Positions 1 to 64,000 of a stretch of DNA of 64,000 bases are shown here, one piece after another. The position numbers were made by a program, and so were the translations under genes. The notes under the pieces are model-generated. The model was given only the letters and a program-made list of their open reading frames with translations, was not told where the DNA came from and ran no database searches. The DNA is taken from NCBI RefSeq assembly GCF_010731875.1, contig NZ_AP022595.1, forward strand, positions 2,480,001 to 2,544,000, read 5' to 3'. The first letter of the stretch is position 1. The number at the start of each line of letters is the position of its first letter. This DNA is from Mycolicibacterium sarraceniae. GTDB taxonomy: Bacteria > Actinomycetota > Actinomycetes > Mycobacteriales > Mycobacteriaceae.

Positions 1-162
1 GTGACCCTCCCCGAGGGCACCGAGATGGTGATGCCCGGTGACAACACCGACATCTCCGTCAAGCTGATCCAGCCTGTCGCCATGGATGAGGGCCTGCGTT
101 TCGCGATCCGTGAAGGTGGCCGTACCGTCGGTGCCGGCCGGGTCACCAAGATCCACAAGTGA
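1..162 (+). CDS. tuf: Elongation factor Tu, C-terminal end (partial)
   Basis: This is the last 53 residues of EF-Tu, the GTPase that delivers aminoacyl-tRNA to the ribosome; the 5' part lies outside the window. The visible sequence belongs to beta-barrel domain 3, with the family-typical stretch [17 protein letters not shown] and the near-terminal [15 protein letters not shown]. The frame is open from base 1 and ends in TGA at 160-162. A strong terminator follows, so this is the end of the str operon. Identification is secure despite the truncation. Confidence 0.97.
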
Positions 163-181
163 TCTGAACTAGTACCGCGGA

Positions 182-216
182 AGCGGCGCTCACCTTCGGG
201 TGGGCGCCGCTTTTTC
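182..216 (+). terminator. Rho-independent terminator after tuf
   Basis: A 13-bp stem (AGCGGCGCTCACC pairing with GGTGGGCGCCGCT, one G-U wobble) is closed by a TTCG tetraloop and followed by TTTTTCG. It starts 20 bases after the tuf stop. Confidence 0.93.
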
Positions 217-281
217 GTGTGTCCGAGCCCGGCTCATGCCCTCGATACGGTGCTACGCTTCGGCATCTCACACAGGGGCAG

Positions 282-488
282 GTGGACGACAGCGAATTCG
301 AGCCGCGGGCGTCCCCGCCGTCGATTCTGATCGTCGGCGTGGGTGTGGTCGTCGCGGCGGCGCTGGGCCGCGGCGCGCTCCGGGTGGCGGCGGCCACTGC
401 ACGAGCTGCCGGATCATTCGGGATCCGGTCGCCTACTGAGCCCACTCACTCACCGCCTCCGGCGGTTCCTAGAACACGTTCCAGTTAG
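282..488 (+). CDS. Possible small single-pass membrane protein
   Basis: A GTG-started frame of 68 codons lies in the otherwise empty 217-526 gap. It encodes an acidic N-terminus (VDDSEFEPR) and one hydrophobic stretch (ILIVGVGVVVAAALG, about residues 15-30) followed by an Ala/Arg-rich tail. An AGGGGCAG element sits just upstream of the GTG. The protein is not recognised; the frame overlaps an operator-like palindrome at 470 and could be a chance GC-rich ORF or a decayed membrane protein. Confidence 0.25.
   Translation: MDDSEFEPRASPPSILIVGVGVVVAAALGRGALRVAAATARAAGSFGIRSPTEPTHSPPPAVPRTRSS
470..483. promoter_or_regulatory. KstR-type operator candidate upstream of the SDR gene
   Basis: TAGAACACGTTCCA fits TnnAACnnGTTnnA, the consensus I know for the mycobacterial TetR regulator KstR (cholesterol/lipid regulon), at every fixed position. 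It lies 43 bases before the SDR start at 527. Binding is inferred. Confidence 0.5.
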
Positions 489-511
489 ATTGCTAGCCTG
501 GCGGGAGCTGA

Positions 512-1381
<870 letters not shown>

Positions 1382-1384
1382 CTC

Positions 1385-2266
1385 TCAGCCCGGTAGCACC
1401 AATACCGGAACGGGGCTGTGCCGCATGATCTTCGAGCCGCGCGACCCCAGGAAGACTCGGGCGATGCCGTCACGCGGTGAGGTGCCCAGCGCCAGCACCT
1501 CACCGTCCTCCCAGGCGGCGGCGTCCAGGGCTTGATCCCAGCCGTTGCCGCTGACCACCTGAAGCAGGACGTCCTCATCCACCACACCGTCGGTGCGGAG
1601 CTGCGCGAGCGCCTCGCGGGCATGCGCTTCCCAGGCGGCCAGGATCGAATCTTCGGCGTGCAGACCGACTTCCGGCGGATACATGGTGCGGCCACGCACC
1701 GCAAAGGTGATCACCCGCAACGGCACCTCGAACTGCTTGGCGAGGGTGGCGACCCGCTTGACCACTTCGACCGCCTCCGGTGTGCCCGGGTAGCCGCACG
1801 TGATGCGGCTCAGCACCGGGGTTCGTGAACTTCGGTAGCCGCGCGGGGCGATGGTCAGTGGTACCGGCGCCGAGTGCAGCAGCCGGTCGGCGGTCGATCC
1901 CACCACGACCTGACCGAGCTGGCCATTAGCGGAGGAGCCCAACACCAACAGCTGGGCGTCGAGTTCGTCGACCACCTGCACGAGCCCGCCGGACACCGAG
2001 CGATGAGCTTGGCTGCGGTAGACGATGTCGACGCCATCGGACAGGGCGGCCAGATACCGTTGCGCTTCCTTGGCGGAGTCGGCGGCGAGTTGGTCTGCCC
2101 AGAGGGCATATTCGGCATCGATACGGGCCGGCGACGGTGTGGTCCACGGTTTGGGGACCACGGTGGCCACCGTCAGCGATGTGTGCAACGTGCGTGCGGC
2201 GCCCAGCGCCAGGTTCAGCGGCGCGGTACCGCTTTTACCCGCGAGGTAACCGACGACGACCGTCAT
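1385..2266 (-). CDS. Universal stress protein, tandem UspA domains
   Basis: 293-residue protein with two UspA-like alpha/beta domains, about residues 1-140 and 150-293. The first opens TVVVGYLAGKSG and contains LLVLGSSANGQLGQVVVGSTADRLL; the second ends LALGTSPRDGIARVFLGSRGSKI. Both have the GSxG-type ATP-loop layout of the family. Its ATG overlaps the permease stop (ATGA), so it is the last gene of a leftward arginine/ornithine operon. A Usp gene also follows rocE in M. tuberculosis (Rv2319c next to Rv2320c). The role is inferred only as a stress or energy-linked accessory of the operon. Confidence 0.85.
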   Translation of the reverse strand: MTVVVGYLAGKSGTAPLNLALGAARTLHTSLTVATVVPKPWTTPSPARIDAEYALWADQLAADSAKEAQRYLAALSDGVDIVYRSQAHRSVSGGLVQVVDELDAQLLVLGSSANGQLGQVVVGSTADRLLHSAPVPLTIAPRGYRSSRTPVLSRITCGYPGTPEAVEVVKRVATLAKQFEVPLRVITFAVRGRTMYPPEVGLHAEDSILAAWEAHAREALAQLRTDGVVDEDVLLQVVSGNGWDQALDAAAWEDGEVLALGTSPRDGIARVFLGSRGSKIMRHSPVPVLVLPG

Positions 2267-3759
2267 GACGGCTCCTGCGGCGGCTTGACGACCTCGACAT
2301 CCTCGACTCCCGTTGTGGCACTGGCAATCACACCGTCGCTGCGATTGTTGAGTGCACTGTGGTGGCGGCCCCAGACGAAGTAGAACACCAGAACGACAGC
2401 GACCCAGCCGGAGAACGCGATCCAGGTGTACCAGTGCAGGCTGTACAGGATGTAGCCGCAGGCCAGTACCGAGAGCACGGGTGTCACCGGGTAGCCGGGC
2501 ACTTTGAACCCGCGGGGCAGGTCGGGTTCGCGGATTCGCAGCAGGACCACTCCGACCGAGACCACGATGAAGGCAACCAGGGTGCCGATCGACACCATGT
2601 CGGCCAGGTAGTCCAGCGGGATGACGCCGGCGAGGATGCTCACCACGATCGCCACGATGATCGTGTTGTTGACCGGAGTCATGCTGCGTGGGTTGACTTT
2701 GGCGAACATCGGCGGCAGCAGCCCGTCGCGGCCCATGGCGAACAGGATGCGGGTCTGGCCGTACAGCGTTATCAGCGTCACCGAGAAGATCGAGATGACC
2801 GCGCCGGCGGCCAGCACCGTGCCCCAGTGCTGGGCGCCGGTGACGGTGTCCAGGATGGTGGCCAGTCCGGCCTCCTGGCCCTCGAAGTAAGTCCACTGCT
2901 GCGCACCAAGGGCGGCGACCGTGACCAGCATGTAGACCACCGTCACGGTGATCAGTGCGGCGAGGATCGCGCGCGGCATGGTCTTCTGCGGATCCTTCAC
3001 TTCGTCGCCTGCGGTGGAAACCGCGTCAAGGCCGATGTAGGAGAAGAAGATCGTTCCGGCGGCCGACCCGATGCCCGCGGCGCCCAGTGGCGCGAAATCG
3101 GCGAAGCGGTTGGCATCGAATGCGGTGAACGCGATCACCGCGAACATCACCAGCACGCCCAGCTTGATCAGCACCATGATCGTGTTGACCGTGGCGGACT
3201 CGCTGGCACCGCGGATTAGCAACAGTGCACACATGGTGACCAGGAATACCGCGGGCAGGTTGATGATCCCGGGCGTGGTATCCCAGGGGGCGGCGGAAAT
3301 CGCTTGTGGCAGATGGTGTCCGAAGAAATTGTCGAGGAGTTTGTTGACGTACTGACTCCAGCCGACGGCTACCGCGGCGGTGGACACGCCGTATTCGAGC
3401 AGTAGGCAGGCGGCCACTCCCATCGCGACGACTTCGCCGAGCGTGGTGTAGGCGTAGGAGTAGGTGGAGCCGGAAACGGGGACCGCCGAAGCCAGTTCGG
3501 CGTAACAGACGGCGGCCAGACCGGCCGCGATACCGGCGATGAGGAACGAGACCACGACGCCGGGACCGGCCTCTGGAACCGCAGCGGACAACACGAAGAA
3601 GATGCCGGTGCCGACGGTGGAACCGACACCGAACATCGTTAGCTGGAACGTGCCGATACTTCGTTTCAGGTGATCGGAGGCACCCTGTGCGACAGGGGCG
3701 CCGAGCACCGGCCGCCGGCGGAGCATCTGCTCAGTCAGATTGATCGACGGTGCCGACAT
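2263..3759 (-). CDS. rocE: APC-family amino acid permease (RocE-like, arginine/ornithine)
   Basis: 498-residue cytoplasmic-membrane transporter with about 12 hydrophobic segments. It resembles the cationic amino acid transporter branch of the APC superfamily: TMFGVGSTVGTGIFFVLS at the first helix, and the family-typical VSGSTYSYAYTTLGE and DAVSTAGDEVKDPQKTMPRA. GAGGAGCGCAC precedes the ATG at 3759. It is encoded after rocD and the amidinohydrolase and overlaps the Usp gene, matching the M. tuberculosis rocE locus (Rv2320c). Arginine or ornithine as substrate is inferred from these neighbours. Confidence 0.85.
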   Translation of the reverse strand: MSAPSINLTEQMLRRRPVLGAPVAQGASDHLKRSIGTFQLTMFGVGSTVGTGIFFVLSAAVPEAGPGVVVSFLIAGIAAGLAAVCYAELASAVPVSGSTYSYAYTTLGEVVAMGVAACLLLEYGVSTAAVAVGWSQYVNKLLDNFFGHHLPQAISAAPWDTTPGIINLPAVFLVTMCALLLIRGASESATVNTIMVLIKLGVLVMFAVIAFTAFDANRFADFAPLGAAGIGSAAGTIFFSYIGLDAVSTAGDEVKDPQKTMPRAILAALITVTVVYMLVTVAALGAQQWTYFEGQEAGLATILDTVTGAQHWGTVLAAGAVISIFSVTLITLYGQTRILFAMGRDGLLPPMFAKVNPRSMTPVNNTIIVAIVVSILAGVIPLDYLADMVSIGTLVAFIVVSVGVVLLRIREPDLPRGFKVPGYPVTPVLSVLACGYILYSLHWYTWIAFSGWVAVVLVFYFVWGRHHSALNNRSDGVIASATTGVEDVEVVKPPQEPS

Positions 3760-3791
3760 GTGCGCTCCTCAAGTCGCGGCGATGTAGCCGA

Positions 3792-5024
3792 TTATGAGCC
3801 TGCCTCGGCCAGCACGCTTGCAAACTGCGCAACAGCCCAGTCGATCTCCTCGGCGGTGATCACCAGCGGGGGAGCGAATCGCAGCGTCGAGCCGTGGGTG
3901 TCCTTGACCAACACCCCTCGTTCGGCCAGCGCCAAGCTCAGTTGTTTACCGGTCCCCAGGCGGGTGTCGATGTCGACCCCGGCCCACAGTCCCATGCCGC
4001 GCACGGCGAGCACACCCGCGCCCATCAGTGACCGCAGCCGTGCATGGAGATGTAGCCCGAGTTCGGCGGAGCGGGACTGGAATTCGCGGCGCCGCAGGAT
4101 CTCGATCACCGTGGATCCGATGGCCGCCGCCAGCGGGTTGCCGCCGAATGTGGAACCGTGCTCACCCGGGTGCAGCACCCCCAGGATGTCGCGGTCGGCG
4201 ACGACCGCCGACAGCGGAACGACTCCGCCGCCGAGCGCCTTGCCGAGCAGATAGATGTCGGGTACCACGCCCCAGTGGTCACAGGCGAAGGTGTGACCAG
4301 TGCGCGCCAGGCCGGACTGAATCTCGTCGGCGACCAACAGCACAGTGCGCTGGGTACACAACTCGCGGAGCCGGGGCAGGTAATCGTCGGGTGGAACGAT
4401 GATTCCGGCCTCACCCTGGATCGGCTCGATGAGGACCGCGACCGTGTTTTCGTCGATGGCCGCTGCGACGGCGTCGGCGTCACCAAACGGTACCGACCGA
4501 AATCCGGGCGTGAAGGGCCCGAATCCGGCACGGGCGGTGGCATCGGAGGAGAAGCTGACGATGCTGATCGTACGACCATGGAAGTTGTTGTCCGCCACAA
4601 TGATATTGGCCATATCGTGGGGGATGCCCTTGACGTCGGCACCCCACTTGCGGGCCACTTTGAGTCCGCTCTCCACCGCCTCGGCACCGCTATTCATCGG
4701 CAGCACCATGTCTTTGCCGCACAGTCCGGCCAGCGCCGCGCAGAACGGACCGAGCTGATCGGAGTGGAACGCCCGGCTCACCAGCGTCACCGCATCGAGC
4801 TGTCGATGGGCGGCGGCGATGATCTCGTCGTTGTGGTGGCCGAAATTGACCGCCGAGTAAGCGGCCAGACAGTCGAGATAGCGGCGCCCCTCCACATCAG
4901 TGATCCACACCCCACGGGCGCTGGCGGCCACCACCGGCAGCGGCGAATAGTTGTGGGCGGCATAGGTGTTGTCGACTGCGATGGCGGCCTGGGTCAAGTC
5001 CTTTGCTGTGTCGGCCATGGTCAT
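3792..5024 (-). CDS. rocD: Ornithine--oxo-acid aminotransferase
   Basis: 410-residue class-III PLP aminotransferase that transfers the delta-amino group of ornithine to 2-oxoglutarate, giving glutamate semialdehyde in arginine breakdown. The PLP lysine is Lys262 (LLGKALGGG) and the ring-nitrogen aspartate is Asp233 (VADEIQSG); NNFHGRT and GSTFGGNPLA are family hallmarks. ATG 5024 overlaps the upstream stop (ATGA) and has GGAGGTG about 6 bases upstream, so the longer frame from 5048 is rejected. The gene is full length, whereas in M. tuberculosis it is split into rocD1 and rocD2. Confidence 0.93.
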   Translation of the reverse strand: MTMADTAKDLTQAAIAVDNTYAAHNYSPLPVVAASARGVWITDVEGRRYLDCLAAYSAVNFGHHNDEIIAAAHRQLDAVTLVSRAFHSDQLGPFCAALAGLCGKDMVLPMNSGAEAVESGLKVARKWGADVKGIPHDMANIIVADNNFHGRTISIVSFSSDATARAGFGPFTPGFRSVPFGDADAVAAAIDENTVAVLIEPIQGEAGIIVPPDDYLPRLRELCTQRTVLLVADEIQSGLARTGHTFACDHWGVVPDIYLLGKALGGGVVPLSAVVADRDILGVLHPGEHGSTFGGNPLAAAIGSTVIEILRRREFQSRSAELGLHLHARLRSLMGAGVLAVRGMGLWAGVDIDTRLGTGKQLSLALAERGVLVKDTHGSTLRFAPPLVITAEEIDWAVAQFASVLAEAGS

Positions 5025-5866
5025 GAAAACACCTCCAGCGTGCAACATTTGACCGAGCCACCACCCTTGAGCAGCTCGGCGAGGTCGACACCGATCGGGT
5101 GGAAACCCGCGTGGTAGAGCTGTTCGGCGAATCCGGCGGCCTGGGCGGGGTAGACGACATGCTTTCCGTCGGAGACCGCGTTGAGGCCCAAGACGTAGGC
5201 ATCGGTGCTCGCGACTTCGATGGCCTCGGGAAAGAGTCCGCGCAGCCGGCTACGGGCCGCGGCGGTGAAGGCGGGCGGGTAGTAGGCGATCGTGGTGTCG
5301 TCGAGCACTGTCAGCGCGGTATCGAGGTGGTAGAAGCGCGGATCGACGAGTTCCAGCGAGACCACCGGCATACCGGTGATCGCGGCCACCTCGGTATGCG
5401 CCTGCGGCTGCGTGCGAAAACCAGTGCCGGCCAAAATGGTTGATCCGACGACCAGAAGATCGCCCTGACCCTCGTTAACGTGACGGGTGGCGACAGGGCG
5501 GTGTCCGTGCTGGCCCATCCACGCCGCATAGGCGGCCGATTCGCCCTGCCGTTCGGCGTGCTTGAACTGGGCGACGATCGCCGTGCCGTTGATGATCAGA
5601 CCGGCGTTGGCGGCGTAGACCATGTCCGGCAGCCCGGGGACCGGCTCGACGATGTCGACGGTGTGGCCGAGGCGGCGGTACGTGTCGCGCAGGGTCTGCC
5701 ATTGGTCGACGGCGCGGGCGACGTCGACCGGGGTGCTGGTGTCCATCCACGGGTTGATGGCGTACTCGACGGCAAAAAACGTCGGCGGGGTCATGGCGTA
5801 GTGGCGAAGTCGCTGGCTGCGCGGTGTCCTCGTGGCCTCGGCGGCGACATCTGGGGATATCGTCAT
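5021..5866 (-). CDS. Arginine-modifying hydrolase of the amidinotransferase/dimethylargininase superfamily
   Basis: 281-residue pentein-fold enzyme, homologous in position and sequence to Rv2323c. It shows the substrate-guanidinium loop PDMVYAANAG, the catalytic histidine in FYHLDTAL and the catalytic cysteine near the end (GGGSVKCC). These support hydrolysis of arginine, methylarginine or citrulline-like substrates. Ornithine as product would fit the overlapping downstream rocD (ATGA). ATG 5866 is chosen over TTG 5902 because the protein then starts MTISPDV with no odd extension; no strong ribosome site is visible. Exact substrate (DDAH, arginine dihydrolase or citrulline hydrolase) is undecided. 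Confidence 0.8.
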   Translation of the reverse strand: MTISPDVAAEATRTPRSQRLRHYAMTPPTFFAVEYAINPWMDTSTPVDVARAVDQWQTLRDTYRRLGHTVDIVEPVPGLPDMVYAANAGLIINGTAIVAQFKHAERQGESAAYAAWMGQHGHRPVATRHVNEGQGDLLVVGSTILAGTGFRTQPQAHTEVAAITGMPVVSLELVDPRFYHLDTALTVLDDTTIAYYPPAFTAAARSRLRGLFPEAIEVASTDAYVLGLNAVSDGKHVVYPAQAAGFAEQLYHAGFHPIGVDLAELLKGGGSVKCCTLEVFS

Positions 5867-5892
5867 GAAAACAACGATAGAAGGGCACCTGG

Positions 5893-5918
5893 ACGCAATC
5901 AATCAATAGTCATTGCGT
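5893..5918. promoter_or_regulatory. AsnC/Lrp operator candidate in the divergent promoter
   Basis: A perfect 7-bp inverted repeat, ACGCAAT (5893-5899) and ATTGCGT (5912-5918), lies between the divergent amidinohydrolase and asnC genes. Further half-site-like TTGTTGCGTG and two ATTGTG copies follow up to 5970. Local autoregulators of this family normally bind such clusters. Confidence 0.5.
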
Positions 5919-5987
5919 GTCTATGATGGATTTGTTGCGTGAGGGCCAACATTGTGTTGATTTATTGTGCGCGAGGGAGAGTTGTCG

Positions 5988-6434
5988 ATGGACCGGCTGG
6001 ATGAGACCGATGAGCGCATCCTCGCCGAGCTCGCCGAGCATGCTCGTGCCACGTTCGCTGAGATCGGCGCACGGGTGAACCTGTCGGCGCCCGCCGTCAA
6101 GCGCCGCGTCGACCGGATGCTGGACAACGGGGTCATTCGCGGCTTCACCACGGTCATCGATCGCAGTGCATTGGGCTGGAACACCGAGGCCTACGTTCAG
6201 GTCTACTGCCACGGCACGATTGCGCCGGATCAGTTGCGCGCGGCCTGGATTGACATCCCCGAGATCATCAGCGCCGCCACCGTGACCGGTACCGCCGACG
6301 CCATCCTGCACGTGCTGGCCCGCGACATGCGGCACCTGGAGGCCGCACTGGAACGGATCCGGTCCAGTGCCGATATCGAACGAAGCGAGAGCATCGTGGT
6401 GTTGTCCAACCTCATCGACCGGTCACCGGCGTAA
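5988..6434 (+). CDS. AsnC/Lrp-family transcriptional regulator of the roc operon
   Basis: 148-residue regulator with an N-terminal winged helix-turn-helix (DETDERILAELAEHARATFA, then NLSAPAVKRRVDRMLDNGVI, about residues 4-55) and a C-terminal RAM effector domain (TEAYVQVYCHGTI to AALERI). ATG 5988 has GAGGGAGA seven bases upstream; the GTG at 5967 is less likely. It is divergent from the arginine/ornithine operon, as Rv2324 is from the Rv2323c-rocD-rocE genes, so it probably senses arginine or ornithine and controls that operon and itself. Confidence 0.87.
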   Translation: MDRLDETDERILAELAEHARATFAEIGARVNLSAPAVKRRVDRMLDNGVIRGFTTVIDRSALGWNTEAYVQVYCHGTIAPDQLRAAWIDIPEIISAATVTGTADAILHVLARDMRHLEAALERIRSSADIERSESIVVLSNLIDRSPA

Positions 6435-6491
6435 CTGCTCAACCGCAGGCTGGCGCGCACTTCGCGGCGGTGATCGTGTAAGAAAGCCAAC

Positions 6492-7679
6492 GTGAGCACG
6501 AGCGAAAATGGGATTGTCATCGTCGGCGGAGGGCTGGCTGCCACCAGGGCCGCCGAACAGTTGCGCAAGGCGGAATACACCGGTCCGGTCACCATCGTCA
6601 GCGATGAGGCGCACCTGCCCTATGACCGCCCGCCGCTGTCGAAGGACGTGCTGCACGCCGACCTCGACGATGTCACGCTCAAGCCGGCCGAGTTCTACAC
6701 CGAGAACGACATCACCCTGCGGTTGGGCAGTGCGGTGGTGTCGCTGGACACGGCCGCCCAGACGGTGACCCTGGCCGACGGGGCGGTGCTGGGCTACGGC
6801 GAGCTGGTGATCGCGACCGGCTTGGTGCCCAAGCGCATTCCGTCGTTCCCGGACCTGGAGGGTATCCGGGTGCTGCGGACCTTCGACGAAGCGCTGGCGC
6901 TGCGCACCCACGCCGCGTCGGCTCGCCACGCCGTGATCATCGGTGCCGGCTTCATCGGGTGTGAGGTCGCGGCGAGCCTGCGCAAGCTCGGCGTCGACGT
7001 GGTTCTGGTGGAGCCGCAGCCGTCGCCGCTGGCCTCGGTGCTCGGTGAACAGGTCGGAAACCTGGTGGCTCGGCTGCATCGCGCTGAAGGGGTGGACGTC
7101 CGCACCGGTATCGGCGTGGCCGAGGTGCGCGGCGAGAACGGCCACGTGAGTGCGGTCGTGCTGTCCGACGGCACCGAGCTGCATGCCGACCTGGTGGTGG
7201 TCGGTATCGGGTCGCGTCCGGCGACCGACTGGCTGGCGGGCAGTGGCGTGGAGGTCGACAACGGTGTCGTGTGCGATTCGGCCGGCCGGACCAGCGCCGC
7301 AGGAGTTTGGGCGCTCGGTGACGTCGCGTCGTGGCGTGATGCCACGGGACATCAAGCCCGCGTTGAACATTGGAGCAATGTTGCCGAGCAGGCCCGGGTC
7401 ATCGTGCCGTCGATGCTGGGTCTGGAGGCACCATCGCTGATCGTGGTGCCGTACTTCTGGAGCGACCAGTACGACGTCAAGATCCAGTGCCTGGGCGAGC
7501 CGGAGGCCACCGACGTCGTGCACATCGTCGAGGACGACGGCCGCAAGTTCCTGGCGTTCTACGAGCGCGACGGCGTGGTCGCCGGGGTGGTCGGCGGCGG
7601 TATGCCCGGCAAGGTCATGAAGACGCGCGCCAAGATCGCGGCCGGCGCGCCGATCGCCGACGTGCTCCCCGCGTCCTGA
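6492..7679 (+). CDS. FAD-dependent ferredoxin reductase-like oxidoreductase
   Basis: 395-residue flavoprotein of the rubredoxin/ferredoxin reductase family. The N-terminal FAD motif is IVIVGGGLAATRAAEQLR, the NAD(P)H Rossmann motif is VIIGAGFIGCEVAASL (about residues 147-162), and the second FAD contact is WALGDVASW. GTG start at 6492 has AAGAAAG a few bases upstream. Positional counterpart of Rv0688, between the mft-linked SDR and mftR; it may pass electrons between NADH and a partner redox protein or the mycofactocin pool, but the partner is unknown. It ends just before a hairpin shared with mftR. Confidence 0.85.
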   Translation: MSTSENGIVIVGGGLAATRAAEQLRKAEYTGPVTIVSDEAHLPYDRPPLSKDVLHADLDDVTLKPAEFYTENDITLRLGSAVVSLDTAAQTVTLADGAVLGYGELVIATGLVPKRIPSFPDLEGIRVLRTFDEALALRTHAASARHAVIIGAGFIGCEVAASLRKLGVDVVLVEPQPSPLASVLGEQVGNLVARLHRAEGVDVRTGIGVAEVRGENGHVSAVVLSDGTELHADLVVVGIGSRPATDWLAGSGVEVDNGVVCDSAGRTSAAGVWALGDVASWRDATGHQARVEHWSNVAEQARVIVPSMLGLEAPSLIVVPYFWSDQYDVKIQCLGEPEATDVVHIVEDDGRKFLAFYERDGVVAGVVGGGMPGKVMKTRAKIAAGAPIADVLPAS

Positions 7680-7680
7680 G

Positions 7681-7731
7681 TGATTTCGGCGCGCTCCCGA
7701 GCGCTCAGCGCACGAAACTGCGCCGAAATCA
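7681..7731. terminator. Hairpin between convergent oxidoreductase and mftR
   Basis: Twelve-base perfect arms TGATTTCGGCGC (7681-7692) and GCGCCGAAATCA (7720-7731) flank a 27-base loop. The right arm contains the mftR stop codon. It could end transcription from both sides; there is no U-run, so the role is inferred. Confidence 0.55.
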
Positions 7732-8346
7732 GTCCCCGTCGAGGTCGTCGAGCCCGTGCGCGACGACGTCGAAGGCGTCACCGAGCGCCTGGGGCAGTGG
7801 CACTGACTCGTTGGCCAGCCAGTACTCGTAGGCCGATAACGCGACGCCGAGCATCAGCCAGGCGACCGACTGGGGGATCAGGTCGCCCGGAGTGCCGCCG
7901 GTGCGTGCGGCCACGAAGTCCGCCACGACACCGCGCCAGCCTGCGTACATGGTCATCGAGTGGGCTTGCAGCTCCGCGGTCTGCAGGATCACCCGCATTC
8001 GCTGGCGGTGTCGTTCGGTCTCGGACTCGTCAAAAGTGTTGAACGCCAGCAAGGCTGAGCGCAGCCCAGCGCCGATGGGTTCGTCCTCGTCTAACGCGTC
8101 GAACAGGTCGCGGAAGTGCTGCAAATGCGCGTCGAAGTCGCCCCAGGGGATGGCGTTTTTCGACGGGTAGTAGCGAAACAGCGTGCGCCGGGCGATGCCC
8201 GATGCCTGGGCCACATCGTCGACGCTCACCGAACCGAACCCGTAGTTCGCGAACAGGTCGAGCGCGACGTCGGTGATGTGGCCCCCAGTGGTGGATCGGC
8301 GCCGGCCCACGCGGGCCCCACCTGAACCCGCAGAGCCACTTGTCAT
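7729..8346 (-). CDS. mftR: Mycofactocin system transcriptional regulator MftR (TetR family)
   Basis: 205-residue TetR-type repressor. Its DNA-binding domain is at about residues 20-65 ([20 protein letters not shown] followed by [14 protein letters not shown]), with a helical ligand domain after it. GGAAGGGG precedes ATG 8346. It is divergent from mftA, as in all mycobacterial mft clusters I know of. MftR is reported to repress the mft genes and to be relieved by long-chain acyl-CoA. Its operator should lie in the 92-bp gap between it and mftA. Confidence 0.9.
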
Positions 8347-8392
8347 CGACCCACCCCTTCCTTTTCGGCACTCGATGCCATATTCTTGCGAC

Positions 8393-8411
8393 CTCGATCA
8401 CAATTGTCGAG
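8393..8411. promoter_or_regulatory. Imperfect palindrome in the mftR-mftA intergenic region (candidate MftR operator)
   Basis: CTCGA and TCGAG arms flank TCACAATTG, centred about 37 bases before mftA. It is the clearest dyad I see in this divergent promoter, but the arms are only five bases. Confidence 0.3.
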
Positions 8412-8438
8412 AACCTGGCCGACGAAAGGGTGCTTTTC

Positions 8439-8534
8439 ATGGAGCCGAGCCACACAAGTGAGACCGAAACCGAATTGGTGACCGAGACGCTGGTCGAAGA
8501 GGTCTCCATCGACGGGATGTGCGGGGTCTACTGA
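8439..8534 (+). CDS. mftA: Mycofactocin precursor peptide MftA
   Basis: 31-residue ribosomal precursor too short for most gene callers. It starts [10 protein letters not shown] and ends in the family signature IDGMCGVY; the last Val-Tyr pair is decarboxylated and cross-linked by MftC and becomes the cofactor core. GAAAGGG precedes the ATG by about nine bases. It is the first gene of the rightward mftABCDEFG run and is divergent from mftR. The acidic leader (many Glu and Thr) should be the recognition part bound by MftB. Confidence 0.95.
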
Positions 8535-8536
8535 CC

Positions 8537-8851
8537 GTGCCCGCCCACGCTGTGGGCGATCCAGCTGTGGCCGGGTCGGACTTCGACCCGGCACTCAGCT
8601 GGCGCCTACATCCGCAGGTGGCCGTGCGCCCGGAGCCTTTCGGCGCACTGCTATACCACTTCGGCACCAGGAAGCTGTCGTTCTTGAAGAACCGCACCAT
8701 CCTGGCCGTCGTGAACTCGCTGTCCGAACACCCCGACGCGCGCTCCGCTCTGCGGGCCGCCGGGGTCGACGAGCCCGACGAGGCGCCCTATCTGCATGCC
8801 TTGAGCGTGCTGGTGACCTCGAACATGTTGATTCCCAAGGATTCCCAATGA
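8537..8851 (+). CDS. mftB: Mycofactocin biosynthesis chaperone MftB
   Basis: 104-residue RiPP recognition element (PqqD-like fold) that binds the MftA leader and presents it to the radical SAM enzyme MftC. The stretch RLHPQVAVRPEPFGALLYHF followed by TRKLSFLKNRT is characteristic. GTG 8537, two bases after the mftA stop, is chosen; an in-frame GTG at 8519 inside mftA is the alternative. The stop overlaps the mftC start (ATGA), so both are translationally coupled. Confidence 0.9.
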   Translation: MPAHAVGDPAVAGSDFDPALSWRLHPQVAVRPEPFGALLYHFGTRKLSFLKNRTILAVVNSLSEHPDARSALRAAGVDEPDEAPYLHALSVLVTSNMLIPKDSQ

Positions 8852-10029
8852 CTTCGGTGGCACCGGTACCCCGGTTGATCGAGCAGTTCGAGAGCGGCCT
8901 CGACGCGCCGATCTGCCTGACCTGGGAGCTGACCTACGCCTGCAACCTGGCGTGCGTGCACTGCCTGTCCTCCTCGGGCAAGCGCGATCCCCGCGAGCTG
9001 TCGACCCGGCAGTGCATGGACATCATCGACGAGCTCGAGCGCATGCAGGTGTTCTATGTCAATATTGGCGGCGGCGAACCCACGGTGCGACCGGATTTTT
9101 GGGAGCTGGTCGACTACGCGACCGCCCATCACGTCGGCGTCAAGTTCTCTACCAACGGCGTGCGCATCACCCCGGAGGTGGCGCAACGGCTGGCCGCCAG
9201 TGATTACGTCGACGTGCAGATCTCGCTGGACGGCGCCACCGCGGAAGTCAACGACGCCGTCCGCGGTCCGGGCTCCTTCGATATGGCCACCCGGGCGCTG
9301 GCGAACCTGGCTGCCGCGGGATTCACAGACGCCAAGATCTCGGTGGTCGTCACCCGCCACAATGTGGACCAGCTCGATGACTTCAAGGACCTCGCCGACC
9401 GCTACGGCGCCACCCTGCGCATCACCCGTCTTCGCCCGTCCGGGCGCGGGGCCGATGTCTGGGACGAACTGCACCCCACTCCCGCGCAACAGGTGACGCT
9501 CTACGACTGGCTGGTGGCCAGGGGCGAAGGCGTGCTGACCGGCGACTCGTTCTTCCACCTGTCCGGCCTCGGCGCCCCTGGCGCGCTGGCAGGCCTGAAC
9601 ATGTGCGGTGCCGGCCGGGTGGTGTGCCTGATCGACCCCGTCGGTGACGTCTACGCCTGCCCGTTCGCCATCCACGACCGCTTCCTGGCCGGAAATGTGG
9701 TGCGAGAGGAAGGTTTTGGCACCCGCTTTTCCGATGTGTGGAAGTATTCGCCGCTGTTCACTGAGCTGCGCGAGCCGCAGTCGGCCGGCGCCTGCGGCAG
9801 CTGTGGGCACTACGACGCCTGCCGCGGTGGCTGCATGGCCGCGAAGTTCTTCACCGGTCTGCCGCTCGACGGCCCCGACCCGGAGTGCGTCCAAGGCTAC
9901 GGAGTGCCTGCCCTGACACGAGAGCGCGACAAGCCCCGCCCCAGCGCCGACCATTCCCGCGGCAAGCCGATCATGCTGACCCTGTCTACTCGGCCACCGG
10001 CCAAGCCCTGCAACGAAAGTCCGATCTAA
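8848..10029 (+). CDS. mftC: Mycofactocin radical SAM maturase MftC
   Basis: 393-residue radical SAM/SPASM enzyme. The cluster-binding CxxxCxxC is Cys32/Cys36/Cys39 (YACNLACVHC), followed by the GGE-type motif NIGGGEPTVRP. The C-terminal SPASM domain supplies further cysteines (CGAGRVVCLIDPVGDVYACP; CGSCGHYDACRGGC) for auxiliary iron-sulfur clusters. It oxidatively decarboxylates the MftA C-terminal tyrosine and then forms a C-C bond to the valine. ATG overlaps the mftB stop. Confidence 0.96.
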   Translation: MTSVAPVPRLIEQFESGLDAPICLTWELTYACNLACVHCLSSSGKRDPRELSTRQCMDIIDELERMQVFYVNIGGGEPTVRPDFWELVDYATAHHVGVKFSTNGVRITPEVAQRLAASDYVDVQISLDGATAEVNDAVRGPGSFDMATRALANLAAAGFTDAKISVVVTRHNVDQLDDFKDLADRYGATLRITRLRPSGRGADVWDELHPTPAQQVTLYDWLVARGEGVLTGDSFFHLSGLGAPGALAGLNMCGAGRVVCLIDPVGDVYACPFAIHDRFLAGNVVREEGFGTRFSDVWKYSPLFTELREPQSAGACGSCGHYDACRGGCMAAKFFTGLPLDGPDPECVQGYGVPALTRERDKPRPSADHSRGKPIMLTLSTRPPAKPCNESPI

Positions 10030-10032
10030 GCA

Positions 10033-11214
10033 ATGGCACGCGACACCTGGTTCGAAACAGTCGCCATCGCGCAGGCACGCGCGAAGAAGCGGCTCCCCAA
10101 ATCTGCCTACGGCGCCCTCATCGGTGGCAGTGAGAAGGGGCTCACCGTCAACGGCAACAACGAGGCGTTCAACGAGCTCGGCTTTGCGCCGCACGTCATC
10201 GGCGCCCTCGAAAAGCGGGACATGGCAACTACTGTCATGGGCCAAGAGGTTTCGCTGCCCGTTCTGATCTCTCCGACCGGTGTGCAGGCGGTGCACCCCG
10301 ACGGCGAGGTGGCGGTGGCCCGTGCGGCGGCGGCCCGCAACACCGCGATGGGTCTGTCCTCGTTTGCCAGCAAGCCGATCGAAGAGGTCGTCGCGGCCAA
10401 CCCGAAGACGTTCTTCCAGATCTATTGGCTGGGTGATCGGGACGCGATCGCCGCCCGCGCCGAGCGGGCCCGGGCGGCCGGGGCCGTCGGCCTCATCGTG
10501 ACCACCGACTGGAGCTTCAGCCACGGGCGCGACTGGGGCAGTCCGAAGATCCCGGAAAAGATGGATCTCAAGACCATGGTCAAGATGAGCCCGGAGGCCA
10601 TCACACGGCCAGGGTGGTTCCTGCAGTGGGCCAAGACGCTGCGGCCGCCGGCGCTGTCTGTGCCGAATCAGGCGGCCAAGGGCGAGCCCGGTCCGCCGTT
10701 CTTCGACGCCTACGGCCAGTGGATGGGGACGCCGCCGCCCACCTGGGAAGATATCGCCTGGCTGTGTGAGCTGTGGGGCGGGCCATTCATGCTCAAGGGT
10801 GTCATGCGTGTCGACGACGCCAAACGCGCTGTCGATGCCGGTGTTTCAGCGATCTCGGTGTCCAACCACGGCGGCAACAATCTCGACGGCACGCCGGCCT
10901 CGATCCGCGCGCTGCCGGCCATCTCGGCGGCCGTCGGTGACCAGGTCGAGGTACTTCTCGATGGCGGTGTGCGCCGCGGCAGCGATGTGATCAAGGCGCT
11001 GGCGCTCGGTGCCCGCGCGGTGATGATCGGCCGCGCCTACCTGTGGGGCCTGGCCGCCAACGGGCAGGCCGGTGTGGAAAATGTCCTCGACATCTTGTCC
11101 GGGGGCATTGACTCGGCCCTGCGGGGACTCGGGAAGGCGTCGATCCACGATCTGACAGCCGAGGACATCTTGATGCCGGACGACTTCGTGCGGGCTCTCG
11201 GCGTGCCGAAGTAG
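10033..11214 (+). CDS. mftD: Pre-mycofactocin synthase MftD (FMN-dependent)
   Basis: 393-residue member of the FMN-dependent alpha-hydroxy-acid oxidase family, long annotated as lactate dehydrogenase LldD1. Family landmarks are the flavin-site LISPTGVQAVHPDGE, VTTDWSFSHGRDWG, and the catalytic His region ISVSNHGGNNLDG near the C-terminus, followed by DGGVRRGSDVIKALALGA. It deaminates the MftE-released product (AHDP) to the redox-active pre-mycofactocin. It starts three bases after mftC. Confidence 0.95.
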   Translation: MARDTWFETVAIAQARAKKRLPKSAYGALIGGSEKGLTVNGNNEAFNELGFAPHVIGALEKRDMATTVMGQEVSLPVLISPTGVQAVHPDGEVAVARAAAARNTAMGLSSFASKPIEEVVAANPKTFFQIYWLGDRDAIAARAERARAAGAVGLIVTTDWSFSHGRDWGSPKIPEKMDLKTMVKMSPEAITRPGWFLQWAKTLRPPALSVPNQAAKGEPGPPFFDAYGQWMGTPPPTWEDIAWLCELWGGPFMLKGVMRVDDAKRAVDAGVSAISVSNHGGNNLDGTPASIRALPAISAAVGDQVEVLLDGGVRRGSDVIKALALGARAVMIGRAYLWGLAANGQAGVENVLDILSGGIDSALRGLGKASIHDLTAEDILMPDDFVRALGVPK

Positions 11215-11352
11215 GACGTGCGCTGAGTCCGGCGTGAGTGAGGTTGTGGTGCTGGCGTGACGGACGGGACGACGGTGAACGCCCCGGGCGGGTCCACCGG
11301 TTCCGAATGCGAAAGAAGTCCGTCTTCTCCTCCAACAATTGGCGCACAGCAG

Positions 11353-12096
11353 GTGAATTCGGCCTACCATCACCGCGTGGCTTTTCGGAGCGAGCTGGGC
11401 AACTCGACATCGAGTCAACTTCGCGACACCTCGCTCACGATCGTGATCCCGGTAGGCTCGACCGAGCAGCACGGTCCGCACCTGCCGCTGGACACCGACA
11501 CCCGGATCGCCACCGCGGTGTCGCGCACCGCGACCGAGGTGCTCAACCGTTCTGATCCTGATCAGTACCTGCTCGCGCCCGCGGTCGCCTATGGCGCGTC
11601 AGGAGAGCACCAGGGCTTCCCCGGAACGGTGTCGATCGGCACCGAGGTGCTGACCTCTGTGCTCATCGAGTACGGGCGGTCAGCATGCGGCTGGGCTCGA
11701 CGGCTGGTGTTCGTCAACGGGCACGGCGGCAACCTCGAGGCGATGCGCGCGGCGGTGCGCCGCCTGCGGGCCGAAGGTCGCGACGCGACCTGGTGCCCGT
11801 GTGTCGCCGAAGGCGGCGACGCCCACGCGGGACACACGGAAACGTCTGTACTACTGCATATTTCACCGGCCGACGTGCGCACCGACGCGTGGTGTAGCGG
11901 GAACCGGGCTCCACTGGCTACCCTTTTGGACCAGATGCGGCACGGGGGGGTGGCCGCGGTGAGTGAGGTGGGTGTGTTGGGTGACCCGACGACGGCGACC
12001 CCGGGGGAGGGCGCTCGTATCTTCGAGCAGATGGTCGCGGAGTGTTCTCGTCGTGTTGATCGATGGTGCCCGGCCGATGACGGGATGCTGACATGA
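11353..12096 (+). CDS. mftE: Mycofactocin precursor peptide peptidase MftE (creatininase family)
   Basis: 247-residue metal-dependent amidohydrolase that cleaves modified MftA to release the Val-Tyr-derived core. Metal and substrate motifs are visible: [16 protein letters not shown] near residue 33, FVNGHGGN in the middle and AHAGHTETS later. The start is uncertain: GTG 11353 gives VNSAYHHRV, which aligns with other MftE N-termini, while the frame is open back to 11257. The 138-base gap after mftD holds no other gene. The stop overlaps mftF (ATGA). Confidence 0.92.
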
Positions 12097-13505
12097 CTCA
12101 GCCCCGGCTGCCTGACGGGTTTGCCGTGCAGGTCGACCGACGAGTGCGCACACTCGCCGAAGGTTCGGCCTTGCTCGGCGGCTCACCGACCCGGTTGCTG
12201 CGTCTGGCGCCGGCCGCCCAGGTTTTGCTCGACGGCGGCCGCCTCGAGGTCCGCGACGCCGTGAGCGCCCAGCTAGCCCGCACCCTCCTCGACGCGACCG
12301 TCGCGCATCCGCGCCCGGCGGGCGGGCCGTCACATCGTGACGTCACCGTCGTGATCCCGGTCCGCGACAACCCGTTTGGGCTCGACCGCCTAGTGATGTC
12401 GCTACGGGGGATGCGCGTCGTCGTTGTCGATGATGGTTCGCAGACACCGGTTCACCCGAGCGATTTCACCGGTGCGCGCTGCGAGATCGAGATCCTGCGA
12501 CACCCCCGCAGCAAGGGGCCCGCCGCGGCCCGAAACACCGGGCTGGCTTCCTGCACAACAGATTTCGTCGCGTTCCTGGACTCCGATGTGGTGCCACGCC
12601 GGGGCTGGCTGGAGGCGCTGCTCGGCCACTTCTGCGACCCCGCGGCCGCCCTGGTCGCTCCCCGCATCGTGGGACTCGGTCACAGCGATCAACTGATCGC
12701 CCGCTATGAAGCGGTCCGGTCGTCACTGGACCTCGGCGGGCGGGAGGCGCCGGTAATGCCCTATGGCCCGGTGTCCTATGTACCCAGTGCGGCGATCATC
12801 TGCCGGCGGGCGGCACTACTGGAATTGGGCGGGTTCGACGAGACGCTGCCGTCGGGTGAGGACGTCGACCTATGCTGGCGGCTCATCGAGTCCGGCTCCC
12901 GGCTGCGCTACGAGCCGATTGCGCTGGTCGCCCACGAACACCGCACGGAGATGCGAGCATGGCTGGGCCGCAAGGCTTTCTATGGCAGCTCTGCTGCGCC
13001 GTTGTCGATCCGCCACCCGGACAAGATGGCGCCGGTGGTGATCTCGGCATGGAGCTTGCTGGTGTGGTTGCTGATGGCGCTGGGGTCGGCCTCGGGTTAT
13101 CTGGCCTCCCTGGTTTTCGCCGGCGTTGCCACCCGCAGGACGGCCAAGGCGATGAAGGACACCGATGCCGGGATCTCCGCCGTGGTGATCCTGGCACTAC
13201 GCGGGATCGGTGCCGCCGCGCTCCAGCTGTCAGCGGCGATCTGCCGGCACTACTGGCCGCTGGCCCTGGTGGCTGCCGTGCTCTCGCGCCGGTGTCGGCA
13301 CGCGATCCTGGTGGCCGCGGTGCTCGACGGAGTGCAGGACTGGATCATCCGTAATCGCAGCAGTGACGTCGAGGGCAAACCGATCGGCCTGTTCGCCTAC
13401 GTGCTCCTCAAACGTCTCGACGATCTTGCCTATGGCGCCGGCCTGTGGACGGGTGTAATCCGCGAGCGCACGTTGCGGCCGCTGATGCCGCAGATCAAAA
13501 CCTGA
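12093..13505 (+). CDS. mftF: Mycofactocin glycosyltransferase MftF
   Basis: 470-residue family-2 glycosyltransferase that adds glucose units to pre-mycofactocin. The GT-A fold starts [17 protein letters not shown], with VVVDDGS and the metal-binding [12 protein letters not shown]; the acceptor-site acidic motif is [13 protein letters not shown]. The C-terminal third has hydrophobic segments ([19 protein letters not shown] and later ones), consistent with membrane association. About 80 residues before the GT domain resemble a PqqD-like segment. It overlaps mftE by four bases. Confidence 0.94.
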
Positions 13506-13509
13506 CTTG

Positions 13510-14946
13510 GTGATCGGTCACAACACGCCCAGCGACGTTCTGATCGTCGGTGCCGGTAGTGCGGGATCGGTGCTGGCCGAACGCCTCTCGGCCGATTCAG
13601 CCTGCCGGGTCACCGTGGTGGAAGCCGGACCGGGCCCCGACGACCCCGGCGTGCGCGGCCTCACTCACAACGGCCTTCAGCTGCCGATCGGGGCGGCCAG
13701 CCCGCTGGTCCAGCGCTACCGGACGGAGCTGACTGCCCAGCCCCCGCGCGGTGCCGACATCGTGCGGGGCATGACGGTCGGGGGGTCCGGTGCGGTCAAC
13801 GGCGGGTACTTCTGTCGGGCGCTGCCGGTGGACTTCGACGGTCCCGGTGTGCCTGGCTGGTCCTGGGCGGAGGTCGAGGCGCACTACCGAGCCATCCAGA
13901 CCGATCTCGACTTCCCGGATCGAGCCGATGGGGGGCCGATTGCGATCCGGCGAACCCATGAATTCGTCGGCAGCACTGCATCGTTCGTCGAGGCTGCCCA
14001 GGCGGCCGGTCTGCGCTGGCTACCCGACCTCAACGCGGAGCCGGCCGGCGAGAACTCCCCGCCTGGAATCGGCGCGGTACCGCTGAACATCGTCGACGGC
14101 GTCCGCACCGGCCCTGGCGCAGCATTCCTGGAACCCGCCGCCGCCCGGCCCAACGTGACGGTGTTGCCCCACACGCGAGTGCTGCGGCTGCGGATCTCCG
14201 GATCGCGGGTGGTAGGTATCGAGATCCTCGGCCCGAACGGCCCGGCGATCCTCGAGGCCGACCGGGTGGTGCTGTCGGCGGGAGCCATCGGGTCAGCGCA
14301 CCTGCTGATGTTGTCGGGCGTCGGGCCTGCCGCGAACCTCCGCACTGTAGGCGTCGCTGTGGTCGCCAATCTGCCGGTGGGGCAGCGGATCTCCGATCAT
14401 CCGGAATGGGTGATGTCCGCCACATGGACCGTCGCCCCGCAGCGTCCGGTGCTCGAGGTGGTGTTGGTTGCCGACGGTCTCGAGATCCGGCCCTACACAG
14501 GCGGATTCATCGCAATGGTGGGTGACGGGACGCTCGGCCGCCCGGACTGGCCGCATGTGGGTGTGGCGTTGATGGCACCGCGCGCCCACGGCCGCCTGAC
14601 ATTGGTTTCGGCTGATCCGGCGGTACCCCCACTGATCGAACACCGCTACGACAGTGCGCCCGAGGATGTGGCCGCACTGCGGCGGGGTTGCACGTTCGCC
14701 ACGGAAATGTTGTGTGCCACAACCCAACTCGGCGAACCGATGTGGTCGACGTCGCAACATCTGTGCGGCACTGCCCCGATGGGTGACGATCGTGACGCGC
14801 ACGCCGTCGTCGACCCGCGGTGCCGGTTGCGGGGGTTCGAGAACCTATGGGTAGTCGACGGTTCGGTGCTGCCGCGTATCACCGGCCGCGGCCCGCACGC
14901 GACGATCGCGATGATCGGGCACCGCGCCGCCGAATTCGTCGGCTGA
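13510..14946 (+). CDS. mftG: Mycofactocin-system GMC oxidoreductase MftG
   Basis: 478-residue FAD flavoprotein of the glucose-methanol-choline family. The FAD Rossmann motif DVLIVGAGSAGSVLAERLS is near the N-terminus, GGSGAVNGGYFCRALP is the second GMC signature, and the C-terminal block holds the active-site histidine segment (SQHLCGTAPMGDD) and DGSVLPRITGRGPHATI. MftG is reported to reoxidise mycofactocinol and pass electrons to respiration. GTG 13510 is used; a TTG directly before it is in frame. It starts four bases after mftF. Confidence 0.9.
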   Translation: MIGHNTPSDVLIVGAGSAGSVLAERLSADSACRVTVVEAGPGPDDPGVRGLTHNGLQLPIGAASPLVQRYRTELTAQPPRGADIVRGMTVGGSGAVNGGYFCRALPVDFDGPGVPGWSWAEVEAHYRAIQTDLDFPDRADGGPIAIRRTHEFVGSTASFVEAAQAAGLRWLPDLNAEPAGENSPPGIGAVPLNIVDGVRTGPGAAFLEPAAARPNVTVLPHTRVLRLRISGSRVVGIEILGPNGPAILEADRVVLSAGAIGSAHLLMLSGVGPAANLRTVGVAVVANLPVGQRISDHPEWVMSATWTVAPQRPVLEVVLVADGLEIRPYTGGFIAMVGDGTLGRPDWPHVGVALMAPRAHGRLTLVSADPAVPPLIEHRYDSAPEDVAALRRGCTFATEMLCATTQLGEPMWSTSQHLCGTAPMGDDRDAHAVVDPRCRLRGFENLWVVDGSVLPRITGRGPHATIAMIGHRAAEFVG

Positions 14947-15046
14947 ACTGCTGTGTCTCGGCGGCGGAGCCAATCGGTACCCTAGTCGGGCCAGATCAAG
15001 CGAAGATGTCTAGACGTTGGGGAATGTCAGGGAAGGATTCTGCGCG

Positions 15047-15697
15047 ATGACGACCCGACGCAGCGACCCCAGACCTGCGCGTTCGCGCGCTCGGTTGCTG
15101 GACGCAGCAACGGCATTACTGCGCGCGGGCGGCCCCAGTGCAGTGACCGTCGATGCGGTGACGCGTGGCGCCAACGTCGCCAGGGCGACTCTGTACCGGC
15201 ATTTCCCCAGTGGCAATGATCTGCTGGCCGCCGCGTTTCACAGCTTGATCCCGCCCGCGCCGATGCCACCGGAGTCGGGATCGCTACGAGAGCGCCTCGT
15301 CGCACTGATGCAGGCGCAGGCGGACCTCATCTCTGGGACGCCGGTGCTGCTGACGGCCACCTATTGGCTGGCGCTGGGTCCGGACATGGAGCACATGCCC
15401 GGTCGTACCGCCGACACCGACAGCCTTGAGGTGCGCACACTGCGGGAACGGGTCGCCCAGCAGTACGGCGCACCGTTCGACGCGATTTTCGACAGTCCCG
15501 ACGCGCAACGAGAACTTGGCCACGTCGACCGCGCGCAAGCGATCATGTTGCTGATCGGCCCGCTGGTGGCCGGCCGGATCAGCACGCTGGCCGATTTCGA
15601 CTATCGCGAGTGTGCGCGCGCCGCGGTGGACGGCTTCCTGGCCGTCCACCGAGTCGGCGAAATCACTTCAGCGAGTAGCGAATCGGCAGGCGTTTGA
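15047..15697 (+). CDS. TetR-family transcriptional regulator
   Basis: 216-residue regulator with a typical TetR DNA-binding domain (SRARLLDAATALLRAGGPSA, then NVARATLYRHFPSGNDLLAA, residues about 10-60) and a TetR_C-like ligand domain. GGGAAGGA precedes ATG 15047. It is convergent with the P450 gene and overlaps its 3' end by 35 bases. It could control the P450 through the palindrome at 16938, which is inference. Confidence 0.83.
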   Translation: MTTRRSDPRPARSRARLLDAATALLRAGGPSAVTVDAVTRGANVARATLYRHFPSGNDLLAAAFHSLIPPAPMPPESGSLRERLVALMQAQADLISGTPVLLTATYWLALGPDMEHMPGRTADTDSLEVRTLRERVAQQYGAPFDAIFDSPDAQRELGHVDRAQAIMLLIGPLVAGRISTLADFDYRECARAAVDGFLAVHRVGEITSASSESAGV

Positions 15698-16913
15698 GAC
15701 CACCGACGAAGGTGGTGGCCATCAGTTCCGGATCGCCGGCCAGTTCGATGGTGTTGATGCGCGGAACGAGTTCGGAGAAGAAGCTGTGCATTTCCATGCG
15801 GGCCAGTGCCGCCCCGAGGCAGAAGTGCACGCCGTAGCCGAACGACAGGTGCTTGTTGGGGTCGCGGCCGACGTCGAAGCGCATCGGGTCGTCGAAGACC
15901 TCTTCGTCGCGGTTGGCTGAAACATAGGACAGCAGAACCGATTCACCCTTGGCGATCGGGACGCCGCGGACTTCGGTGTCGGCTTGGGCGGTGCGCATGA
16001 ATTCCTTGACCGGGACGATGCAGCGGATCATCTCTTCGACCGCGGTGCCCATCAGGCCGGGATCGTTCTGGAGCCGTTGCAGTTCGGCCGGGTTGCGAAT
16101 CAATTCCAGGAGGCCGCCCGCGATTCCGGCGCTGGTGGTGTCGTGGCCGGCGCTGGCGACGATCACGTAGTACGACGCGGTGTCCATATCCGACAGGGGC
16201 TGGCCGTCGATGGTCGCGTTCGCGATCGCCGAGGTCAGGTCCTCGGTCGGGTGCTCGCGGCGCGAGGCCGTCAGGGCGGAGAAGTAATTGAAGAAGTCGA
16301 GCAGCACCGCGAGCATGTCGTCGGTGGAGCCGCCCCGCTGCAATTCGGTGTCGTCGCCGCCGAACATCTCCTGGGTGAGCTTGAGCATGCGGGGGAAGTC
16401 GGATTCGGGCAGGCCGAGCAGAGTCAGGATGATGTAGAGCGGGTATTTGACCGCGATCTCCTGGACGAAGTCCAGTTCGGGACCCTGCTCGAGCATCTTG
16501 TCGACGTAGATCTTCGCCAGCTCGTCACAGCGTGCCTTCAAGGCGCGCATGGCTTTCGGGCGAAACCAGTCCGCCCCGATCTTGCGCATATCGCGGTGGT
16601 GCGGATCGTCCATGTGGATCAGGGTGCGCAGCCCGATCCCGGCTTCCATCTGTGCGCGCAACGCGTCGTCGGCGGCCGCGATCGTCAGGAGCGGGCGCGG
16701 GTCATTGGTGAACAGGTCGTTCTGGCGCTCGATGTCCATCACATCGGCATGCTTGGTGATCGCCCAGAACGGGCGGTATCCCTCGGCCTCGACCCACGAC
16801 ACCGGAGTGTGCGCACGCAGATGAGCAAGGGACTCGTGCAGCCTCTTCTCATCGGTGTAGCCCGTTGGGCTGGCCAGAACGCGTGCCGCCTTGTCCATGA
16901 TCCGTGCGCTCAT
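15663..16913 (-). CDS. Cytochrome P450
   Basis: 416-residue soluble heme monooxygenase. The heme-thiolate cysteine is Cys365 (FGYGVHFCLGAALAR), the I-helix oxygen-activation motif is SAGHDTTS and the K-helix ExxR is EEMIR. AAGGAGA precedes ATG 16913. It needs external redox partners; none is adjacent. Substrate is unknown. The gene is divergent from a lipoprotein esterase across a 139-bp region carrying a strong dyad. Confidence 0.93.
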   Translation of the reverse strand: MSARIMDKAARVLASPTGYTDEKRLHESLAHLRAHTPVSWVEAEGYRPFWAITKHADVMDIERQNDLFTNDPRPLLTIAAADDALRAQMEAGIGLRTLIHMDDPHHRDMRKIGADWFRPKAMRALKARCDELAKIYVDKMLEQGPELDFVQEIAVKYPLYIILTLLGLPESDFPRMLKLTQEMFGGDDTELQRGGSTDDMLAVLLDFFNYFSALTASRREHPTEDLTSAIANATIDGQPLSDMDTASYYVIVASAGHDTTSAGIAGGLLELIRNPAELQRLQNDPGLMGTAVEEMIRCIVPVKEFMRTAQADTEVRGVPIAKGESVLLSYVSANRDEEVFDDPMRFDVGRDPNKHLSFGYGVHFCLGAALARMEMHSFFSELVPRINTIELAGDPELMATTFVGGLKRLPIRYSLK

Positions 16914-16937
16914 CGGGTCTCCTTGCTCCGTGCTCCC

Positions 16938-16963
16938 AGAAACTTGACGGGTGTCAGGTTTCT
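16938..16963. promoter_or_regulatory. 26-bp dyad between the P450 and esterase genes
   Basis: Arms AGAAACTTGAC (16938-16948) and GTCAGGTTTCT (16953-16963) pair with a single mismatch around a 4-base centre. Size and symmetry suit a TetR-type operator; candidate binders are the two TetR proteins flanking this block. Confidence 0.5.
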
Positions 16964-17052
16964 AGTTTCGGCCACGATCGTGCCAGGTGGCAGGTTTTTC
17001 GGCTAATTCCCAGGTCATCACTCGGGTAGGTGTCCGCGTAGGCTCGGATCTC

Positions 17053-18675
17053 GTGCGAGACCGATCCAGTGGCCGACGCTTTCGGCGCGCATTGGGCCTG
17101 TTGCTGGGCCTGGGGCTACTCGTCGGCTGCGGCACGGGCGGGAGTGACACGCACCCGCCGCCCGCCCCTGTCGCCCAACCCGGCCCCGCGGTGGTGCAGA
17201 CCGCGGCGGGCGCGGTGCGCGGTACCGTCGCCCCGGGGTACCGGGTGTTCGATGGCGTTCCGTATGCCGCCGCCCCAGTGGGACCGCTGCGCTGGGAGCG
17301 CCCGGAGCCGGCCGCACCGTGGTCGGGGGAGCGCGATGCCACCACACCGGGGCTGCGCTGCATCCAGGACACCAGCTTCGACCCCGACTACGGCCGCCCC
17401 ACCGGTGAGGACTGCCTGAACCTCAACATCTGGACCCCCGACGGTGCCAGCCGGTCGAGCCAGAAGCCGGTGCTGGTGTGGATTCACGGCGGGGGCTTCC
17501 TCAACGGCAGCGCCGACATCTACGACGCCCGCTGGATGGCGACCCAGGGCGATATCGTCGTCGTCACCGTCAACTACCGGCTGGGCGCCCTCGGCTTCCT
17601 GGCGCACCCGGCGCTGAGCCCAGATGCCAACATCGGCAACTACGGCCTGGCCGACCAGCAGGCGGCACTGCGATGGGTGCGCGACAATATCGCCGAATTC
17701 GGTGGGGACCCAACCAAAGTCACCATCGCGGGGGAGTCTGCCGGTGCGATGTCGGTATGTGATCACCTGGTCGCACCGGATTCCGCCGGGTTGTTCCGGG
17801 CGGCGATTCTGCAGAGCGGACCGTGTCAGGCGCAAGCCGATCGGGCCACCGGGCAGAAGGTGAGCACCGACTACGCGACCAAGGTCGGATGCTCAGACCC
17901 CGACGCGGTTGCGGCCTGCCTGCGGTCGCTGCCGGCGAAAGAATTGCAGAGCGCGCCACTGTATGTCGGGTTCGGTCCCGACAAGCTCACCGGGCCGGTT
18001 ACCGGAACCGACCGCCTCCCCGTGGATCCGATGACCGAAGCCGCTCTGAGCCGAATGCCCCGGATACCCGTGCTGATCGGCAGCAACGGCGACGAGTTCG
18101 CGATGTTCGCCGCCCTTCAATATCTCAAAGACCATGGGCTGCCGCCGTATCCGAAACTGCTGTCTGACACGTTCGGTCCCGATGCGCCTGCGGTGGCCGC
18201 GCACTACCCCCTCGACGGGTTCGGGGGCAATGATGGCCTGGCCTACTCCGCGGCGGTCACCGACAGCCTATTCGCTTGCCCCACAGACAGGCTCACGTCC
18301 GGACTGGCGCACACCAACCCCGTGTACGCCTACGAGTTCAACGACCGAACTGCGCCCGCCCCAGATCCGTTGCGCGCCGTGCCGTTCGCTGTCGGGGCGA
18401 GCCACTCACTGGAGTTGCGGTACCTGTTCGACGTCGGTGGTGCTCCGCCGCTCAATCCGGCGCAGCGCGAGCTGTCCGACAAGATGGTCGCGTACTGGAG
18501 CCAATTCGTGAAGGACGGCAAGCCCGAAGTAGCCGGACTGCCGGACTGGCCACAATTCGGCGCGGACGGATCCGCGAAGCGGATGTCGTTGCAGACACCG
18601 CAGCTGACGATCACCGAAGATTTCAGCGCGCACCACAATTGCGCGTTCTGGGCAACGCTGAAGGGGACCCGCTAA
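17053..18675 (+). CDS. Type-B carboxylesterase/lipase, predicted lipoprotein
   Basis: 540-residue alpha/beta-hydrolase of the carboxylesterase type-B family. The nucleophile is Ser229 in GESAG, with the oxyanion-hole motif WIHGGGFLNG before it and the family signature EDCLNLNIWTP. An N-terminal Arg-rich stretch, hydrophobic core ALGLLLGLGLLVG and lipobox Cys26 predict a lipoprotein on the outer face of the membrane. GTG 17053 gives the most natural signal peptide; the frame is open to GTG 16987. It is convergent with, and overlaps by four bases, the next TetR gene. Confidence 0.88.
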   Translation: MRDRSSGRRFRRALGLLLGLGLLVGCGTGGSDTHPPPAPVAQPGPAVVQTAAGAVRGTVAPGYRVFDGVPYAAAPVGPLRWERPEPAAPWSGERDATTPGLRCIQDTSFDPDYGRPTGEDCLNLNIWTPDGASRSSQKPVLVWIHGGGFLNGSADIYDARWMATQGDIVVVTVNYRLGALGFLAHPALSPDANIGNYGLADQQAALRWVRDNIAEFGGDPTKVTIAGESAGAMSVCDHLVAPDSAGLFRAAILQSGPCQAQADRATGQKVSTDYATKVGCSDPDAVAACLRSLPAKELQSAPLYVGFGPDKLTGPVTGTDRLPVDPMTEAALSRMPRIPVLIGSNGDEFAMFAALQYLKDHGLPPYPKLLSDTFGPDAPAVAAHYPLDGFGGNDGLAYSAAVTDSLFACPTDRLTSGLAHTNPVYAYEFNDRTAPAPDPLRAVPFAVGASHSLELRYLFDVGGAPPLNPAQRELSDKMVAYWSQFVKDGKPEVAGLPDWPQFGADGSAKRMSLQTPQLTITEDFSAHHNCAFWATLKGTR

Positions 18676-19286
18676 CCAGCCCAGCGCGGATGGGCAACGA
18701 CGGCCAGCGCTTCGGCCACGTCCGATGCCAGCGGCCGGCGATGAGGAAGGTGCCCGCGGACCCACTGTTGGAATGCGAAATCGGCTGCAGCGAAAGATAG
18801 TTGGACCAGAAGTCCGGGCCGGGTGTCCTGAGCTGGGTGCACACCCATGCGCGCGGCCACCAGCGCAACCATCTGTTCGCGGTCGGCCGCGGACAACAGC
18901 GTCGCCCGCTCCAGCAGTTCGGGCGCGGTGAGGATGGCCGCCCGCCAGCTCTCCAGGTCGCCATCGTCGAAGGAATCCACCCGATTCACGATCGCGGCGG
19001 CCAATGCCACGTCGGGCGGCTCACCGGCCGGGCGGCGCGTCAGCAGCGAGGCGATCGCGGCATTCCCGCGCTGCACCGATCCCAGCAGGAGGTCCTCCTT
19101 GGTGGCCACGTGCCGGAAGAACGTCCGCGGCGACACCGATGCCTCCGCGGCGATGTCGTCGGTGGTGACGTTGCCGAATCCCCGTGCAGCGAAAAGCCGA
19201 TACGCCGCGGCGTGGATGTCGGCGCGCACCTGCGCCCGCTGCCGGTCACGCAGTGTCGGTGGCCGTTGCGCGGGCGGGGTGGTCAC
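18672..19286 (-). CDS. TetR-family transcriptional regulator
   Basis: 204-residue regulator with HTH region ADIHAAAYRLFAARGFGNVT followed by ASVSPRTFFRHVATKEDLL (about residues 18-63) and a C-terminal domain typical of MftR-like TetR proteins. GTG 19286 overlaps the stop of the upstream SDR (GTGA), so it is the last gene of the leftward operon 21448-18672 and probably an autoregulator of that operon. Confidence 0.82.
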   Translation of the reverse strand: MTTPPAQRPPTLRDRQRAQVRADIHAAAYRLFAARGFGNVTTDDIAAEASVSPRTFFRHVATKEDLLLGSVQRGNAAIASLLTRRPAGEPPDVALAAAIVNRVDSFDDGDLESWRAAILTAPELLERATLLSAADREQMVALVAARMGVHPAQDTRPGLLVQLSFAAADFAFQQWVRGHLPHRRPLASDVAEALAVVAHPRWAG

Positions 19287-20071
19287 CGGTAGGTTCCCGC
19301 GCCGCCGTCGACGTGGATGGTCTGCGCGGTCAGGAACGACGCGTCGGGGCTGACCAGGAAGGCCACCAGCGGTGCGATATCGGTATGCGTGTCGCCCATT
19401 CGGCGTAGTGGGATGCTCTTGACGACCTTGTGGTACACCTCGGGGAATTCGTCGCTCCATCCGGCTACGCCGTCGGATTGGGCCAGGGGGCACACCACGT
19501 TGACTCGGATATTGTCTTTACCCCATTCCAGGGCAGCGACTTTGGAGATGCCCCGGATCGCTTCCTTGGATCCGGCGTAGGCGCCGAACGTCTTCTGGCC
19601 GGCTGTACCGGCCCCGGAACCGAAGTTCACGATGCACCCGCCACCGCCGGCCTTGAGCACCGGATAGGCGGCCTGCATCAAGAACAATGTGGCCCGCGGT
19701 CCGGTGTCAAATACCAGGTCGAAGTCGTCGTGGTTGATGTCGGTGAACAGCTTGGGTTCGTTGGTGGCGATCGCGTTGTTGATCAACGCGTCGATGCCAC
19801 CCAACACCCCCACCGCCTCATCGACGATGTGCTGATAGCTGGAGCGGTCGCACAAGTCGGCCACCAGCGCGCGGGCTCGCCCGGCGGCGTTGAAGTCCGC
19901 GGCGACAGCGGCCACCGACGGATCACGATCGACCAGCAGCACCGACGCCCCGCGCTCGAGCAGCGCCGTGGTGATGCCCTTGCCCACGCCCCGCGCGGCG
20001 CCGGTCACGATCACCCGCACCCCGGTCAGTGAACCCGGATGCCAATAACTGTAGTCAGTGTGCGGGGCCAC
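19283..20071 (-). CDS. SDR-family oxidoreductase
   Basis: 262-residue classical short-chain dehydrogenase. NAD(P) motif TGAARGVGKG near residue 24; catalytic Tyr/Lys in YAGSK; C-terminal TIHVDGGAGTYR. GTG 20071 has GGAGGAG about eight bases upstream, better than the longer TTG frame from 20101. Its ribosome site lies inside the 3' end of the decayed VOC frame, and its stop overlaps the TetR start. Substrate unknown. Confidence 0.88.
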   Translation of the reverse strand: MAPHTDYSYWHPGSLTGVRVIVTGAARGVGKGITTALLERGASVLLVDRDPSVAAVAADFNAAGRARALVADLCDRSSYQHIVDEAVGVLGGIDALINNAIATNEPKLFTDINHDDFDLVFDTGPRATLFLMQAAYPVLKAGGGGCIVNFGSGAGTAGQKTFGAYAGSKEAIRGISKVAALEWGKDNIRVNVVCPLAQSDGVAGWSDEFPEVYHKVVKSIPLRRMGDTHTDIAPLVAFLVSPDASFLTAQTIHVDGGAGTYR

Positions 20072-20390
20072 GATGTAACTCCTCCGATGTTTGTGCGGCA
20101 CCGAGGAATTCGATGAACTCCACCGCGGTGCCGTCGGGATCCTTGACGAAGAACATGCCTACCCCGGCGATCTCGAACGGCACCTGGTCGGGCTCGTAAC
20201 CCGCTTCCCGGCCGGCCCTGGTTCCCGTCGCCGCCGCCAAGCGCATGGTCGAACGATTCGCCCGACAGAGTCTGGTCGAACAGCACATCCATGCCGAGCA
20301 ATCCGCGGTAGAACTGCAGCGCCCGGTCCATATCGGTGACCCGACCACCACATGGCTAAAGCGAAGGTCGCCAAGGGGTTCCGCGGTCAC
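20055..20390 (-). pseudogene. Decayed glyoxalase/VOC-fold protein with compensating frameshifts
   Basis: The GTG at 20390 overlaps the upstream stop (GTGA) and the protein begins VTAEPLGDLRFSHVVVG. The VOC sequence then continues in another frame (TDMDRALQFYRGLLGMDVLF, about 20331-20230) and returns to the first frame for FEIAGVGMFFVKDPDGTAVEF. The first shift lies at a G-run near 20340 where one G appears missing. The two shifts cancel, so the original frame stays open but the middle third would be scrambled. The protein is also shorter than usual VOC proteins. Decay or sequence error are both possible. Confidence 0.7.
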
Positions 20391-21448
20391 CTGGCCAGGT
20401 CGGGGGCGGCGCGCCCGGTGATCATCGGCAGATCGAGATAGGTCTTGATACCGGGGCCGGCCTCGCAGACAAGGGGAATGGCGCTGATGCAGTGGTTGGC
20501 CGTCACCACGACGCCAGGGTTGCGCTCGAGACCTTCGGCGACGGTTTCCGGTTGCAGTCCCTTGAACGTCAGTAAGACGTCGGGATCGCCGGTGACCTCC
20601 ACCTCGAAGCGTTCGCCCTTCTCGCCGATCGTCCACGGCGGGTCGAGCTCCACGTCGCACATCAGCCAGTTGACCGCGGCGGTCACGACGGGTTTGTCGT
20701 CGACGATGGCCTGCCACTTGAACCGGCGGGCGGCCACGGTGCCCGCTTCCATCGGAACGACGAGCTCGTCGGTTCCGGTGACTGCGACGGCCACCTCCTG
20801 GGTGGACCGGATGCGCGGCTCCGAGCGGAAGCCCAGTTCGTCGGCGACCATCCGCACCGACTGTTTGAACCCAGCCTCCAGCAGGGTGGCCATGGGCCCG
20901 CTCATCGCTTGTTCGGGAGTCAGGCCGAATCCCATCACCTCGCGCACCACCAGGGGTGAGTTGTAGGTCCGGATGTCGGAGAACTCTTCGGCCCGCACAT
21001 GGGTGATCGCCGCCGTCAGCCCGGAGATCATCAGCGGGAAGCGCTCGGTGATGCCGCCGGGATGGATCCCGGAACCGTGCAGGGTGGCGTTGCCTGCCAC
21101 GCACGCCTCTTCGAGCGCCTGCACCGCTGAGTTCTCGCGGTCCGGGTAGACCCAGCCGACCGGGGTCACCACATTCTTGCCGGAGCGCAGGATCTTCGCG
21201 ACGACCTGATCGTCGGGCAGCATCGGGGAGTACATGACGCAGTCGGCGTCCAGCGCCAGCAATTCGTCGATATCGGTCGTCGCGGCGACTCCGAGCGGCT
21301 CTTCCCCGATGAGTTCACCGACGTCTTTGCCGTGCTTGTCGGCGCTGTGCACCCAGCAGCCGACGAGCTCAAGTTCAGGGTGCCGGAGCACCCCTTGGAT
21401 TGCTGCTTTACCTACGCCGCCGGTCGCCCACTGGATCACTCGATACAT
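20387..21448 (-). CDS. NAD(P)-dependent dehydrogenase of the DapB/2,4-diaminopentanoate dehydrogenase type
   Basis: 353-residue protein with an N-terminal Rossmann fold (YRVIQWATGGVGKAAIQG) and the DapB-like segment LVGCWVHSADKHGKDVGELI. GSGIHPGGITERFPL is typical of the mycobacterial family annotated as dihydrodipicolinate reductase-like or amine dehydrogenase. ATG 21448 has AAGGTG six bases upstream; GTG 21457 is in frame but less likely. It is the first gene of a four-gene leftward overlapping operon. No biochemical role is assigned with confidence. Confidence 0.8.
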   Translation of the reverse strand: MYRVIQWATGGVGKAAIQGVLRHPELELVGCWVHSADKHGKDVGELIGEEPLGVAATTDIDELLALDADCVMYSPMLPDDQVVAKILRSGKNVVTPVGWVYPDRENSAVQALEEACVAGNATLHGSGIHPGGITERFPLMISGLTAAITHVRAEEFSDIRTYNSPLVVREVMGFGLTPEQAMSGPMATLLEAGFKQSVRMVADELGFRSEPRIRSTQEVAVAVTGTDELVVPMEAGTVAARRFKWQAIVDDKPVVTAAVNWLMCDVELDPPWTIGEKGERFEVEVTGDPDVLLTFKGLQPETVAEGLERNPGVVVTANHCISAIPLVCEAGPGIKTYLDLPMITGRAAPDLAR

Positions 21449-21594
21449 AGTTGGCACCTTATGCCGATATGGCAGTAGCTGTCATAAGTATTCCCATTCT
21501 TGGCCTCGGCTGTGGCGGTGCAGTGCCCGAAGCGCTGCCGTTGTAGTGCTCGGGATGAGCCGTTCCGACCGCGCTGAGCAGCCAGAGCAGGGAT

Positions 21595-21625
21595 TTGGAT
21601 ACCGGTCCGATCTAAGGCATACTGT
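21595..21625 (+). promoter_or_regulatory. Candidate promoter of the S10 ribosomal operon
   Basis: TTGGAT (21595-21600) and the -10-like CATACTGT (21618-21625) are 17 bases apart, followed by a G-start region. The position, about 280 bases before rpsJ, gives a long leader. Confidence 0.5.
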
Positions 21626-21903
21626 TCGGGTTGCCTTGAGCAGGGTTCGCTCCCATCGGGAGCGGTGCCGTTCAGGGTGTACGACCGGCGCCCAAACGGG
21701 CGCGTCCGGTCCCAACCTCGGAGCGCGACGGTCATGTGACCGCGCCTTCGGGACTGCGTGAGGGCGACACACCCGACCGCGGGGGTCGGTGCACCAGAGA
21801 CAGGTAAAGAGCGGCGGCAACAGCCAGCGCGACGCCTTCGGGCGAGAGCGCATGACCACCGTGTCCCGCTATGGGACCGAGCAGGAATGAAGGTAGGAGA
21901 AGC
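21626..21903 (+). other. Gene-free leader of the S10 operon
   Basis: No convincing gene lies between 21449 and 21903. The part transcribed before rpsJ is GC-rich with several short dyads, for example GCGCCC-AAAC-GGGCGC near 21688. S10 leaders in other bacteria bind L4; whether this one does is unknown. Confidence 0.4.
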
Positions 21904-22209
21904 GTGGCGGGACAAAAGATCCGCATCAGGCTCAAGGCCTACGACCACGAGGCGATTGATGCCTCGGCGCGCAAGATCGTGGAGACGGTCACCCGTACCG
22001 GCGCGAGCGTGGTTGGTCCAGTGCCGCTGCCGACGGAAAAGAATGTGTACTGCGTCATCCGCTCCCCGCATAAGTACAAGGACTCGCGGGAGCACTTCGA
22101 GATGCGTACGCACAAGCGACTCATCGACATCCTCGACCCGACCCCGAAGACCGTTGACGCACTCATGCGCATCGATCTTCCGGCGAGCGTCGACGTCAAC
22201 ATCCAGTAG
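21904..22209 (+). CDS. rpsJ: 30S ribosomal protein S10
   Basis: 101 residues, the normal length. It starts at GTG 21904 ([19 protein letters not shown]), with GGAGA five bases upstream; the frame extending to 21871 is not used. It contains the conserved [19 protein letters not shown]. It binds the 30S head and also acts in transcription antitermination with NusB. First gene of the S10 operon. Confidence 0.98.
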
Positions 22210-22223
22210 GAGACCCGAAAGAA

Positions 22224-22877
22224 ATGGCTAGAAAAGGCATTTTGGGCACCAAGCTGGGCATGACACAGGTGTTCGACGAGAACAACCGCGTCGTCCCCGT
22301 GACGGTCGTTAAGGCCGGACCCAATGTGGTGACCCGTATCCGCACGCCGGAGCGTGACGGTTACAGCGCCGTGCAGTTGGCCTACGGCGAAATCAGCCCC
22401 CGCAAGGTGAACAAGCCTGTCACCGGCCAGTACGCCGCCGCCGGGATCAACCCGCGCCGGCATCTGGCCGAGCTTCGTCTTGACGACGAGGCCGCGGCCG
22501 CCGAGTACGAGGTCGGCCAGGAGCTGACGGCGGAGATCTTCGCCGACGGTGCCTACGTCGACGTCACCGGCACCTCCAAGGGCAAGGGCTTCGCCGGCAC
22601 TATGAAGCGACACGGCTTCAAGGGCCAGGGCGCCAGCCACGGTGCGCAGGCAGTGCACCGCCGGCCGGGTTCGATCGGTGGCTGTTCCACCCCGGGCCGT
22701 GTTTTCAAGGGCACCCGGATGTCGGGCCGGATGGGTAGCGACCGCATCACCACTCAAAACCTGGTGGTGCACAAGGTTGATGCCGAGAACGGCGTGCTGT
22801 TGATCAAGGGTGCGGTTCCCGGACGCAACGGCGGACTCGTAGTGGTTCGCACGGCAGTCAAACGAGGTGAGAAGTGA
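22224..22877 (+). CDS. rplC: 50S ribosomal protein L3
   Basis: 217 residues. Begins [20 protein letters not shown], with the central hallmark [19 protein letters not shown] that reaches toward the peptidyl-transferase centre. AGGAGA lies upstream of the ATG. L3 is an early assembly protein binding 23S rRNA. The stop overlaps the rplD start (GTGA). Confidence 0.98.
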
Positions 22878-23527
22878 CTCTCAAGATTGACGTTCGTACT
22901 CCGGACGGCAAGAAGGACGGCAGCGTTGAGTTGCCCGCCGAGCTGTTCGACGTGGAACCCAATATCGCGTTGATGCACCAGGTGGTGACCGCGCAGCTGG
23001 CCTCCAAGCGTCAGGGCACGCACGCCACCAAGACTCGCGCTCAGGTCTCCGGCGGCGGAAAGAAGCCGTACCGGCAGAAGGGCACCGGTCGTGCGCGTCA
23101 GGGTTCGACCCGCGCTCCGCAGTTCACCGGTGGTGGCGTCGTCCACGGCCCGCAGCCGCGCGACTACAGCGAGCGGACGCCCAAGAAGATGATCCGCGCG
23201 GCTTTGCGCTCCGCTCTTTCTGATCGGGCCCGCAACGAGCGGATCCACGCGATCACCGAACTGCTGGCCGGCCAGACCCCGTCGACCAAGAGCGCCAAGG
23301 CGTTCCTGGGCACGCTGACCGACCGCCGCAAGGTGCTGGTCGTGATCGGCCGCAGCGACGAGGTCGGTGCGAAGAGCGTGCGCAACCTTCCTGGTGTGCA
23401 TGTGATCTCGCCGGATCAGCTCAACACCTACGACGTGCTCAACGCCGACGACGTGGTGTTCAGCGTCGAAGCGCTGGACGCCTACATTAGCTCGAACACC
23501 AAACAGGACCAGGAGGTTTCGGCCTGA
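22874..23527 (+). CDS. rplD: 50S ribosomal protein L4
   Basis: 217 residues from GTG 22874, overlapping rplC. The extended exit-tunnel loop [20 protein letters not shown] is intact, as is the C-terminal part [21 protein letters not shown]4 lines the peptide exit tunnel. Its stop shares a base with the rplW start (TGATG). Confidence 0.98.
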
Positions 23528-23829
23528 TGGCAACCATCACTGATCCCCGCGACATCATCGTGGCCCCGGTCATCTCCGAGAAGTCCTATGGATTGATCGA
23601 GGACAACGTCTACACGTTCGTCGTCGCGCCCGGTTCGAACAAGACGCAGATCAAGATCGCCATCGAGAAGATCTTCAAGGTGAAGGTCGACTCGGTGAAC
23701 ACGCTCAATCGGCAGGGAAAGCGCAAGCGCACCCGCGTCGGCTACGGGCAGCGCAAGAGCACCAAGCGCGCGATCGTGACCCTGGCCCCCGGCAGCAAGC
23801 CGATCGACCTCTTCGGAGCACCGGCGTAG
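23527..23829 (+). CDS. rplW: 50S ribosomal protein L23
   Basis: 100 residues. Begins [20 protein letters not shown] and has the loop [21 protein letters not shown]23 sits at the tunnel exit, where it docks trigger factor and SRP. Coupled to rplD. Confidence 0.98.
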
Positions 23830-23860
23830 TCCGGCAACGAATAGAACTCAGGAATAGATA

Positions 23861-24700
23861 ATGGGAATTCGCAAGTACAAGCCGACGACCCCCGGTCGCC
23901 GCGGTTCTAGCGTCTCCGATTTCTCCGAGATCACTCGCTCGACTCCGGAGAAGTCGCTGATCCGTCCGCTGCACGGAACCGGCGGTCGTAACGCGCACGG
24001 CCGAATCACCACCCGCCACAAGGGCGGCGGGCATAAGCGCGCCTACCGGGTGATCGACTTCCGTCGCAACGACAAGGACGGCGTCAACGCCAAGGTCGCA
24101 CACATCGAGTACGACCCGAACCGCACCGCGAACATCGCACTGCTGCATTACCTGGATGGCGAGAAGCGCTACATCATTGCGCCGCAGGGTCTTTCGCAGG
24201 GCGACATCGTGGAGTCAGGCGCCAACGCCGATATCAAGCCCGGTAACAACCTGCCGCTGCGCAACATCCCGGCCGGTACCGTCATCCATGCCGTCGAGCT
24301 GCGTCCCGGCGGCGGTGCCAAGCTGGCCCGCTCGGCCGGCTCGAGCATCCAGCTGCTGGGTAAGGAAGGCACCTACGCCTCTCTGCGTATGCCCTCGGGT
24401 GAAATCCGTCGCGTCGACGTACGCTGCCGCGCCTCCGTCGGTGAGGTCGGCAACGCCGAGCAGGCCAACATCAACTGGGGCAAGGCCGGCCGTATGCGAT
24501 GGAAGGGCAAGCGCCCGACCGTTCGTGGTGTCGTGATGAACCCGGTCGACCACCCGCACGGTGGCGGCGAGGGCAAGACCTCCGGTGGTCGCCACCCGGT
24601 CAGCCCGTGGGGTAAGCCGGAAGGCCGTACCCGCAAGCCCAACAAGCCGAGCGACAAGCTCATCGTCCGACGCCGGCGCACCGGCAAGAATAAGCGCTAG
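23861..24700 (+). CDS. rplB: 50S ribosomal protein L2
   Basis: 279 residues. Opens [20 protein letters not shown]; near the C-terminus [20 protein letters not shown] contains the histidine essential for peptidyl-transferase function. L2 is a primary 23S rRNA binder. The 31-base gap after rplW is the largest within this part of the operon. Confidence 0.98.
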
Positions 24701-24712
24701 GAGTAGCCAGCG

Positions 24713-24990
24713 ATGCCACGCAGCCTGAAGAAGGGCCCGTTCGTCGACGACCATCTGCTCAAGAAGGTCGACGTCCAGAACGAGAAGAGCACCAAGCAGG
24801 TCATCAAGACCTGGTCGCGTCGTTCGACCATCATCCCCGACTTCATCGGTCACACCTTCGCCGTCCACGACGGTCGCAAGCATGTGCCGGTGTTCGTCAC
24901 CGAAGCGATGGTTGGCCACAAGCTGGGCGAGTTCGCCCCGACGCGCACATTCAAGGGTCACATCAAGGACGACCGGAAGAGTAAGCGGCG

Positions 24991-24994
<4 letters not shown>
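24713..24994 (+). CDS. rpsS: 30S ribosomal protein S19
   Basis: 93 residues, [20 protein letters not shown] to [12 protein letters not shown]19 lies in the 30S head with S13 and contacts the A-site region. GGAGTAGCC precedes the ATG; the stop overlaps rplV (ATGA). Confidence 0.98.
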
Positions 24995-26363
<1,369 letters not shown>

Positions 26364-26366
26364 ACC

Positions 26367-26783
26367 ATGTTGATTCCCCGTAAAGTCAAGCACCGCAAGC
26401 AACACCACCCCAGGCAGCGTGGTATTGCCAGCGGTGGTACATCGGTGACGTTCGGTGACTACGGCATCCAGGCACTGGAGCACGCGTACGTCACCAACCG
26501 GCAGATCGAGTCCGCTCGTATCGCCATCAACCGGCACATCAAGCGTGGCGGCAAGGTGTGGATCAACATCTTCCCGGACCGCCCGCTGACCAAGAAGCCC
26601 GCGGAAACCCGCATGGGTTCGGGCAAGGGCTCACCGGAATGGTGGGTGTCCAACGTCAAGCCCGGACGCGTGCTGTTCGAGCTCAGTTACCCCGACGAGA
26701 AGATCGCCAGGGAAGCCCTGACGCGCGCGATCCACAAGTTGCCGATCAAGGCGCGCATCGTGACCCGAGAGGAGCAGTTCTGA
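26367..26783 (+). CDS. rplP: 50S ribosomal protein L16
   Basis: 138 residues, [19 protein letters not shown]. Contains [20 protein letters not shown] and [12 protein letters not shown]16 helps position A-site tRNA. The stop shares its last base with the rpmC start (TGATG). Confidence 0.98.
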
Positions 26784-27016
26784 TGGCAGTGGGCGTCAGC
26801 GCCGGTGAACTGCGTGAACTCACCGACGAAGAATTGACCGACAAGCTGCGGGAGTCCAAGGAAGAGCTGTTCAACCTGCGCTTCCAGATGGCTACCGGCC
26901 AGCTAGACAACAATCGCCGGCTCCGCACCGTGCGTCAGGAGATTGCGCGCATCTATACCGTGCTGCGCGAACGTGAACTGGGTCTGGCCTCCGGACCCGC
27001 TGGTGAGGAATCGTGA
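26783..27016 (+). CDS. rpmC: 50S ribosomal protein L29
   Basis: 77 residues starting [20 protein letters not shown], with the conserved helix [19 protein letters not shown]. The start at 26783 overlaps the rplP stop; the same frame is open far upstream into rplP and should not be used. The stop overlaps rpsQ. Confidence 0.97.
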
Positions 27017-27312
27017 TGGCAGAAACAAAGGGTCCCAAGCACACTCCGCCGGCCGAGGAGACGCGTGGCCGTCGTAAGACCGTCATCGGCTACGTGGTCA
27101 GTGACAAGATGCAGAAGACGATCGTCGTCGAACTCGAGTCGCGCACGAAGCACCCGAAGTACGGCAAGATCATCCGCACGACCACGAAGGTCAAGGCGCA
27201 CGATGAGAACGGTGTCGCCGGTGTCGGCGACCGCGTCTCCCTGATGGAGACCCGTCCGCTGTCGGCGACCAAGCGCTGGCGCCTGGTCGAGGTCCTCGAG
27301 CAGGCCAAGTAA
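27013..27312 (+). CDS. rpsQ: 30S ribosomal protein S17
   Basis: 99 residues from GTG 27013 (GTGATG; ATG 27016 equally possible). Core [20 protein letters not shown] and [18 protein letters not shown]. It lacks the long Ala/Lys-rich N-terminal insertion I recall in the M. tuberculosis protein. Last gene of the S10 operon, followed by a terminator. Confidence 0.97.
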
Positions 27313-27332
27313 CACTTCGTTCCTGACAAACA

Positions 27333-27366
27333 CGCGTCGCGGCTGTTGAGCCGCGGCGCGTTTTTG
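27333..27366 (+). terminator. Rho-independent terminator ending the S10 operon
   Basis: Stem CGCGTCGCGGCT / AGCCGCGGCGCG (12 bp, one G-U) with a GTTG loop, followed by TTTTTG. It separates rpsQ from the sulfatase gene. Confidence 0.93.
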
Positions 27367-27446
27367 TCTGACCTCCGTCCTGCGAATTCGCCCACAGCGG
27401 ACGCGGAATCACCCGAAAGCGGTCCGGCGCGTGGGAGTCTGAGCGC

Positions 27447-29798
27447 ATGACGACGGAGTTCAACGGCAAGATTGAGCTGGATATTCGCGATTCCGAGCCG
27501 GATTGGGGCCCGTACGCCGCCCCCGAGGCGCCCGAGAACGCACCCAATGTGCTCTACCTGGTGTGGGACGATATCGGCATCGCCACGTGGGACTGTTTCG
27601 GCGGGCTGGTGTCGATGCCGGCGATGACGCGCCTCGCCGAGCGCGGTGTCCGGCTCTCGCAGTTCCATACCACCGCGCTGTGCTCGCCAACCCGGGCATC
27701 GCTGCTGACGGGCCGCAACGCCACCACGGTCGGGATGGCGATGGTCGAGGAGTTCACCGAAGGTTTCCCGGGTATCAACGGTCGCATTCCCGATGACACC
27801 GCGCTGATTTCGGAGGTACTCGCCGAGCGCGGCTACAACACCTATTGCGTCGGCAAGTGGCACCTCACCCCGATCGAGGAGTCCAACCTCGCTGCAACTC
27901 GGCGGCACTGGCCGCTGTCGCGTGGTTTCGAGCGGTTCTACGGGTTCATGGGTGGGGAGACCGACCAGTGGTATCCCGAGCTGGTCTACGACGGCCACCC
28001 CGTGGAACCACCGGCCACCCCGGAGCAGGGGTATCACCTCTCGAAAGACTTGGCGGACAAGGCGATCGAATTCATCCGGGATTCGACGATGGTCGCCCCG
28101 GACAAGCCGTGGTTCACCTATCTGTGCCCGGGCGCGGGCCACGCGCCGCATCACGTGTTCACGGAGTGGGCTGACCGCTACGCCGGCGAGTTCGACATGG
28201 GGTACGAGCGCTACCGCGAGATCGTCTTGGCGAACCAGAAGAAGCTCGGCATCGTGCCACCCGATACCGAACTATCCGGGGTGAATCCGTATGCGGATGT
28301 CACCGGACCCAACGGTGAGCCGTGGCCCTTACAGGACACCGTGCGGCCCTGGGATTCCCTCGATGACGAGGAGAGGCGACTGTTCGCCCGGATGGCCGAG
28401 GTGTTCGCGGGGTTCCTGTCCTACACCGACGCCCAGATTGGCAGGGTCCTGGACTATCTGGAAGAGTCCGGGCAGCTGGACAACACCATCGTCGTGGTGA
28501 TCTCCGATAACGGCGCCAGCGGTGAGGGTGGGCCCAACGGCTCGGTCAACGAAGGAAAGTTCTTCAACGGCTACGTCGACACCGTCGAGGAGAGTATGCC
28601 GTTTTTCGATGAATTGGGCTCTCCGAAAACGTACAACCATTATCCGATCGGGTGGGCGATGGCGTTCAACACGCCATACAAGCTCTACAAGCGCTACGCC
28701 TCCCATGAAGGCGGCATCGCCGACACCGCGATCATCTCCTGGCCCAACGGAATTGCCGCGCACGGCGAGGTGCGCGACAACTACGTCAATGTCGCTGACA
28801 TCACGCCGACGATCTACGAACTGCTGGGTATCGATGTGCCGCAGACGGTGAAAGGCATCCCGCAAAAGCCGCTCGACGGGGTGAGTTTCAAAGCGGCACT
28901 GGAGGATTCGACGGCTGACACCGGTAAGGAAACCCAGTTCTACACCATGCTGGGCACCCGCGGTATCTGGCACAAGGGCTGGTTCGCCAACACGGTGCAC
29001 CCCGCCGCGCCGTCGGGCTGGTCGCATTTCGACGCCGACCGCTGGGAGCTCTACAACATCGAGAACGATCGCAGCCAATGCCATGATGTGGCCGCCGAGT
29101 ACCCCGACAAGCTCGACGAGTTGCAGAAGCTCTGGTTCGCCGAAGCCGAAAAGTACAACGGCTTACCGCTTTCCGACCTCAATGTGTTCGAGATGGTCAC
29201 CCGCACCCGTCCGTCACTGGCCGGCGACCGGTCCAGCTACGTCTACTACCCGCATACCGCGCCGGTCGCGATGGGTGCGTGCGTGTCGATCAATGGCCGC
29301 TCGTTCTCGGTGTTGGCTGACGTGAACATCGAGGGCCCCGACGTGCAGGGCGTCATCCTCAAACAGGGTGCGGGTCACGGCGGCTACGTCCTGTTCGTCG
29401 CGGACGGTCGGCTGCAGTTCGTCTACAACTTCTTCGGCGAAGAAGAGCAGCGGGTGATCGCCCCTGACCCGCTTCCGCTGGGGGACCACATCGTGGGCGT
29501 GGCGTACGCGCGCACCGGTGTGGTCGACGGCAGCCACACGCCACTGGGCGACGTCACCCTCTACGTCGACGGTGCGGCGGTGGCCAGCCTGGCCGGCGTC
29601 AAGGCCCATCCCTTCACCTTCGGCTTGGCCGGCGGTGGGGTCAGCGTGGGACGCAATCTCGGTCAGGCGGTGTGCAGCTCGTATGCGGCACCGTTCGACT
29701 TCAGCGGGGGAACCATCGCAAGGGTGGTGGTCGATGTGTCGGGCACTGCCTACGTTGATGCCGAGCGCCAACTCTCGGCGGCCTTCGCCAGGGACTGA
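27447..29798 (+). CDS. atsA: Arylsulfatase (type I, formylglycine-dependent)
   Basis: 783-residue sulfatase, counterpart of Rv0711. The CxPxR activation motif is CSPTR at residues 79-83 (Cys79 becomes formylglycine), followed by ASLLTGRNATT; metal ligands appear at LVWDDIG (residues 38-44) and VVISDNGASGEGG. A C-terminal extension of about 180 residues with jelly-roll-like beta content follows the catalytic part. There is no signal peptide in the visible N-terminus. The gene for its activating enzyme follows directly, forming a functional pair between two ribosomal operons. Sulfate-ester substrate unknown. Confidence 0.95.
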   Translation: MTTEFNGKIELDIRDSEPDWGPYAAPEAPENAPNVLYLVWDDIGIATWDCFGGLVSMPAMTRLAERGVRLSQFHTTALCSPTRASLLTGRNATTVGMAMVEEFTEGFPGINGRIPDDTALISEVLAERGYNTYCVGKWHLTPIEESNLAATRRHWPLSRGFERFYGFMGGETDQWYPELVYDGHPVEPPATPEQGYHLSKDLADKAIEFIRDSTMVAPDKPWFTYLCPGAGHAPHHVFTEWADRYAGEFDMGYERYREIVLANQKKLGIVPPDTELSGVNPYADVTGPNGEPWPLQDTVRPWDSLDDEERRLFARMAEVFAGFLSYTDAQIGRVLDYLEESGQLDNTIVVVISDNGASGEGGPNGSVNEGKFFNGYVDTVEESMPFFDELGSPKTYNHYPIGWAMAFNTPYKLYKRYASHEGGIADTAIISWPNGIAAHGEVRDNYVNVADITPTIYELLGIDVPQTVKGIPQKPLDGVSFKAALEDSTADTGKETQFYTMLGTRGIWHKGWFANTVHPAAPSGWSHFDADRWELYNIENDRSQCHDVAAEYPDKLDELQKLWFAEAEKYNGLPLSDLNVFEMVTRTRPSLAGDRSSYVYYPHTAPVAMGACVSINGRSFSVLADVNIEGPDVQGVILKQGAGHGGYVLFVADGRLQFVYNFFGEEEQRVIAPDPLPLGDHIVGVAYARTGVVDGSHTPLGDVTLYVDGAAVASLAGVKAHPFTFGLAGGGVSVGRNLGQAVCSSYAAPFDFSGGTIARVVVDVSGTAYVDAERQLSAAFARD

Positions 29799-29889
29799 CC
29801 ATCGCGTCATACTGATGAGGTGACTCGGCTGGTGTGCGCCGCTGCCTCGGAGCTGACCGGTGAATCCAGCATCGTCATACCCTGAGTCC

Positions 29890-30786
29890 ATGCTCACCGA
29901 GCTGGTCGCCGTGCCCGGCGGGTCGTTCCGGATGGGGTCGACCAGCTTCTATCCGGAAGAAGCGCCGATCCACACGGCGACCGTCAGCGCCTTCGCGATC
30001 GAGCGGCACCCGGTGACCAACGCCCAGTTCGCCGCGTTCGTCGCCGCCACCGGGTACGTCACCATCGCCGAGCGCCCGCTCGATCCGGCGCTGTATCCCG
30101 GTGTCGCCGAGGCTGATCTGCAGCCTGGGGCGCTGGTTTTTCGGCCGACGCCGGGCCCGGTGAATCTGCAGGACTGGCGGCAGTGGTGGGACTGGGCACC
30201 GGGCGCGAGCTGGCGTGCTCCGTTCGGTTCCGGTAGCGACGTCGCCGACAAGCCGGACCATCCCGTCGTGCAGATCGCGTATCCCGATGCGAGTGCCTAC
30301 GCCCGTTGGGCCGGCCGGCGGCTGCCGACCGAAGCGGAGTGGGAGTACGCGGCTCGGGCGGGCAGCACCGCTCCCTACAGCTGGGGTGACGCCCCGATGG
30401 TCGGGGGGGCGCTGATGGCCAACACCTGGCAGGGGCGCTTTCCCTATCGCAACGACGGCGCACTCGGCTGGGTGGGGACCTCGCCGGTGGGGACGTTCCC
30501 GGCCAACGGCTATGGGCTGGTCGACATGATCGGCAATGTCTGGGAGTGGACCACCACACGGTTTTCTTCTCACCACGTTGTTCAGCAGCAGAGTGCCTGC
30601 TGTCCGCCGCCCGCGGACCCTGATCCGGCGGTCAACCAGACCCTCAAAGGCGGGTCGCACCTGTGCGCGCCGGAGTACTGCCACCGGTACCGGCCCGCCG
30701 CGCGTTCCCCGCAATCGCAGGACAGTTCGACCACCCACATTGGGTTTCGGTGCGCGGCGGATTCCCGAGCCGCGCCGAGCCTGTAA
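29890..30786 (+). CDS. Formylglycine-generating enzyme (sulfatase activator)
   Basis: 298 residues, close to the M. tuberculosis enzyme Rv0712 throughout. The FGE-sulfatase fold signatures are PGGSFRMGSTSFYPEE, RLPTEAEWEYAARAG and DMIGNVWEWTTT. The copper-binding catalytic cysteine pair is Cys259 and Cys264 (GGSHLCAPEYCHRYRPAAR). It oxidises the cysteine of CxPxR in sulfatases to formylglycine, most obviously in the adjacent AtsA. ATG 29890 matches the start I recall for the M. tuberculosis protein; GTG 29860 gives an unneeded extension. Confidence 0.95.
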   Translation: MLTELVAVPGGSFRMGSTSFYPEEAPIHTATVSAFAIERHPVTNAQFAAFVAATGYVTIAERPLDPALYPGVAEADLQPGALVFRPTPGPVNLQDWRQWWDWAPGASWRAPFGSGSDVADKPDHPVVQIAYPDASAYARWAGRRLPTEAEWEYAARAGSTAPYSWGDAPMVGGALMANTWQGRFPYRNDGALGWVGTSPVGTFPANGYGLVDMIGNVWEWTTTRFSSHHVVQQQSACCPPPADPDPAVNQTLKGGSHLCAPEYCHRYRPAARSPQSQDSSTTHIGFRCAADSRAAPSL

Positions 30787-31229
30787 CTGTCGACACCTGC
30801 ACCCGCACTCTCACGCGATAACAACAGCCTGGGCGGAATCTGTCGGCACCCGCAGTCAACACTCCGCCATGAGGAAGCTCAGCGTCGGCAGTCGGGCCCG
30901 GCAAGAGCGAGCTGTGACCGAATACGAGTTACGTTGCCGGTATGTGCGCAGGTACCGCGATGTCTCTGTGCCAAAAAGGTATTCGCCAGATTGTCCAAGG
31001 TCGCGCAATTGGGCGGGGACGTCATCCGGGTGATCAAGGCGGACCGCGATGCGGCGAAGTGCAGCGATTTGGAGCTTTTCCGCTCGTCACCTAGTATTTA
31101 GGGGTTGCCCAGGGCAGACCTCGGTTATCTCATGCGAGAAAACCCTGCGTGCTCTTTGGGCCACAAAGACCGCGCACGTCAGGTCGGTATCTGCCGTGCA
31201 CACAGAAATAACCAGGTCGAGGAGATCTA
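30787..31229 (+). other. Intergenic region before rplN
   Basis: 443 bases with no convincing complete gene. M. tuberculosis has a small gene (Rv0713) here. A short stretch around 30980-31060 translates to LGGDVIRVIKADRDAAK, vaguely like a CoA-transferase segment, but has no start or domain context. The 3' part carries the rplN promoter. Confidence 0.4.
31069..31097 (+). promoter_or_regulatory. Promoter of the spc ribosomal operon
   Basis: TTGGAG (-35, 31069-31074), 17-base spacer, TAGTAT (-10, 31092-31097). Both hexamers and spacing fit a strong SigA promoter; the leader to rplN is about 125 bases. Confidence 0.7.
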
Positions 31230-31598
31230 GTGATTCAGCAGGAATCGCGGCTCAAGGTCGCCGACAACACTGGCGCCAAGGAGATCTTGTGCATCCGTGT
31301 TCTGGGTGGCTCGTCGCGGCGCTACGCCGGCATCGGCGATGTGATTGTGGCGACCGTCAAGGACGCTATCCCCGGTGGCAACGTCAAGCGTGGTGACGTC
31401 GTCAAGGCCGTCGTGGTGCGCACCGCCAAGGAGCGCCGCCGGGCCGATGGCAGCTACATCAAGTTCGACGAGAACGCCGCCGTCATCATCAAGAACGACA
31501 ACGATCCCCGTGGCACCCGCATCTTCGGCCCGGTCGGGCGCGAGCTGCGTGAGAAGAAGTTCATGAAGATCGTTTCGCTGGCCCCGGAGGTGTTGTAA
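31230..31598 (+). CDS. rplN: 50S ribosomal protein L14
   Basis: 122 residues from GTG 31230 with GAGGAG upstream. [20 protein letters not shown] is the invariant N-terminus. L14 binds 23S rRNA and contacts the 30S subunit. First gene of the spc operon, directly abutting rplX. Confidence 0.98.
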
Positions 31599-31916
31599 AT
31601 GAAGGTGCACAAGGGCGACACCGTTCTGGTCACCGCCGGTAAGGACAAAGGCGCCAAGGGCAAGGTCATCGAGGCCTACCCGACTCGCAACAAGGTCCTC
31701 GTCGAGGGCGTCAACCGCATCAAGAAGCACACCGCGCAGTCGGCCAACGAGCGTGGCGCGTCGTCGGGCGGCATCGTCACCCAGGAGGCGGCCATCCACG
31801 TCTCCAACGTGATGGTGGTCGACTCCGACGGCAACCCGACCCGCGTCGGCTACCGCGTCGACGAAGAGACCGGCAAGAAGGTCCGGGTCTCGAAGCGCAA
31901 TGGCAAGGATATTTGA
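31599..31916 (+). CDS. rplX: 50S ribosomal protein L24
   Basis: 105 residues with the KOW motif [19 protein letters not shown] at the N-terminus. L24 is an assembly initiator near the tunnel exit. The ATG follows the rplN stop without a gap. Confidence 0.98.
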
Positions 31917-31920
31917 GGCG

Positions 31921-32493
31921 ATGACCACCACTGAAGACACTGTGAAGGTTCAGCCCCGGCTGAAGGCGCGCTACCGCGAAGAGATCAAGGCAGCGCTCAA
32001 TAACGAGTTCAACTACGCCAACGTCATGCAGATCCCCGGCGTGGTCAAGGTCGTCGTCAACATGGGTGTCGGTGACGCCGCCCGCGACGCGAAGCTGATC
32101 AACGGCGCGGTCAACGACCTCGCGCTCATCACCGGCCAGAAGCCCGAGATCCGCAAGGCCCGCAAGTCGATCGCGCAGTTCAAGCTGCGCGAGGGCATGC
32201 CGATCGGCGCACGGGTCACCCTGCGCGGCGACCGCATGTGGGAGTTCCTCGACCGGCTGGTCTCGATCGCGTTGCCGCGTATCCGCGACTTCCGCGGCCT
32301 GAGCCCCAAGCAGTTCGACGGCCACGGCAACTACACCTTCGGTCTCTCCGAGCAGTCGGTGTTCCACGAGATCGACGTCGACTCGATCGACCGGCCGCGC
32401 GGCATGGACATCACTGTCGTCACCTCGGCGACGAACGACGATGAAGGTCGGGCGCTGCTGCGCGCGCTGGGCTTCCCCTTCAAGGAGAACTGA
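31921..32493 (+). CDS. rplE: 50S ribosomal protein L5
   Basis: 190 residues from ATG 31921 ([20 protein letters not shown]). Contains [20 protein letters not shown] and [16 protein letters not shown]5 binds 5S rRNA. The longer frame from 31900 overlaps rplX and is rejected. Confidence 0.98.
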
Positions 32494-32497
32494 GCAG

Positions 32498-32683
32498 ATG
32501 GCAAAGAAGGCACTGGTCAACAAGGCCAATAAGAAGCCGAAGTTCGCCGTGCGCGGATACACCCGCTGCAACAGGTGCGGACGTCCCCACGCCGTGTACC
32601 GCAAGTTCGGCTTGTGCCGAATCTGCTTGCGAGAGATGGCCCACGCCGGCGAACTGCCCGGTGTGCAAAAGTCCAGCTGGTAA
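32498..32683 (+). CDS. rpsZ: 30S ribosomal protein S14, zinc-binding type Z
   Basis: 61 residues, [20 protein letters not shown], with the zinc ribbon CNRC-x12-CRIC. This is the short zinc-dependent S14 form; mycobacteria also have a zinc-free paralogue elsewhere for zinc starvation. An 88-base gap follows. Confidence 0.97.
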
Positions 32684-32771
32684 CAGACCCCTACAGAACA
32701 GGTGCGCAGTAGGCCCCCCAAGGTAATCCACCCAGGGGGAACCGCTGCGAGGAAGGTAGACAGGCCCAGTC

Positions 32772-33170
32772 ATGACCATGACGGACCCGATCGCAGACTT
32801 CTTGACACGTCTGCGCAACGCCAATTCGGCGTATCACGACGAGGTGACCTTGCCGCACAGCAAGATCAAGGCGAATATCGCCGAGATCCTGAAGCGCGAG
32901 GGTTACATCAACGATTTCCGGACCGAGGATGCTCGGGTCGGCAAGTCGCTGATCGTTTCGCTCAAGTACGGCCCCAACCGCGAGCGCAGCCTCGCCGGAT
33001 TGCGCCGGGTGTCCAAGCCCGGTCTGCGGGTGTACGCAAAATCCACCAATCTTCCGAGGGTTCTCGGCGGCTTGGGCGTGGCGATCATTTCCACGTCCTC
33101 CGGCCTCCTGACCGACCGCCAGGCGTCCCGTCAGGGCGTGGGCGGCGAAGTCCTCGCTTACGTGTGGTGA
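32772..33170 (+). CDS. rpsH: 30S ribosomal protein S8
   Basis: 132 residues, [20 protein letters not shown], ending with the conserved [12 protein letters not shown]8 binds 16S rRNA helix 21 and in some bacteria represses the spc operon. ATG 32772 or 32778 could be the start. The 88-base upstream gap contains GAGGAAGG but no gene. Confidence 0.97.
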
Positions 33171-33183
33171 GGGAGGCTTAGAC

Positions 33184-33723
33184 ATGTCGCGTATTGGAAA
33201 GCAGCCGGTGGCGATTCCCGCCGGTGTGGATGTGACGATCGACGGGCAGAACGTGTCCGTCAAGGGCCCCAAGGGCACGCTGGAGCTGGCGATCGCTGAG
33301 CCGATCACCGTGGCGCGCAACGACGATGGCGCCATCGTGGTCAGCCGGCCCGACGACGAGCGGCTCAGCCGCTCACTGCACGGGCTGTCGCGCACGCTGG
33401 TGTCCAATCTGGTGACCGGTGTGACCGAGGGTTACACCACCAAGTTGGAGATCTTCGGTGTTGGTTACCGCGTGCAGCTCAAGGGCAGCAACCTCGAGTT
33501 CGCGCTCGGATACAGCCATCCCGTGGTCATCGAGGCTCCGGAGGGCATCACCTTCGCGGTAGAGACGCCCACCAAGTTCTCGGTCACGGGTATCGACAAG
33601 CAGAAGGTCGGTCAGATCTCGGCCAACATCCGTCGCCTGCGCCGCCCGGACCCGTACAAGGGCAAGGGCGTGCGCTACGAGGGTGAGCAGATCCGCCGCA
33701 AGGTCGGAAAGACAGGTAAGTAA
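33184..33723 (+). CDS. rplF: 50S ribosomal protein L6
   Basis: 179 residues, [20 protein letters not shown], ending in the C-terminal signature [21 protein letters not shown]6 sits near the sarcin-ricin loop and factor-binding site. Confidence 0.98.
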
Positions 33724-33726
33724 GCC

Positions 33727-34134
33727 ATGGCTCAAGCAGAGAAGGCAGCCGTCGATCGCACCCCGGTCGGCACGAGTGTCTCGGCCGCGCGCCGGGTTTC
33801 GCGCCTCCGTCGGCACAACCGGTTGCGCAAGAAGGTCGTCGGCACCGCCGAGCGGCCCCGCCTCGTGGTCAACCGCTCGTCGCGGCACATCCATGTGCAG
33901 TTGGTCAATGACGCCGACGGCACCACGCTCGCGGCGGCCTCGTCCATCGAGGCCGACGTTCGTGCAGTCGAAGGTGACAAGAAGGCGCACAGCGTGCGTG
34001 TCGGTCAGTTGATCGCCGAGCGCGCCAAGGCCGCTGGTGTCGACGCCGTGGTGTTCGACCGCGGTGGTAACACCTACGGCGGTCGCATCGCGGCGCTGGC
34101 CGATGCCGCCCGTGAGAACGGACTGAAATTCTAA
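33727..34134 (+). CDS. rplR: 50S ribosomal protein L18
   Basis: 135 residues. Core [20 protein letters not shown] and C-terminal [21 protein letters not shown]18 binds 5S rRNA. The N-terminus has a short basic extension. Confidence 0.98.
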
Positions 34135-34159
34135 TGACTTACAACGGAAGGACCGCATG

Positions 34160-34864
34160 ATGTCGGAGCAGAGCGCAGCGCCGGATACCGGCGCCCCCTC
34201 AGCCGGCACCCGGACCGACGTACAGCGCAGCGGGGGACGTGACGACCGCGGTGGCCGTGGCCGCCGCGACGATCGCGGAGACCGTGGCGGACGCGGCGGT
34301 CGCGACGGCGGCGAGAAGAGCAACTACCTGGAGCGCGTTGTCACGATCAACCGTGTTTCCAAGGTGGTCAAGGGTGGTCGCCGGTTCAGCTTCACCGCGC
34401 TGGTCATCGTCGGCGACGGCAACGGCCTGGTCGGTGTTGGCTACGGCAAGGCCAAAGAGGTGCCGGCCGCGATCGCCAAGGGTGTTGAGGAAGCTCGCAA
34501 GAACTTCTTCCGCGTCCCGCTGATCGGCGGCACCGTCACCCATCCCGTGCAGGGCGAGGCCGCGGCGGGCGTCGTGATGCTGCGTCCGGCCAGCCCCGGT
34601 ACGGGTGTCATCGCCGGTGGCGCGTGCCGTGCGGTGCTGGAATGCGCTGGCGTGCACGATGTTCTGGCCAAGTCGCTGGGCAGTGATAACGCGATCAACG
34701 TGGTGCATGCCACCGTTGCCGCGCTCAAGCTGCTGCAGCGTCCCGAAGAGGTGGCCGCTCGTCGTGGGCTGCCCATCGAAGACGTCGCGCCGGCCGGCAT
34801 GCTGCGCGCCCGTCGGGAAAGCGAAGCGCTGGCTGCTGCAGCCGCGCGTGAAGGAAGCGCATAA
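34160..34864 (+). CDS. rpsE: 30S ribosomal protein S5
   Basis: 234 residues. After a ~50-residue Arg/Gly/Asp-rich N-terminal extension comes the S5 core ([20 protein letters not shown]), with [20 protein letters not shown] and [17 protein letters not shown] lies 7 bases before ATG 34160 and 4 before ATG 34157; I prefer 34160. S5 contributes to decoding fidelity. Confidence 0.97.
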
Positions 34865-34866
34865 CT

Positions 34867-35058
34867 ATGGCAGACCTGAAGATCACCCAGGTGCGCGGCA
34901 TCGTCGGTGCGCGCTGGAAGCAGCGTGAGAGCCTGCGGACCCTGGGGCTGAAGAAGATTCGTCAGTCGGTGGTTCGCGAGGACACCCCGCAGACGCGCGG
35001 CTTGATCAACGTCGTGCACCACCTCGTCGAAGTAGAAGCGGTTGAGGCCAAATCATGA
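34867..35058 (+). CDS. rpmD: 50S ribosomal protein L30
   Basis: 63 residues, [20 protein letters not shown], ending [18 protein letters not shown]. Short L30 of normal bacterial size; overlaps rplO (ATGA). Confidence 0.97.
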
Positions 35059-35498
35059 GCGTCATCAAACTGCACGACCTGAAGCCGGCTCCCGGCTCCA
35101 AGACCGCGAAGACTCGCGTCGGTCGCGGTGAGGGCTCCAAGGGTAAGACGGCCGGTCGTGGCACCAAGGGCACCAAGGCCCGCAAGAACGTGCCGGTGAC
35201 CTTCGAGGGCGGGCAGATGCCGATCCACATGCGGCTGCCCAAGCTCAAGGGTTTCCGTAACCGGTTCCGCACCGAGTACGGCGTGGTCAACGTCGGTGAT
35301 ATCGCCAAGGCCTTCCCGCAGGGCGGTGCCGTCGGTGTCGACGAGCTGGTGGACAAGGGCCTCGTTCGCAAGAACGTGCTCGTCAAGGTTCTCGGTGACG
35401 GCAAGCTGGCCGCCAAGGTCGACGTCACCGCTCACAAGTTCAGCGGCAGCGCCCGCGAGGCCATCACCGCCGCAGGCGGTTCGGCCACCGAGCTGTGA
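35055..35498 (+). CDS. rplO: 50S ribosomal protein L15
   Basis: 147 residues, [20 protein letters not shown], with the Gly/Lys-rich [20 protein letters not shown]. Late-assembly protein. Last gene of the spc operon, followed by a terminator. Confidence 0.98.
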
Positions 35499-35515
35499 GC
35501 TAGTACTCCACGAGA

Positions 35516-35544
35516 AAGCCCCCGCATCATGCGGGGGCTTTTTT
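35516..35544 (+). terminator. Rho-independent terminator ending the spc operon
   Basis: AAGCCCCCGC / GCGGGGGCTT stem (10 bp) with ATCAT loop and a run of Ts. A tiny leftward remnant frame ends within it. Confidence 0.95.
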
Positions 35545-35658
35545 CGTGTACGCCCAGCTGTGGAATGACGTCGGCGGCAGCCCGGCCAGCACCCGCTCGC
35601 GGGCTCGCACGCTGTCGTCATCGACGTCGAACTGCGGTATCGAGATCGAGTACCTCAC
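35527..35658 (-). pseudogene. Remnant of an LLM-class flavin oxidoreductase
   Basis: A 43-codon leftward frame starts VRYSISIPQFDVDDDSVRAR, which looks like the N-terminus of F420/flavin-dependent luciferase-like oxidoreductases (first strand RYSISIPQFD), then jumps to an unrelated or C-terminal stretch ending at 35527. The full family is about 280-340 residues, so this would be a deletion scar. Confidence 0.4.
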
Positions 35659-35708
35659 CGCTGCACCGCACGAGCTTGCCCAGCATCAGCGCCGGTAGCC
35701 TTGACGGT

Positions 35709-37520
35709 ATGTTCGCCTTCCTGCCCGCCGTTCCGGGTGCCGACGACATCCGCGATGCGCTGCGCCGCATCGACACCGCCAGGCACCACGGTGTGCCGGG
35801 CGGCTGCATCCTTGAACTCGACTTACAGTCCGTGCCGCCGGAGGCCAGCGGCTTCGACCCGCTGTCCTTCATCACCGGCGGCGGCCGCACGATGCTATTG
35901 CGTGACGCCGTCGCCGCGATCCACCGCGCCGCCGAGGATCCGCGGGTGGCCGGACTGATTGCGCGCGTTCAGCTTTCGGCGGCACCAGCCGGTCCGGTGC
36001 AGGAGCTGAGGGCCGCCATTGCCGCCTTCACCGAAGCCAAGCCGGCGCTGGCATGGGCCGAGACCTACCCCGGCACGCTGTCCTACTACCTGGCATCGGC
36101 GTTCACGGAGATCTGGATGCAGCCGACGGGCACCGTCGGCCTGATCGGTTTCGCCACCAACGCGCTGTTCCTACGCGAGGCGCTGGGCAAGGCTGGCATC
36201 GAGGCCCAGTTCGTCGCCCGCGGTGAGTACAAGTCGGCGGTCAACCTGTTCACCCAGGACCACTACACCGACGCCCACCGGGAGGCCGACTCCCGCCTGA
36301 TCACCAGCCTGCACAGCCAGGTGTGGCAGGCCATCGCCGAATCACGCCACATCGAGGTCGCGGCCGTTGACGAGCTGGCCAACCGCGCACCGCTGCTGCG
36401 CGACGACGCGGTCGCCGGTCGCCTGGTCGACCGCATCGGGTTCCGCGATGAGGCCTACGCCCGCATCGCCGAACTCATCGGTGTGAAGGGCATCTCACCC
36501 GAGACCGGTGACGCCGACTCCGACGACAATGCCCCGCCCCGGCTGTTCCTGTCCCGCTACGCGCAGATCCGCAAGAGCGGGGCGTCGGTGCCGATGCCCC
36601 CGATGCCGTCGGTGCCGGGCCGCAAGAAGCGCGCGAAGATCGCGGTGGTCACGGTGGCGGGGTCGATCGTCAGTGGTCGCGGGGGCCCGCAGGGCCTTCC
36701 GTTCGGGCGCTCCAGCGCCGGTGGCGACACCATCGGCGCCGCGCTGCGGCAGGTCGCCTCCGACGACGCTGTCTCGGCTGTGGTGGTTCGAATCGACAGT
36801 CCCGGCGGTTCGGTGACCGGCTCGGAGACCATCTGGCGGGAAGTGACACGGGTGCGGGCCAAGGGCAAGCCGGTGGTCGCGTCGATGGGTGCGGTGGCCG
36901 CCTCCGGTGGCTACTACATCGCGATGGGCGCTGACGCCATCGTCGCCAACCCCGGAACCATTACCGGTTCGATCGGGGTGCTGACCGGCAAGCTTGTCGC
37001 GCGGGAACTCAAAGAGCGTCTCGGGGTCGGTTCGGACAGTGTGCGTACCAACGACAATGCCGACGCCTGGTCAGTCGACGCGCCGTTCACCCCGGAGCAG
37101 CACGCTCTGGTGGAGGCCGAGGCCGATTTGTTCTATACCGATTTCATCCAGCGGGTCGCCGAGGCGCGCCACATGACGGTCGAGGCCGTCGACGCGGTGG
37201 CCCGCGGTCGGGTGTGGACCGGTGCCGATGCGCTGGATCACGGACTGGTGGACGAGCTCGGCGGTCTGCGCAGGGCGGTGGGGCGGGCCAAGGTGCTCGC
37301 CGGAATCGACATCGACGCCGAGGTCGAACTAGTCAGCTATCCCAGCTCATCTCTGCGGGACTTCCTGCGCCCCAAGGCCTCTTCGCAGCCTGCGGCGGCG
37401 TCACTGCCCGAGGCCGTTGCAGCACTGCTCGGCCAGTCGGTCAGGGGTGTGCTCGATCAGGGTGAGCGCGCGCTCACTGGCACCAGCCTGCTGTGGCTGG
37501 GGGACAGTCGGTTCTCGTAG
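35709..37520 (+). CDS. sppA: Signal peptide peptidase SppA, 67K type
   Basis: 603-residue double-domain serine protease of family S49. The general-base lysine is Lys175 (RGEYKSAVNL) in the first half and the nucleophile is Ser399 in the second (VAASGGYYIAMGADAIVANP), the Ser/Lys dyad arrangement of SppA. It degrades signal peptides left after protein export. Unlike the E. coli enzyme I see no strong N-terminal membrane anchor. ATG 35709 (MFAFLPAVPGADD) fits Rv0724; the frame open to 35529 is not used. Confidence 0.94.
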   Translation: MFAFLPAVPGADDIRDALRRIDTARHHGVPGGCILELDLQSVPPEASGFDPLSFITGGGRTMLLRDAVAAIHRAAEDPRVAGLIARVQLSAAPAGPVQELRAAIAAFTEAKPALAWAETYPGTLSYYLASAFTEIWMQPTGTVGLIGFATNALFLREALGKAGIEAQFVARGEYKSAVNLFTQDHYTDAHREADSRLITSLHSQVWQAIAESRHIEVAAVDELANRAPLLRDDAVAGRLVDRIGFRDEAYARIAELIGVKGISPETGDADSDDNAPPRLFLSRYAQIRKSGASVPMPPMPSVPGRKKRAKIAVVTVAGSIVSGRGGPQGLPFGRSSAGGDTIGAALRQVASDDAVSAVVVRIDSPGGSVTGSETIWREVTRVRAKGKPVVASMGAVAASGGYYIAMGADAIVANPGTITGSIGVLTGKLVARELKERLGVGSDSVRTNDNADAWSVDAPFTPEQHALVEAEADLFYTDFIQRVAEARHMTVEAVDAVARGRVWTGADALDHGLVDELGGLRRAVGRAKVLAGIDIDAEVELVSYPSSSLRDFLRPKASSQPAAASLPEAVAALLGQSVRGVLDQGERALTGTSLLWLGDSRFS

Positions 37521-37636
37521 GTGCTGGTACGGCCCGTTGAGCTCGACAATAGCGGCGTGGCGCGTCGGTGGCTGGTCTGCGGGGCAATACCCTCCTTTGC
37601 TATGTGTCGATCACCTGTGAGTGGCCGAGGCCGCGA

Positions 37637-39205
37637 ATGCCGGTGACGTCGAACCCCGAAGCTCGCAGCCGGAAACGTCCGCTCTCGGTCGCCAGGGCAG
37701 CGGGGGCGCTGGGCGCCGTGGCTGTGCTGGGGATGACTGGTCTGGGCTGGGTGGGATTGCACCACGCGTTGGGTGGGATCATCACGTCGGGGGCCCTCGC
37801 CGGTGACCCGACATCGACCCGGGGTGCACAGAACATCCTCATCATGGGTCTCGACAGCCGCCTCGACCAACACGGCAATCCGCTACCCCAGGACGTCTAC
37901 GACGCGCTTCACGCCGGCGACGAGACCGTCGGCGGGTACAACGCCAACGTGCTCATCCTGGTGCACATCCCGTCGAGTGGTTCCCCCACCGCAATTTCGA
38001 TCCCTCGTGACGACTACGTCGACCTTGCCGGCTGCCCCACCGGTACGTGCCAAGGCAAGATCAAGCAAGCCTATGGACTCGCCTATCAACATGCTCTCGA
38101 CACGATCGCGAACGACTCCGCGTTGAACAACTCGCTGGACCCGCAGGCCAAGGAACAGAGGGGACGCGAAGCCGGACGCAAGGCGGAGATCGCCACGGTG
38201 GGTCGACTCCTGCAGGTGCCCATCGATCATTTCGTTGAGGTGACGCTGGGCGCGTTCTTCGAGATCGCCAAAGCCGTGGCGCCAATCACCGTCTGCCTCA
38301 ACGCGGATACCTCTGACGACTTCTCCGGGGCTGCGTTCCACCAGGGAGAGCAGCAACTCGACGCGGCGCAGGCGATGGCGTTCGTGCGCCAGCGCCGCGA
38401 TATCAATGACGCCAATTTCACCGACATGGACCGCACGCGGCGCCAACAAGCGTTCATCGTCTCCCTGGTCAGCGCGCTGAGACGGAGCGGAGACCTCGAC
38501 AATCCGCTGGCCATGAACAAGCTGCTGGAGATAACCAAGCAGAACCTGGCTATCGACGCCGAGATGGACCTGGCTGGGTTCGCGCAACGGGCCTCATCGA
38601 TGACCAAGCATCCGCCGTCGCTGTACACCCTTCCGATCACCGGCTTCGGGCAAGCCCCCGATGGTGAGGACGTCAACCTCATCGATTTGCCCGCCGTACG
38701 GTCGATCGTGCACGACTTGCTGTCGGCCGATGACACCGCGGCGGCCAGTTCGTCGGCGAGCGCCGCGCCGTCGAGCGACCCGATGTACGGTGTGGGCGCC
38801 ACGCTCAGCGTGGTGAATGCTTCCAGCTATGACGGTTTGGCCGCCCAGCTGGAGAAGACGTTCACCGCCAACGGATTCCAGCAAGGTCGGACCAGCACTG
38901 CCGAATCAGTCTCGAATACCAGCGCCGTGGACTACGGGCCGGGGGCCGAGGACGCCGGGAAATCGCTTGCGGCACAGCTCAATCTGGCTGCTGCGCCGAA
39001 CGATGCGTTGTCTGCTGGCGTTGTGGAACTGACTGTAGGCACCGACTTTCCGGCGGGGGAATACGTACGCAGCGTCGATAGCGCCAGCGCGAGTGCGGGC
39101 CCGGCAGCTATATCCACAGTCTCGGCCACCGCGACCGGGACGGCGTCACCGGCTCCTACCGATCTCAGTCACATGAGCGGGGAATCGGTACCCTGCGTGA
39201 AATAG
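37637..39205 (+). CDS. LytR-CpsA-Psr (LCP) family protein with LytR_C domain
   Basis: 522-residue cell-envelope enzyme. A short cytosolic basic N-terminus (RSRKRPLS) precedes a membrane segment (about residues 20-44), then the LCP domain (ILIMGLDSRLD, ISIPRDDYVDL, AMAFVRQRRDINDANFTDMDRTRRQQ) carrying the acidic and arginine residues that bind polyprenyl-pyrophosphate. A LytR_C domain follows (LSVVNASSYDGLAAQLEKTF), then a Ser/Ala/Thr-rich tail. LCP proteins such as Lcp1 attach arabinogalactan to peptidoglycan. ATG 37637 is preferred over GTG 37568, which would add residues lacking homology. Confidence 0.9.
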   Translation: MPVTSNPEARSRKRPLSVARAAGALGAVAVLGMTGLGWVGLHHALGGIITSGALAGDPTSTRGAQNILIMGLDSRLDQHGNPLPQDVYDALHAGDETVGGYNANVLILVHIPSSGSPTAISIPRDDYVDLAGCPTGTCQGKIKQAYGLAYQHALDTIANDSALNNSLDPQAKEQRGREAGRKAEIATVGRLLQVPIDHFVEVTLGAFFEIAKAVAPITVCLNADTSDDFSGAAFHQGEQQLDAAQAMAFVRQRRDINDANFTDMDRTRRQQAFIVSLVSALRRSGDLDNPLAMNKLLEITKQNLAIDAEMDLAGFAQRASSMTKHPPSLYTLPITGFGQAPDGEDVNLIDLPAVRSIVHDLLSADDTAAASSSASAAPSSDPMYGVGATLSVVNASSYDGLAAQLEKTFTANGFQQGRTSTAESVSNTSAVDYGPGAEDAGKSLAAQLNLAAAPNDALSAGVVELTVGTDFPAGEYVRSVDSASASAGPAAISTVSATATGTASPAPTDLSHMSGESVPCVK

Positions 39206-39228
39206 CGCCGACGACCCACGCACGTCCA

Positions 39229-40143
39229 CTAGTTCAAAATGGCGCTGACGTAGACGATTTCACCGAATGGATCGTCGCGGTCGCCTTCGGGGGGCGTCGG
39301 CAGCCCGCTGCGCTCGAATAGCTCGTCGCCCGGCGTGCCGGTGACCTCCCAGCCCGTGCCGCCGAGGTATTCCATCACGTGGCTGCGCGGGCCGGAGTAG
39401 ACCAGGGACCCCATGTCCAGATCCAGGCCCTGCTCCCGGGCGGCGGAAGTCATCTCCGTGCCCTTCGCGGCGTCGAAATCCACGATGCCGGGCACGTATT
39501 CGGTGGCCACGGCGCTGCCGGGTGCACTCAGCGAAGTGATGATGTCGAACAGCCGGTCCTGGGCCTCTGACGGCAGGTAGACCAGCAGTCCTTCGGCAAG
39601 CCACGCGGTCGGTGCGCCGGGGTCGAAGCCGGCGGCGAGCAACGCGGCGGGCCAGTCTTCCCGCAGATCGATGCCAACGGTGTGGCGCGTCGCTGTGGGC
39701 GCGGCACCCAATCCCTCGAACACACCGGTTTTGAAATCGATCACCTGCGGCTGGTCGATCTCGAACACGACGGTGCCTGCAGGCCACGGCAACCGATACG
39801 CGCGGGCGTCCAGGCCGGAAGCCAGGATCACGGCCTGCCGGATACCGCCGGTTGTCGCCCGGGTGAAGTAGTCGTCGAAGAACTTGGTGCGCATCGCCAT
39901 GGCGTCGATCATGCCCTGCACCCGGTCGGTCGAAATGTCACCGAACAAGGCGGTATCGAGTTCACCGTCGATCATCTTGACGAAGAAGTCGACGCCGACC
40001 GCGCGGACGAGCGGATCGGCGAATGGGTCGTCGATCAGCTGGCGCGGGTCCTTGGTGGCCAAGGCTCGCCCGGCAGCCACCGCCGTCGCGGTGGCCCCAA
40101 CGCTGGATGCCAGGTCCCAGCTGTCGTTGTCGGTGCGGGTCAT
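39229..40143 (-). CDS. SAM-dependent methyltransferase, TIGR00027/PF04072 family (copy A)
   Basis: 304-residue putative S-adenosylmethionine methyltransferase of the large mycobacterial family (Rv0725c/Rv0731c type). N-terminal signature [23 protein letters not shown]-binding part [20 protein letters not shown] and [11 protein letters not shown]; acidic [30 protein letters not shown] precedes ATG 40143. It is the most downstream of five tandem leftward copies. Substrates of the family are unknown, though it resembles leucine carboxyl methyltransferases. Confidence 0.9.
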
Positions 40144-40151
40144 ATCGTCTC

Positions 40152-40535
40152 CTAACCGAGGGTCGCCGAGATGTGCTGAAAGCCAGTGAAATGCTTGGCC
40201 ATCTCGTCGTCGTCGTTGTTCTCGAATCCGGTGGCCTCGAACAGTTCCTGCACCAGTTCGCCGGTGACGTGCCAGCCAAGGCCGTCGAAATACCTTGTGC
40301 GCACTGCCATTCCCTGCGCCATGTGCTGCAGATCGTTCTCGGTGTTGTCGGCGGACCCCTGCCCGTCGAGGATCTGCAGGAACATCTCCATGTCGACGGC
40401 TTTGACCAACGGCTCGGCCCACGGATCGTCGATCAGTGTCGCCCGGTGGGCCAGGGCTCGGGATGTGGCTGCGGCCGTCGCCGTCGCGCCTACGCCGGAA
40501 GCCAGATCCCAGGTGTCACCCGCGGAGCGAGCCAT
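40152..40535 (-). pseudogene. Internally deleted SAM methyltransferase (copy B)
   Basis: 127 residues. The N-terminal ~80 residues ([20 protein letters not shown] to [11 protein letters not shown]) join directly, in frame, to the C-terminal ~45 residues ([18 protein letters not shown] to [11 protein letters not shown]) of the same family. The whole SAM-binding core (ILASGLD, EIDQP and AEGLLVYLP motifs) is missing, about 170 residues. AAGGAG lies before ATG 40535, which overlaps copy C (ATGA), so it may still be translated, but it cannot be a normal methyltransferase. Confidence 0.8.
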
Positions 40536-41461
40536 CACCACTCCTTCGTGCGGGTCGCGGTCAGATAGCCGGCGTTGTCGCTGAACTGCGCCAACATCTC
40601 GTCATCGGGCAGCTCGAAACCGTTGGCGGCATACGATTCCCGGGTGGTCTGCGTGTTGATTCGCCAGCCGCGCTCGCTCAGATAGTCGCTGACCGGATGG
40701 CGCTCCCCGTCGTAGAACAGCGCCGGCAGATCGATGTCCGAGCCGATCCGTGCTGAATAGCTCTTGAAGCGCTCGCGCCAACTGTCCGGCAATGCCATAC
40801 CGCCGGCCATGAATTCGGTGGCGAAGCGGCTGTCCGGAGCGGACAGCGCGGTGACGTTGTCCAGCAGCCGGTCTTGCGCCTCCGGTGGCAAATAGATCAA
40901 CAAACCTTCGGCAATCCACGCCGTCGGCGCGTTGACGTCGAAACCGTTCTCTCGCAACGCTGTCGGCCAGTCGTCGCGCAGGTCGACACCAATGGCGCGC
41001 CGCTCGGCGGTGGGCGAAACCCCTTGCTCGGCCAGCACGCGCGACTTGAACTCGATGACCTGGGGCTGGTCGAGTTCGAACACCACCGAGCCGGCCGGAA
41101 AGCTCATCCGGTAGGCGCGGGTGTCCAGCCCGGAGGCCAGGATGACCGCCTGTCGGATGCCGTCACGCGCCGCGTTGGTGAAGACATCGTCGAAGAACCG
41201 GGTCCGCACGGCGATCTGTTCGGTCATCCGGCGCCGGTTGAGCATCGGGTCGTCTTCATCGACGCTGGCCTCGCCGTTGGCCACTCGGATCAGATAGTCG
41301 ACGCCGACGGCCTTGACCAGCGCGTCGGCGTACGGGTCGTCGATCAGTGCGTCCGGGCCCTGGGAGGCCAGCGCGCGCGAGGCGGCCACGGAGGTCGCGG
41401 TGGCGCCCACACTGGAGGCCAGGTCCCAGGTGTCGCCGTCGTATCTGATTGAGTCGCTCAT
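40535..41461 (-). CDS. SAM-dependent methyltransferase, TIGR00027/PF04072 family (copy C)
   Basis: 308 residues with all family motifs: [52 protein letters not shown] and AWIAEGLLIYLPPEAQDRLL. GGAAG precedes ATG 41461. Its stop overlaps the start of copy B. Full length, so likely active; substrate unknown. Confidence 0.9.
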   Translation of the reverse strand: MSDSIRYDGDTWDLASSVGATATSVAASRALASQGPDALIDDPYADALVKAVGVDYLIRVANGEASVDEDDPMLNRRRMTEQIAVRTRFFDDVFTNAARDGIRQAVILASGLDTRAYRMSFPAGSVVFELDQPQVIEFKSRVLAEQGVSPTAERRAIGVDLRDDWPTALRENGFDVNAPTAWIAEGLLIYLPPEAQDRLLDNVTALSAPDSRFATEFMAGGMALPDSWRERFKSYSARIGSDIDLPALFYDGERHPVSDYLSERGWRINTQTTRESYAANGFELPDDEMLAQFSDNAGYLTATRTKEW

Positions 41462-41464
41462 GGG

Positions 41465-42400
41465 TTACTTCCGGATTGCGGTGACGGACAAGGAGTTCCG
41501 TAGTGATTCGGTCAAGTTCGTTTCGGGGAACGGTCGGCCGTAGGCCGCGAAAAGATCGGCGCGAGCTTGGGAGCTAACGTCCCAGCCAAGGCCTTCGAGA
41601 TAGCCGGTGACGGCGTTGCGTTCCCCGGTATAGAAGAGGTCGGCCATGTTGAGGTCCAGTCCCTTATCCCGCCACTGGTCGCTGATCGCCTTGGATCGGT
41701 CGGCCAGACCGCGGCCGCCGTCCGAGTGGTACTCGGTGGCCAGCCGGCTTCCCGGCACCGACAACGTGGTGATGTTGTCGAACAGCCGGTCCTGGGCGTC
41801 TGGCGGCAGGTAGACCAGCAGGCCCTCGGCGCTCCACGCCGTCGGCTTGGTGTCGTCGAAACCGTTGGCCCGCAGGGCTGCCGGCCAATCCTCGCGCAAG
41901 TCGATACCCACCGAGCGGAGCTCGGCGGTAGGGGAGGCGCCGAAGGCGCTCAGTGTCTCGGTCTTGAATTCGATGACTGTGGGCAGGTCGATCTCATAGA
42001 CCACCGTCCCGGCTGGCCAATCCAGTCGATATGACCGGGAGTCCAAACCGGAGGCCAGGATGACGGCTTGGCGCACTCCCGCTTCTGAGTCTGACGTCGC
42101 CGGCCCAGCGGCTCCGGTCGCCGCCAGGAAGAAGTCGTCGAAAAAGCGGGTTCGCACGGCCATGACGTCGGTCATCACCCGGGCGGTGTCCGTGCTGTCG
42201 ACGGTTGCGAGGTCGATGTCGCCGTCGACCATCTTGGTGAAGATGTCGATACCGACGGCGCGGACCAGGGGCGCGGCGAACGGGTCATTGATGAGGGCGT
42301 TGTCTTCGCGGCTGGCGACCGCGCGGGCGGCGGCGACCATGGTCGCGGTGGTGCCGACGCTGGTGGCCAGGTCCCAGCTGTCAGAGTCGCTGCGGCTCAA
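41465..42400 (-). CDS. SAM-dependent methyltransferase, TIGR00027/PF04072 family (copy D)
   Basis: 311 residues from an unusual TTG start at 42400 ([20 protein letters not shown]) that overlaps the stop of copy E as TTGA; no ATG or GTG lies nearer in frame. Motifs [20 protein letters not shown] and [20 protein letters not shown] are intact. A short insertion ([13 protein letters not shown]) precedes the SAM-binding strand. Translation is probably coupled to copy E. Confidence 0.87.
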
Positions 42401-43317
42401 CGGGTGCCGCCGTAGACGGCGCTGAGGTAGTAGAGCTTGCCCATCGGCTCGTCCTCGTCGAAGGTGCCTCGCCGGCCGGCGGCCAATAGGTCGTTGACGG
42501 GGGAGCTGCTGACCTGCCAGCCGTGGCCGCCGAGGTAGGTGCTGGCTTCGTTGCGCTCGCCCAGGTAGACCAGGCTGCCGAAGTCGAGGTCGAAGCCGTT
42601 CTCGCGCCAATGCGCCGCGATCTCCTCCATCTTCTCGCGCGACTCCTCGCGTTCCTGCTCATTCGACGGGGGTGCTGTGTCGATGGCGATCCGGCTACCC
42701 GCTGCGGACAGGTCGGTGATGGTGTCCAGCAGGCGGTCCTGGGCGTCAGGGGGTAGATACCCCAGTAGGCCTTCGGCGCTCCACGCGGTGGGGGTGGTGG
42801 GGTCGAAGCCGGCTTCCCGCAATGCGCTTGCCCAGTCGTTGCGCAGATCAACAGCCACGGTGCGGCGATCGCATGTCGGTGTGGCACCCTGCTCGGCCAG
42901 GGTCTGCGTCTTGAACGCGATGACTTCTGGCTGGTCGATTTCGAAGACGACCATGCCGGTCGGCCAATCCAGACGGTAGGCGCGCGAGTCCAGCCCGGAG
43001 GCCAGGATGACCACCTGCCGTACCCCTGCGGCGGCTGCGCCGAGGAAGAATTCGTCGAAGAACTTCGTCCGCACCGCCATGTTGTCGGTCATCCGGGTCA
43101 CGCCCATGGCCGACTGCTCATCGGTGGTGGGGAGATCCCCGCTGGCCATTTTGGTGAAGAAGTCGACGCCGACTGCGCGCACCAGGGGTTCGGCGAAAGG
43201 ATCGTCGATCAGGGGTTCGCTCTCCCGGCTGGCCGCGGCGCGGGCGGCGGCGACCAGTGTCGCGGTCGCTCCCACGCTGGACGCCAAATCCCAGGTGTCG
43301 TTATCGGTACGCGTCAT
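42397..43317 (-). CDS. SAM-dependent methyltransferase, TIGR00027/PF04072 family (copy E)
   Basis: 306 residues, [20 protein letters not shown], with [31 protein letters not shown] and a slightly divergent [20 protein letters not shown] (Gly where the others have Val/Ile). ATG 43317 is chosen; the frame open to 43527 is noncoding-looking. It is the promoter-proximal gene of the five-copy leftward array, divergent from secY. Confidence 0.9.
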
Positions 43318-43356
43318 CGTCAGCCCTTTACTTCCCGGCAACCTATACTTAGCCAA

Positions 43357-43362
43357 TATAAT
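43357..43362. promoter_or_regulatory. AT-rich promoter element between methyltransferase array and secY
   Basis: A perfect TATAAT on the + strand (43357-43362) sits in the most AT-rich stretch of this region; the same block reads TATATT/TAGGTT leftward. A second -10-like TAGACT occurs at 43472-43477, closer to secY. Orientation cannot be settled from sequence. Confidence 0.35.
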
Positions 43363-43604
43363 CACTCTCGACTGTACGCGATCCGCGCTGTAAGTCTTCT
43401 GTGAGCGCGGGCGGGCCCGCCTCGCAGCGATTTGCGGATTCCCGCCCTGCCTGGGCCAACTGTTACTCTCGTAGACTGTTTGAGCGCGCGATGCTGCAGG
43501 CGTGAATCCTGGCGGCGATCGGTGCAAGGCAGGATTACCCGAACGCTGGCCAGACCAGCCCCATTGGCACGCTGAGACTCCCGTCCGGCTGCCCAGGAGG
43601 AAGA

Positions 43605-44930
43605 GTGCTCTCGGCTTTCATCTCTTCGCTCAGGACGGCAGACCTGAGGCGAAAGATCCTGTTCACCCTGGGTGTTGTGATCCTGTACCGGGTCGGCGCA
43701 TCGCTGCCGTCCCCCGGGGTCAACTACAAGAACATCCACCAGTGCATCGAGCAGGTCTCCGGCGGCAGCGGGGGGCAGATCTATTCGCTGATCAACCTCT
43801 TCTCCGGCGGTGCGCTGCTGCAGTTGACGGTGTTCGCGGTGGGCGTGATGCCCTACATCACCGCCAGCATCATCGTGCAGCTGCTGACGGTGGTGATCCC
43901 ACGCTTCGAACAGCTGCACAAAGAAGGTCAGGCCGGCCAGGCCAAGATGACCCAGTACACGCGCTACCTGGCGATCGCGCTGGCAATCCTGCAGGCCACC
44001 AGCATCGTGGCGCTGGCTGCCAACGGCGGCCTGCTGCAGGGCTGCTCGCTGGACATCCTCCAGAGCACCAGCATCTTCGCCCTGGTCATCATCGTGCTGG
44101 TGATGACCGCCGGCGCCGCCCTGGTGATGTGGATGGGCGAGCTGGTCACCGAGCGTGGCGTCGGCAACGGTATGTCGCTGATGATCTTCGCCGGTATCGC
44201 CGCCCGCATCCCCGCCGAGGGCAAGAGCATCCTCGACAGCCGCGGCGGCCTGATCTTCACTGCCGTCTGCGTGGCCGCCTTGGTGATCATCGTCGGCGTC
44301 GTCTTCGTCGAGCAGGGCCAGCGTCGCATTCCGGTCCAGTACGCCAAACGCATGGTGGGCCGGCGGATGTACGGCGGCACGTCGACTTATCTGCCGCTGA
44401 AGGTCAACCAGGCAGGCGTTATCCCGGTGATTTTCGCCTCGTCCTTGATCTACATCCCGCACCTGGTTACTCAGCTGATCCAGAGTGGGCGGACCACCCC
44501 GAGTAACGGCTGGTGGGACCGGTTTGTCGCCAACTATCTGACGAATCCCGCCGATCCCGTGTACGTGGGCATCTACTTCGGCCTGATCATCTTCTTCACC
44601 TACTTCTATGTGTCGATCACGTTCAATCCCGACGAGCGTGCCGATGAGATGAAGAAGTTCGGCGGGTTCATCCCCGGCATCCGGCCGGGCAAGCCCACCG
44701 CCGACTACCTGCGTTTCGTGTTGAACCGGATCACCCTTCCCGGCTCGATCTACCTGGGTGTGATCGCCGTCCTGCCGAACGTGTTCCTGCAGATGGGTAG
44801 CGGCGGTGGCGTCCAGAATTTGCCGTTCGGCGGAACCGCGGTTCTGATCATGATTGGCGTCGGCTTGGATACGGTCAAACAGATCGAGAGCCAGCTGATG
44901 CAGCGCAACTACGAAGGGTTCCTGAAGTGA
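43605..44930 (+). CDS. secY: Preprotein translocase subunit SecY
   Basis: 441-residue, ten-helix integral membrane channel of the Sec machinery. GTG 43605 has AGGAGGAAGA upstream. Typical motifs are [34 protein letters not shown] (transmembrane 2), RVGNGMS-type [13 protein letters not shown], and cytosolic loops with [13 protein letters not shown] and [18 protein letters not shown]. The stop overlaps adk (GTGA). Separated from the spc operon by about 8 kb here. Confidence 0.97.
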
Positions 44931-45472
44931 GAATTGTTTTGCTTGGTCCGCCCGGTGCGGGCAAGGGAACCCAGGCCGCCGATCTGGCCAAGAAACTCGG
45001 TATTCCGCATATCTCCACCGGTGACCTCTTCCGGCACAACATCGGTGAGGGTACCGAGCTGGGGCTGGAAGCAAAGAAGTATCTCGATGCCGGTGACCTG
45101 GTTCCGGCCACGTTGACCAATGCTCTGGTCGACGACCGGCTTGACGACGAGGACGCCGCCAGCGGCTTCATCCTCGACGGATTTCCCCGGTCGGTCGAGC
45201 AGGCCGAGGCCCTCAAGCAAATGCTCAGCCGCCGTGAGCTGAAGCTGGATGCCGTTCTTGAATTCCGGGTGCCCGAGGACGAGCTGGTCGCCCGGCTGAT
45301 GAGCCGCGGCCGCGAAGACGACAAAGAGGACGTTATCCGCAACCGGTTCAAGGTCTATCGCGACGAGACCGCGCCGCTGCTGAACTACTACAGTGGCGAA
45401 CTGAAGACCGTCGACGCTGTCGGCAGCACTGACGAAGTGTTCGCTCGGGCGTTGCAGGCACTCGGCCACTGA
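44927..45472 (+). CDS. adk: Adenylate kinase
   Basis: 181 residues, the short form without a LID zinc domain, typical of actinobacteria. P-loop GPPGAGKGT at residues 7-15; AMP-binding [23 protein letters not shown] with the conserved DGFPR; RGREDD in the short LID. It interconverts ATP, AMP and ADP. GTG start overlaps secY. Confidence 0.97.
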
Positions 45473-45478
45473 CGCTCG

Positions 45479-46276
45479 ATGGTCTCGCTGCCCGGTCTGC
45501 GTAGTCGCAAGACGGTTCCCGCCCGCACGCCGGGTGAATTGGATGCGATGGCCGCTGCCGGCTCAGTTGTCGCCGCGGCCCTGCGCGCCGTCCAGGCGGC
45601 CGCCGCGCCCGGGGTGTCCACCAAGGATCTCGACGACGTCGCCGAGACGGTGATCCGTCAGGCCAACGGCATCCCGTCGTTCCTGGGCTATCACGGCTAT
45701 CCCGCCAGCATCTGCTCTTCGGTCAATGACCGTGTGGTGCATGGGATTCCGACGCCCGAGGAGACGCTCGCAGCTGGTGACCTGGTGTCGATCGACTGCG
45801 GTGCGATCATTGAGGGCTGGCATGGCGACGCCGCCGTCACCTTCGGTATCGGCACGCTAATCGCGATGGACGACGCTCTATCGGCGGCCACGAAACAGTC
45901 GATGGAAGCCGGTATCGCGGCCATGATCCCCGGTAACCGGCTCACCGACGTCTCGCACGCCATCGAAACCGGCACCCATGCCGCCGAGCGGACCTACGGC
46001 CGGAAGTTCGGCATCGTCGCGGGCTACGGCGGGCACGGTATCGGCCGGGAAATGCACATGGACCCGTTCCTGCCCAACGAGGGTGAGCCAGGCCGCGGGC
46101 CGATGCTGGTCGTCGGGTCGGTGCTGGCGATCGAGCCGATGCTGACACTGGGCACCACCAAGACCCGGATCCTGGCCGATGAATGGACCGTCGTCACCTC
46201 CGACGGGTCGCGGGCCGCGCACTGGGAGCACACGGTCGCGGTGACCGAGCACGGTCCGCGCATCCTCACGGCCTAG
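45479..46276 (+). CDS. map: Methionine aminopeptidase type I
   Basis: 265-residue metallopeptidase removing N-terminal methionine. Metal ligands are the Asp in [20 protein letters not shown], the His in [15 protein letters not shown] and the Glu residues of AIEPMLT and [14 protein letters not shown] 45479 follows adk by six bases. There is no N-terminal zinc-finger extension, so it corresponds to mapA of mycobacteria. Confidence 0.96.
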
Positions 46277-46351
46277 CCTTTCGCGCCCACTGCGGCGCAC
46301 ACTTTGAACCAGACACTCACCGGCTACGTGTCTCAGCCGGGAGGTTGAGTG

Positions 46352-46465
46352 ATGAACGACCCGGAGGCCGCGTTGGTGCGTGTGCTCGACGACCAGCACC
46401 CGGCCGCGTTATGGCGCTATGCACTGCGGCTCACTGGCGATCCGGCGCGTGCCGAGGATGTGGCG
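46352..46465 (+). pseudogene. Remnant of ECF sigma factor SigL (N-terminus)
   Basis: MNDPEAALVRVLDDQHPAAL followed by WRYALRLTGDPARAEDV matches the start of the region-2 helix of SigL, which follows map in M. tuberculosis (Rv0735). Homology stops abruptly after about 37 residues, where an aminotransferase fragment begins in another frame. Neither the rest of sigL nor its anti-sigma gene is seen. Confidence 0.65.
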
Positions 46466-46466
46466 C

Positions 46467-46800
46467 ATGCAGTTGCCGTTCGGCACGGACAATTCCAGCC
46501 TCGTGGCCGTCGCGGCGTGCTACGACGCGGACCGTCAGCTGCAACGGCCATATTCGGGTGATCGCCGCCGAACGATGCTATCTGCTGATGCGATTGCGGG
46601 CCGTGGGTGTCTACGTCACCGAGGGACATGCGAACTTCGTGTATCTGCCGCCGGCAGGCAAGCCCTGGCAGGACGTGTTCGACCCGGCCGGGGTGCGGGT
46701 CCGCCACTACGGCGACGGCGGGGTGCGAATCACGTTGGGGGAGCGGTTCTCGACGCGGGCAGTGCTGGCCGCGGTGGCGGAGCGGCGGTGGTGGCCCACC
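46467..46800 (+). pseudogene. C-terminal fragment of a HisC-like PLP aminotransferase
   Basis: Two frames carry the C-terminal part of a histidinol-phosphate/aromatic aminotransferase: DNSSLVAVAACYDADRQLQ (about 46488-46545), then after a frameshift RVIAAERCYLLMRLRA, EGHANFVYLPPAGK and GGVRITLGERFSTRAVLAAV. The N-terminal two thirds, including the PLP lysine, are absent. It is fused by deletion to the sigL remnant. Confidence 0.65.
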
Positions 46801-46830
46801 GCGGTGCCCGGATGCGGTATGAATGGGCGG

Positions 46831-47340
46831 ATGCCTGCTTCAGACCTGCCCGATAAGCCGGATCCGATCGCCGCGGCGCGCCGGAACTGGGAGCGCTGCG
46901 GGTGGGGCGACGTCGCCGAGGGCATGGTGGCGGTGACCTCCGTGATGCGCGCGCACCAGATTCTGCTGGCCCGGGTGGAGAACGCGCTGCGGCCCTACGA
47001 TCTGAGTTTTTCGCGGTTCGAGCTGCTGCGGCTGCTGGCGTTCAGCCGCACCGGCGCGCTGCCGATCACCAAGGCGTCCGACCGGCTGCAGGTGCACGTC
47101 ACTAGCGTCACCCACGCCATCCGGCGGCTGGAGGCAGACGGGCTGGTGAAGCGGGTGCCGCACCCCACCGACGGGCGTACGACGCTGGTGGAGATCACCG
47201 AGATCGGTCGCTCGACCGTGGAGGATGCCACCCGAACACTCAACGATCAGGTGTTCGCCGATGTCGGAGTATCCGCGCAGGAAGCCCGCGCGCTGGTGGC
47301 GTCGATCGAAACGCTGCGCCATCATGCAGGAGACTTTTAG
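46831..47340 (+). CDS. MarR-family transcriptional regulator
   Basis: 169-residue winged-helix regulator, very close to Rv0737. Core: SFSRFELLRLLAFSRTGALP, ITKASDRLQVHVTSVTHAIR (recognition helix), RRLEADGLVKRVPHPTDGRT (wing). Start is ambiguous (ATG 46831 or ATG 46819); the frame runs open far upstream only because of the pseudogenes. It converges on mmsB with a four-base overlap. Target unknown. Confidence 0.85.
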   Translation: MPASDLPDKPDPIAAARRNWERCGWGDVAEGMVAVTSVMRAHQILLARVENALRPYDLSFSRFELLRLLAFSRTGALPITKASDRLQVHVTSVTHAIRRLEADGLVKRVPHPTDGRTTLVEITEIGRSTVEDATRTLNDQVFADVGVSAQEARALVASIETLRHHAGDF

Positions 47341-48206
47341 CGCAGGGTCTCGATGACCGCGCTGAAATCCAGATCGGCATGCTCTTGGGCGAACGTGGCG
47401 TAGATCTCGGCCGCATGGGTGCCCAGCGGGGCGGTCGCACCGGTCGATGACACCGCGGCCATCGCCAGGCCCAGGTCCTTGTTCATCAGCGCGGTGGCGA
47501 AACCCGGCTGGAAGTTGTTGTTGGCTGGTGACGTCGGAACTGGGCCGGGCACAGGGCAATTGGTATGTACCGACCAGCAGTTGCCGGTGGCCCCGGTGAT
47601 CACATCGAACAGCGATTGCGCCGAAAGGCCGAGCTTCTCGGCCAGCACGAACGCCTCACCGACGGCGATCTGCTGCACCGCGAGCACCATGTTGTTGCAC
47701 AACTTCGCGGCCTGCCCCGCACCCGAGGACCCGCAGTGAATCACCTTGCTGGCCATCGGATCCAGCACCGCGCGGGCCTTCTCCAACGCGTCGGCCGCGC
47801 CGCCGACCATGAAGGCCAGCGTGCCGGCCGTCGCACCCTTGATACCGCCGGAGACGGGGGCGTCGAGCTGGCTCATACCGGCGGCCGTGGCTTGGGCGTT
47901 GACCTCACGCGCATCGTCGACGGAGATGGTGGAGGTGTCGATGAACAGAGTTCCGGGCTTTGCGGCCGGGAGCGCCTCGGCGTAACAGGCTTTCACGATC
48001 GCCCCGTTGGGCAGCGAGGTGATGACGACGTCGGCGTCGGCGACCGCGGTGGCGCCCGTGTCAAATACCTTGGCGCCCTTCCCCTTAGCGGTCGCGCGCA
48101 GCGTGGGCACCGGGTCGAAGCCGCGCACGGTGTAGCCGGCGTTGACAAGGTTGGCCGCCATCGGCCCACCCATGTGACCGAGCCCCAAGAACGCGATCGT
48201 CGTCAT
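47337..48206 (-). CDS. mmsB: 3-hydroxyisobutyrate dehydrogenase
   Basis: 289-residue NAD-dependent dehydrogenase of valine breakdown. Rossmann motif IAFLGLGHMGGPMAANLVNAG at the N-terminus, substrate-site DAPVSGGIKGATAGTLAFMV, and catalytic lysine in GAGQAAKLCNNMVL. AAAGGAG lies before ATG 48206. It oxidises 3-hydroxyisobutyrate to methylmalonate semialdehyde, the substrate of MmsA encoded two genes upstream. Confidence 0.94.
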   Translation of the reverse strand: MTTIAFLGLGHMGGPMAANLVNAGYTVRGFDPVPTLRATAKGKGAKVFDTGATAVADADVVITSLPNGAIVKACYAEALPAAKPGTLFIDTSTISVDDAREVNAQATAAGMSQLDAPVSGGIKGATAGTLAFMVGGAADALEKARAVLDPMASKVIHCGSSGAGQAAKLCNNMVLAVQQIAVGEAFVLAEKLGLSAQSLFDVITGATGNCWSVHTNCPVPGPVPTSPANNNFQPGFATALMNKDLGLAMAAVSSTGATAPLGTHAAEIYATFAQEHADLDFSAVIETLR

Positions 48207-48222
48207 GTATGGCTCCTTTGCC

Positions 48223-49389
48223 TCATGCCGTTGCGCGCGCCCGGGCAGCTTCTGCTCGCCCGATGACCACACGCATGATTTCGTTGGTGCCCTCCAGGAT
48301 TCGGTGCACGCGCAGATCGCGAACGATCTTCTCGACCCCGTACTCCCGCAGGTAGCCGTAACCGCCGTGCAACTGCAGGGCCTGATCGGCCACCTCGTAG
48401 CAGGAGTCGGTGACGTAGCGTTTGGCCATCGCGCATAGTTCGACCTTGTGCGGCTCGTCGTTGTCCAGGGCGATCGCGGCGCGCCACAGCATCAGCCGGG
48501 AGGTCTCCAGCGCAGTGGCCATATCGGCGAGCGTGAACCGGATGGTGGGCTCGTCGAGCAACGATCCCCCGAAGGCCTGGCGGTCGGCCAGATAGCCAAC
48601 AGCCTTGTCGTAGGCGGTTTGCGCGCCGCCCAGCGAGCACGCCGCGATATTGAGCCGGCCACCGTTGAGGCCGTTCATCGCGATACCGAAACCGGTGCCC
48701 GCACCCTCGGGGCCGCCAAGCATCGCCGATGCCGGGACCCGCACACCTTCGAGAATGACCTGTGCGGTGGGCTGAACGTTCCAGCCCATTTTCTCTTCTT
48801 GGCCACCGAAGCTGAGCCCCGGCGTGTCCTTTTCGATCACGAATGCTGAGATGCCGCGCGGGCCGTCGGCACCGGTTCGCGCCATGACCACGTATACGTC
48901 GGAGCTGCCCGCCCCGGAGATGAACTGCTTGACCCCGTCGAGCACGTACTCGTCGCCCTCGCGGACGGCCTTGGTACGCAACGCTGCCGCATCCGAGCCG
49001 GCACCGGGCTCGGTGAGGCAGTAACTAGCGATCGCATCCATCGAGGCGAGCTTGGGAATCCAGGACTTGCGCTGCTCGGCGGTGCCGTAGGTGTCGATCA
49101 TCCAGGCGCACATGTTGTGGATCGAGATGAACGCTGCCAGTGCGGGATCGGCCGCGGAGAGCTGCTCGAAGATCCGCACCGCGTCCAGGCGCCGCAGCCC
49201 GCTGCCACCGACGTCCTCGGCGCAGTAGATCGCGGCCATCCCCAACTCGGCGGCCTCACGCAGCGCATCGACCGGGAACTCCTTGGAGTGATCCCACTCC
49301 AAGGCATACGGCGCAAGGCGTTTGGCGGCGAATGCCGCCGCCGTTTCGGCGATGACGCGTTCGTCGTCCTCGAGTGTCAGGAAGGTCAT
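48223..49389 (-). CDS. fadE9: Isobutyryl-CoA-type acyl-CoA dehydrogenase FadE9
   Basis: 388-residue FAD acyl-CoA dehydrogenase. Family landmarks YCLTEPGAGSDAAALRT, the FAD region ALQLHGGYGYLREYGVEKIV, and C-terminal ILEGTNEIMRVVIGR are present. ATG 49389 overlaps the mmsA stop (ATGA), so it is co-translated with mmsA. Between mmsA and mmsB it most likely oxidises isobutyryl-CoA from valine. The longer frame from 49440 overlaps mmsA and is rejected. Confidence 0.93.
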   Translation of the reverse strand: MTFLTLEDDERVIAETAAAFAAKRLAPYALEWDHSKEFPVDALREAAELGMAAIYCAEDVGGSGLRRLDAVRIFEQLSAADPALAAFISIHNMCAWMIDTYGTAEQRKSWIPKLASMDAIASYCLTEPGAGSDAAALRTKAVREGDEYVLDGVKQFISGAGSSDVYVVMARTGADGPRGISAFVIEKDTPGLSFGGQEEKMGWNVQPTAQVILEGVRVPASAMLGGPEGAGTGFGIAMNGLNGGRLNIAACSLGGAQTAYDKAVGYLADRQAFGGSLLDEPTIRFTLADMATALETSRLMLWRAAIALDNDEPHKVELCAMAKRYVTDSCYEVADQALQLHGGYGYLREYGVEKIVRDLRVHRILEGTNEIMRVVIGRAEAARARATA

Positions 49390-50906
49390 TTCATTGTCGG
49401 GATGACGAACTCGGCGCCGTCCTTGATGCCCGAAGGCCACCGCTCGGTGACGGTCTTGGTCTTGGTGTAGAACAGGATCGAATGCGGCCCGTGCTGGTTG
49501 AGGTCGCCGAAGCCGGAGCGTTTCCAGCCGCCAAAGGTGTGGTAGGACACCGGTACCGGGATCGGCACGTTGACGCCGACCATGCCGACCTGCACCCGGG
49601 ACACGAAGTCGCGGGCGGTGTCGCCGTCGCGGGTGAACACCGCGACACCGTTGCCGTATTCATGCTCACTCGGCAGCCGTAGGGCTTCCTCGTAATCGTG
49701 GGCGCGCACGATGCACAGCACCGGGCCGAAGATCTCGTCGGTGTAGATCGACATGTCGGTAGTGACGTGGTCGAACAGTGTCGGACCGATGAAGAAGCCA
49801 CCTTCGAGGCTGGCATCGGCGAATGTCAGCTCGTCACTGGCCTTCTCGCGGCCGTCGACCACGATCTCGGCGCCGGCGGCCACACCGGCATCGATGTAGT
49901 CGCGGACCCGCTTGAGTGCGGCACCGGTGACCAGTGGGCCGTAGTCGGCCTTGGGGTCCAGGCTGTGGCCGACGCGCAGACCGGCGATTCGCTCGACGAG
50001 CCTGGTGCGCAATCGGTTTGCGGTTTCCTCGCCGACGGGTACCGCGACGCTGATGGCCATGCACCGCTCGCCGGCGCTGCCGTAGCCGGCGCCGATGAGG
50101 GCGTCGACGGCCTGGTCCAGATCGGCGTCGGGCATGACGATCATGTGGTTCTTCGCGCCGCCGAAGCACTGCGAACGCTTACCGTTCGCGGCTGCGGTGG
50201 AGTAGATGTACTGCGCGATATCGGAGCTACCGACGAAGCCGACGGCCTTGACGTCGGGGTGGTGAAGGATGGCGTCGACGGCTTCCTTATCGCCCTGCAC
50301 CACCTGGAACACCCCGGCCGGCAGACCGGCTTGCAGGAACAGTTCGGCCAAGCGCACCGGCACGGAAGGGTCGCGCTCGGATGGCTTGAGGATGAACGCG
50401 TTTCCGCATGCCAGGGCGGGGCCGGCCTTCCATAGCGGGATCATCGCGGGAAAGTTGAACGGGGTGATGCCGGCGACCACACCGAGCGGCTGCCGGATCG
50501 AGTACACGTCGATACCGCCGCCGGCGCCCTCGGTGAACTCACCCTTGAGCAGGTGCGGGATGCCGATGGCGAACTCGATGACCTCGATGCCCCGCTGGAT
50601 GTCACCACGCGAGTCAGCGACAGTCTTGCCGTGCTCGATCGACAGCAGCTCGGCGAGCTCATCGGTGTTGGCGTTGACCAGCTCGATAAACCTCATCAGC
50701 ACGCGGGCCCGGCGCTGGGGATTCCAGGCGGCCCATTCCTTCTGCGCCTCGACGGCCGAAGTCACCGCGGTGTCGACGTCGGCGGTCGACGCCAGGAGCA
50801 CCTGGGCCTGGACCTCGCCGGTGCTGGGGTTGAGGACGTCGGCGGTGCGCGTGCTGGACAGGCTGCTGCGCTTGCCGTCGATGAAGTGCTGGATGGTTGT
50901 GCTCAT
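49386..50906 (-). CDS. mmsA: Methylmalonate-semialdehyde dehydrogenase (CoA-acylating)
   Basis: 506-residue aldehyde dehydrogenase that converts methylmalonate semialdehyde to propionyl-CoA. The N-terminal STTIQHFIDGKRSS, glycine-rich VGFVGSSDIAQYIYSTAA and catalytic cysteine in GSAGERCMAISVAVPVG are as in MmsA enzymes. First gene of the leftward mmsA-fadE9-mmsB operon. An 18-bp palindrome lies 29-46 bases upstream of its ATG. Confidence 0.95.
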   Translation of the reverse strand: MSTTIQHFIDGKRSSLSSTRTADVLNPSTGEVQAQVLLASTADVDTAVTSAVEAQKEWAAWNPQRRARVLMRFIELVNANTDELAELLSIEHGKTVADSRGDIQRGIEVIEFAIGIPHLLKGEFTEGAGGGIDVYSIRQPLGVVAGITPFNFPAMIPLWKAGPALACGNAFILKPSERDPSVPVRLAELFLQAGLPAGVFQVVQGDKEAVDAILHHPDVKAVGFVGSSDIAQYIYSTAAANGKRSQCFGGAKNHMIVMPDADLDQAVDALIGAGYGSAGERCMAISVAVPVGEETANRLRTRLVERIAGLRVGHSLDPKADYGPLVTGAALKRVRDYIDAGVAAGAEIVVDGREKASDELTFADASLEGGFFIGPTLFDHVTTDMSIYTDEIFGPVLCIVRAHDYEEALRLPSEHEYGNGVAVFTRDGDTARDFVSRVQVGMVGVNVPIPVPVSYHTFGGWKRSGFGDLNQHGPHSILFYTKTKTVTERWPSGIKDGAEFVIPTMK

Positions 50907-50934
50907 GACTGCCCCTAGGCTCCCGGCGGCTGAA

Positions 50935-50952
50935 TACTAGGACATCCTAGTA
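50935..50952. promoter_or_regulatory. Palindromic operator upstream of mmsA
   Basis: TACTAGGA-CA-TCCTAGTA has perfect 8-bp arms. It overlaps the expected promoter of the valine operon and looks like a TetR-type operator. The binding protein is not obvious. Confidence 0.6.
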
Positions 50953-50982
50953 ACGCGTTGACCGGGTCCGCAAGGGGGTCTG

Positions 50983-51060
50983 TCGAGACTGCGGTGAGCG
51001 CGTCGAGACTGCATTGAGAGCGAATTTTGTCGCCGAAATGCGATCTGGACGCAGTCTCGA
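50983..51060. repeat. Short repeat/hairpin element built from TCGAGACTGC
   Basis: TCGAGACTGC occurs twice directly (50983-50992, 51003-51012) and once inverted (GCAGTCTCGA, 51051-51060). The inner part includes GTCGCCGAAAT, also found in the hairpin at 7681-7731. It may be a dispersed mycobacterial intergenic repeat, and may terminate the two-component operon. Confidence 0.5.
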
Positions 51061-51070
51061 TGACGGGGGT

Positions 51071-51751
51071 CTACCGCCACAGATACCGCGTGCTTGGCCG
51101 GCCGGTCTTGCCGTATTCGGTGAGGCGGGTGACGGTGCCGTCGTCGGCGAGGCGTTCCAGATAGCGCCAGGCCGTCACCCGCGATACCCCCACCAGCTTG
51201 GCGGCCTCGCCGGCGGTCAAGCCGTCGCTGCGGTCGCGCACCGCGCGCGCGATCTCGTCGGTGGTGGCCGGCGCCGCACCCTTGGGCGCCACCGATTTGT
51301 CGGTGCTGATCCGCAACTCGCCTAGGGCCCGGTCGACTTCGGCCTGACTGGCGGCGTCGGTGCCGGCGGGCAGGGCGTCGCGGTAGCGACGGTAGCGCTC
51401 GAGGCGATCGCGGAAGGCGGCGAACGTGAACGGTTTGAGTAGGTAGGCCAGCGCGCCGTGGGCGACGGCGGCACGCACCATCTCCAGATCGCGTTCGGAG
51501 GTGATCGCGATGATGTCGGGTGCTGGCCGCAACCCCGACAGCGCCGAGGCTAGCGCGATACCGCTGGCGTCGGGCAGGCCGAGATCAAGTAGCACCAGAT
51601 CCACGGGGGTTTCGGCCTCCGACGCGATCCGCATCGCGTCGCGGGCGGTGTGCGCCAGCCCGACGACGGTAAACCCTTGCAGCCGAGTCAGATACGTGCG
51701 GTGTGCCTCGGCGATCAGCGGTTCGTCCTCGACGATCAGGACGTTGATCAT
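51071..51751 (-). CDS. CitB/DcuR-type response regulator
   Basis: 226 residues. Receiver domain with phospho-acceptor Asp56 (LVLLDLGLPD), acidic pocket VEDE and conserved lysine in YLLKPF. The C-terminal winged HTH (LTAGEAAKLVGVSRVTAWRY LERL) resembles CitB/DpiA regulators. ATG 51751 overlaps the kinase stop (ATGA). With the divergent dctA it probably controls C4-dicarboxylate uptake. Confidence 0.9.
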   Translation of the reverse strand: MINVLIVEDEPLIAEAHRTYLTRLQGFTVVGLAHTARDAMRIASEAETPVDLVLLDLGLPDASGIALASALSGLRPAPDIIAITSERDLEMVRAAVAHGALAYLLKPFTFAAFRDRLERYRRYRDALPAGTDAASQAEVDRALGELRISTDKSVAPKGAAPATTDEIARAVRDRSDGLTAGEAAKLVGVSRVTAWRYLERLADDGTVTRLTEYGKTGRPSTRYLWR

Positions 51752-53277
51752 GCGATGGTCACCGTCACCACCGAACCGTAGGTGAGATCCGCGCTCAGGG
51801 TGCCCCCGTGGCGGTTGACGATCTGCGCGACGAGTGCGAGCCCCAATCCTTGGTGGCCGGCGTCGGCACCGGATTTCGTCGAGTAGCCGCGTTGCATGGC
51901 TCGCTGGAAGGTTGCGGTGTCCATGCCCGGGCCGCTGTCGGCGACCTGGATCTGCAGCTCGCCATTCTGGTTGACGGTGACCTCGATCCACGGGTCGTCG
52001 CGGTCGCAGGCGTCCATCGCGTTATCGATCAGGTTTCCCAGCACGGTGACCATCTCTTGCGAACTCAACAGCGCCTCGGCGGGCAGGTGGGTGTCCTCGG
52101 TGATCGTCAGCTCGATCCCGCGTTCGTCGGCCTCGGCGGTCTTTCCGAGCAGCAGCGCAACCAGCGCGGGTTCGGCGACCGCGTCGGAGACCCGGTCAAC
52201 GAGCTGCTGGGACAGCGCCAGCTCCTGGGTGGCGAACTTAACGGCCTCATCGGGGCGGCCCATCTCGACCAGGGTGATGACGGTGTGCAACTTATTGGCT
52301 GACTCGTGCGCCTGCGCGCGCAGTGCGTCGGTGAACCGTTGCAGGGAGCTCAATTCGCCTAGCGCGCCTTGTAATTCGGTGCGATCGCGGATCGTGACTA
52401 CTTCAGAGTCCGAAGCACTCACCTGCGATCGGTTGACGACGAGCACCCGGTCGTCGGTGAGGCGGACCTCGTCGCGCGCGCCGGGGTCGTTGCCGCGCAG
52501 GAACTCTGGAAGATCGGTGCGACTGATCGGACCGGCGGGAAGGGCCAAAAGACGGCGGGCTTCGTCGTTAACCAGGGCCACACCGTTGCGGTTCAAGACG
52601 ATCAGCCCTTCGGAGACCGAGCGCAGGATGGCGTCGTGGTGGTCGTACATCACCCGCAGCTCGTCGGGGGCCAGCCCGTGGGTTTGGTTGAGGACCCGTC
52701 GGCGGATCGCCCAGATGCCGACGAAGGACAGGGCCAGCGCGCCGATCCCGACACCGACGATCGTCGGCCATTGCGAACGCCATCGCGCGGCCAGGCTCTC
52801 GGTGGTGATACCCGCGGCGACCAGGCCGATGATCTGCCCCCGGGCGTTGCGCACCGGGGCGATCGTGCGGACCGACGGGCCGAGGGTGCCGGTGTAGATC
52901 TCGGTGTAAGTCTCCCCGCGCAGGGCCGGTTCGATGGTGCCGATGTACTTCTGGCCGATCTGGCTGGGGTTGGTGTGGGTGAAGCGGGTGCGGTCGGGGG
53001 CCATGATCGTGATGAACGCGAGGTCGGTGCTGGTGCGGACTGCCTCGGTGACCGGTTGTAGAACCCGCGCGGCGTCACCGTCTTCGATGGCCTTCGCGGT
53101 CGAGGGGGAGTCGGCCAGCGCGACGGCGATCGCGGTGACCTGTTGGCGTGCGGCGGCGTCGCCGTGGCGTTTGACGTCGAGTAGGGCCAGGGTGCTGCCG
53201 GCTAGGACCACCAGGACGATGACGGCGGCCTGCAGGGCGAAGGCTTGCCCGGCCAACGAGCGGGGGAGTACTGCCAC
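51748..53277 (-). CDS. CitA/DcuS-type sensor histidine kinase
   Basis: 509-residue membrane sensor. TM1 about residues 12-32 (AFALQAAVIVLVVLAGSTLA), a periplasmic PASp (PDC/CitA) domain, TM2 near residues 172-192 (TIVGVGIGALALSFVGIWAI), a cytoplasmic PAS, then the CitA-type H-box QAHESANKLHT and ATPase boxes NLIDNAMDACD and DSGPGMDTATF, QGLGLALV. GTG 53277 has GGAGGTCAGCA upstream. Expected ligand is citrate or a C4-dicarboxylate; divergent from dctA. Confidence 0.92.
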   Translation of the reverse strand: MAVLPRSLAGQAFALQAAVIVLVVLAGSTLALLDVKRHGDAAARQQVTAIAVALADSPSTAKAIEDGDAARVLQPVTEAVRTSTDLAFITIMAPDRTRFTHTNPSQIGQKYIGTIEPALRGETYTEIYTGTLGPSVRTIAPVRNARGQIIGLVAAGITTESLAARWRSQWPTIVGVGIGALALSFVGIWAIRRRVLNQTHGLAPDELRVMYDHHDAILRSVSEGLIVLNRNGVALVNDEARRLLALPAGPISRTDLPEFLRGNDPGARDEVRLTDDRVLVVNRSQVSASDSEVVTIRDRTELQGALGELSSLQRFTDALRAQAHESANKLHTVITLVEMGRPDEAVKFATQELALSQQLVDRVSDAVAEPALVALLLGKTAEADERGIELTITEDTHLPAEALLSSQEMVTVLGNLIDNAMDACDRDDPWIEVTVNQNGELQIQVADSGPGMDTATFQRAMQRGYSTKSGADAGHQGLGLALVAQIVNRHGGTLSADLTYGSVVTVTIA

Positions 53278-53311
53278 TGCTGACCTCCGCGTTGAACGTA
53301 ATGAACTAAAG

Positions 53312-53327
53312 CGTGACGTGCGTCACG
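53312..53327. promoter_or_regulatory. CRP-like palindrome between the kinase and dctA
   Basis: CGTGACG-TG-CGTCACG has perfect 7-bp arms and fits TGA-N6-TCA, the spacing of CRP/FNR-family sites. It sits in the 106-bp divergent promoter. Confidence 0.5.
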
Positions 53328-53383
53328 TGGGGGTAAACCATCCTTGCAGACGTATTGCTAGACGAACCGGAAGGAAACCGCTC

Positions 53384-54763
53384 ATGACCACGGTTGTGGA
53401 TCGTGCTGGGGGCGACGACAAGCCCGAGGCGCCCAAGCGCCGGGATCGCACGCACTGGTTGTACCTCGCGGTCATTGCGGCGGTCGTTGGCGGCGTCATC
53501 GTCGGCCTGGTGGCCCCTGGGGTCGGCAAGGACGTCGGTGTCCTGGGCACGATGTTCGTGGCGCTGATCAAGATGATGATCGTTCCGGTCATCTTCTGCA
53601 CGATCGTGCTGGGCATCGGATCGGTACGGAAGGCCGCGACCGTCGGCAAGGTCGGCGGTCTGGCGTTCGGTTACTTCCTGGTGATGTCGACGGTCGCACT
53701 GGGGATCGGCCTGTTGGTCGGCAATCTGCTGCATCCCGGTAACAGCCTGCACATCTCGGAGTCCACGGCCGGCAAGGGTGCGGAGTTGGCCGAAACCGCG
53801 CACAAGTCAGGCGGTTTGATGGACTTCATCCAGCACATCATCCCGACGTCGTTGTTCTCGGCGCTGACTGAGGGCAATGTGCTACAGGGGTTGTTCGTGG
53901 CGCTGCTGGTCGGCTTCGCGATCCAGGCGATGGGCAGCAAGGGTGAGCCGCTCCTTCGTGGAGTGGAGCATCTGCAGCGCCTGGTGTTCAAGATCCTGGC
54001 AATGGTGTTGTGGCTAGCCCCAATTGGCGCGTTCGGCGCGATGGCCAATGTGGTGGGGCAGACCGGGTGGAGCGCGGTGACAAACCTGCTCGTGCTGATG
54101 TTCGGCTTCTATCTCACGTGCGTGGTATTCGTGTTCGGGGTGCTCGGAGCGCTACTGCGGATGGTGGCCGGGGTGTCGATCTTCAAGCTGGTGCGTTACC
54201 TGGCGCGGGAGTATCTGCTGATCTTCGCGACGTCGTCATCGGAGTCGGCGCTGCCGCGGTTGATCGCGAAGATGGAGCACCTCGGCGTGCAGCAGAGCAC
54301 GGTGGGTGTGGTTGTGCCGACCGGGTATTCGTTCAACCTGGACGGCACGGCGATCTACCTGACGATGGCGTCGTTGTTCATCGCCGACGCGCTGGGCGAT
54401 CCGTTGTCGGTGGGCGAGCAGCTGGGCCTCCTGGTGTTCATGATCGTGGCGTCCAAGGGTGCGGCCGGGGTGAGCGGGGCCGGGTTGGCGACGTTGGCCG
54501 GCGGGCTGCAGGCGCATCGGCCCGAGCTTCTGGACGGGGTCGGGCTGATCGTGGGGATCGACCGGTTCATGTCGGAGGCGCGGGCGGTGACGAACTTCTC
54601 CGGCAATGCGGTGGCCACGCTGCTGGTCGGGTCGTGGACCAAGACGGTGGATATGGACAAGGTCAACGGGGTGCTGGCCGGCCGCGACCCGTTCGACGAG
54701 GTGACGATGCTCGACGACGACGGTCGCGGGTCGGCGGAGAAGAAGCAAGCGGTCGCCGCCTGA
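53384..54763 (+). CDS. dctA: C4-dicarboxylate/proton symporter DctA
   Basis: 459-residue membrane transporter of the dicarboxylate/amino acid:cation symporter family. The serine-rich hairpin motif FATSSSESALPRLIAKME, the TM7 motif GYSFNLDGTAIYLTM and the GAAGVSGAGLATLAGG hairpin that form the binding site are all present. GGAAGGAAAC precedes ATG 53384; the frame open to 52934 lies in the kinase and is rejected. Imports succinate, malate or fumarate; probably activated by the divergent CitA/CitB-like system. Confidence 0.93.
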   Translation: MTTVVDRAGGDDKPEAPKRRDRTHWLYLAVIAAVVGGVIVGLVAPGVGKDVGVLGTMFVALIKMMIVPVIFCTIVLGIGSVRKAATVGKVGGLAFGYFLVMSTVALGIGLLVGNLLHPGNSLHISESTAGKGAELAETAHKSGGLMDFIQHIIPTSLFSALTEGNVLQGLFVALLVGFAIQAMGSKGEPLLRGVEHLQRLVFKILAMVLWLAPIGAFGAMANVVGQTGWSAVTNLLVLMFGFYLTCVVFVFGVLGALLRMVAGVSIFKLVRYLAREYLLIFATSSSESALPRLIAKMEHLGVQQSTVGVVVPTGYSFNLDGTAIYLTMASLFIADALGDPLSVGEQLGLLVFMIVASKGAAGVSGAGLATLAGGLQAHRPELLDGVGLIVGIDRFMSEARAVTNFSGNAVATLLVGSWTKTVDMDKVNGVLAGRDPFDEVTMLDDDGRGSAEKKQAVAA

Positions 54764-54774
54764 TTGCAGAGCGT

Positions 54775-54811
54775 GCGACACCCCGGGTGACCCCTTCGCC
54801 CGGGGTGTCGC
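54775..54811 (+). terminator. Hairpin after dctA
   Basis: GCGACACCCCGGG and CCCGGGGTGTCGC form a perfect 13-bp stem with an 11-base loop. There is no T-run, so it is an L-shaped or I-shaped mycobacterial terminator candidate. Confidence 0.75.
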
Positions 54812-54850
54812 CCTGTGGGTACGGTGCTTGAACCGGGTTTACGCCGGTGC

Positions 54851-54924
54851 GCCCCCATAGCCCAATTGGCAGAGGCAGCGGACTTAAAATCCGCACAGTG
54901 TGAGTTCGAGTCTCACTGGGGGCA
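54851..54924 (+). tRNA. tRNA-Leu (anticodon UAA)
   Basis: 74-nt cloverleaf. Acceptor GCCCCCA/TGGGGGC with discriminator A, D-arm GCCCAATTGGCAGAGGC, anticodon stem GCGGA/TCCGC with loop CTTAAAA (anticodon TAA), T-arm GTGAG-TTCGAGT-CTCAC. CCA is not encoded. It decodes UUA, a rare codon in this GC-rich genome. The variable loop is only about five bases (ACAGT), unlike the long arm expected of leucine tRNAs. Confidence 0.9.
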
Positions 54925-54926
54925 CC

Positions 54927-55226
54927 GTATCGATGCTGTTAGAGGCTATTTTCGCATCGAACGTTTGAGCGGTCGGCGCCGTTCGGCCCGTCCGCGTCAG
55001 CGTCGCGTCAGCAGCGGGGTTGTGCACTCCTTGCACCGACTCCGCGAGCGATCTTTGGCGCGCTGTTCGCGTCGTTTGTCGGATGCGCGCGATATCGTCG
55101 CCTCGACACAGTGCCGACAGGCCGACCCGCCAAGTCACGCATCTTGAGGTCTGACCTCGACGTATACGGCTAGTGTCAACGCAGCATTGTCGGGAGGGCA
55201 CGCATGTTTCGAGGGAGCTTCATCTA
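54927..55226. other. Gene-free stretch after tRNA-Leu
   Basis: About 300 bases with no convincing reading frame, less codon-biased than its neighbours. It probably marks the entry to the accessory region. GGGAGGGC near 55191 and GAGGGAG near 55211 are the only ribosome-site-like elements, ahead of the next gene. Confidence 0.4.
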
Positions 55227-55664
55227 ATGCCGTCACCCGGAATCTCGGAAACCGAGACGGTCGTCAAGCGAATACTTCCATACCTCGTCCGACGTGGCTA
55301 TGACGTCGACACTGATCTCACCTTCGAACTACCGACATCTGGGTCGGGTTCATCGCCCAAATTCGTCGATATCTCGGTTACTGCCGGTGCAAGCAAGCCG
55401 AAGTTCCTCATTGAGGCGAAGCGGCAGTCGCATCGACTGTCGAACACGGATAGGACACAAGCACTCGACTACGGCAAGGCCGCGAAGGTGCCTTTCGTCG
55501 TGCTCACGAATGGCGGCGATCTTGAGCTCTTAAACACGGCTACCGGGGAACCGATGAGGGGCACCGACAGCCCCGGCGGGAAGACGATGATCCCGCACAA
55601 GTCGCAACTTACAAAGGTCCTACTGGCCTCAAATCAAACCCAAACGCTAGCGATCTCCAGCTAA
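55227..55664 (+). CDS. Orphan PD-(D/E)XK nuclease-like protein (HsdR_N type)
   Basis: 145 residues. It looks like a free-standing type I restriction N-terminal nuclease domain: helix SETETVVKRILPYLVRRGYD, then catalytic Asp48 (KFVDISV) and Glu63-x-Lys65 (FLIEAKRQ) of PD-(D/E)XK, then ALDYGKAAKVPFVVLTNGGD. GAGGGAG lies upstream of ATG 55227. No methylase, specificity or helicase gene is adjacent. Lower GC than neighbours and a location near a tRNA and an integrase remnant suggest horizontal origin. Confidence 0.7.
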   Translation: MPSPGISETETVVKRILPYLVRRGYDVDTDLTFELPTSGSGSSPKFVDISVTAGASKPKFLIEAKRQSHRLSNTDRTQALDYGKAAKVPFVVLTNGGDLELLNTATGEPMRGTDSPGGKTMIPHKSQLTKVLLASNQTQTLAISS

Positions 55665-55739
55665 CGGACAAGTCGCTGCCATTCCGTCCTGGGCTCCCGC
55701 TGAAGCAGCTCAACGGCTTGTTCAGTCGTTGCCACGGCA

Positions 55740-55970
55740 AGATTCGTTCGCTCGAAAAAGACGAGGCCCAATCGAACACATAGCGATTGCGCCGCCCGGG
55801 AAACAGTGGAGCGTGCGGGTACTTGCCGACCCCGAACGGGTGAACCGTTGTGTGGTATCGCCGTATCTCATCTGCCAGCCACGGCGCTAGTGGCACAACG
55901 CGATCCGATGACGCGTCACACTTCCGTATCCCAGGCGTTTGCGATCTGGTAACAGGCGTCCCGGGGCCAC
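55740..55970 (-). pseudogene. Tyrosine recombinase (phage integrase) fragment
   Basis: The leftward translation contains RVVPLAPWLADEIRRYH and HAPLFPGRRNRYVFDWA, characteristic of actinobacterial phage integrases between the catalytic-domain strands. No catalytic R...HxxR...Y set is preserved and the frame runs into unrelated sequence. It overlaps the 3' flank of the nuclease gene and sits about 0.9 kb from tRNA-Leu, a typical integration target. Confidence 0.6.
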
Positions 55971-56018
55971 GAGCGCGGAACAGTCACGTCCTGGGTGAGT
56001 TTCGCTCTATGGTTAACC

Positions 56019-56825
56019 GTGCCCGAATTGGACCGTCGCAGCATGGTGTTGATGTCGGGGCTGGGATTGTTGGCTGCTGCCATCCCGTTTGAGTCCGCGA
56101 AAGCCCAGGGGGCGGCCTACCTATTCCAGGACGATTTCGACGGCCCGGCCGGCTCAGCCCCCAATCCCGCGAACTGGTCCGTCCAGAACTGGCAGGACGA
56201 TGTCTGGCCGCCGGTCGCGAGTCAGTACCGCGATGACCGGCGCAATGTGTTCCTCGACGGAAACTCGAATCTCGTGCTGATGGCGACTCGAGAGGACGAT
56301 CAGTACTTCAGCGGCAAGGTGCGGGGGAACTGGCGGGTTCCCATGGGCTACACCTGGGAAGTGCGCGCCAAGCTCCACTGCCTGACCTCGGGAGCCTGGC
56401 CCGCCTACTGGGCCGTGAACGAAGATCCGCTCCCCGACGGGGAGGTCGATGTTTTCGAGTTCTACGGCAATCGCAGTTGGGCTCCGGGAACGACGGTGCA
56501 CGCGGCATCGAACGGGAAAACGTGGGAAAGCAAGTCGATCGCCGGATTGATTGACGGCGCCTGGCACACCTGGCGGATGCGCTGGGATCAAGATGGATTC
56601 ACATTCTGGCGCGACTATGTCGACGGCGCGAAACCGTACTTCACGGTGCCGCCGAAACCCATCCCGGTACATGGCAACCCCACCGACCTACGCTGGCCGT
56701 TCAACAATCCCGGCTATTGGATGTCGCCGATGTTCACCCTTGCGGTCGGGGGACCCGGCGGCGGTGATCCATCTCTGGGCACCTACCCGGCGTCGATGCT
56801 CGTCGACTGGATCCGCATCTGGTAG
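56019..56825 (+). CDS. Secreted glycoside hydrolase family 16 protein (beta-1,3-glucanase-like)
   Basis: 268 residues, similar along its length to Rv0315. An N-terminal signal region (DRRSMVLMSGLGLLAAAIPF, possibly twin-arginine) precedes the GH16 beta-sandwich: FQDDFDGPAGSAPNPANW, RDDRRNVFLDGNSNLVL, the catalytic ExDxxE motif in GEVDVFEFYG, and C-terminal MLVDWIRIW. GTG 56019 gives the family-like VPELDRR; GTG 55995 is the alternative. It probably hydrolyses or remodels beta-glucans outside the cell. Confidence 0.88.
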   Translation: MPELDRRSMVLMSGLGLLAAAIPFESAKAQGAAYLFQDDFDGPAGSAPNPANWSVQNWQDDVWPPVASQYRDDRRNVFLDGNSNLVLMATREDDQYFSGKVRGNWRVPMGYTWEVRAKLHCLTSGAWPAYWAVNEDPLPDGEVDVFEFYGNRSWAPGTTVHAASNGKTWESKSIAGLIDGAWHTWRMRWDQDGFTFWRDYVDGAKPYFTVPPKPIPVHGNPTDLRWPFNNPGYWMSPMFTLAVGGPGGGDPSLGTYPASMLVDWIRIW

Positions 56826-56836
56826 CCGGCCGGACC

Positions 56837-57790
56837 TTACTCGGCGGCAGCCAACTTCATCTCTTCCAAGCGTTCCGGTAGGGCGTCGACGTACTGGGTG
56901 AAGACGTCGCGCAGCACCGCCTCATCGGTGAGTACCTGCCCGCCGTCGAGTTCGAGATGAATCCGGCCGTCGCGCGCCAGAAGCAGCAGCTCCTCGACCA
57001 GGGCTGCCGAATCGCGCGAACCGTCGAGCAGTGTCAACCCGTGCGCGTCCAGCGAGCCGAGCGCCACGGTCTCATGCCACACGTTGAACGTGTAGGCGTC
57101 GTCACCAGCGCTTGCCCATTGACGATCAGGAACTCCAGCAGCTGGTCGATCCGCTCGCTGACCTCGTCGGGAGGCGAGCCGAGTTCGCTGCTCAGCAAAT
57201 TCACCAGCTGCTCCCGCGATAGCGTCCACGGCGACTGCCACGTCAACGTATCGCAAGCAACCTTCAACGCCGGATCGTCGATCGATACCGTTGCACCACT
57301 GGACAACTGATAGTTCTGGGCCGAGTGATCAAGCTTGGTCGGGCCGTCCACCACCAATATCTCGGCGGCGAAGTGCATACCGTCGAAGTTGCGGTGGTCC
57401 AGGGTGTGACTGAGTGCGGCAGCGCGATCGGGATGCACGTACAGCGTTTGGCGGAATGCGCGATCGACGGCGAAATCCAGGTATTGCTCGATCACGGGAT
57501 GCGAACCCCCGCATTGCTGTGTCACGTGTTCGGCCACTGTGGCGCCGTAGTTGGCGGGGAACATCAGTTCGGGTTGCGCCTCAGCGAGGAACGCCACGCC
57601 GTGTGCGCCCGCTCGCTGCAGCATGTCGGTGAAATCGACCATGGCACGGGCCTCGATCACCTGTTACTGGTGCGACCCGCCATCGCGCGCGGCGAACAGC
57701 ATCGCGTCGCGCACGATCTCCTTGGACTTCCAACCCGGGATTAGGTTTCCGGCAGCGCCACAATCGATTTCGAGAACTCGCGCCGCGCCT
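56837..57790 (-). pseudogene. Degraded class-I methyltransferase with methyltransferase-regulatory domain
   Basis: Leftward pieces in three frames: SAM motif I (ARVLEIDCGAAGNLIP, about 57790-57740) fused to GWKSKEIVRDAMLFAARDGG after loss of most of the SAM domain; a regulatory-domain part (MVDFTDMLQRAGAHGVAFLA to LEFLIVNGQALV, to about 57110); then, after a one-base deletion, DDAYTFNVWHETVALGSLDA to the stop at 56837. At least one large deletion and one frameshift make it nonfunctional. Confidence 0.7.
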
Positions 57791-57969
57791 ACCGGCGGCG
57801 CCCGGCGACCGGCCCACGGTGGCGGTGTTGCGGTCGCCGCAGCCCACCGATGCCGTGCCGCCGCTTGCGCTGGCCGTGCTGTTGTTCGTCGCAACCGCGA
57901 AGTTGAGGCCGGGATCGGAGGTTGCCGTCGCCGTGCCGGACTGAATCAGGCTGTGGCCGTTGAACGCCT
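57790..57969 (-). pseudogene. Fragment of a repetitive mycobacterial exported protein
   Basis: Leftward translation reads AFNGHSLIQSGTATATSDPG then LNFAVATNNSTASASGGTAS. This is typical of low-complexity Thr/Ala/Gly/Asn-rich exported mycobacterial proteins. The upstream end is cut by the transposon at 57970 and the downstream end runs into the methyltransferase remnant. Confidence 0.4.
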
Positions 57970-57984
57970 GTTGACCGTCGCTGG
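57970..57984. repeat. Left terminal inverted repeat
   Basis: TGTTGACCGTCGCTG, identical to the reverse complement of 61284-61298; preceded by the target duplication AACGCC. Confidence 0.93.
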
Positions 57985-58164
57985 GAACGACGACCACGGG
58001 GTGGGCCTTCGTCGTTGAGCGTGCCGATGTGGTCGTTGGTGTGACCGGGGTTTGATCTTGGTGGTCTGCACCGTCAGTGTGTCGAGGAACTGATGGTGCG
58101 CGGCACCCCGCTGAAGTCTTGGCCGGCTTGGCGGGGTGCCGCGCTGTAGTGCTCGGAGGCACTG

Positions 58165-58785
58165 ATGGTGACCGTAGAGGTCGATCTTGTTCGCGTCGAG
58201 TCCCGGTTGGCGGCTGGGGAGCTGTCGTGTCCGTCGTGCCCGGACGGGGTGCTGGCCCGGTGGGGTTTCGGGCGGTCGCGGCGGGTGGTCGGGCTGGAGG
58301 GTCCGGTCCGGCCTCGCCGGTCGCGGTGCCGGGGGTGTGCGGTGACTCATGTGTTGTTGCCGGTGTCGTTGTTGCTGCGCAGGGCGTATGCCGCGGAGCT
58401 GGTATGGGCGGTGTTGCAGGCCCGGGCGGCCGGTGTCGGGCATCGGCGGATCGCCGCGGCGGCGGGTATCCCGGCGTGCACGGTCCGGCGCTGGTTGCGG
58501 GTGATCGGTCGGCGGGTCGAGGCGGTGCGCCAGTGGTTCATCGGGGTCGCGGTGACCGCGGGGGTGGAGGTGTCGATACCTCCGGCGACCGGCACAGCTG
58601 TCGGGGATGTTCTGGCTGCGGTGGGCGCGGCGAGGGCGGCGATGGTGTCCCGGTTCGGGCCGGGACGGCTGGTCGGCGCGGTGACGGCGGTTTCAGTGGC
58701 GGTGGCGTGCAGCGGTGCCCGGCTGCTCGCGCCGGAGTGGCCGCCGGTGTCGGGGTGGGTGGGTGCAACACCAGTTGCCCTCTGA
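58165..58785 (+). CDS. Transposon-encoded zinc-ribbon/HTH protein (DUF6431-like)
   Basis: 206 residues. Two CxxC pairs (Cys22/Cys25 in SCPSCPDG and Cys55/Cys58 in RCRGCAVTH) form a probable zinc ribbon; a helix-turn-helix follows (GVGHRRIAAAAGIPACTVRRWLRVIG, about residues 91-115). The C-terminal half is Ala/Val-rich. GGAGG lies five bases before ATG 58165. It is the first gene of the element and resembles DUF6431 proteins that accompany actinobacterial DDE transposases. A role as transposase accessory or target-recognition factor is inference. Confidence 0.7.
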   Translation: MVTVEVDLVRVESRLAAGELSCPSCPDGVLARWGFGRSRRVVGLEGPVRPRRSRCRGCAVTHVLLPVSLLLRRAYAAELVWAVLQARAAGVGHRRIAAAAGIPACTVRRWLRVIGRRVEAVRQWFIGVAVTAGVEVSIPPATGTAVGDVLAAVGAARAAMVSRFGPGRLVGAVTAVSVAVACSGARLLAPEWPPVSGWVGATPVAL

Positions 58786-58876
58786 TGCGCGGTGGGGTCG
58801 ATGGGCCATCGTCGCGGGGATGACTGCCCTGGCAACGGGTTTGGGCGGCATCGCCAGCGGTGAAGGAGTCAGTGCG

Positions 58877-60342
58877 GTGTTGGGTGAGGATGAGAAGCGC
58901 CGGGCGCGGGCCCAGGCGGTGGGGTTGTTCCGCTACCAGTTGATCTGCCCGGCGTTGGATCAGGGCCTGTCGACGAAGGCCCGGGGCCGGCTGGTCCGCC
59001 AGATCGCCTCCGGTGAGCACACCGACCCGTTCGGGACCCCGGTGCGGTATTCCCGGGACACCCTGGATCGGTGGATCCGCCGGTATCGGGCCGGCGGGTT
59101 CGTCGAGTTGGTGCCCAGCCCCCGGACGTGTGTGCCGCGCACCGATACCGCAGTGTTGGAGATGGCCGCGGCCCTCAAGCGGGAGAACCCGGCCCGGACC
59201 GCCGCGCAGGTGGGCAGGATCCTGCGCACCGCGACCGGGTGGGCGCCCTCGGAATCGACCCTGCTGCGGCTGTTCCACCGCCTGGAGCTGATCGGCCCGG
59301 CCGCCGGGGATGCCCCGGTGGTGTTCGGCCGGTTCGAAGCCGCCAACCCCAACGACCGGTGGACCGGGGACGCCCTGCACGGCCCGCGGATCGGCGGGAG
59401 GAAAACCTATCTGTTCGCCTTCCTCGATGATCATTCCCGGCTGGTCTGCGGCTACCGTTTCGGCTTCGCCGAGGACGCCGTCCGGTTGGGTGCCGCGCTG
59501 CAACCCGCACTGGCCGCCCGCGGGGTCCCGGCCAGCGTCTATGTCGATAACGGGTCGGCCTTCGTCGATGCCTGGCTGCTGCGGGCGTGCGCGAAACTCG
59601 GCGTGCGCCTGGTCCATTCCACCCCGCACCGCCCCCAGGGCAGAGGCAAGATCGAACGGTTCTTCCGCACCGTGCGTGAGCAGTTCCTGGTCGAGATCGT
59701 CGATACCACCGCCGAACAGCTCGCCGCTACCGGGGTTGATCACCGCACCGCGCTGCTGGAACTGAACCGGCTGTTCACCGCGTGGGTCGAAACCGAGTAC
59801 CACCGCCGCACCCACACCGAGACCGGCCACGCCCCGCTGGACCGCTGGGAGCAAGGCTGGACCCGGCTCGGCCGCGGCCCGGCGGTACCGACATCCGCGG
59901 ATCTGACCGAGGCGTTCCTGTGGTCGGAGCACCGCACCGTCACCAAAACGGCCACGGTGTCGTTGCACGGCAACACCTTTCAAGTCGATACGGCCCTGAT
60001 CGGGCGGCGGGTGGAGTTGGTGTTCTCACCCTTCGACCTGGAAACCATCGAAGTCCGCTACCGCGAGGTCCGCTACGGCCGGGCCGTGCCGCACATCATC
60101 ACCCGCCATACCCACCCCAAAGCCCGACCCGAAACACCCGAACCAGCCCCGGCGGCGACCGGGATCGACTACCTGGCGCTGACCGCCCAGACCCACCACG
60201 AGCAGATCCGCGCCGATCACCGCATCGGATACAACGCCCTGTTCGCCACCCCACCACCGCGCGTACCGACGGCCAGATCCCCGGACAACTCAGCATCGAC
60301 GACATCGCCAGCCTTGACGACCAGGATGGGGTGTCGGCGTGA
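58877..60342 (+). pseudogene. DDE transposase (IS481/Mu-like), frameshifted near the C-terminus
   Basis: GTG 58877 has GAAGGAG eight bases upstream. N-terminal HTH domains (about 1-135), then an rve catalytic core with Asp165 (RWTGDALHG), Asp224 (VYVDNGSAF) and Glu260 (GRGKIERFF), exactly DD(35)E, then a Mu-type C-terminal beta-barrel (SLHGNTFQVDTALIGRRVEL). Near 60268 one base appears missing: the expected tail DGQIPGQLSIDDIASLDDQD is in another frame, ending at 60342 where it overlaps the ATPase start (GTGA). The catalytic part is intact; the tail probably contacts the ATPase. Confidence 0.85.
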
Positions 60343-61150
60343 GTATCGAACGGCTGCAACAGTATTACGGCTTCACCCGGATGCCCTTCGGCCGCGCTCT
60401 GGCCCCCGGGATGCTGCACCGCCACCCCGGCCACAGCGAAGCCGTCGCCCGGATCTCCTGGTGTGTGGACCAGCATGCGATCGGGGTCATCACCGGGAGG
60501 TCGGTGCCGGTAAGACCGTCGCGATCCGGGCCGCGACCGCCGCGCTCGATCCGGCCCGCCACGTCATCATCTACCTGCCCAACCCCTCGGTCGGGGTCCG
60601 CGGCATGCTGCACCACATCGTCACCGCGTTGGGGCGGGTGCCCAGTTTCTACACCGCCACCCTGGCCCCAGGCCGCCGAGGCCCTGGCCGCTGAACACGC
60701 CGAACGCGGCCGAACCCCGTCGTGGTCATCGACGAAGCCCACCTGCTCGACAACACCCAAATGGAAGCGATCCGCATGCTCACCAACCACGACATGGACT
60801 CCGGGTCACCCTTCGCCGCCCTGCTCGTCGGGCAACCCACCCTGCGGCATCGCCTGCGTCTGGGCGTGCTGGCCGCACTCGATCAGCGCATCGCGATGCG
60901 CTACGCGATCGCCGGCATGGCCCCCGCCGATACCGCCGACTACATCGGCCACCACGCCACGATCGCCGGCCGCACCGACACCCTGTTCTCCGACGACGCG
61001 ATCACCCTGATCCACAACGCCGCCCGGGGCTACCCCCGGGCGGTCAACAACCTCGCCGTGCACGCACTGACCGCGGCGTTCGCCGCGAAAGCCGCGATCG
61101 TCGATGAGAAAGCCGCCCGGATCGCGGTCACTGAAACAGGCCACGACTGA
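60339..61150 (+). pseudogene. Transposition AAA ATPase (ExeA/TniB/TnsC-like) with three frameshifts
   Basis: Opens VSIERLQQYYGFTRMPFGRA, the usual start of ExeA-like ATPases. The Walker A VGAGKT (about 60500) and Walker B VVIDEAHLLDN (about 60722) are present but in different frames. Apparent indels: a missing G near 60495, an extra C near 60668, a missing base near 60717, each in a short homopolymer. The C-terminal half (LLVGQPTLRHRLRLGVLAAL to ETGHD) is continuous. Restored length would be about 270 residues. Confidence 0.82.
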
Positions 61151-61200
61151 ATCACCGACCATGCGACGTCACCGCACCGAGGACGCCGTCACCATGCAGA

Positions 61201-61235
61201 CGAAGGCCCTGCCCGCTACGCGGACAGGGCCTTCG
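61201..61235 (+). terminator. Hairpin at the right end of the transposon
   Basis: CGAAGGCCCTG (61201-61211) and CAGGGCCTTCG (61225-61235) form an 11-bp stem after the ATPase gene; no T-run. Confidence 0.6.
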
Positions 61236-61238
61236 CTA

Positions 61239-61284
61239 CATCAACACCATCGGCATCCACGATGACGCCATCAACTGCATCCAC
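61239..61284. repeat. Direct repeats in the transposon right end (possible transposase-binding sites)
   Basis: CATCAAC (61239, 61269) followed by GCATCCAC (61253, 61277) occurs twice just inside the right TIR. Tn7/Mu-like transposases bind such repeated end sites. Confidence 0.5.
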
Positions 61285-61298
61285 AGCGACGGTCAACA
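61284..61298. repeat. Right terminal inverted repeat
   Basis: CAGCGACGGTCAACA, exact inverse of 57970-57984; followed by the target duplication AACGCC. Confidence 0.93.
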
Positions 61299-61325
61299 AA
61301 CGCCTACGACAACGACCTGCTCGGC

Positions 61326-61676
61326 GTGCTGCACATCCATGTCCCGCTGGCGACCGGCGCCGCTGTCGGGCCCATCGGCGCGATGATGGAGTTCGCCAGG
61401 ACCATCGCGAAGGCGATCGGGTGGCAAGCCCCCGGCAGTTCCGCGGCCGCCCGAAGCGCCGCGAAGCCTGCGGCCGCGCAGACCCTGGTCGCAGCCAACG
61501 AGGTGCCCCAGTCCGTGGTGAACTCCGAGACGCCGACCCTGAGCGTGCCGATTCGTCCCACCAAGGCGGCTCGGCAGCCGGCCACCAAGGTGGACAAGGG
61601 AACCCGTGCCAGCGCTGGGTCGGGATCGGGGCAGCAGCGCGGTCACACGTCCTTCGACGGCAGTCGGTTCGGGTAA
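61326..61676 (+). pseudogene. Hypothetical protein, 5' end interrupted by the transposon
   Basis: The frame is open from the target duplication (61299) and reads NAYDNDLLGVLHIHVPLATG, AAVGPIGAMMEFARTIAKAI, then an Ala/Thr/Gly-rich tail to TAG/TAA near 61676. GTG 61326 is the first possible start, but the frame's continuation across the insertion suggests the gene began left of the element. Product unknown. Confidence 0.4.
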
Positions 61677-61814
61677 GCCGTCCAGCTCGCGGACGACCTC
61701 GTCGAAGGCCGCCGCCGCGGGTCAGCCCCTTTATCCGGTTGCCGTAAACCCTGGTCGTCGAGGAACCTGTTCGATCTTGGGCTGGTGTCTCGGCGTGCCA
61801 GGGCCGCGATTCGG

Positions 61815-62615
61815 ATGGATCCGGGGGATGATGCTGGTGTGGCTATTGATGCGAATGTGACTACGGCGGAACCGGCGGTCGACGGGCCGAATGAGCAATC
61901 TGTCGCTCCTCCCGCGCCGGAACCGGCGGCTGCGGAGCAGTCGACAGGACCCGAGGCTCTGGCACCTCCGGCGACCCATCAGCGCACGTGGTCGTTGCCG
62001 AAGTCTCCGGTCTCGCGTGAGCGAGCTGACGAGATGGGCCGGACCGCACTGAGAGCCGTCACGGCAATCGCCAGGTTCATTGCGGGCATCGCACGATCCG
62101 GGGCGCGCGCCGTCCGGCAGTTCTGGCGTCTCATCGCAGCGGTGCCGCCTGCGGTGCAGTTATTCTCCAGCGCGGGCACCCTGATGCTTCTCGGCGTCGT
62201 CGGCGCGATCACCTTCCACACCACCCTGGGCTTGGTCTGCACCGTCGTAGTCGTCCCGGTGTGCGCCGCGGTCCTCGGGGCCCTTGGCCACCGGTGGTAC
62301 ACCGGGCTTGGCATCGAGGTGCCTGGGCGGTCGACGGCGGGGCAACCCGCCGCATCGGATCTGCAGCGATCAATGCACTACGTCGACGCGAAACTCGGGC
62401 AGGCCCTCACCTCATTCGGCACCGAACATCACCAGCAGGCTGTGATCGCGCTCTTCCAGGCAAAGACGGCCGTGGAGCTCACTTTGGGCACCGAACAAGA
62501 CGTCACGAGCTTCTTCGACGTACCGCTGCGGGCGGAAGACTACAATTTGCAGCCGAGGATCCAGGCCGGATCCACTTCGGCATTGCGAGAAAGCAATTCG
62601 CGAGCCGCATCGTGA
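61815..62615 (+). CDS. Hypothetical membrane protein with disordered N-terminus
   Basis: 266 residues from ATG 61815 (GTG 61785 is also possible). An acidic Pro/Ala-rich region (about 1-60) is followed by an amphipathic Arg-rich segment, two adjacent membrane helices (LFSSAGTLMLLGVVGAITF and LGLVCTVVVVPVCAAVLGAL, about 130-170) and a cytosolic helical domain of about 85 residues. TGA overlaps the next start (GTGA). I do not recognise the family. Confidence 0.6.
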   Translation: MDPGDDAGVAIDANVTTAEPAVDGPNEQSVAPPAPEPAAAEQSTGPEALAPPATHQRTWSLPKSPVSRERADEMGRTALRAVTAIARFIAGIARSGARAVRQFWRLIAAVPPAVQLFSSAGTLMLLGVVGAITFHTTLGLVCTVVVVPVCAAVLGALGHRWYTGLGIEVPGRSTAGQPAASDLQRSMHYVDAKLGQALTSFGTEHHQQAVIALFQAKTAVELTLGTEQDVTSFFDVPLRAEDYNLQPRIQAGSTSALRESNSRAAS

Positions 62616-63016
62616 CCGGAACGGCCATCACCGGGCAGGTCGCCCTGGTTGAAGATGACTACACGCTGGTCATCAACCGCGGCACCGAGGCCGGGGTAAC
62701 CGTCGGGATGATCTTCGCGGTCAACACCCGCACGGGTCCGGTGATCACCGATCCCGAATCCGGCCGGGAGTTGGGCAGACTCAGCCGCGAGAAGCTCCGG
62801 GTGCGGGTGTTCGACGCGCAGCCGTTGTTCGCCCGTGCGCACACCGTTGCCATGACCGACGACTTCTCCGGACTGCTCCAGATCCCTTTCGTGGCAAGGC
62901 CGGCCGAGGAGGTCATCACCGTGGACGTAGGTGACACCGTTGAACTTGTCCGCGGCCAGGCGCGCTCGTATCAGGCCGAGGCCCTGGGGGGACGACTGTC
63001 AGGTCGTAATCGCTGA
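62612..63016 (+). CDS. Hypothetical protein, translationally coupled to the membrane protein
   Basis: 134 residues from GTG 62612. It begins VTGTAITGQVALVEDDYTLV, then INRGTEAGVTVGMIFAV, a compact beta-type domain with a glycine-valine pattern (xxVxINRGxxxGVxVGMxFxV) like small OB/SH3-like barrels of FlgT-C type. The rest is charged (LGRLSREKLRVRVFD). The same frame reads sensibly a few codons upstream (RKQFASRIVTG), so a recent frameshift splitting one larger protein is an alternative to a genuine GTGA overlap. Confidence 0.55.
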   Translation: MTGTAITGQVALVEDDYTLVINRGTEAGVTVGMIFAVNTRTGPVITDPESGRELGRLSREKLRVRVFDAQPLFARAHTVAMTDDFSGLLQIPFVARPAEEVITVDVGDTVELVRGQARSYQAEALGGRLSGRNR

Positions 63017-63024
63017 TCCAGACG

Positions 63025-63246
63025 CTACCGGCCTTCAGATCTACCTCGCCAGCGCATGAACGCCGACGCCGCGCGTCGTTGGGGAAGGTACCCGCGGTCG
63101 ACTTTTGTTGGGAATCGGTATATCTCGCGCTGCAGCGCCGGCCGTTTCATGGGATCGGCGCGAATCCGCTCGACGGCTGCGTCCGCATAGGCGGCAGCCT
63201 CGATGGCCCCACTCATACCCGCGATTATCCCGGTAATCGCGCTCAC
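63025..63246 (-). CDS. Hypothetical small protein
   Basis: 73 residues from GTG 63246, or 63 from ATG 63216. Sequence SGAIEAAAYADAAVERIRAD, PALQREIYRFPTKVDRGYLP, then RAASAFMRWRGRSEGR. It is basic at the C-terminus with no membrane segment. Codon use is normal for the genome. It could be the end of a larger enzyme. Not recognised. Confidence 0.4.
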   Translation of the reverse strand: MSAITGIIAGMSGAIEAAAYADAAVERIRADPMKRPALQREIYRFPTKVDRGYLPQRRAASAFMRWRGRSEGR

Positions 63247-63254
63247 GTCGTGCT

Positions 63255-63611
63255 GTGAGATCGGACCTGGTCGAGCGGGCGCACGAGATCGCCGACGCGG
63301 TGTTGTTCCCGGCTGCGCTGGCGGTGGACCGGACAGGACACGTCCCGGAGTCGCATGGGGAGGCTCTTGCCGATGCGGGTCTGTACGGGATCGCCGCCCC
63401 TAGCGACGCCGGCGGTCCTGGGCTCGACCTGCCGCAGATCATCATGGCCAATCAGAACTTCGGGTCTCGGCTCAGCGCGACATTGCCCATCGGCCTGGTC
63501 GGTCGCTGTACGCCGCTGCTCGACGAGGCCGGCGAGATTGCCGCGGCGGCCGCATTGCGGGAGGAAGCCGACGGTTGCGAGCTGGCCATGCTGTCAGACA
63601 CGACCTGGTAG
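63255..63611 (+). pseudogene. Truncated acyl-CoA dehydrogenase N-terminus fused to unrelated sequence
   Basis: 118 residues. The first ~60 (DLVERAHEIADAVLFPAALA, ADAGLYGIAAPSDAGGPGLDLP) match the helical N-terminal domain of acyl-CoA dehydrogenases; the rest (MANQNFGSRLSATLPIGLVG, LREEADGCELAMLSDTTW) does not. The FAD-binding and catalytic domains are missing, so this is a deletion fusion. Confidence 0.6.
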
Positions 63612-63625
63612 AGGCGTGGTGAAGG

Positions 63626-64000
63626 CTACGAGAGATAGCGCTGCCAGCGCCGCTGCGCGATCGTCGATATCGGCCCGTCGGCGACTCGCAGTCCGTCGGC
63701 TATCCGGGTCCGGACAGTCGCGGCGTCGAAATGTGTTCCGATCGCTACCAGGTGGCTCCGCGCGCCGGATGATGAAGCGCCGCGGGCGATGTGGACCGCG
63801 GGCCCGACAACGTTGACCACATAGCCGCGGACGCTCGACCGATGCCGCACCGCTACAACACCCTTCATCCGGTACACGCCAGAGGGGGGATTCTCGAGAA
63901 GCTCCAGGAGCCGTTCGGGGTCGACGGGTCCATCGCCGGTGACCGTCACCGATTCGGCGTGCACATGGTCATGCCGGTGCGCGGGCTCGTCGAACAAGGC
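63626..64000 (-). CDS. CobW-family GTPase/metallochaperone, C-terminal part (partial)
   Basis: 125 codons of the C-terminal CobW_C domain, open at the window edge. It contains PVDPERLLELLENPPSGVYR and MKGVVAVRH, and a histidine-rich segment upstream (HRHDHVHAE) typical of metal binding. The N-terminal GTPase domain lies beyond 64000. Members deliver zinc or cobalt to client proteins. Confidence 0.8.
   Translation of the reverse strand, partial: ALFDEPAHRHDHVHAESVTVTGDGPVDPERLLELLENPPSGVYRMKGVVAVRHRSSVRGYVVNVVGPAVHIARGASSSGARSHLVAIGTHFDAATVRTRIADGLRVADGPISTIAQRRWQRYLS

Follow-up and report, generated by a model that had tools for sequence, protein, structure and literature searches.

What is understood of AAA-controlled transposition comes from Mu, Tn7, Tn5053 and IS21. 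Phage Mu has TG/CA tips, IS481 elements typically have one gene only, and Tn552 encodes a transposase, p480, and a 271-residue ATPase, generates a duplication of 6-7 bp and carries resolvase and resistance genes. Arrays of end repeats have been described for Tn552 (PMC8649781) and TGT/ACA tips have been named for IS481 (PMC11406308). IS21 is described as compact, pairing its transposase with an AAA protein of its own, and IstB, like TnsC and MuB, as essential for stimulating transposition by its transposase (PMC11208146). The element considered here lies in a 64,000-nucleotide stretch of the Mycolicibacterium sarraceniae genome (the window) and is probably a small autonomous transposon without cargo that belongs, as one of several lineages, to a three-gene family of wide occurrence.

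The element occupies 3330 bp on the forward strand (57969-61298). Its terminal inverted repeats, TGTTGACCGTCGCTG with a TG tip (57969-57983, + strand) and CAGCGACGGTCAACA with a CA tip (61284-61298, - strand), are 100% complementary over 15 bp, with their arms spaced 3300 nt apart, and the target duplication AACGCC directly adjoins both tips (57963-57968 and 61299-61304). Near-identical full copies number five in the M. sarraceniae genome, the window copy included, at unrelated sites; all have the same boundaries and each has its own flanking direct repeat, so the window ends are not a product of chance. The original prediction of an exactly delimited three-gene DDE transposon, with perfect inverted ends, TG...CA tips and identical AACGCC flanks, was therefore upheld; only its start, at 57970, was one base late, the end at 61298 being correct. 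All three predicted rightward genes are present in that order on the + strand within the ends, but the third is broken in the window copy.

A search for ends at 85 loci found a direct repeat of at least 5 bp at 40 of them, representing 38 distinct insertions; among the remainder, six had a best end pair without a repeat of at least 5 bp, four lay at contig ends and 35 gave no pair. The repeat was 5 bp in 18 insertions, 6 bp in 16 and 7-9 bp in four. The target duplication is thus 5-6 bp in most relatives, and the constant 6-bp duplication that had been proposed for checking on aligned flanks was rejected. The same check showed a weak preference for palindromic targets (18 sites of 5 bp and 15 of 6 bp, with L082 left out), but no fixed target site was found among the 38 insertions, whose 200-bp flanks were mutually dissimilar. 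The left flank of the window insertion matched that of a relative, L212, to within 2 bases of the junction; for the right flank there was no match among 14 loci, and hence no empty site was found for this insertion. An empty site is supplied by a nested copy, L122: its two flanks align to a single element, at positions 240 and 233, with an overlap equal to the 8-bp repeat.

Each end carries two 20-bp sites of the type CGTC-N8-TG.CGA, probable transposase sites, spaced 34 bp apart on the left (57976-57995 and 58010-58029, + strand) and 24 bp apart on the right (61272-61291 and 61248-61267, - strand). At least eight of the nine specified bases were present at +8 and +42 in 16 and 19, and at -8 and -32 in 16 and 18, of 19 non-redundant elements, the very set from which the motif was derived; in the window copy, as in two others, the outermost right site falls short of this score. 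Four further matches lay near the ends out of register. Another 61 were internal, or 3.2 per element in the set of 19, where shuffled elements gave 1.2 over their full length. A two-hairpin leader lies over the start of gene 1. Hairpin A (58098-58144, + strand, arms 58098-58111 and 58131-58144; z -5.1 for the window leader) was found as an exact inverted repeat of 7-14 bp in 19/19 elements, 7 bp being the shortest length considered, and its stem letters differ on both arms from one subfamily to another; the probable ribosome-binding site of gene 1 lies within hairpin B (58147-58164, + strand). The consensus fold of the leader covers 18 of the 19 elements, with L163 left out. Behind the operon an inverted-repeat pair forms a hairpin, probably a terminator (61201-61235, + strand), and closely spaced inverted repeats occur near the right end in 16/19 elements.

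Gene 2 (58877-60342, + strand, start uncertain) encodes a DD(35)E transposase whose HTH, rve and Mu C-terminal domains follow the order seen in TnsB and MuA. Its frame is open from 58715 and, in the window copy, departs from the family frame near the C-terminus. Counted from 58715 the catalytic triad is D219, D278 and E314, each present in 24/24 alignment rows; these are the residues that had been predicted as Asp165, Asp224 and Glu260, with 35 residues between D and E, and the Mu-type barrel was likewise recovered as the Mu C-terminal domain. Among solved structures the best match of the transposase profile, covering positions 46-381 of 444 at E 1e-23, was TnsB from a Tn7-like element associated with CRISPR; IstA of IS21 came next. 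IS21 is also alike in its compactness and in having an AAA protein beside the transposase, but the transposase scored 40.9 bits against a cut-off of 160 for the IS21 model, the family ATPase is of the AAA_22 type, with IstB absent among the matches of four family ATPases at E 0.01, and a third gene is present.

Gene 3 (60339-61150, + strand) encodes an AAA ATPase, of which open 271-aa versions occur in L014, L021 and the own-genome copy L005, and the prediction of an ExeA/TnsC-like protein was confirmed insofar as its profile matches are those of a MuB/TnsC-type helper. The best solved match was MuB (E 3.5e-9 over 33-269 of 271), followed by a short match to Midasin (20-82, E 4e-5) and then VchTnsC and ShTnsC. 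Pfam TniB (PF05621) matched two reference TniB/TnsC proteins but none of four family ATPases at E 0.01; a profile comparison of the family ATPase with TniB gave a probability of 84.8%, indicating distant AAA kinship. The element thus resembles Mu in its tips, its ATPase and its transposase barrel, but is only 3.3 kb long with three genes. With the Tn7-like and Tn5053-like elements (TnsB/TnsC/TniQ and TniA/TniB/TniQ) it shares a transposase with TnsB-type domains, an AAA helper and, if the repeated sequences are indeed transposase sites, arrays of ~20-bp sites at the ends. It differs from them in having no detected TniQ domain, three genes only and no cargo, and in a transposase that falls outside the four TniA/TnsB rows of the tree, which group separately (100/100). 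Compared by description, the protein sizes, the duplication and the repeated end sequences are similar to those of Tn552, but the resolvase and resistance genes of the latter are not found.

Distant members of the Actinomycetota, Bacillota and Pseudomonadota show this gene order too, with a zinc-ribbon/HTH protein followed by the DD(35)E transposase and the AAA ATPase, from loci L177 and L178 to Cupriavidus, Pandoraea and Thermobacillus. Ends were sought in 14 distant loci. Ends with a repeat were found in L199, an element of Rhodococcus jostii RHA1, in L200, an element on a Thermobacillus composti plasmid, in L177 and in L163, which is among the 38 insertions above; L200 has its own inverted ends with a 6-bp repeat, L201 an 18/20 inverted repeat with a repeat of 4 bp only and L202 a doubtful pair, and no convincing ends were found in the other eight. 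The combined end scores of L199, L200, L201 and L177 each exceeded 40/40 flank shuffles. A caveat that must be applied is that the margin was narrow for L177 (19 vs 18) and L199 (21 vs 19), and that, when only the inverted repeat was scored, 12 and 8 of the 40 shuffles, respectively, were equally good. Carriage by phages was not detected in 50,697 phage records, and one locus on a viral contig (L226) had no convincing ends.

Gene 1 (58165-58785, + strand) encodes a 206-aa zinc-ribbon and HTH protein that is DUF6431-like. Its structure model (mean pLDDT 85) comprises a zinc ribbon, an HTH and a helical tail, and four cysteines are invariant in 149 alignment rows. It is the fastest evolving of the three genes, but is under purifying selection, with a median dN/dS of 0.355 among 13 relatives (computed on 12-13 of the 14 elements given). 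The window protein scored 23.9 bits with DUF6431 (PF20020), below the gathering score of 26.6, while a Thermobacillus homologue scored 39.4, and among the matches listed the domain is carried by part of the close homologues. A gene 1 profile built without them recognised the gene 1 proteins of L200, L201, L177, L178, L203 and L180 at 50-173 bits. Pfam TniQ (PF06527) did not match gene 1 at E 0.1, although it was detected elsewhere in the same genome. Comparison of profiles with four TniQ proteins gave probabilities of 2.6-7.8% over 24-38 columns, an overlap that we read as an HTH near the C-terminal end of TniQ.

Two rival explanations concern the standing of the element as a whole. The frames of the five own copies break at differing places and the window copy as assembled, with its ATPase gene split over two frames, cannot encode an intact ATPase, which might suggest that all five are decaying pseudogenes without activity. 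This is very unlikely, since 4 substitution columns against 30 indel columns of 3342 among these copies is what an element that spread recently would show if indels of the assembly had gone uncorrected, and all three genes are open over most of the family profile in 23/38 bounded copies. The breakage in the window therefore probably stems from assembly indels. There is a similarly slim chance that the element is a plain IS481-family insertion sequence that acquired two neighbours. Among NCBIfam models that of IS481 matches the transposase best, but the window transposase (168 bits), L020 (167) and L201 (199) all fall below the cut-off of 224 bits that 7/10 comparators pass. In the tree 12 three-gene-type rows lie on one side of a branch with moderate support (89/89) beside seven IS481 rows, the nearest transposase lineage, with which the element shares TGT/ACA tips. 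A Mu C-terminal domain and two sites per end also set it apart from IS481, and two extra genes inside the ends depart from the one-gene layout. Of the Tn7/IS481 hybrid in the original prediction, kinship to both stands, through the tree and the TnsB match, but in the tree the family is a separate sister lineage and not a fusion.

The other rivals concern gene 1, for which the best reading is an accessory DNA-binding protein beside a MuA/MuB-like pair. It had been predicted to take the TniQ/TnsD-like targeting place, and as a non-TniQ counterpart it could bind the target through its zinc ribbon and HTH and pass it to the AAA protein. In favour of this, gene 1 encodes a separate DNA-binding protein that accompanies the AAA/transposase pair across three phyla, a third component of this kind operates in Tn7-like elements (PMC11406308), and the fast evolution of gene 1 would also fit a target-choosing part. 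The lack of a TniQ domain, a profile likeness limited to the short HTH stretch, the absence of a fixed site and, as a weak test, the absence of a TniQ chain among the 50 structure matches listed for the model speak against the predicted role, and a selector of the non-TniQ kind appears rather unlikely. A repressor of the operon, which would bind near the leader dyad and limit copy number without a part in the reaction, is doubtful to a similar degree. Gene 1 is the first gene of the operon, encodes an HTH protein with a conserved dyad just upstream of its start, and is retained in an internally deleted copy of 1446 bp (L007). However, the dyad arms, ~19 nt apart, also form strong RNA hairpins over that start, which explains the conservation of the dyad without a repressor. 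Moreover, genome G646 holds three copies, each with its own duplication, in which a block of a diverged allele (~240-1200; 74-92% identity per 120-base step) covers gene 1 and the transposase N-terminus within an otherwise 97-100% identical element, and these have still spread, their left end being nearly unaltered (98%). This mosaic counts for a link between gene 1 and the transposase N-terminus, though it represents a single recombination event that may have broken at these points by accident. It is most likely, with about an even chance of being right, that the accessory protein acts on the element's own DNA with the N-terminal part of the transposase and is not a site-specific target selector.

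As a whole, the element is probably best explained as a MuA/MuB-like transposon with gene 1 as an accessory. From the observed ends, duplications, repeated end sites, gene order, homologies and selection on gene 1 we infer every biochemical step of its mechanism. The transposase would bind the two 20-bp sites at each end and pair the unequally spaced ends, and its DD(35)E site would cut them and join them to the target with a stagger of 5-6 bp. Like MuB and TnsC, the AAA protein would assemble with ATP on target DNA and there recruit or activate the transposase, so that insertions are scattered and show no more than a weak preference for palindromic sites. The product of gene 1 would probably act in assembly or regulation, in concert with the N-terminal DNA-binding region of the transposase and on DNA of the element itself.

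No description of the three-gene family was found in the literature searched; ISfinder and most subscription papers lay outside its scope and the family may be catalogued there. For DUF6431 one paper was found, in which the mention seen was a table row, and the family gives this domain a context. To AAA-controlled transposition it would add a compact lineage beside IS481 with its own accessory protein, with natural ends whose layout is known and with copies that are open in many genomes; one of these copies, from Thermobacillus, is perhaps suited to biochemistry. A more speculative and improbable proposal is that a DUF6431-type zinc-ribbon/HTH protein, unrelated to TniQ, forms the third part of a transposase/MuB-like machine in three phyla, as a new adaptor that loads or positions the AAA protein. 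If this were true, TniQ would be only one of several solutions joining DNA recognition to AAA-controlled transposition, and if gene 1 steers insertion it would provide a small alternative to TniQ for directing integration.

The element is real, mobile and well bounded. A perfect 15-bp inverted repeat bounds it at 57969-61298 and AACGCC abuts it on both sides. Searching the M. sarraceniae genome (one contig, 4.83 Mb) with the element matched 12 places, including five full copies with direct repeats, in locus orientation, of AACGCC, ATCAGC, CTTGC, ACCGG and CTAGGG, so the duplication is of 6 or 5 bp. These copies, with their inverted ends and direct repeats, bear out the original observation of an exactly bounded element. 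They differ from each other in 4 substitution and 30 indel columns of 3342, which we take to reflect a recent spread together with indels introduced in the assembly. In the assembled sequence of the window copy, gene 1 (the zinc-ribbon/HTH protein) is open, the transposase is open through the catalytic and barrel domains, and the ATPase gene is broken.

The other matches in the genome were a copy without its first ~630 bases (L006), an internally deleted copy of 1446 bp and 77% identity (L007, of which L010 is the other part) and solo fragments (L008, L009, L011 and L012). The deleted copy (L007 1501-2946; G000:C1 from 2206767) retains its two ends, gene 1 as an open frame and the N-terminal part of the transposase, with ATAGA on either side, the right one off by one base. 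ACTGGC precedes a lone left-end-like sequence of 20-odd bases (L004 430-459) and also follows the right end of L006, the truncated copy (4188-4208); the two may be the halves of a single rearranged insertion.

A search for ends in 85 loci, four of them at contig ends (L023, L086, L100 and L141), found a pair of ends flanked by direct repeats of at least 5 bp in 40, representing 38 distinct insertions. The best pair of ends had no such repeat in six (L106, L123, L137, L164, L171 and L175) and no pair was found in 35/85. The constant 6-bp duplication that had been proposed did not hold, as the 38 insertions gave 5 bp in 18, 6 bp in 16, 7 bp in two, 8 bp in one and 9 bp in one. All 38 elements measured 3313-3395 bp and so carry no cargo. 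The target of the 18 5-bp insertions is weakly palindromic, roughly A-CCNGG-T, carrying 2.41 bits of information where randomly chosen positions in the flanks carry 0.58 ± 0.21 (0/2000 as high); the palindromic preference was weaker for 15 of the 16 6-bp sites (6/2000 as high), L082 being left out for its short flank. The 200-bp flanks showed no resemblance to each other, or to the element except in L122 (G378:C1 3448400-3456900), where one copy lies inside an identical copy at position 240, in the same orientation and with an 8-bp duplication. Self-protection is therefore not strict.

In 19 elements, non-redundant at 90% over the ends, the 20-bp pattern CGTC-N8-TG.CGA (at least 8/9 specified bases) occurred at +8 in 16, at +42 in all 19, at -8 in 16 and at -32 in 18, counted in the same sequences from which the motif was derived. 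There were 61 matches deeper in the elements, more than the shuffle expectation, and four out of register near the ends; what matters is that the sites stand at constant positions and are unequally spaced (34 versus 24). Arrays of ~20-bp repeats are described for Tn7, Tn5090, Tn5053 and Tn552 in a passage of PMC8649781.

All 19 elements have a perfect inverted repeat of 7-14 bp in the leader at about 130-200 (the search went down to 7 bp), and its stem letters vary between subfamilies. The consensus fold of 18 leaders has two hairpins, and for 8/20 pairs at least one sequence has both bases changed; the covariation term is small. The folding energy of the window leader is -53.1 kcal/mol (z -5.1; 0/200 shuffles as low). 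The probable ribosome-binding site of gene 1 lies within hairpin B. In IS10/IS50, transcripts entering from outside are blocked from translation, and by analogy the hairpin may do the same here; alternatively the repeat would be a dyad operator.

The window transposase scored 65.4 bits for rve, 30.6 bits for the Mu C-terminal domain and 168 bits against the IS481 model (cut-off 224). In a tree of 24 rows the three-gene transposases share one side of a branch (89/89) and group with IS481 (93/95), apart from TniA/TnsB; profile-profile comparison gave E 3e-39 for IS481 and 3e-20 for TniA/TnsB. The view of the ATPase as a helper was right. That of L014 matched AAA_22 (82 bits). Among solved structures the ATPase profile matched MuB at E 3.5e-9, Midasin over a short stretch (4e-5), VchTnsC (4.5e-4) and ShTnsC (7.3e-4); its comparison with the two reference TniB/TnsC proteins gave a probability of 84.8%. 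A single-sequence search with the ATPase matched nothing meaningful.

Other arrangements were also seen. A two-gene relative (L026 1411-3716) has a 476-aa transposase, adjoining TniA/TnsB in the tree (93/95), then a 367-aa AAA_22 protein, ordered as in the element; the gene 1 profile matched nothing there. One and the same transposase relative, 60-64% identical and open over 482-486 aa (L148-L155, L187 and L188), scored nearly equally across eight genomes of the genus; no adjoining gene 1 was detected and the ATPase was matched only over a short stretch. In L187 an IS481-like gene follows. The M. sarraceniae genome also holds a TniA/TniB-type element (L209 1881-10085; G000:C1 about 1464881-1473085) with two TniQ proteins (895 and 799 aa), TniB (374 aa) and TniA (711 aa), immediately next to which a gene (10960-13641) looks by sequence like an intein-bearing DnaB.

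The transposase was matched at E 1e-100 or better in 51/396 genomes of the genus, at 1e-90 in five genomes from 2/85 genera of the order sample (n=397) and at 1e-30 in 53/72,556 plasmid records, including Rhodococcus, Streptomyces, Mycobacterium, Geobacillus and Cupriavidus; no match at 1e-10 occurred in 50,697 phage records. Gene 1 matched at E 0.001 in 27/296 genomes of the phylum, many weakly. The order gene 1-2-3 recurred in ten loci (L177-L181, L199-L203). Inverted repeats were 17/20 in the Thermobacillus composti plasmid (L200; 6-bp repeat GCAACT, 3209 bp apart), 14/20 in L177 (CCCCT, 3076 bp) and 18/20 in the pseudomonadotal L201 (direct repeat of 4 bp only), and Rhodococcus jostii RHA1 (L199) has a 3342-bp element with GCCGGT. 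All four pairs of ends were better than 40/40 flank shuffles, narrowly in L177 and L199, which places gene 1 inside the element ends clearly in Actinomycetota and Bacillota and probably in Pseudomonadota. The pseudomonadotal loci have a fourth small ORF of 65-74 aa behind the ATPase (L201 5658-5855; L202 5600-5824), with no Pfam match. No description of the three-gene family was found in the papers searched, though it may be catalogued in ISfinder.

In its layout the element is consistent with MuA/MuB-like transposition. It is filled by its three genes, among which the scans made revealed no resolvase or TnsA-like gene, and the observed products are simple insertions flanked on either side by a duplication. 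For gene 1, about half of our confidence goes to an accessory protein acting at the element and a quarter to one that only represses; target choice receives a quarter too. The suggested TniQ-like part is not supported. The best hint on the role of gene 1 is a mosaic in genome G646, a single event in which a block at ~240-1200, covering gene 1 and the N-terminal part of the transposase, was swapped as a whole; the copy that received it went on to produce three insertions. These (L146, L168 and L169) occupy separate sites and carry the diverged block in an otherwise 97-100% identical element; it is absent from L145 of the same genome. The pattern indicates cassette exchange, then transposition.
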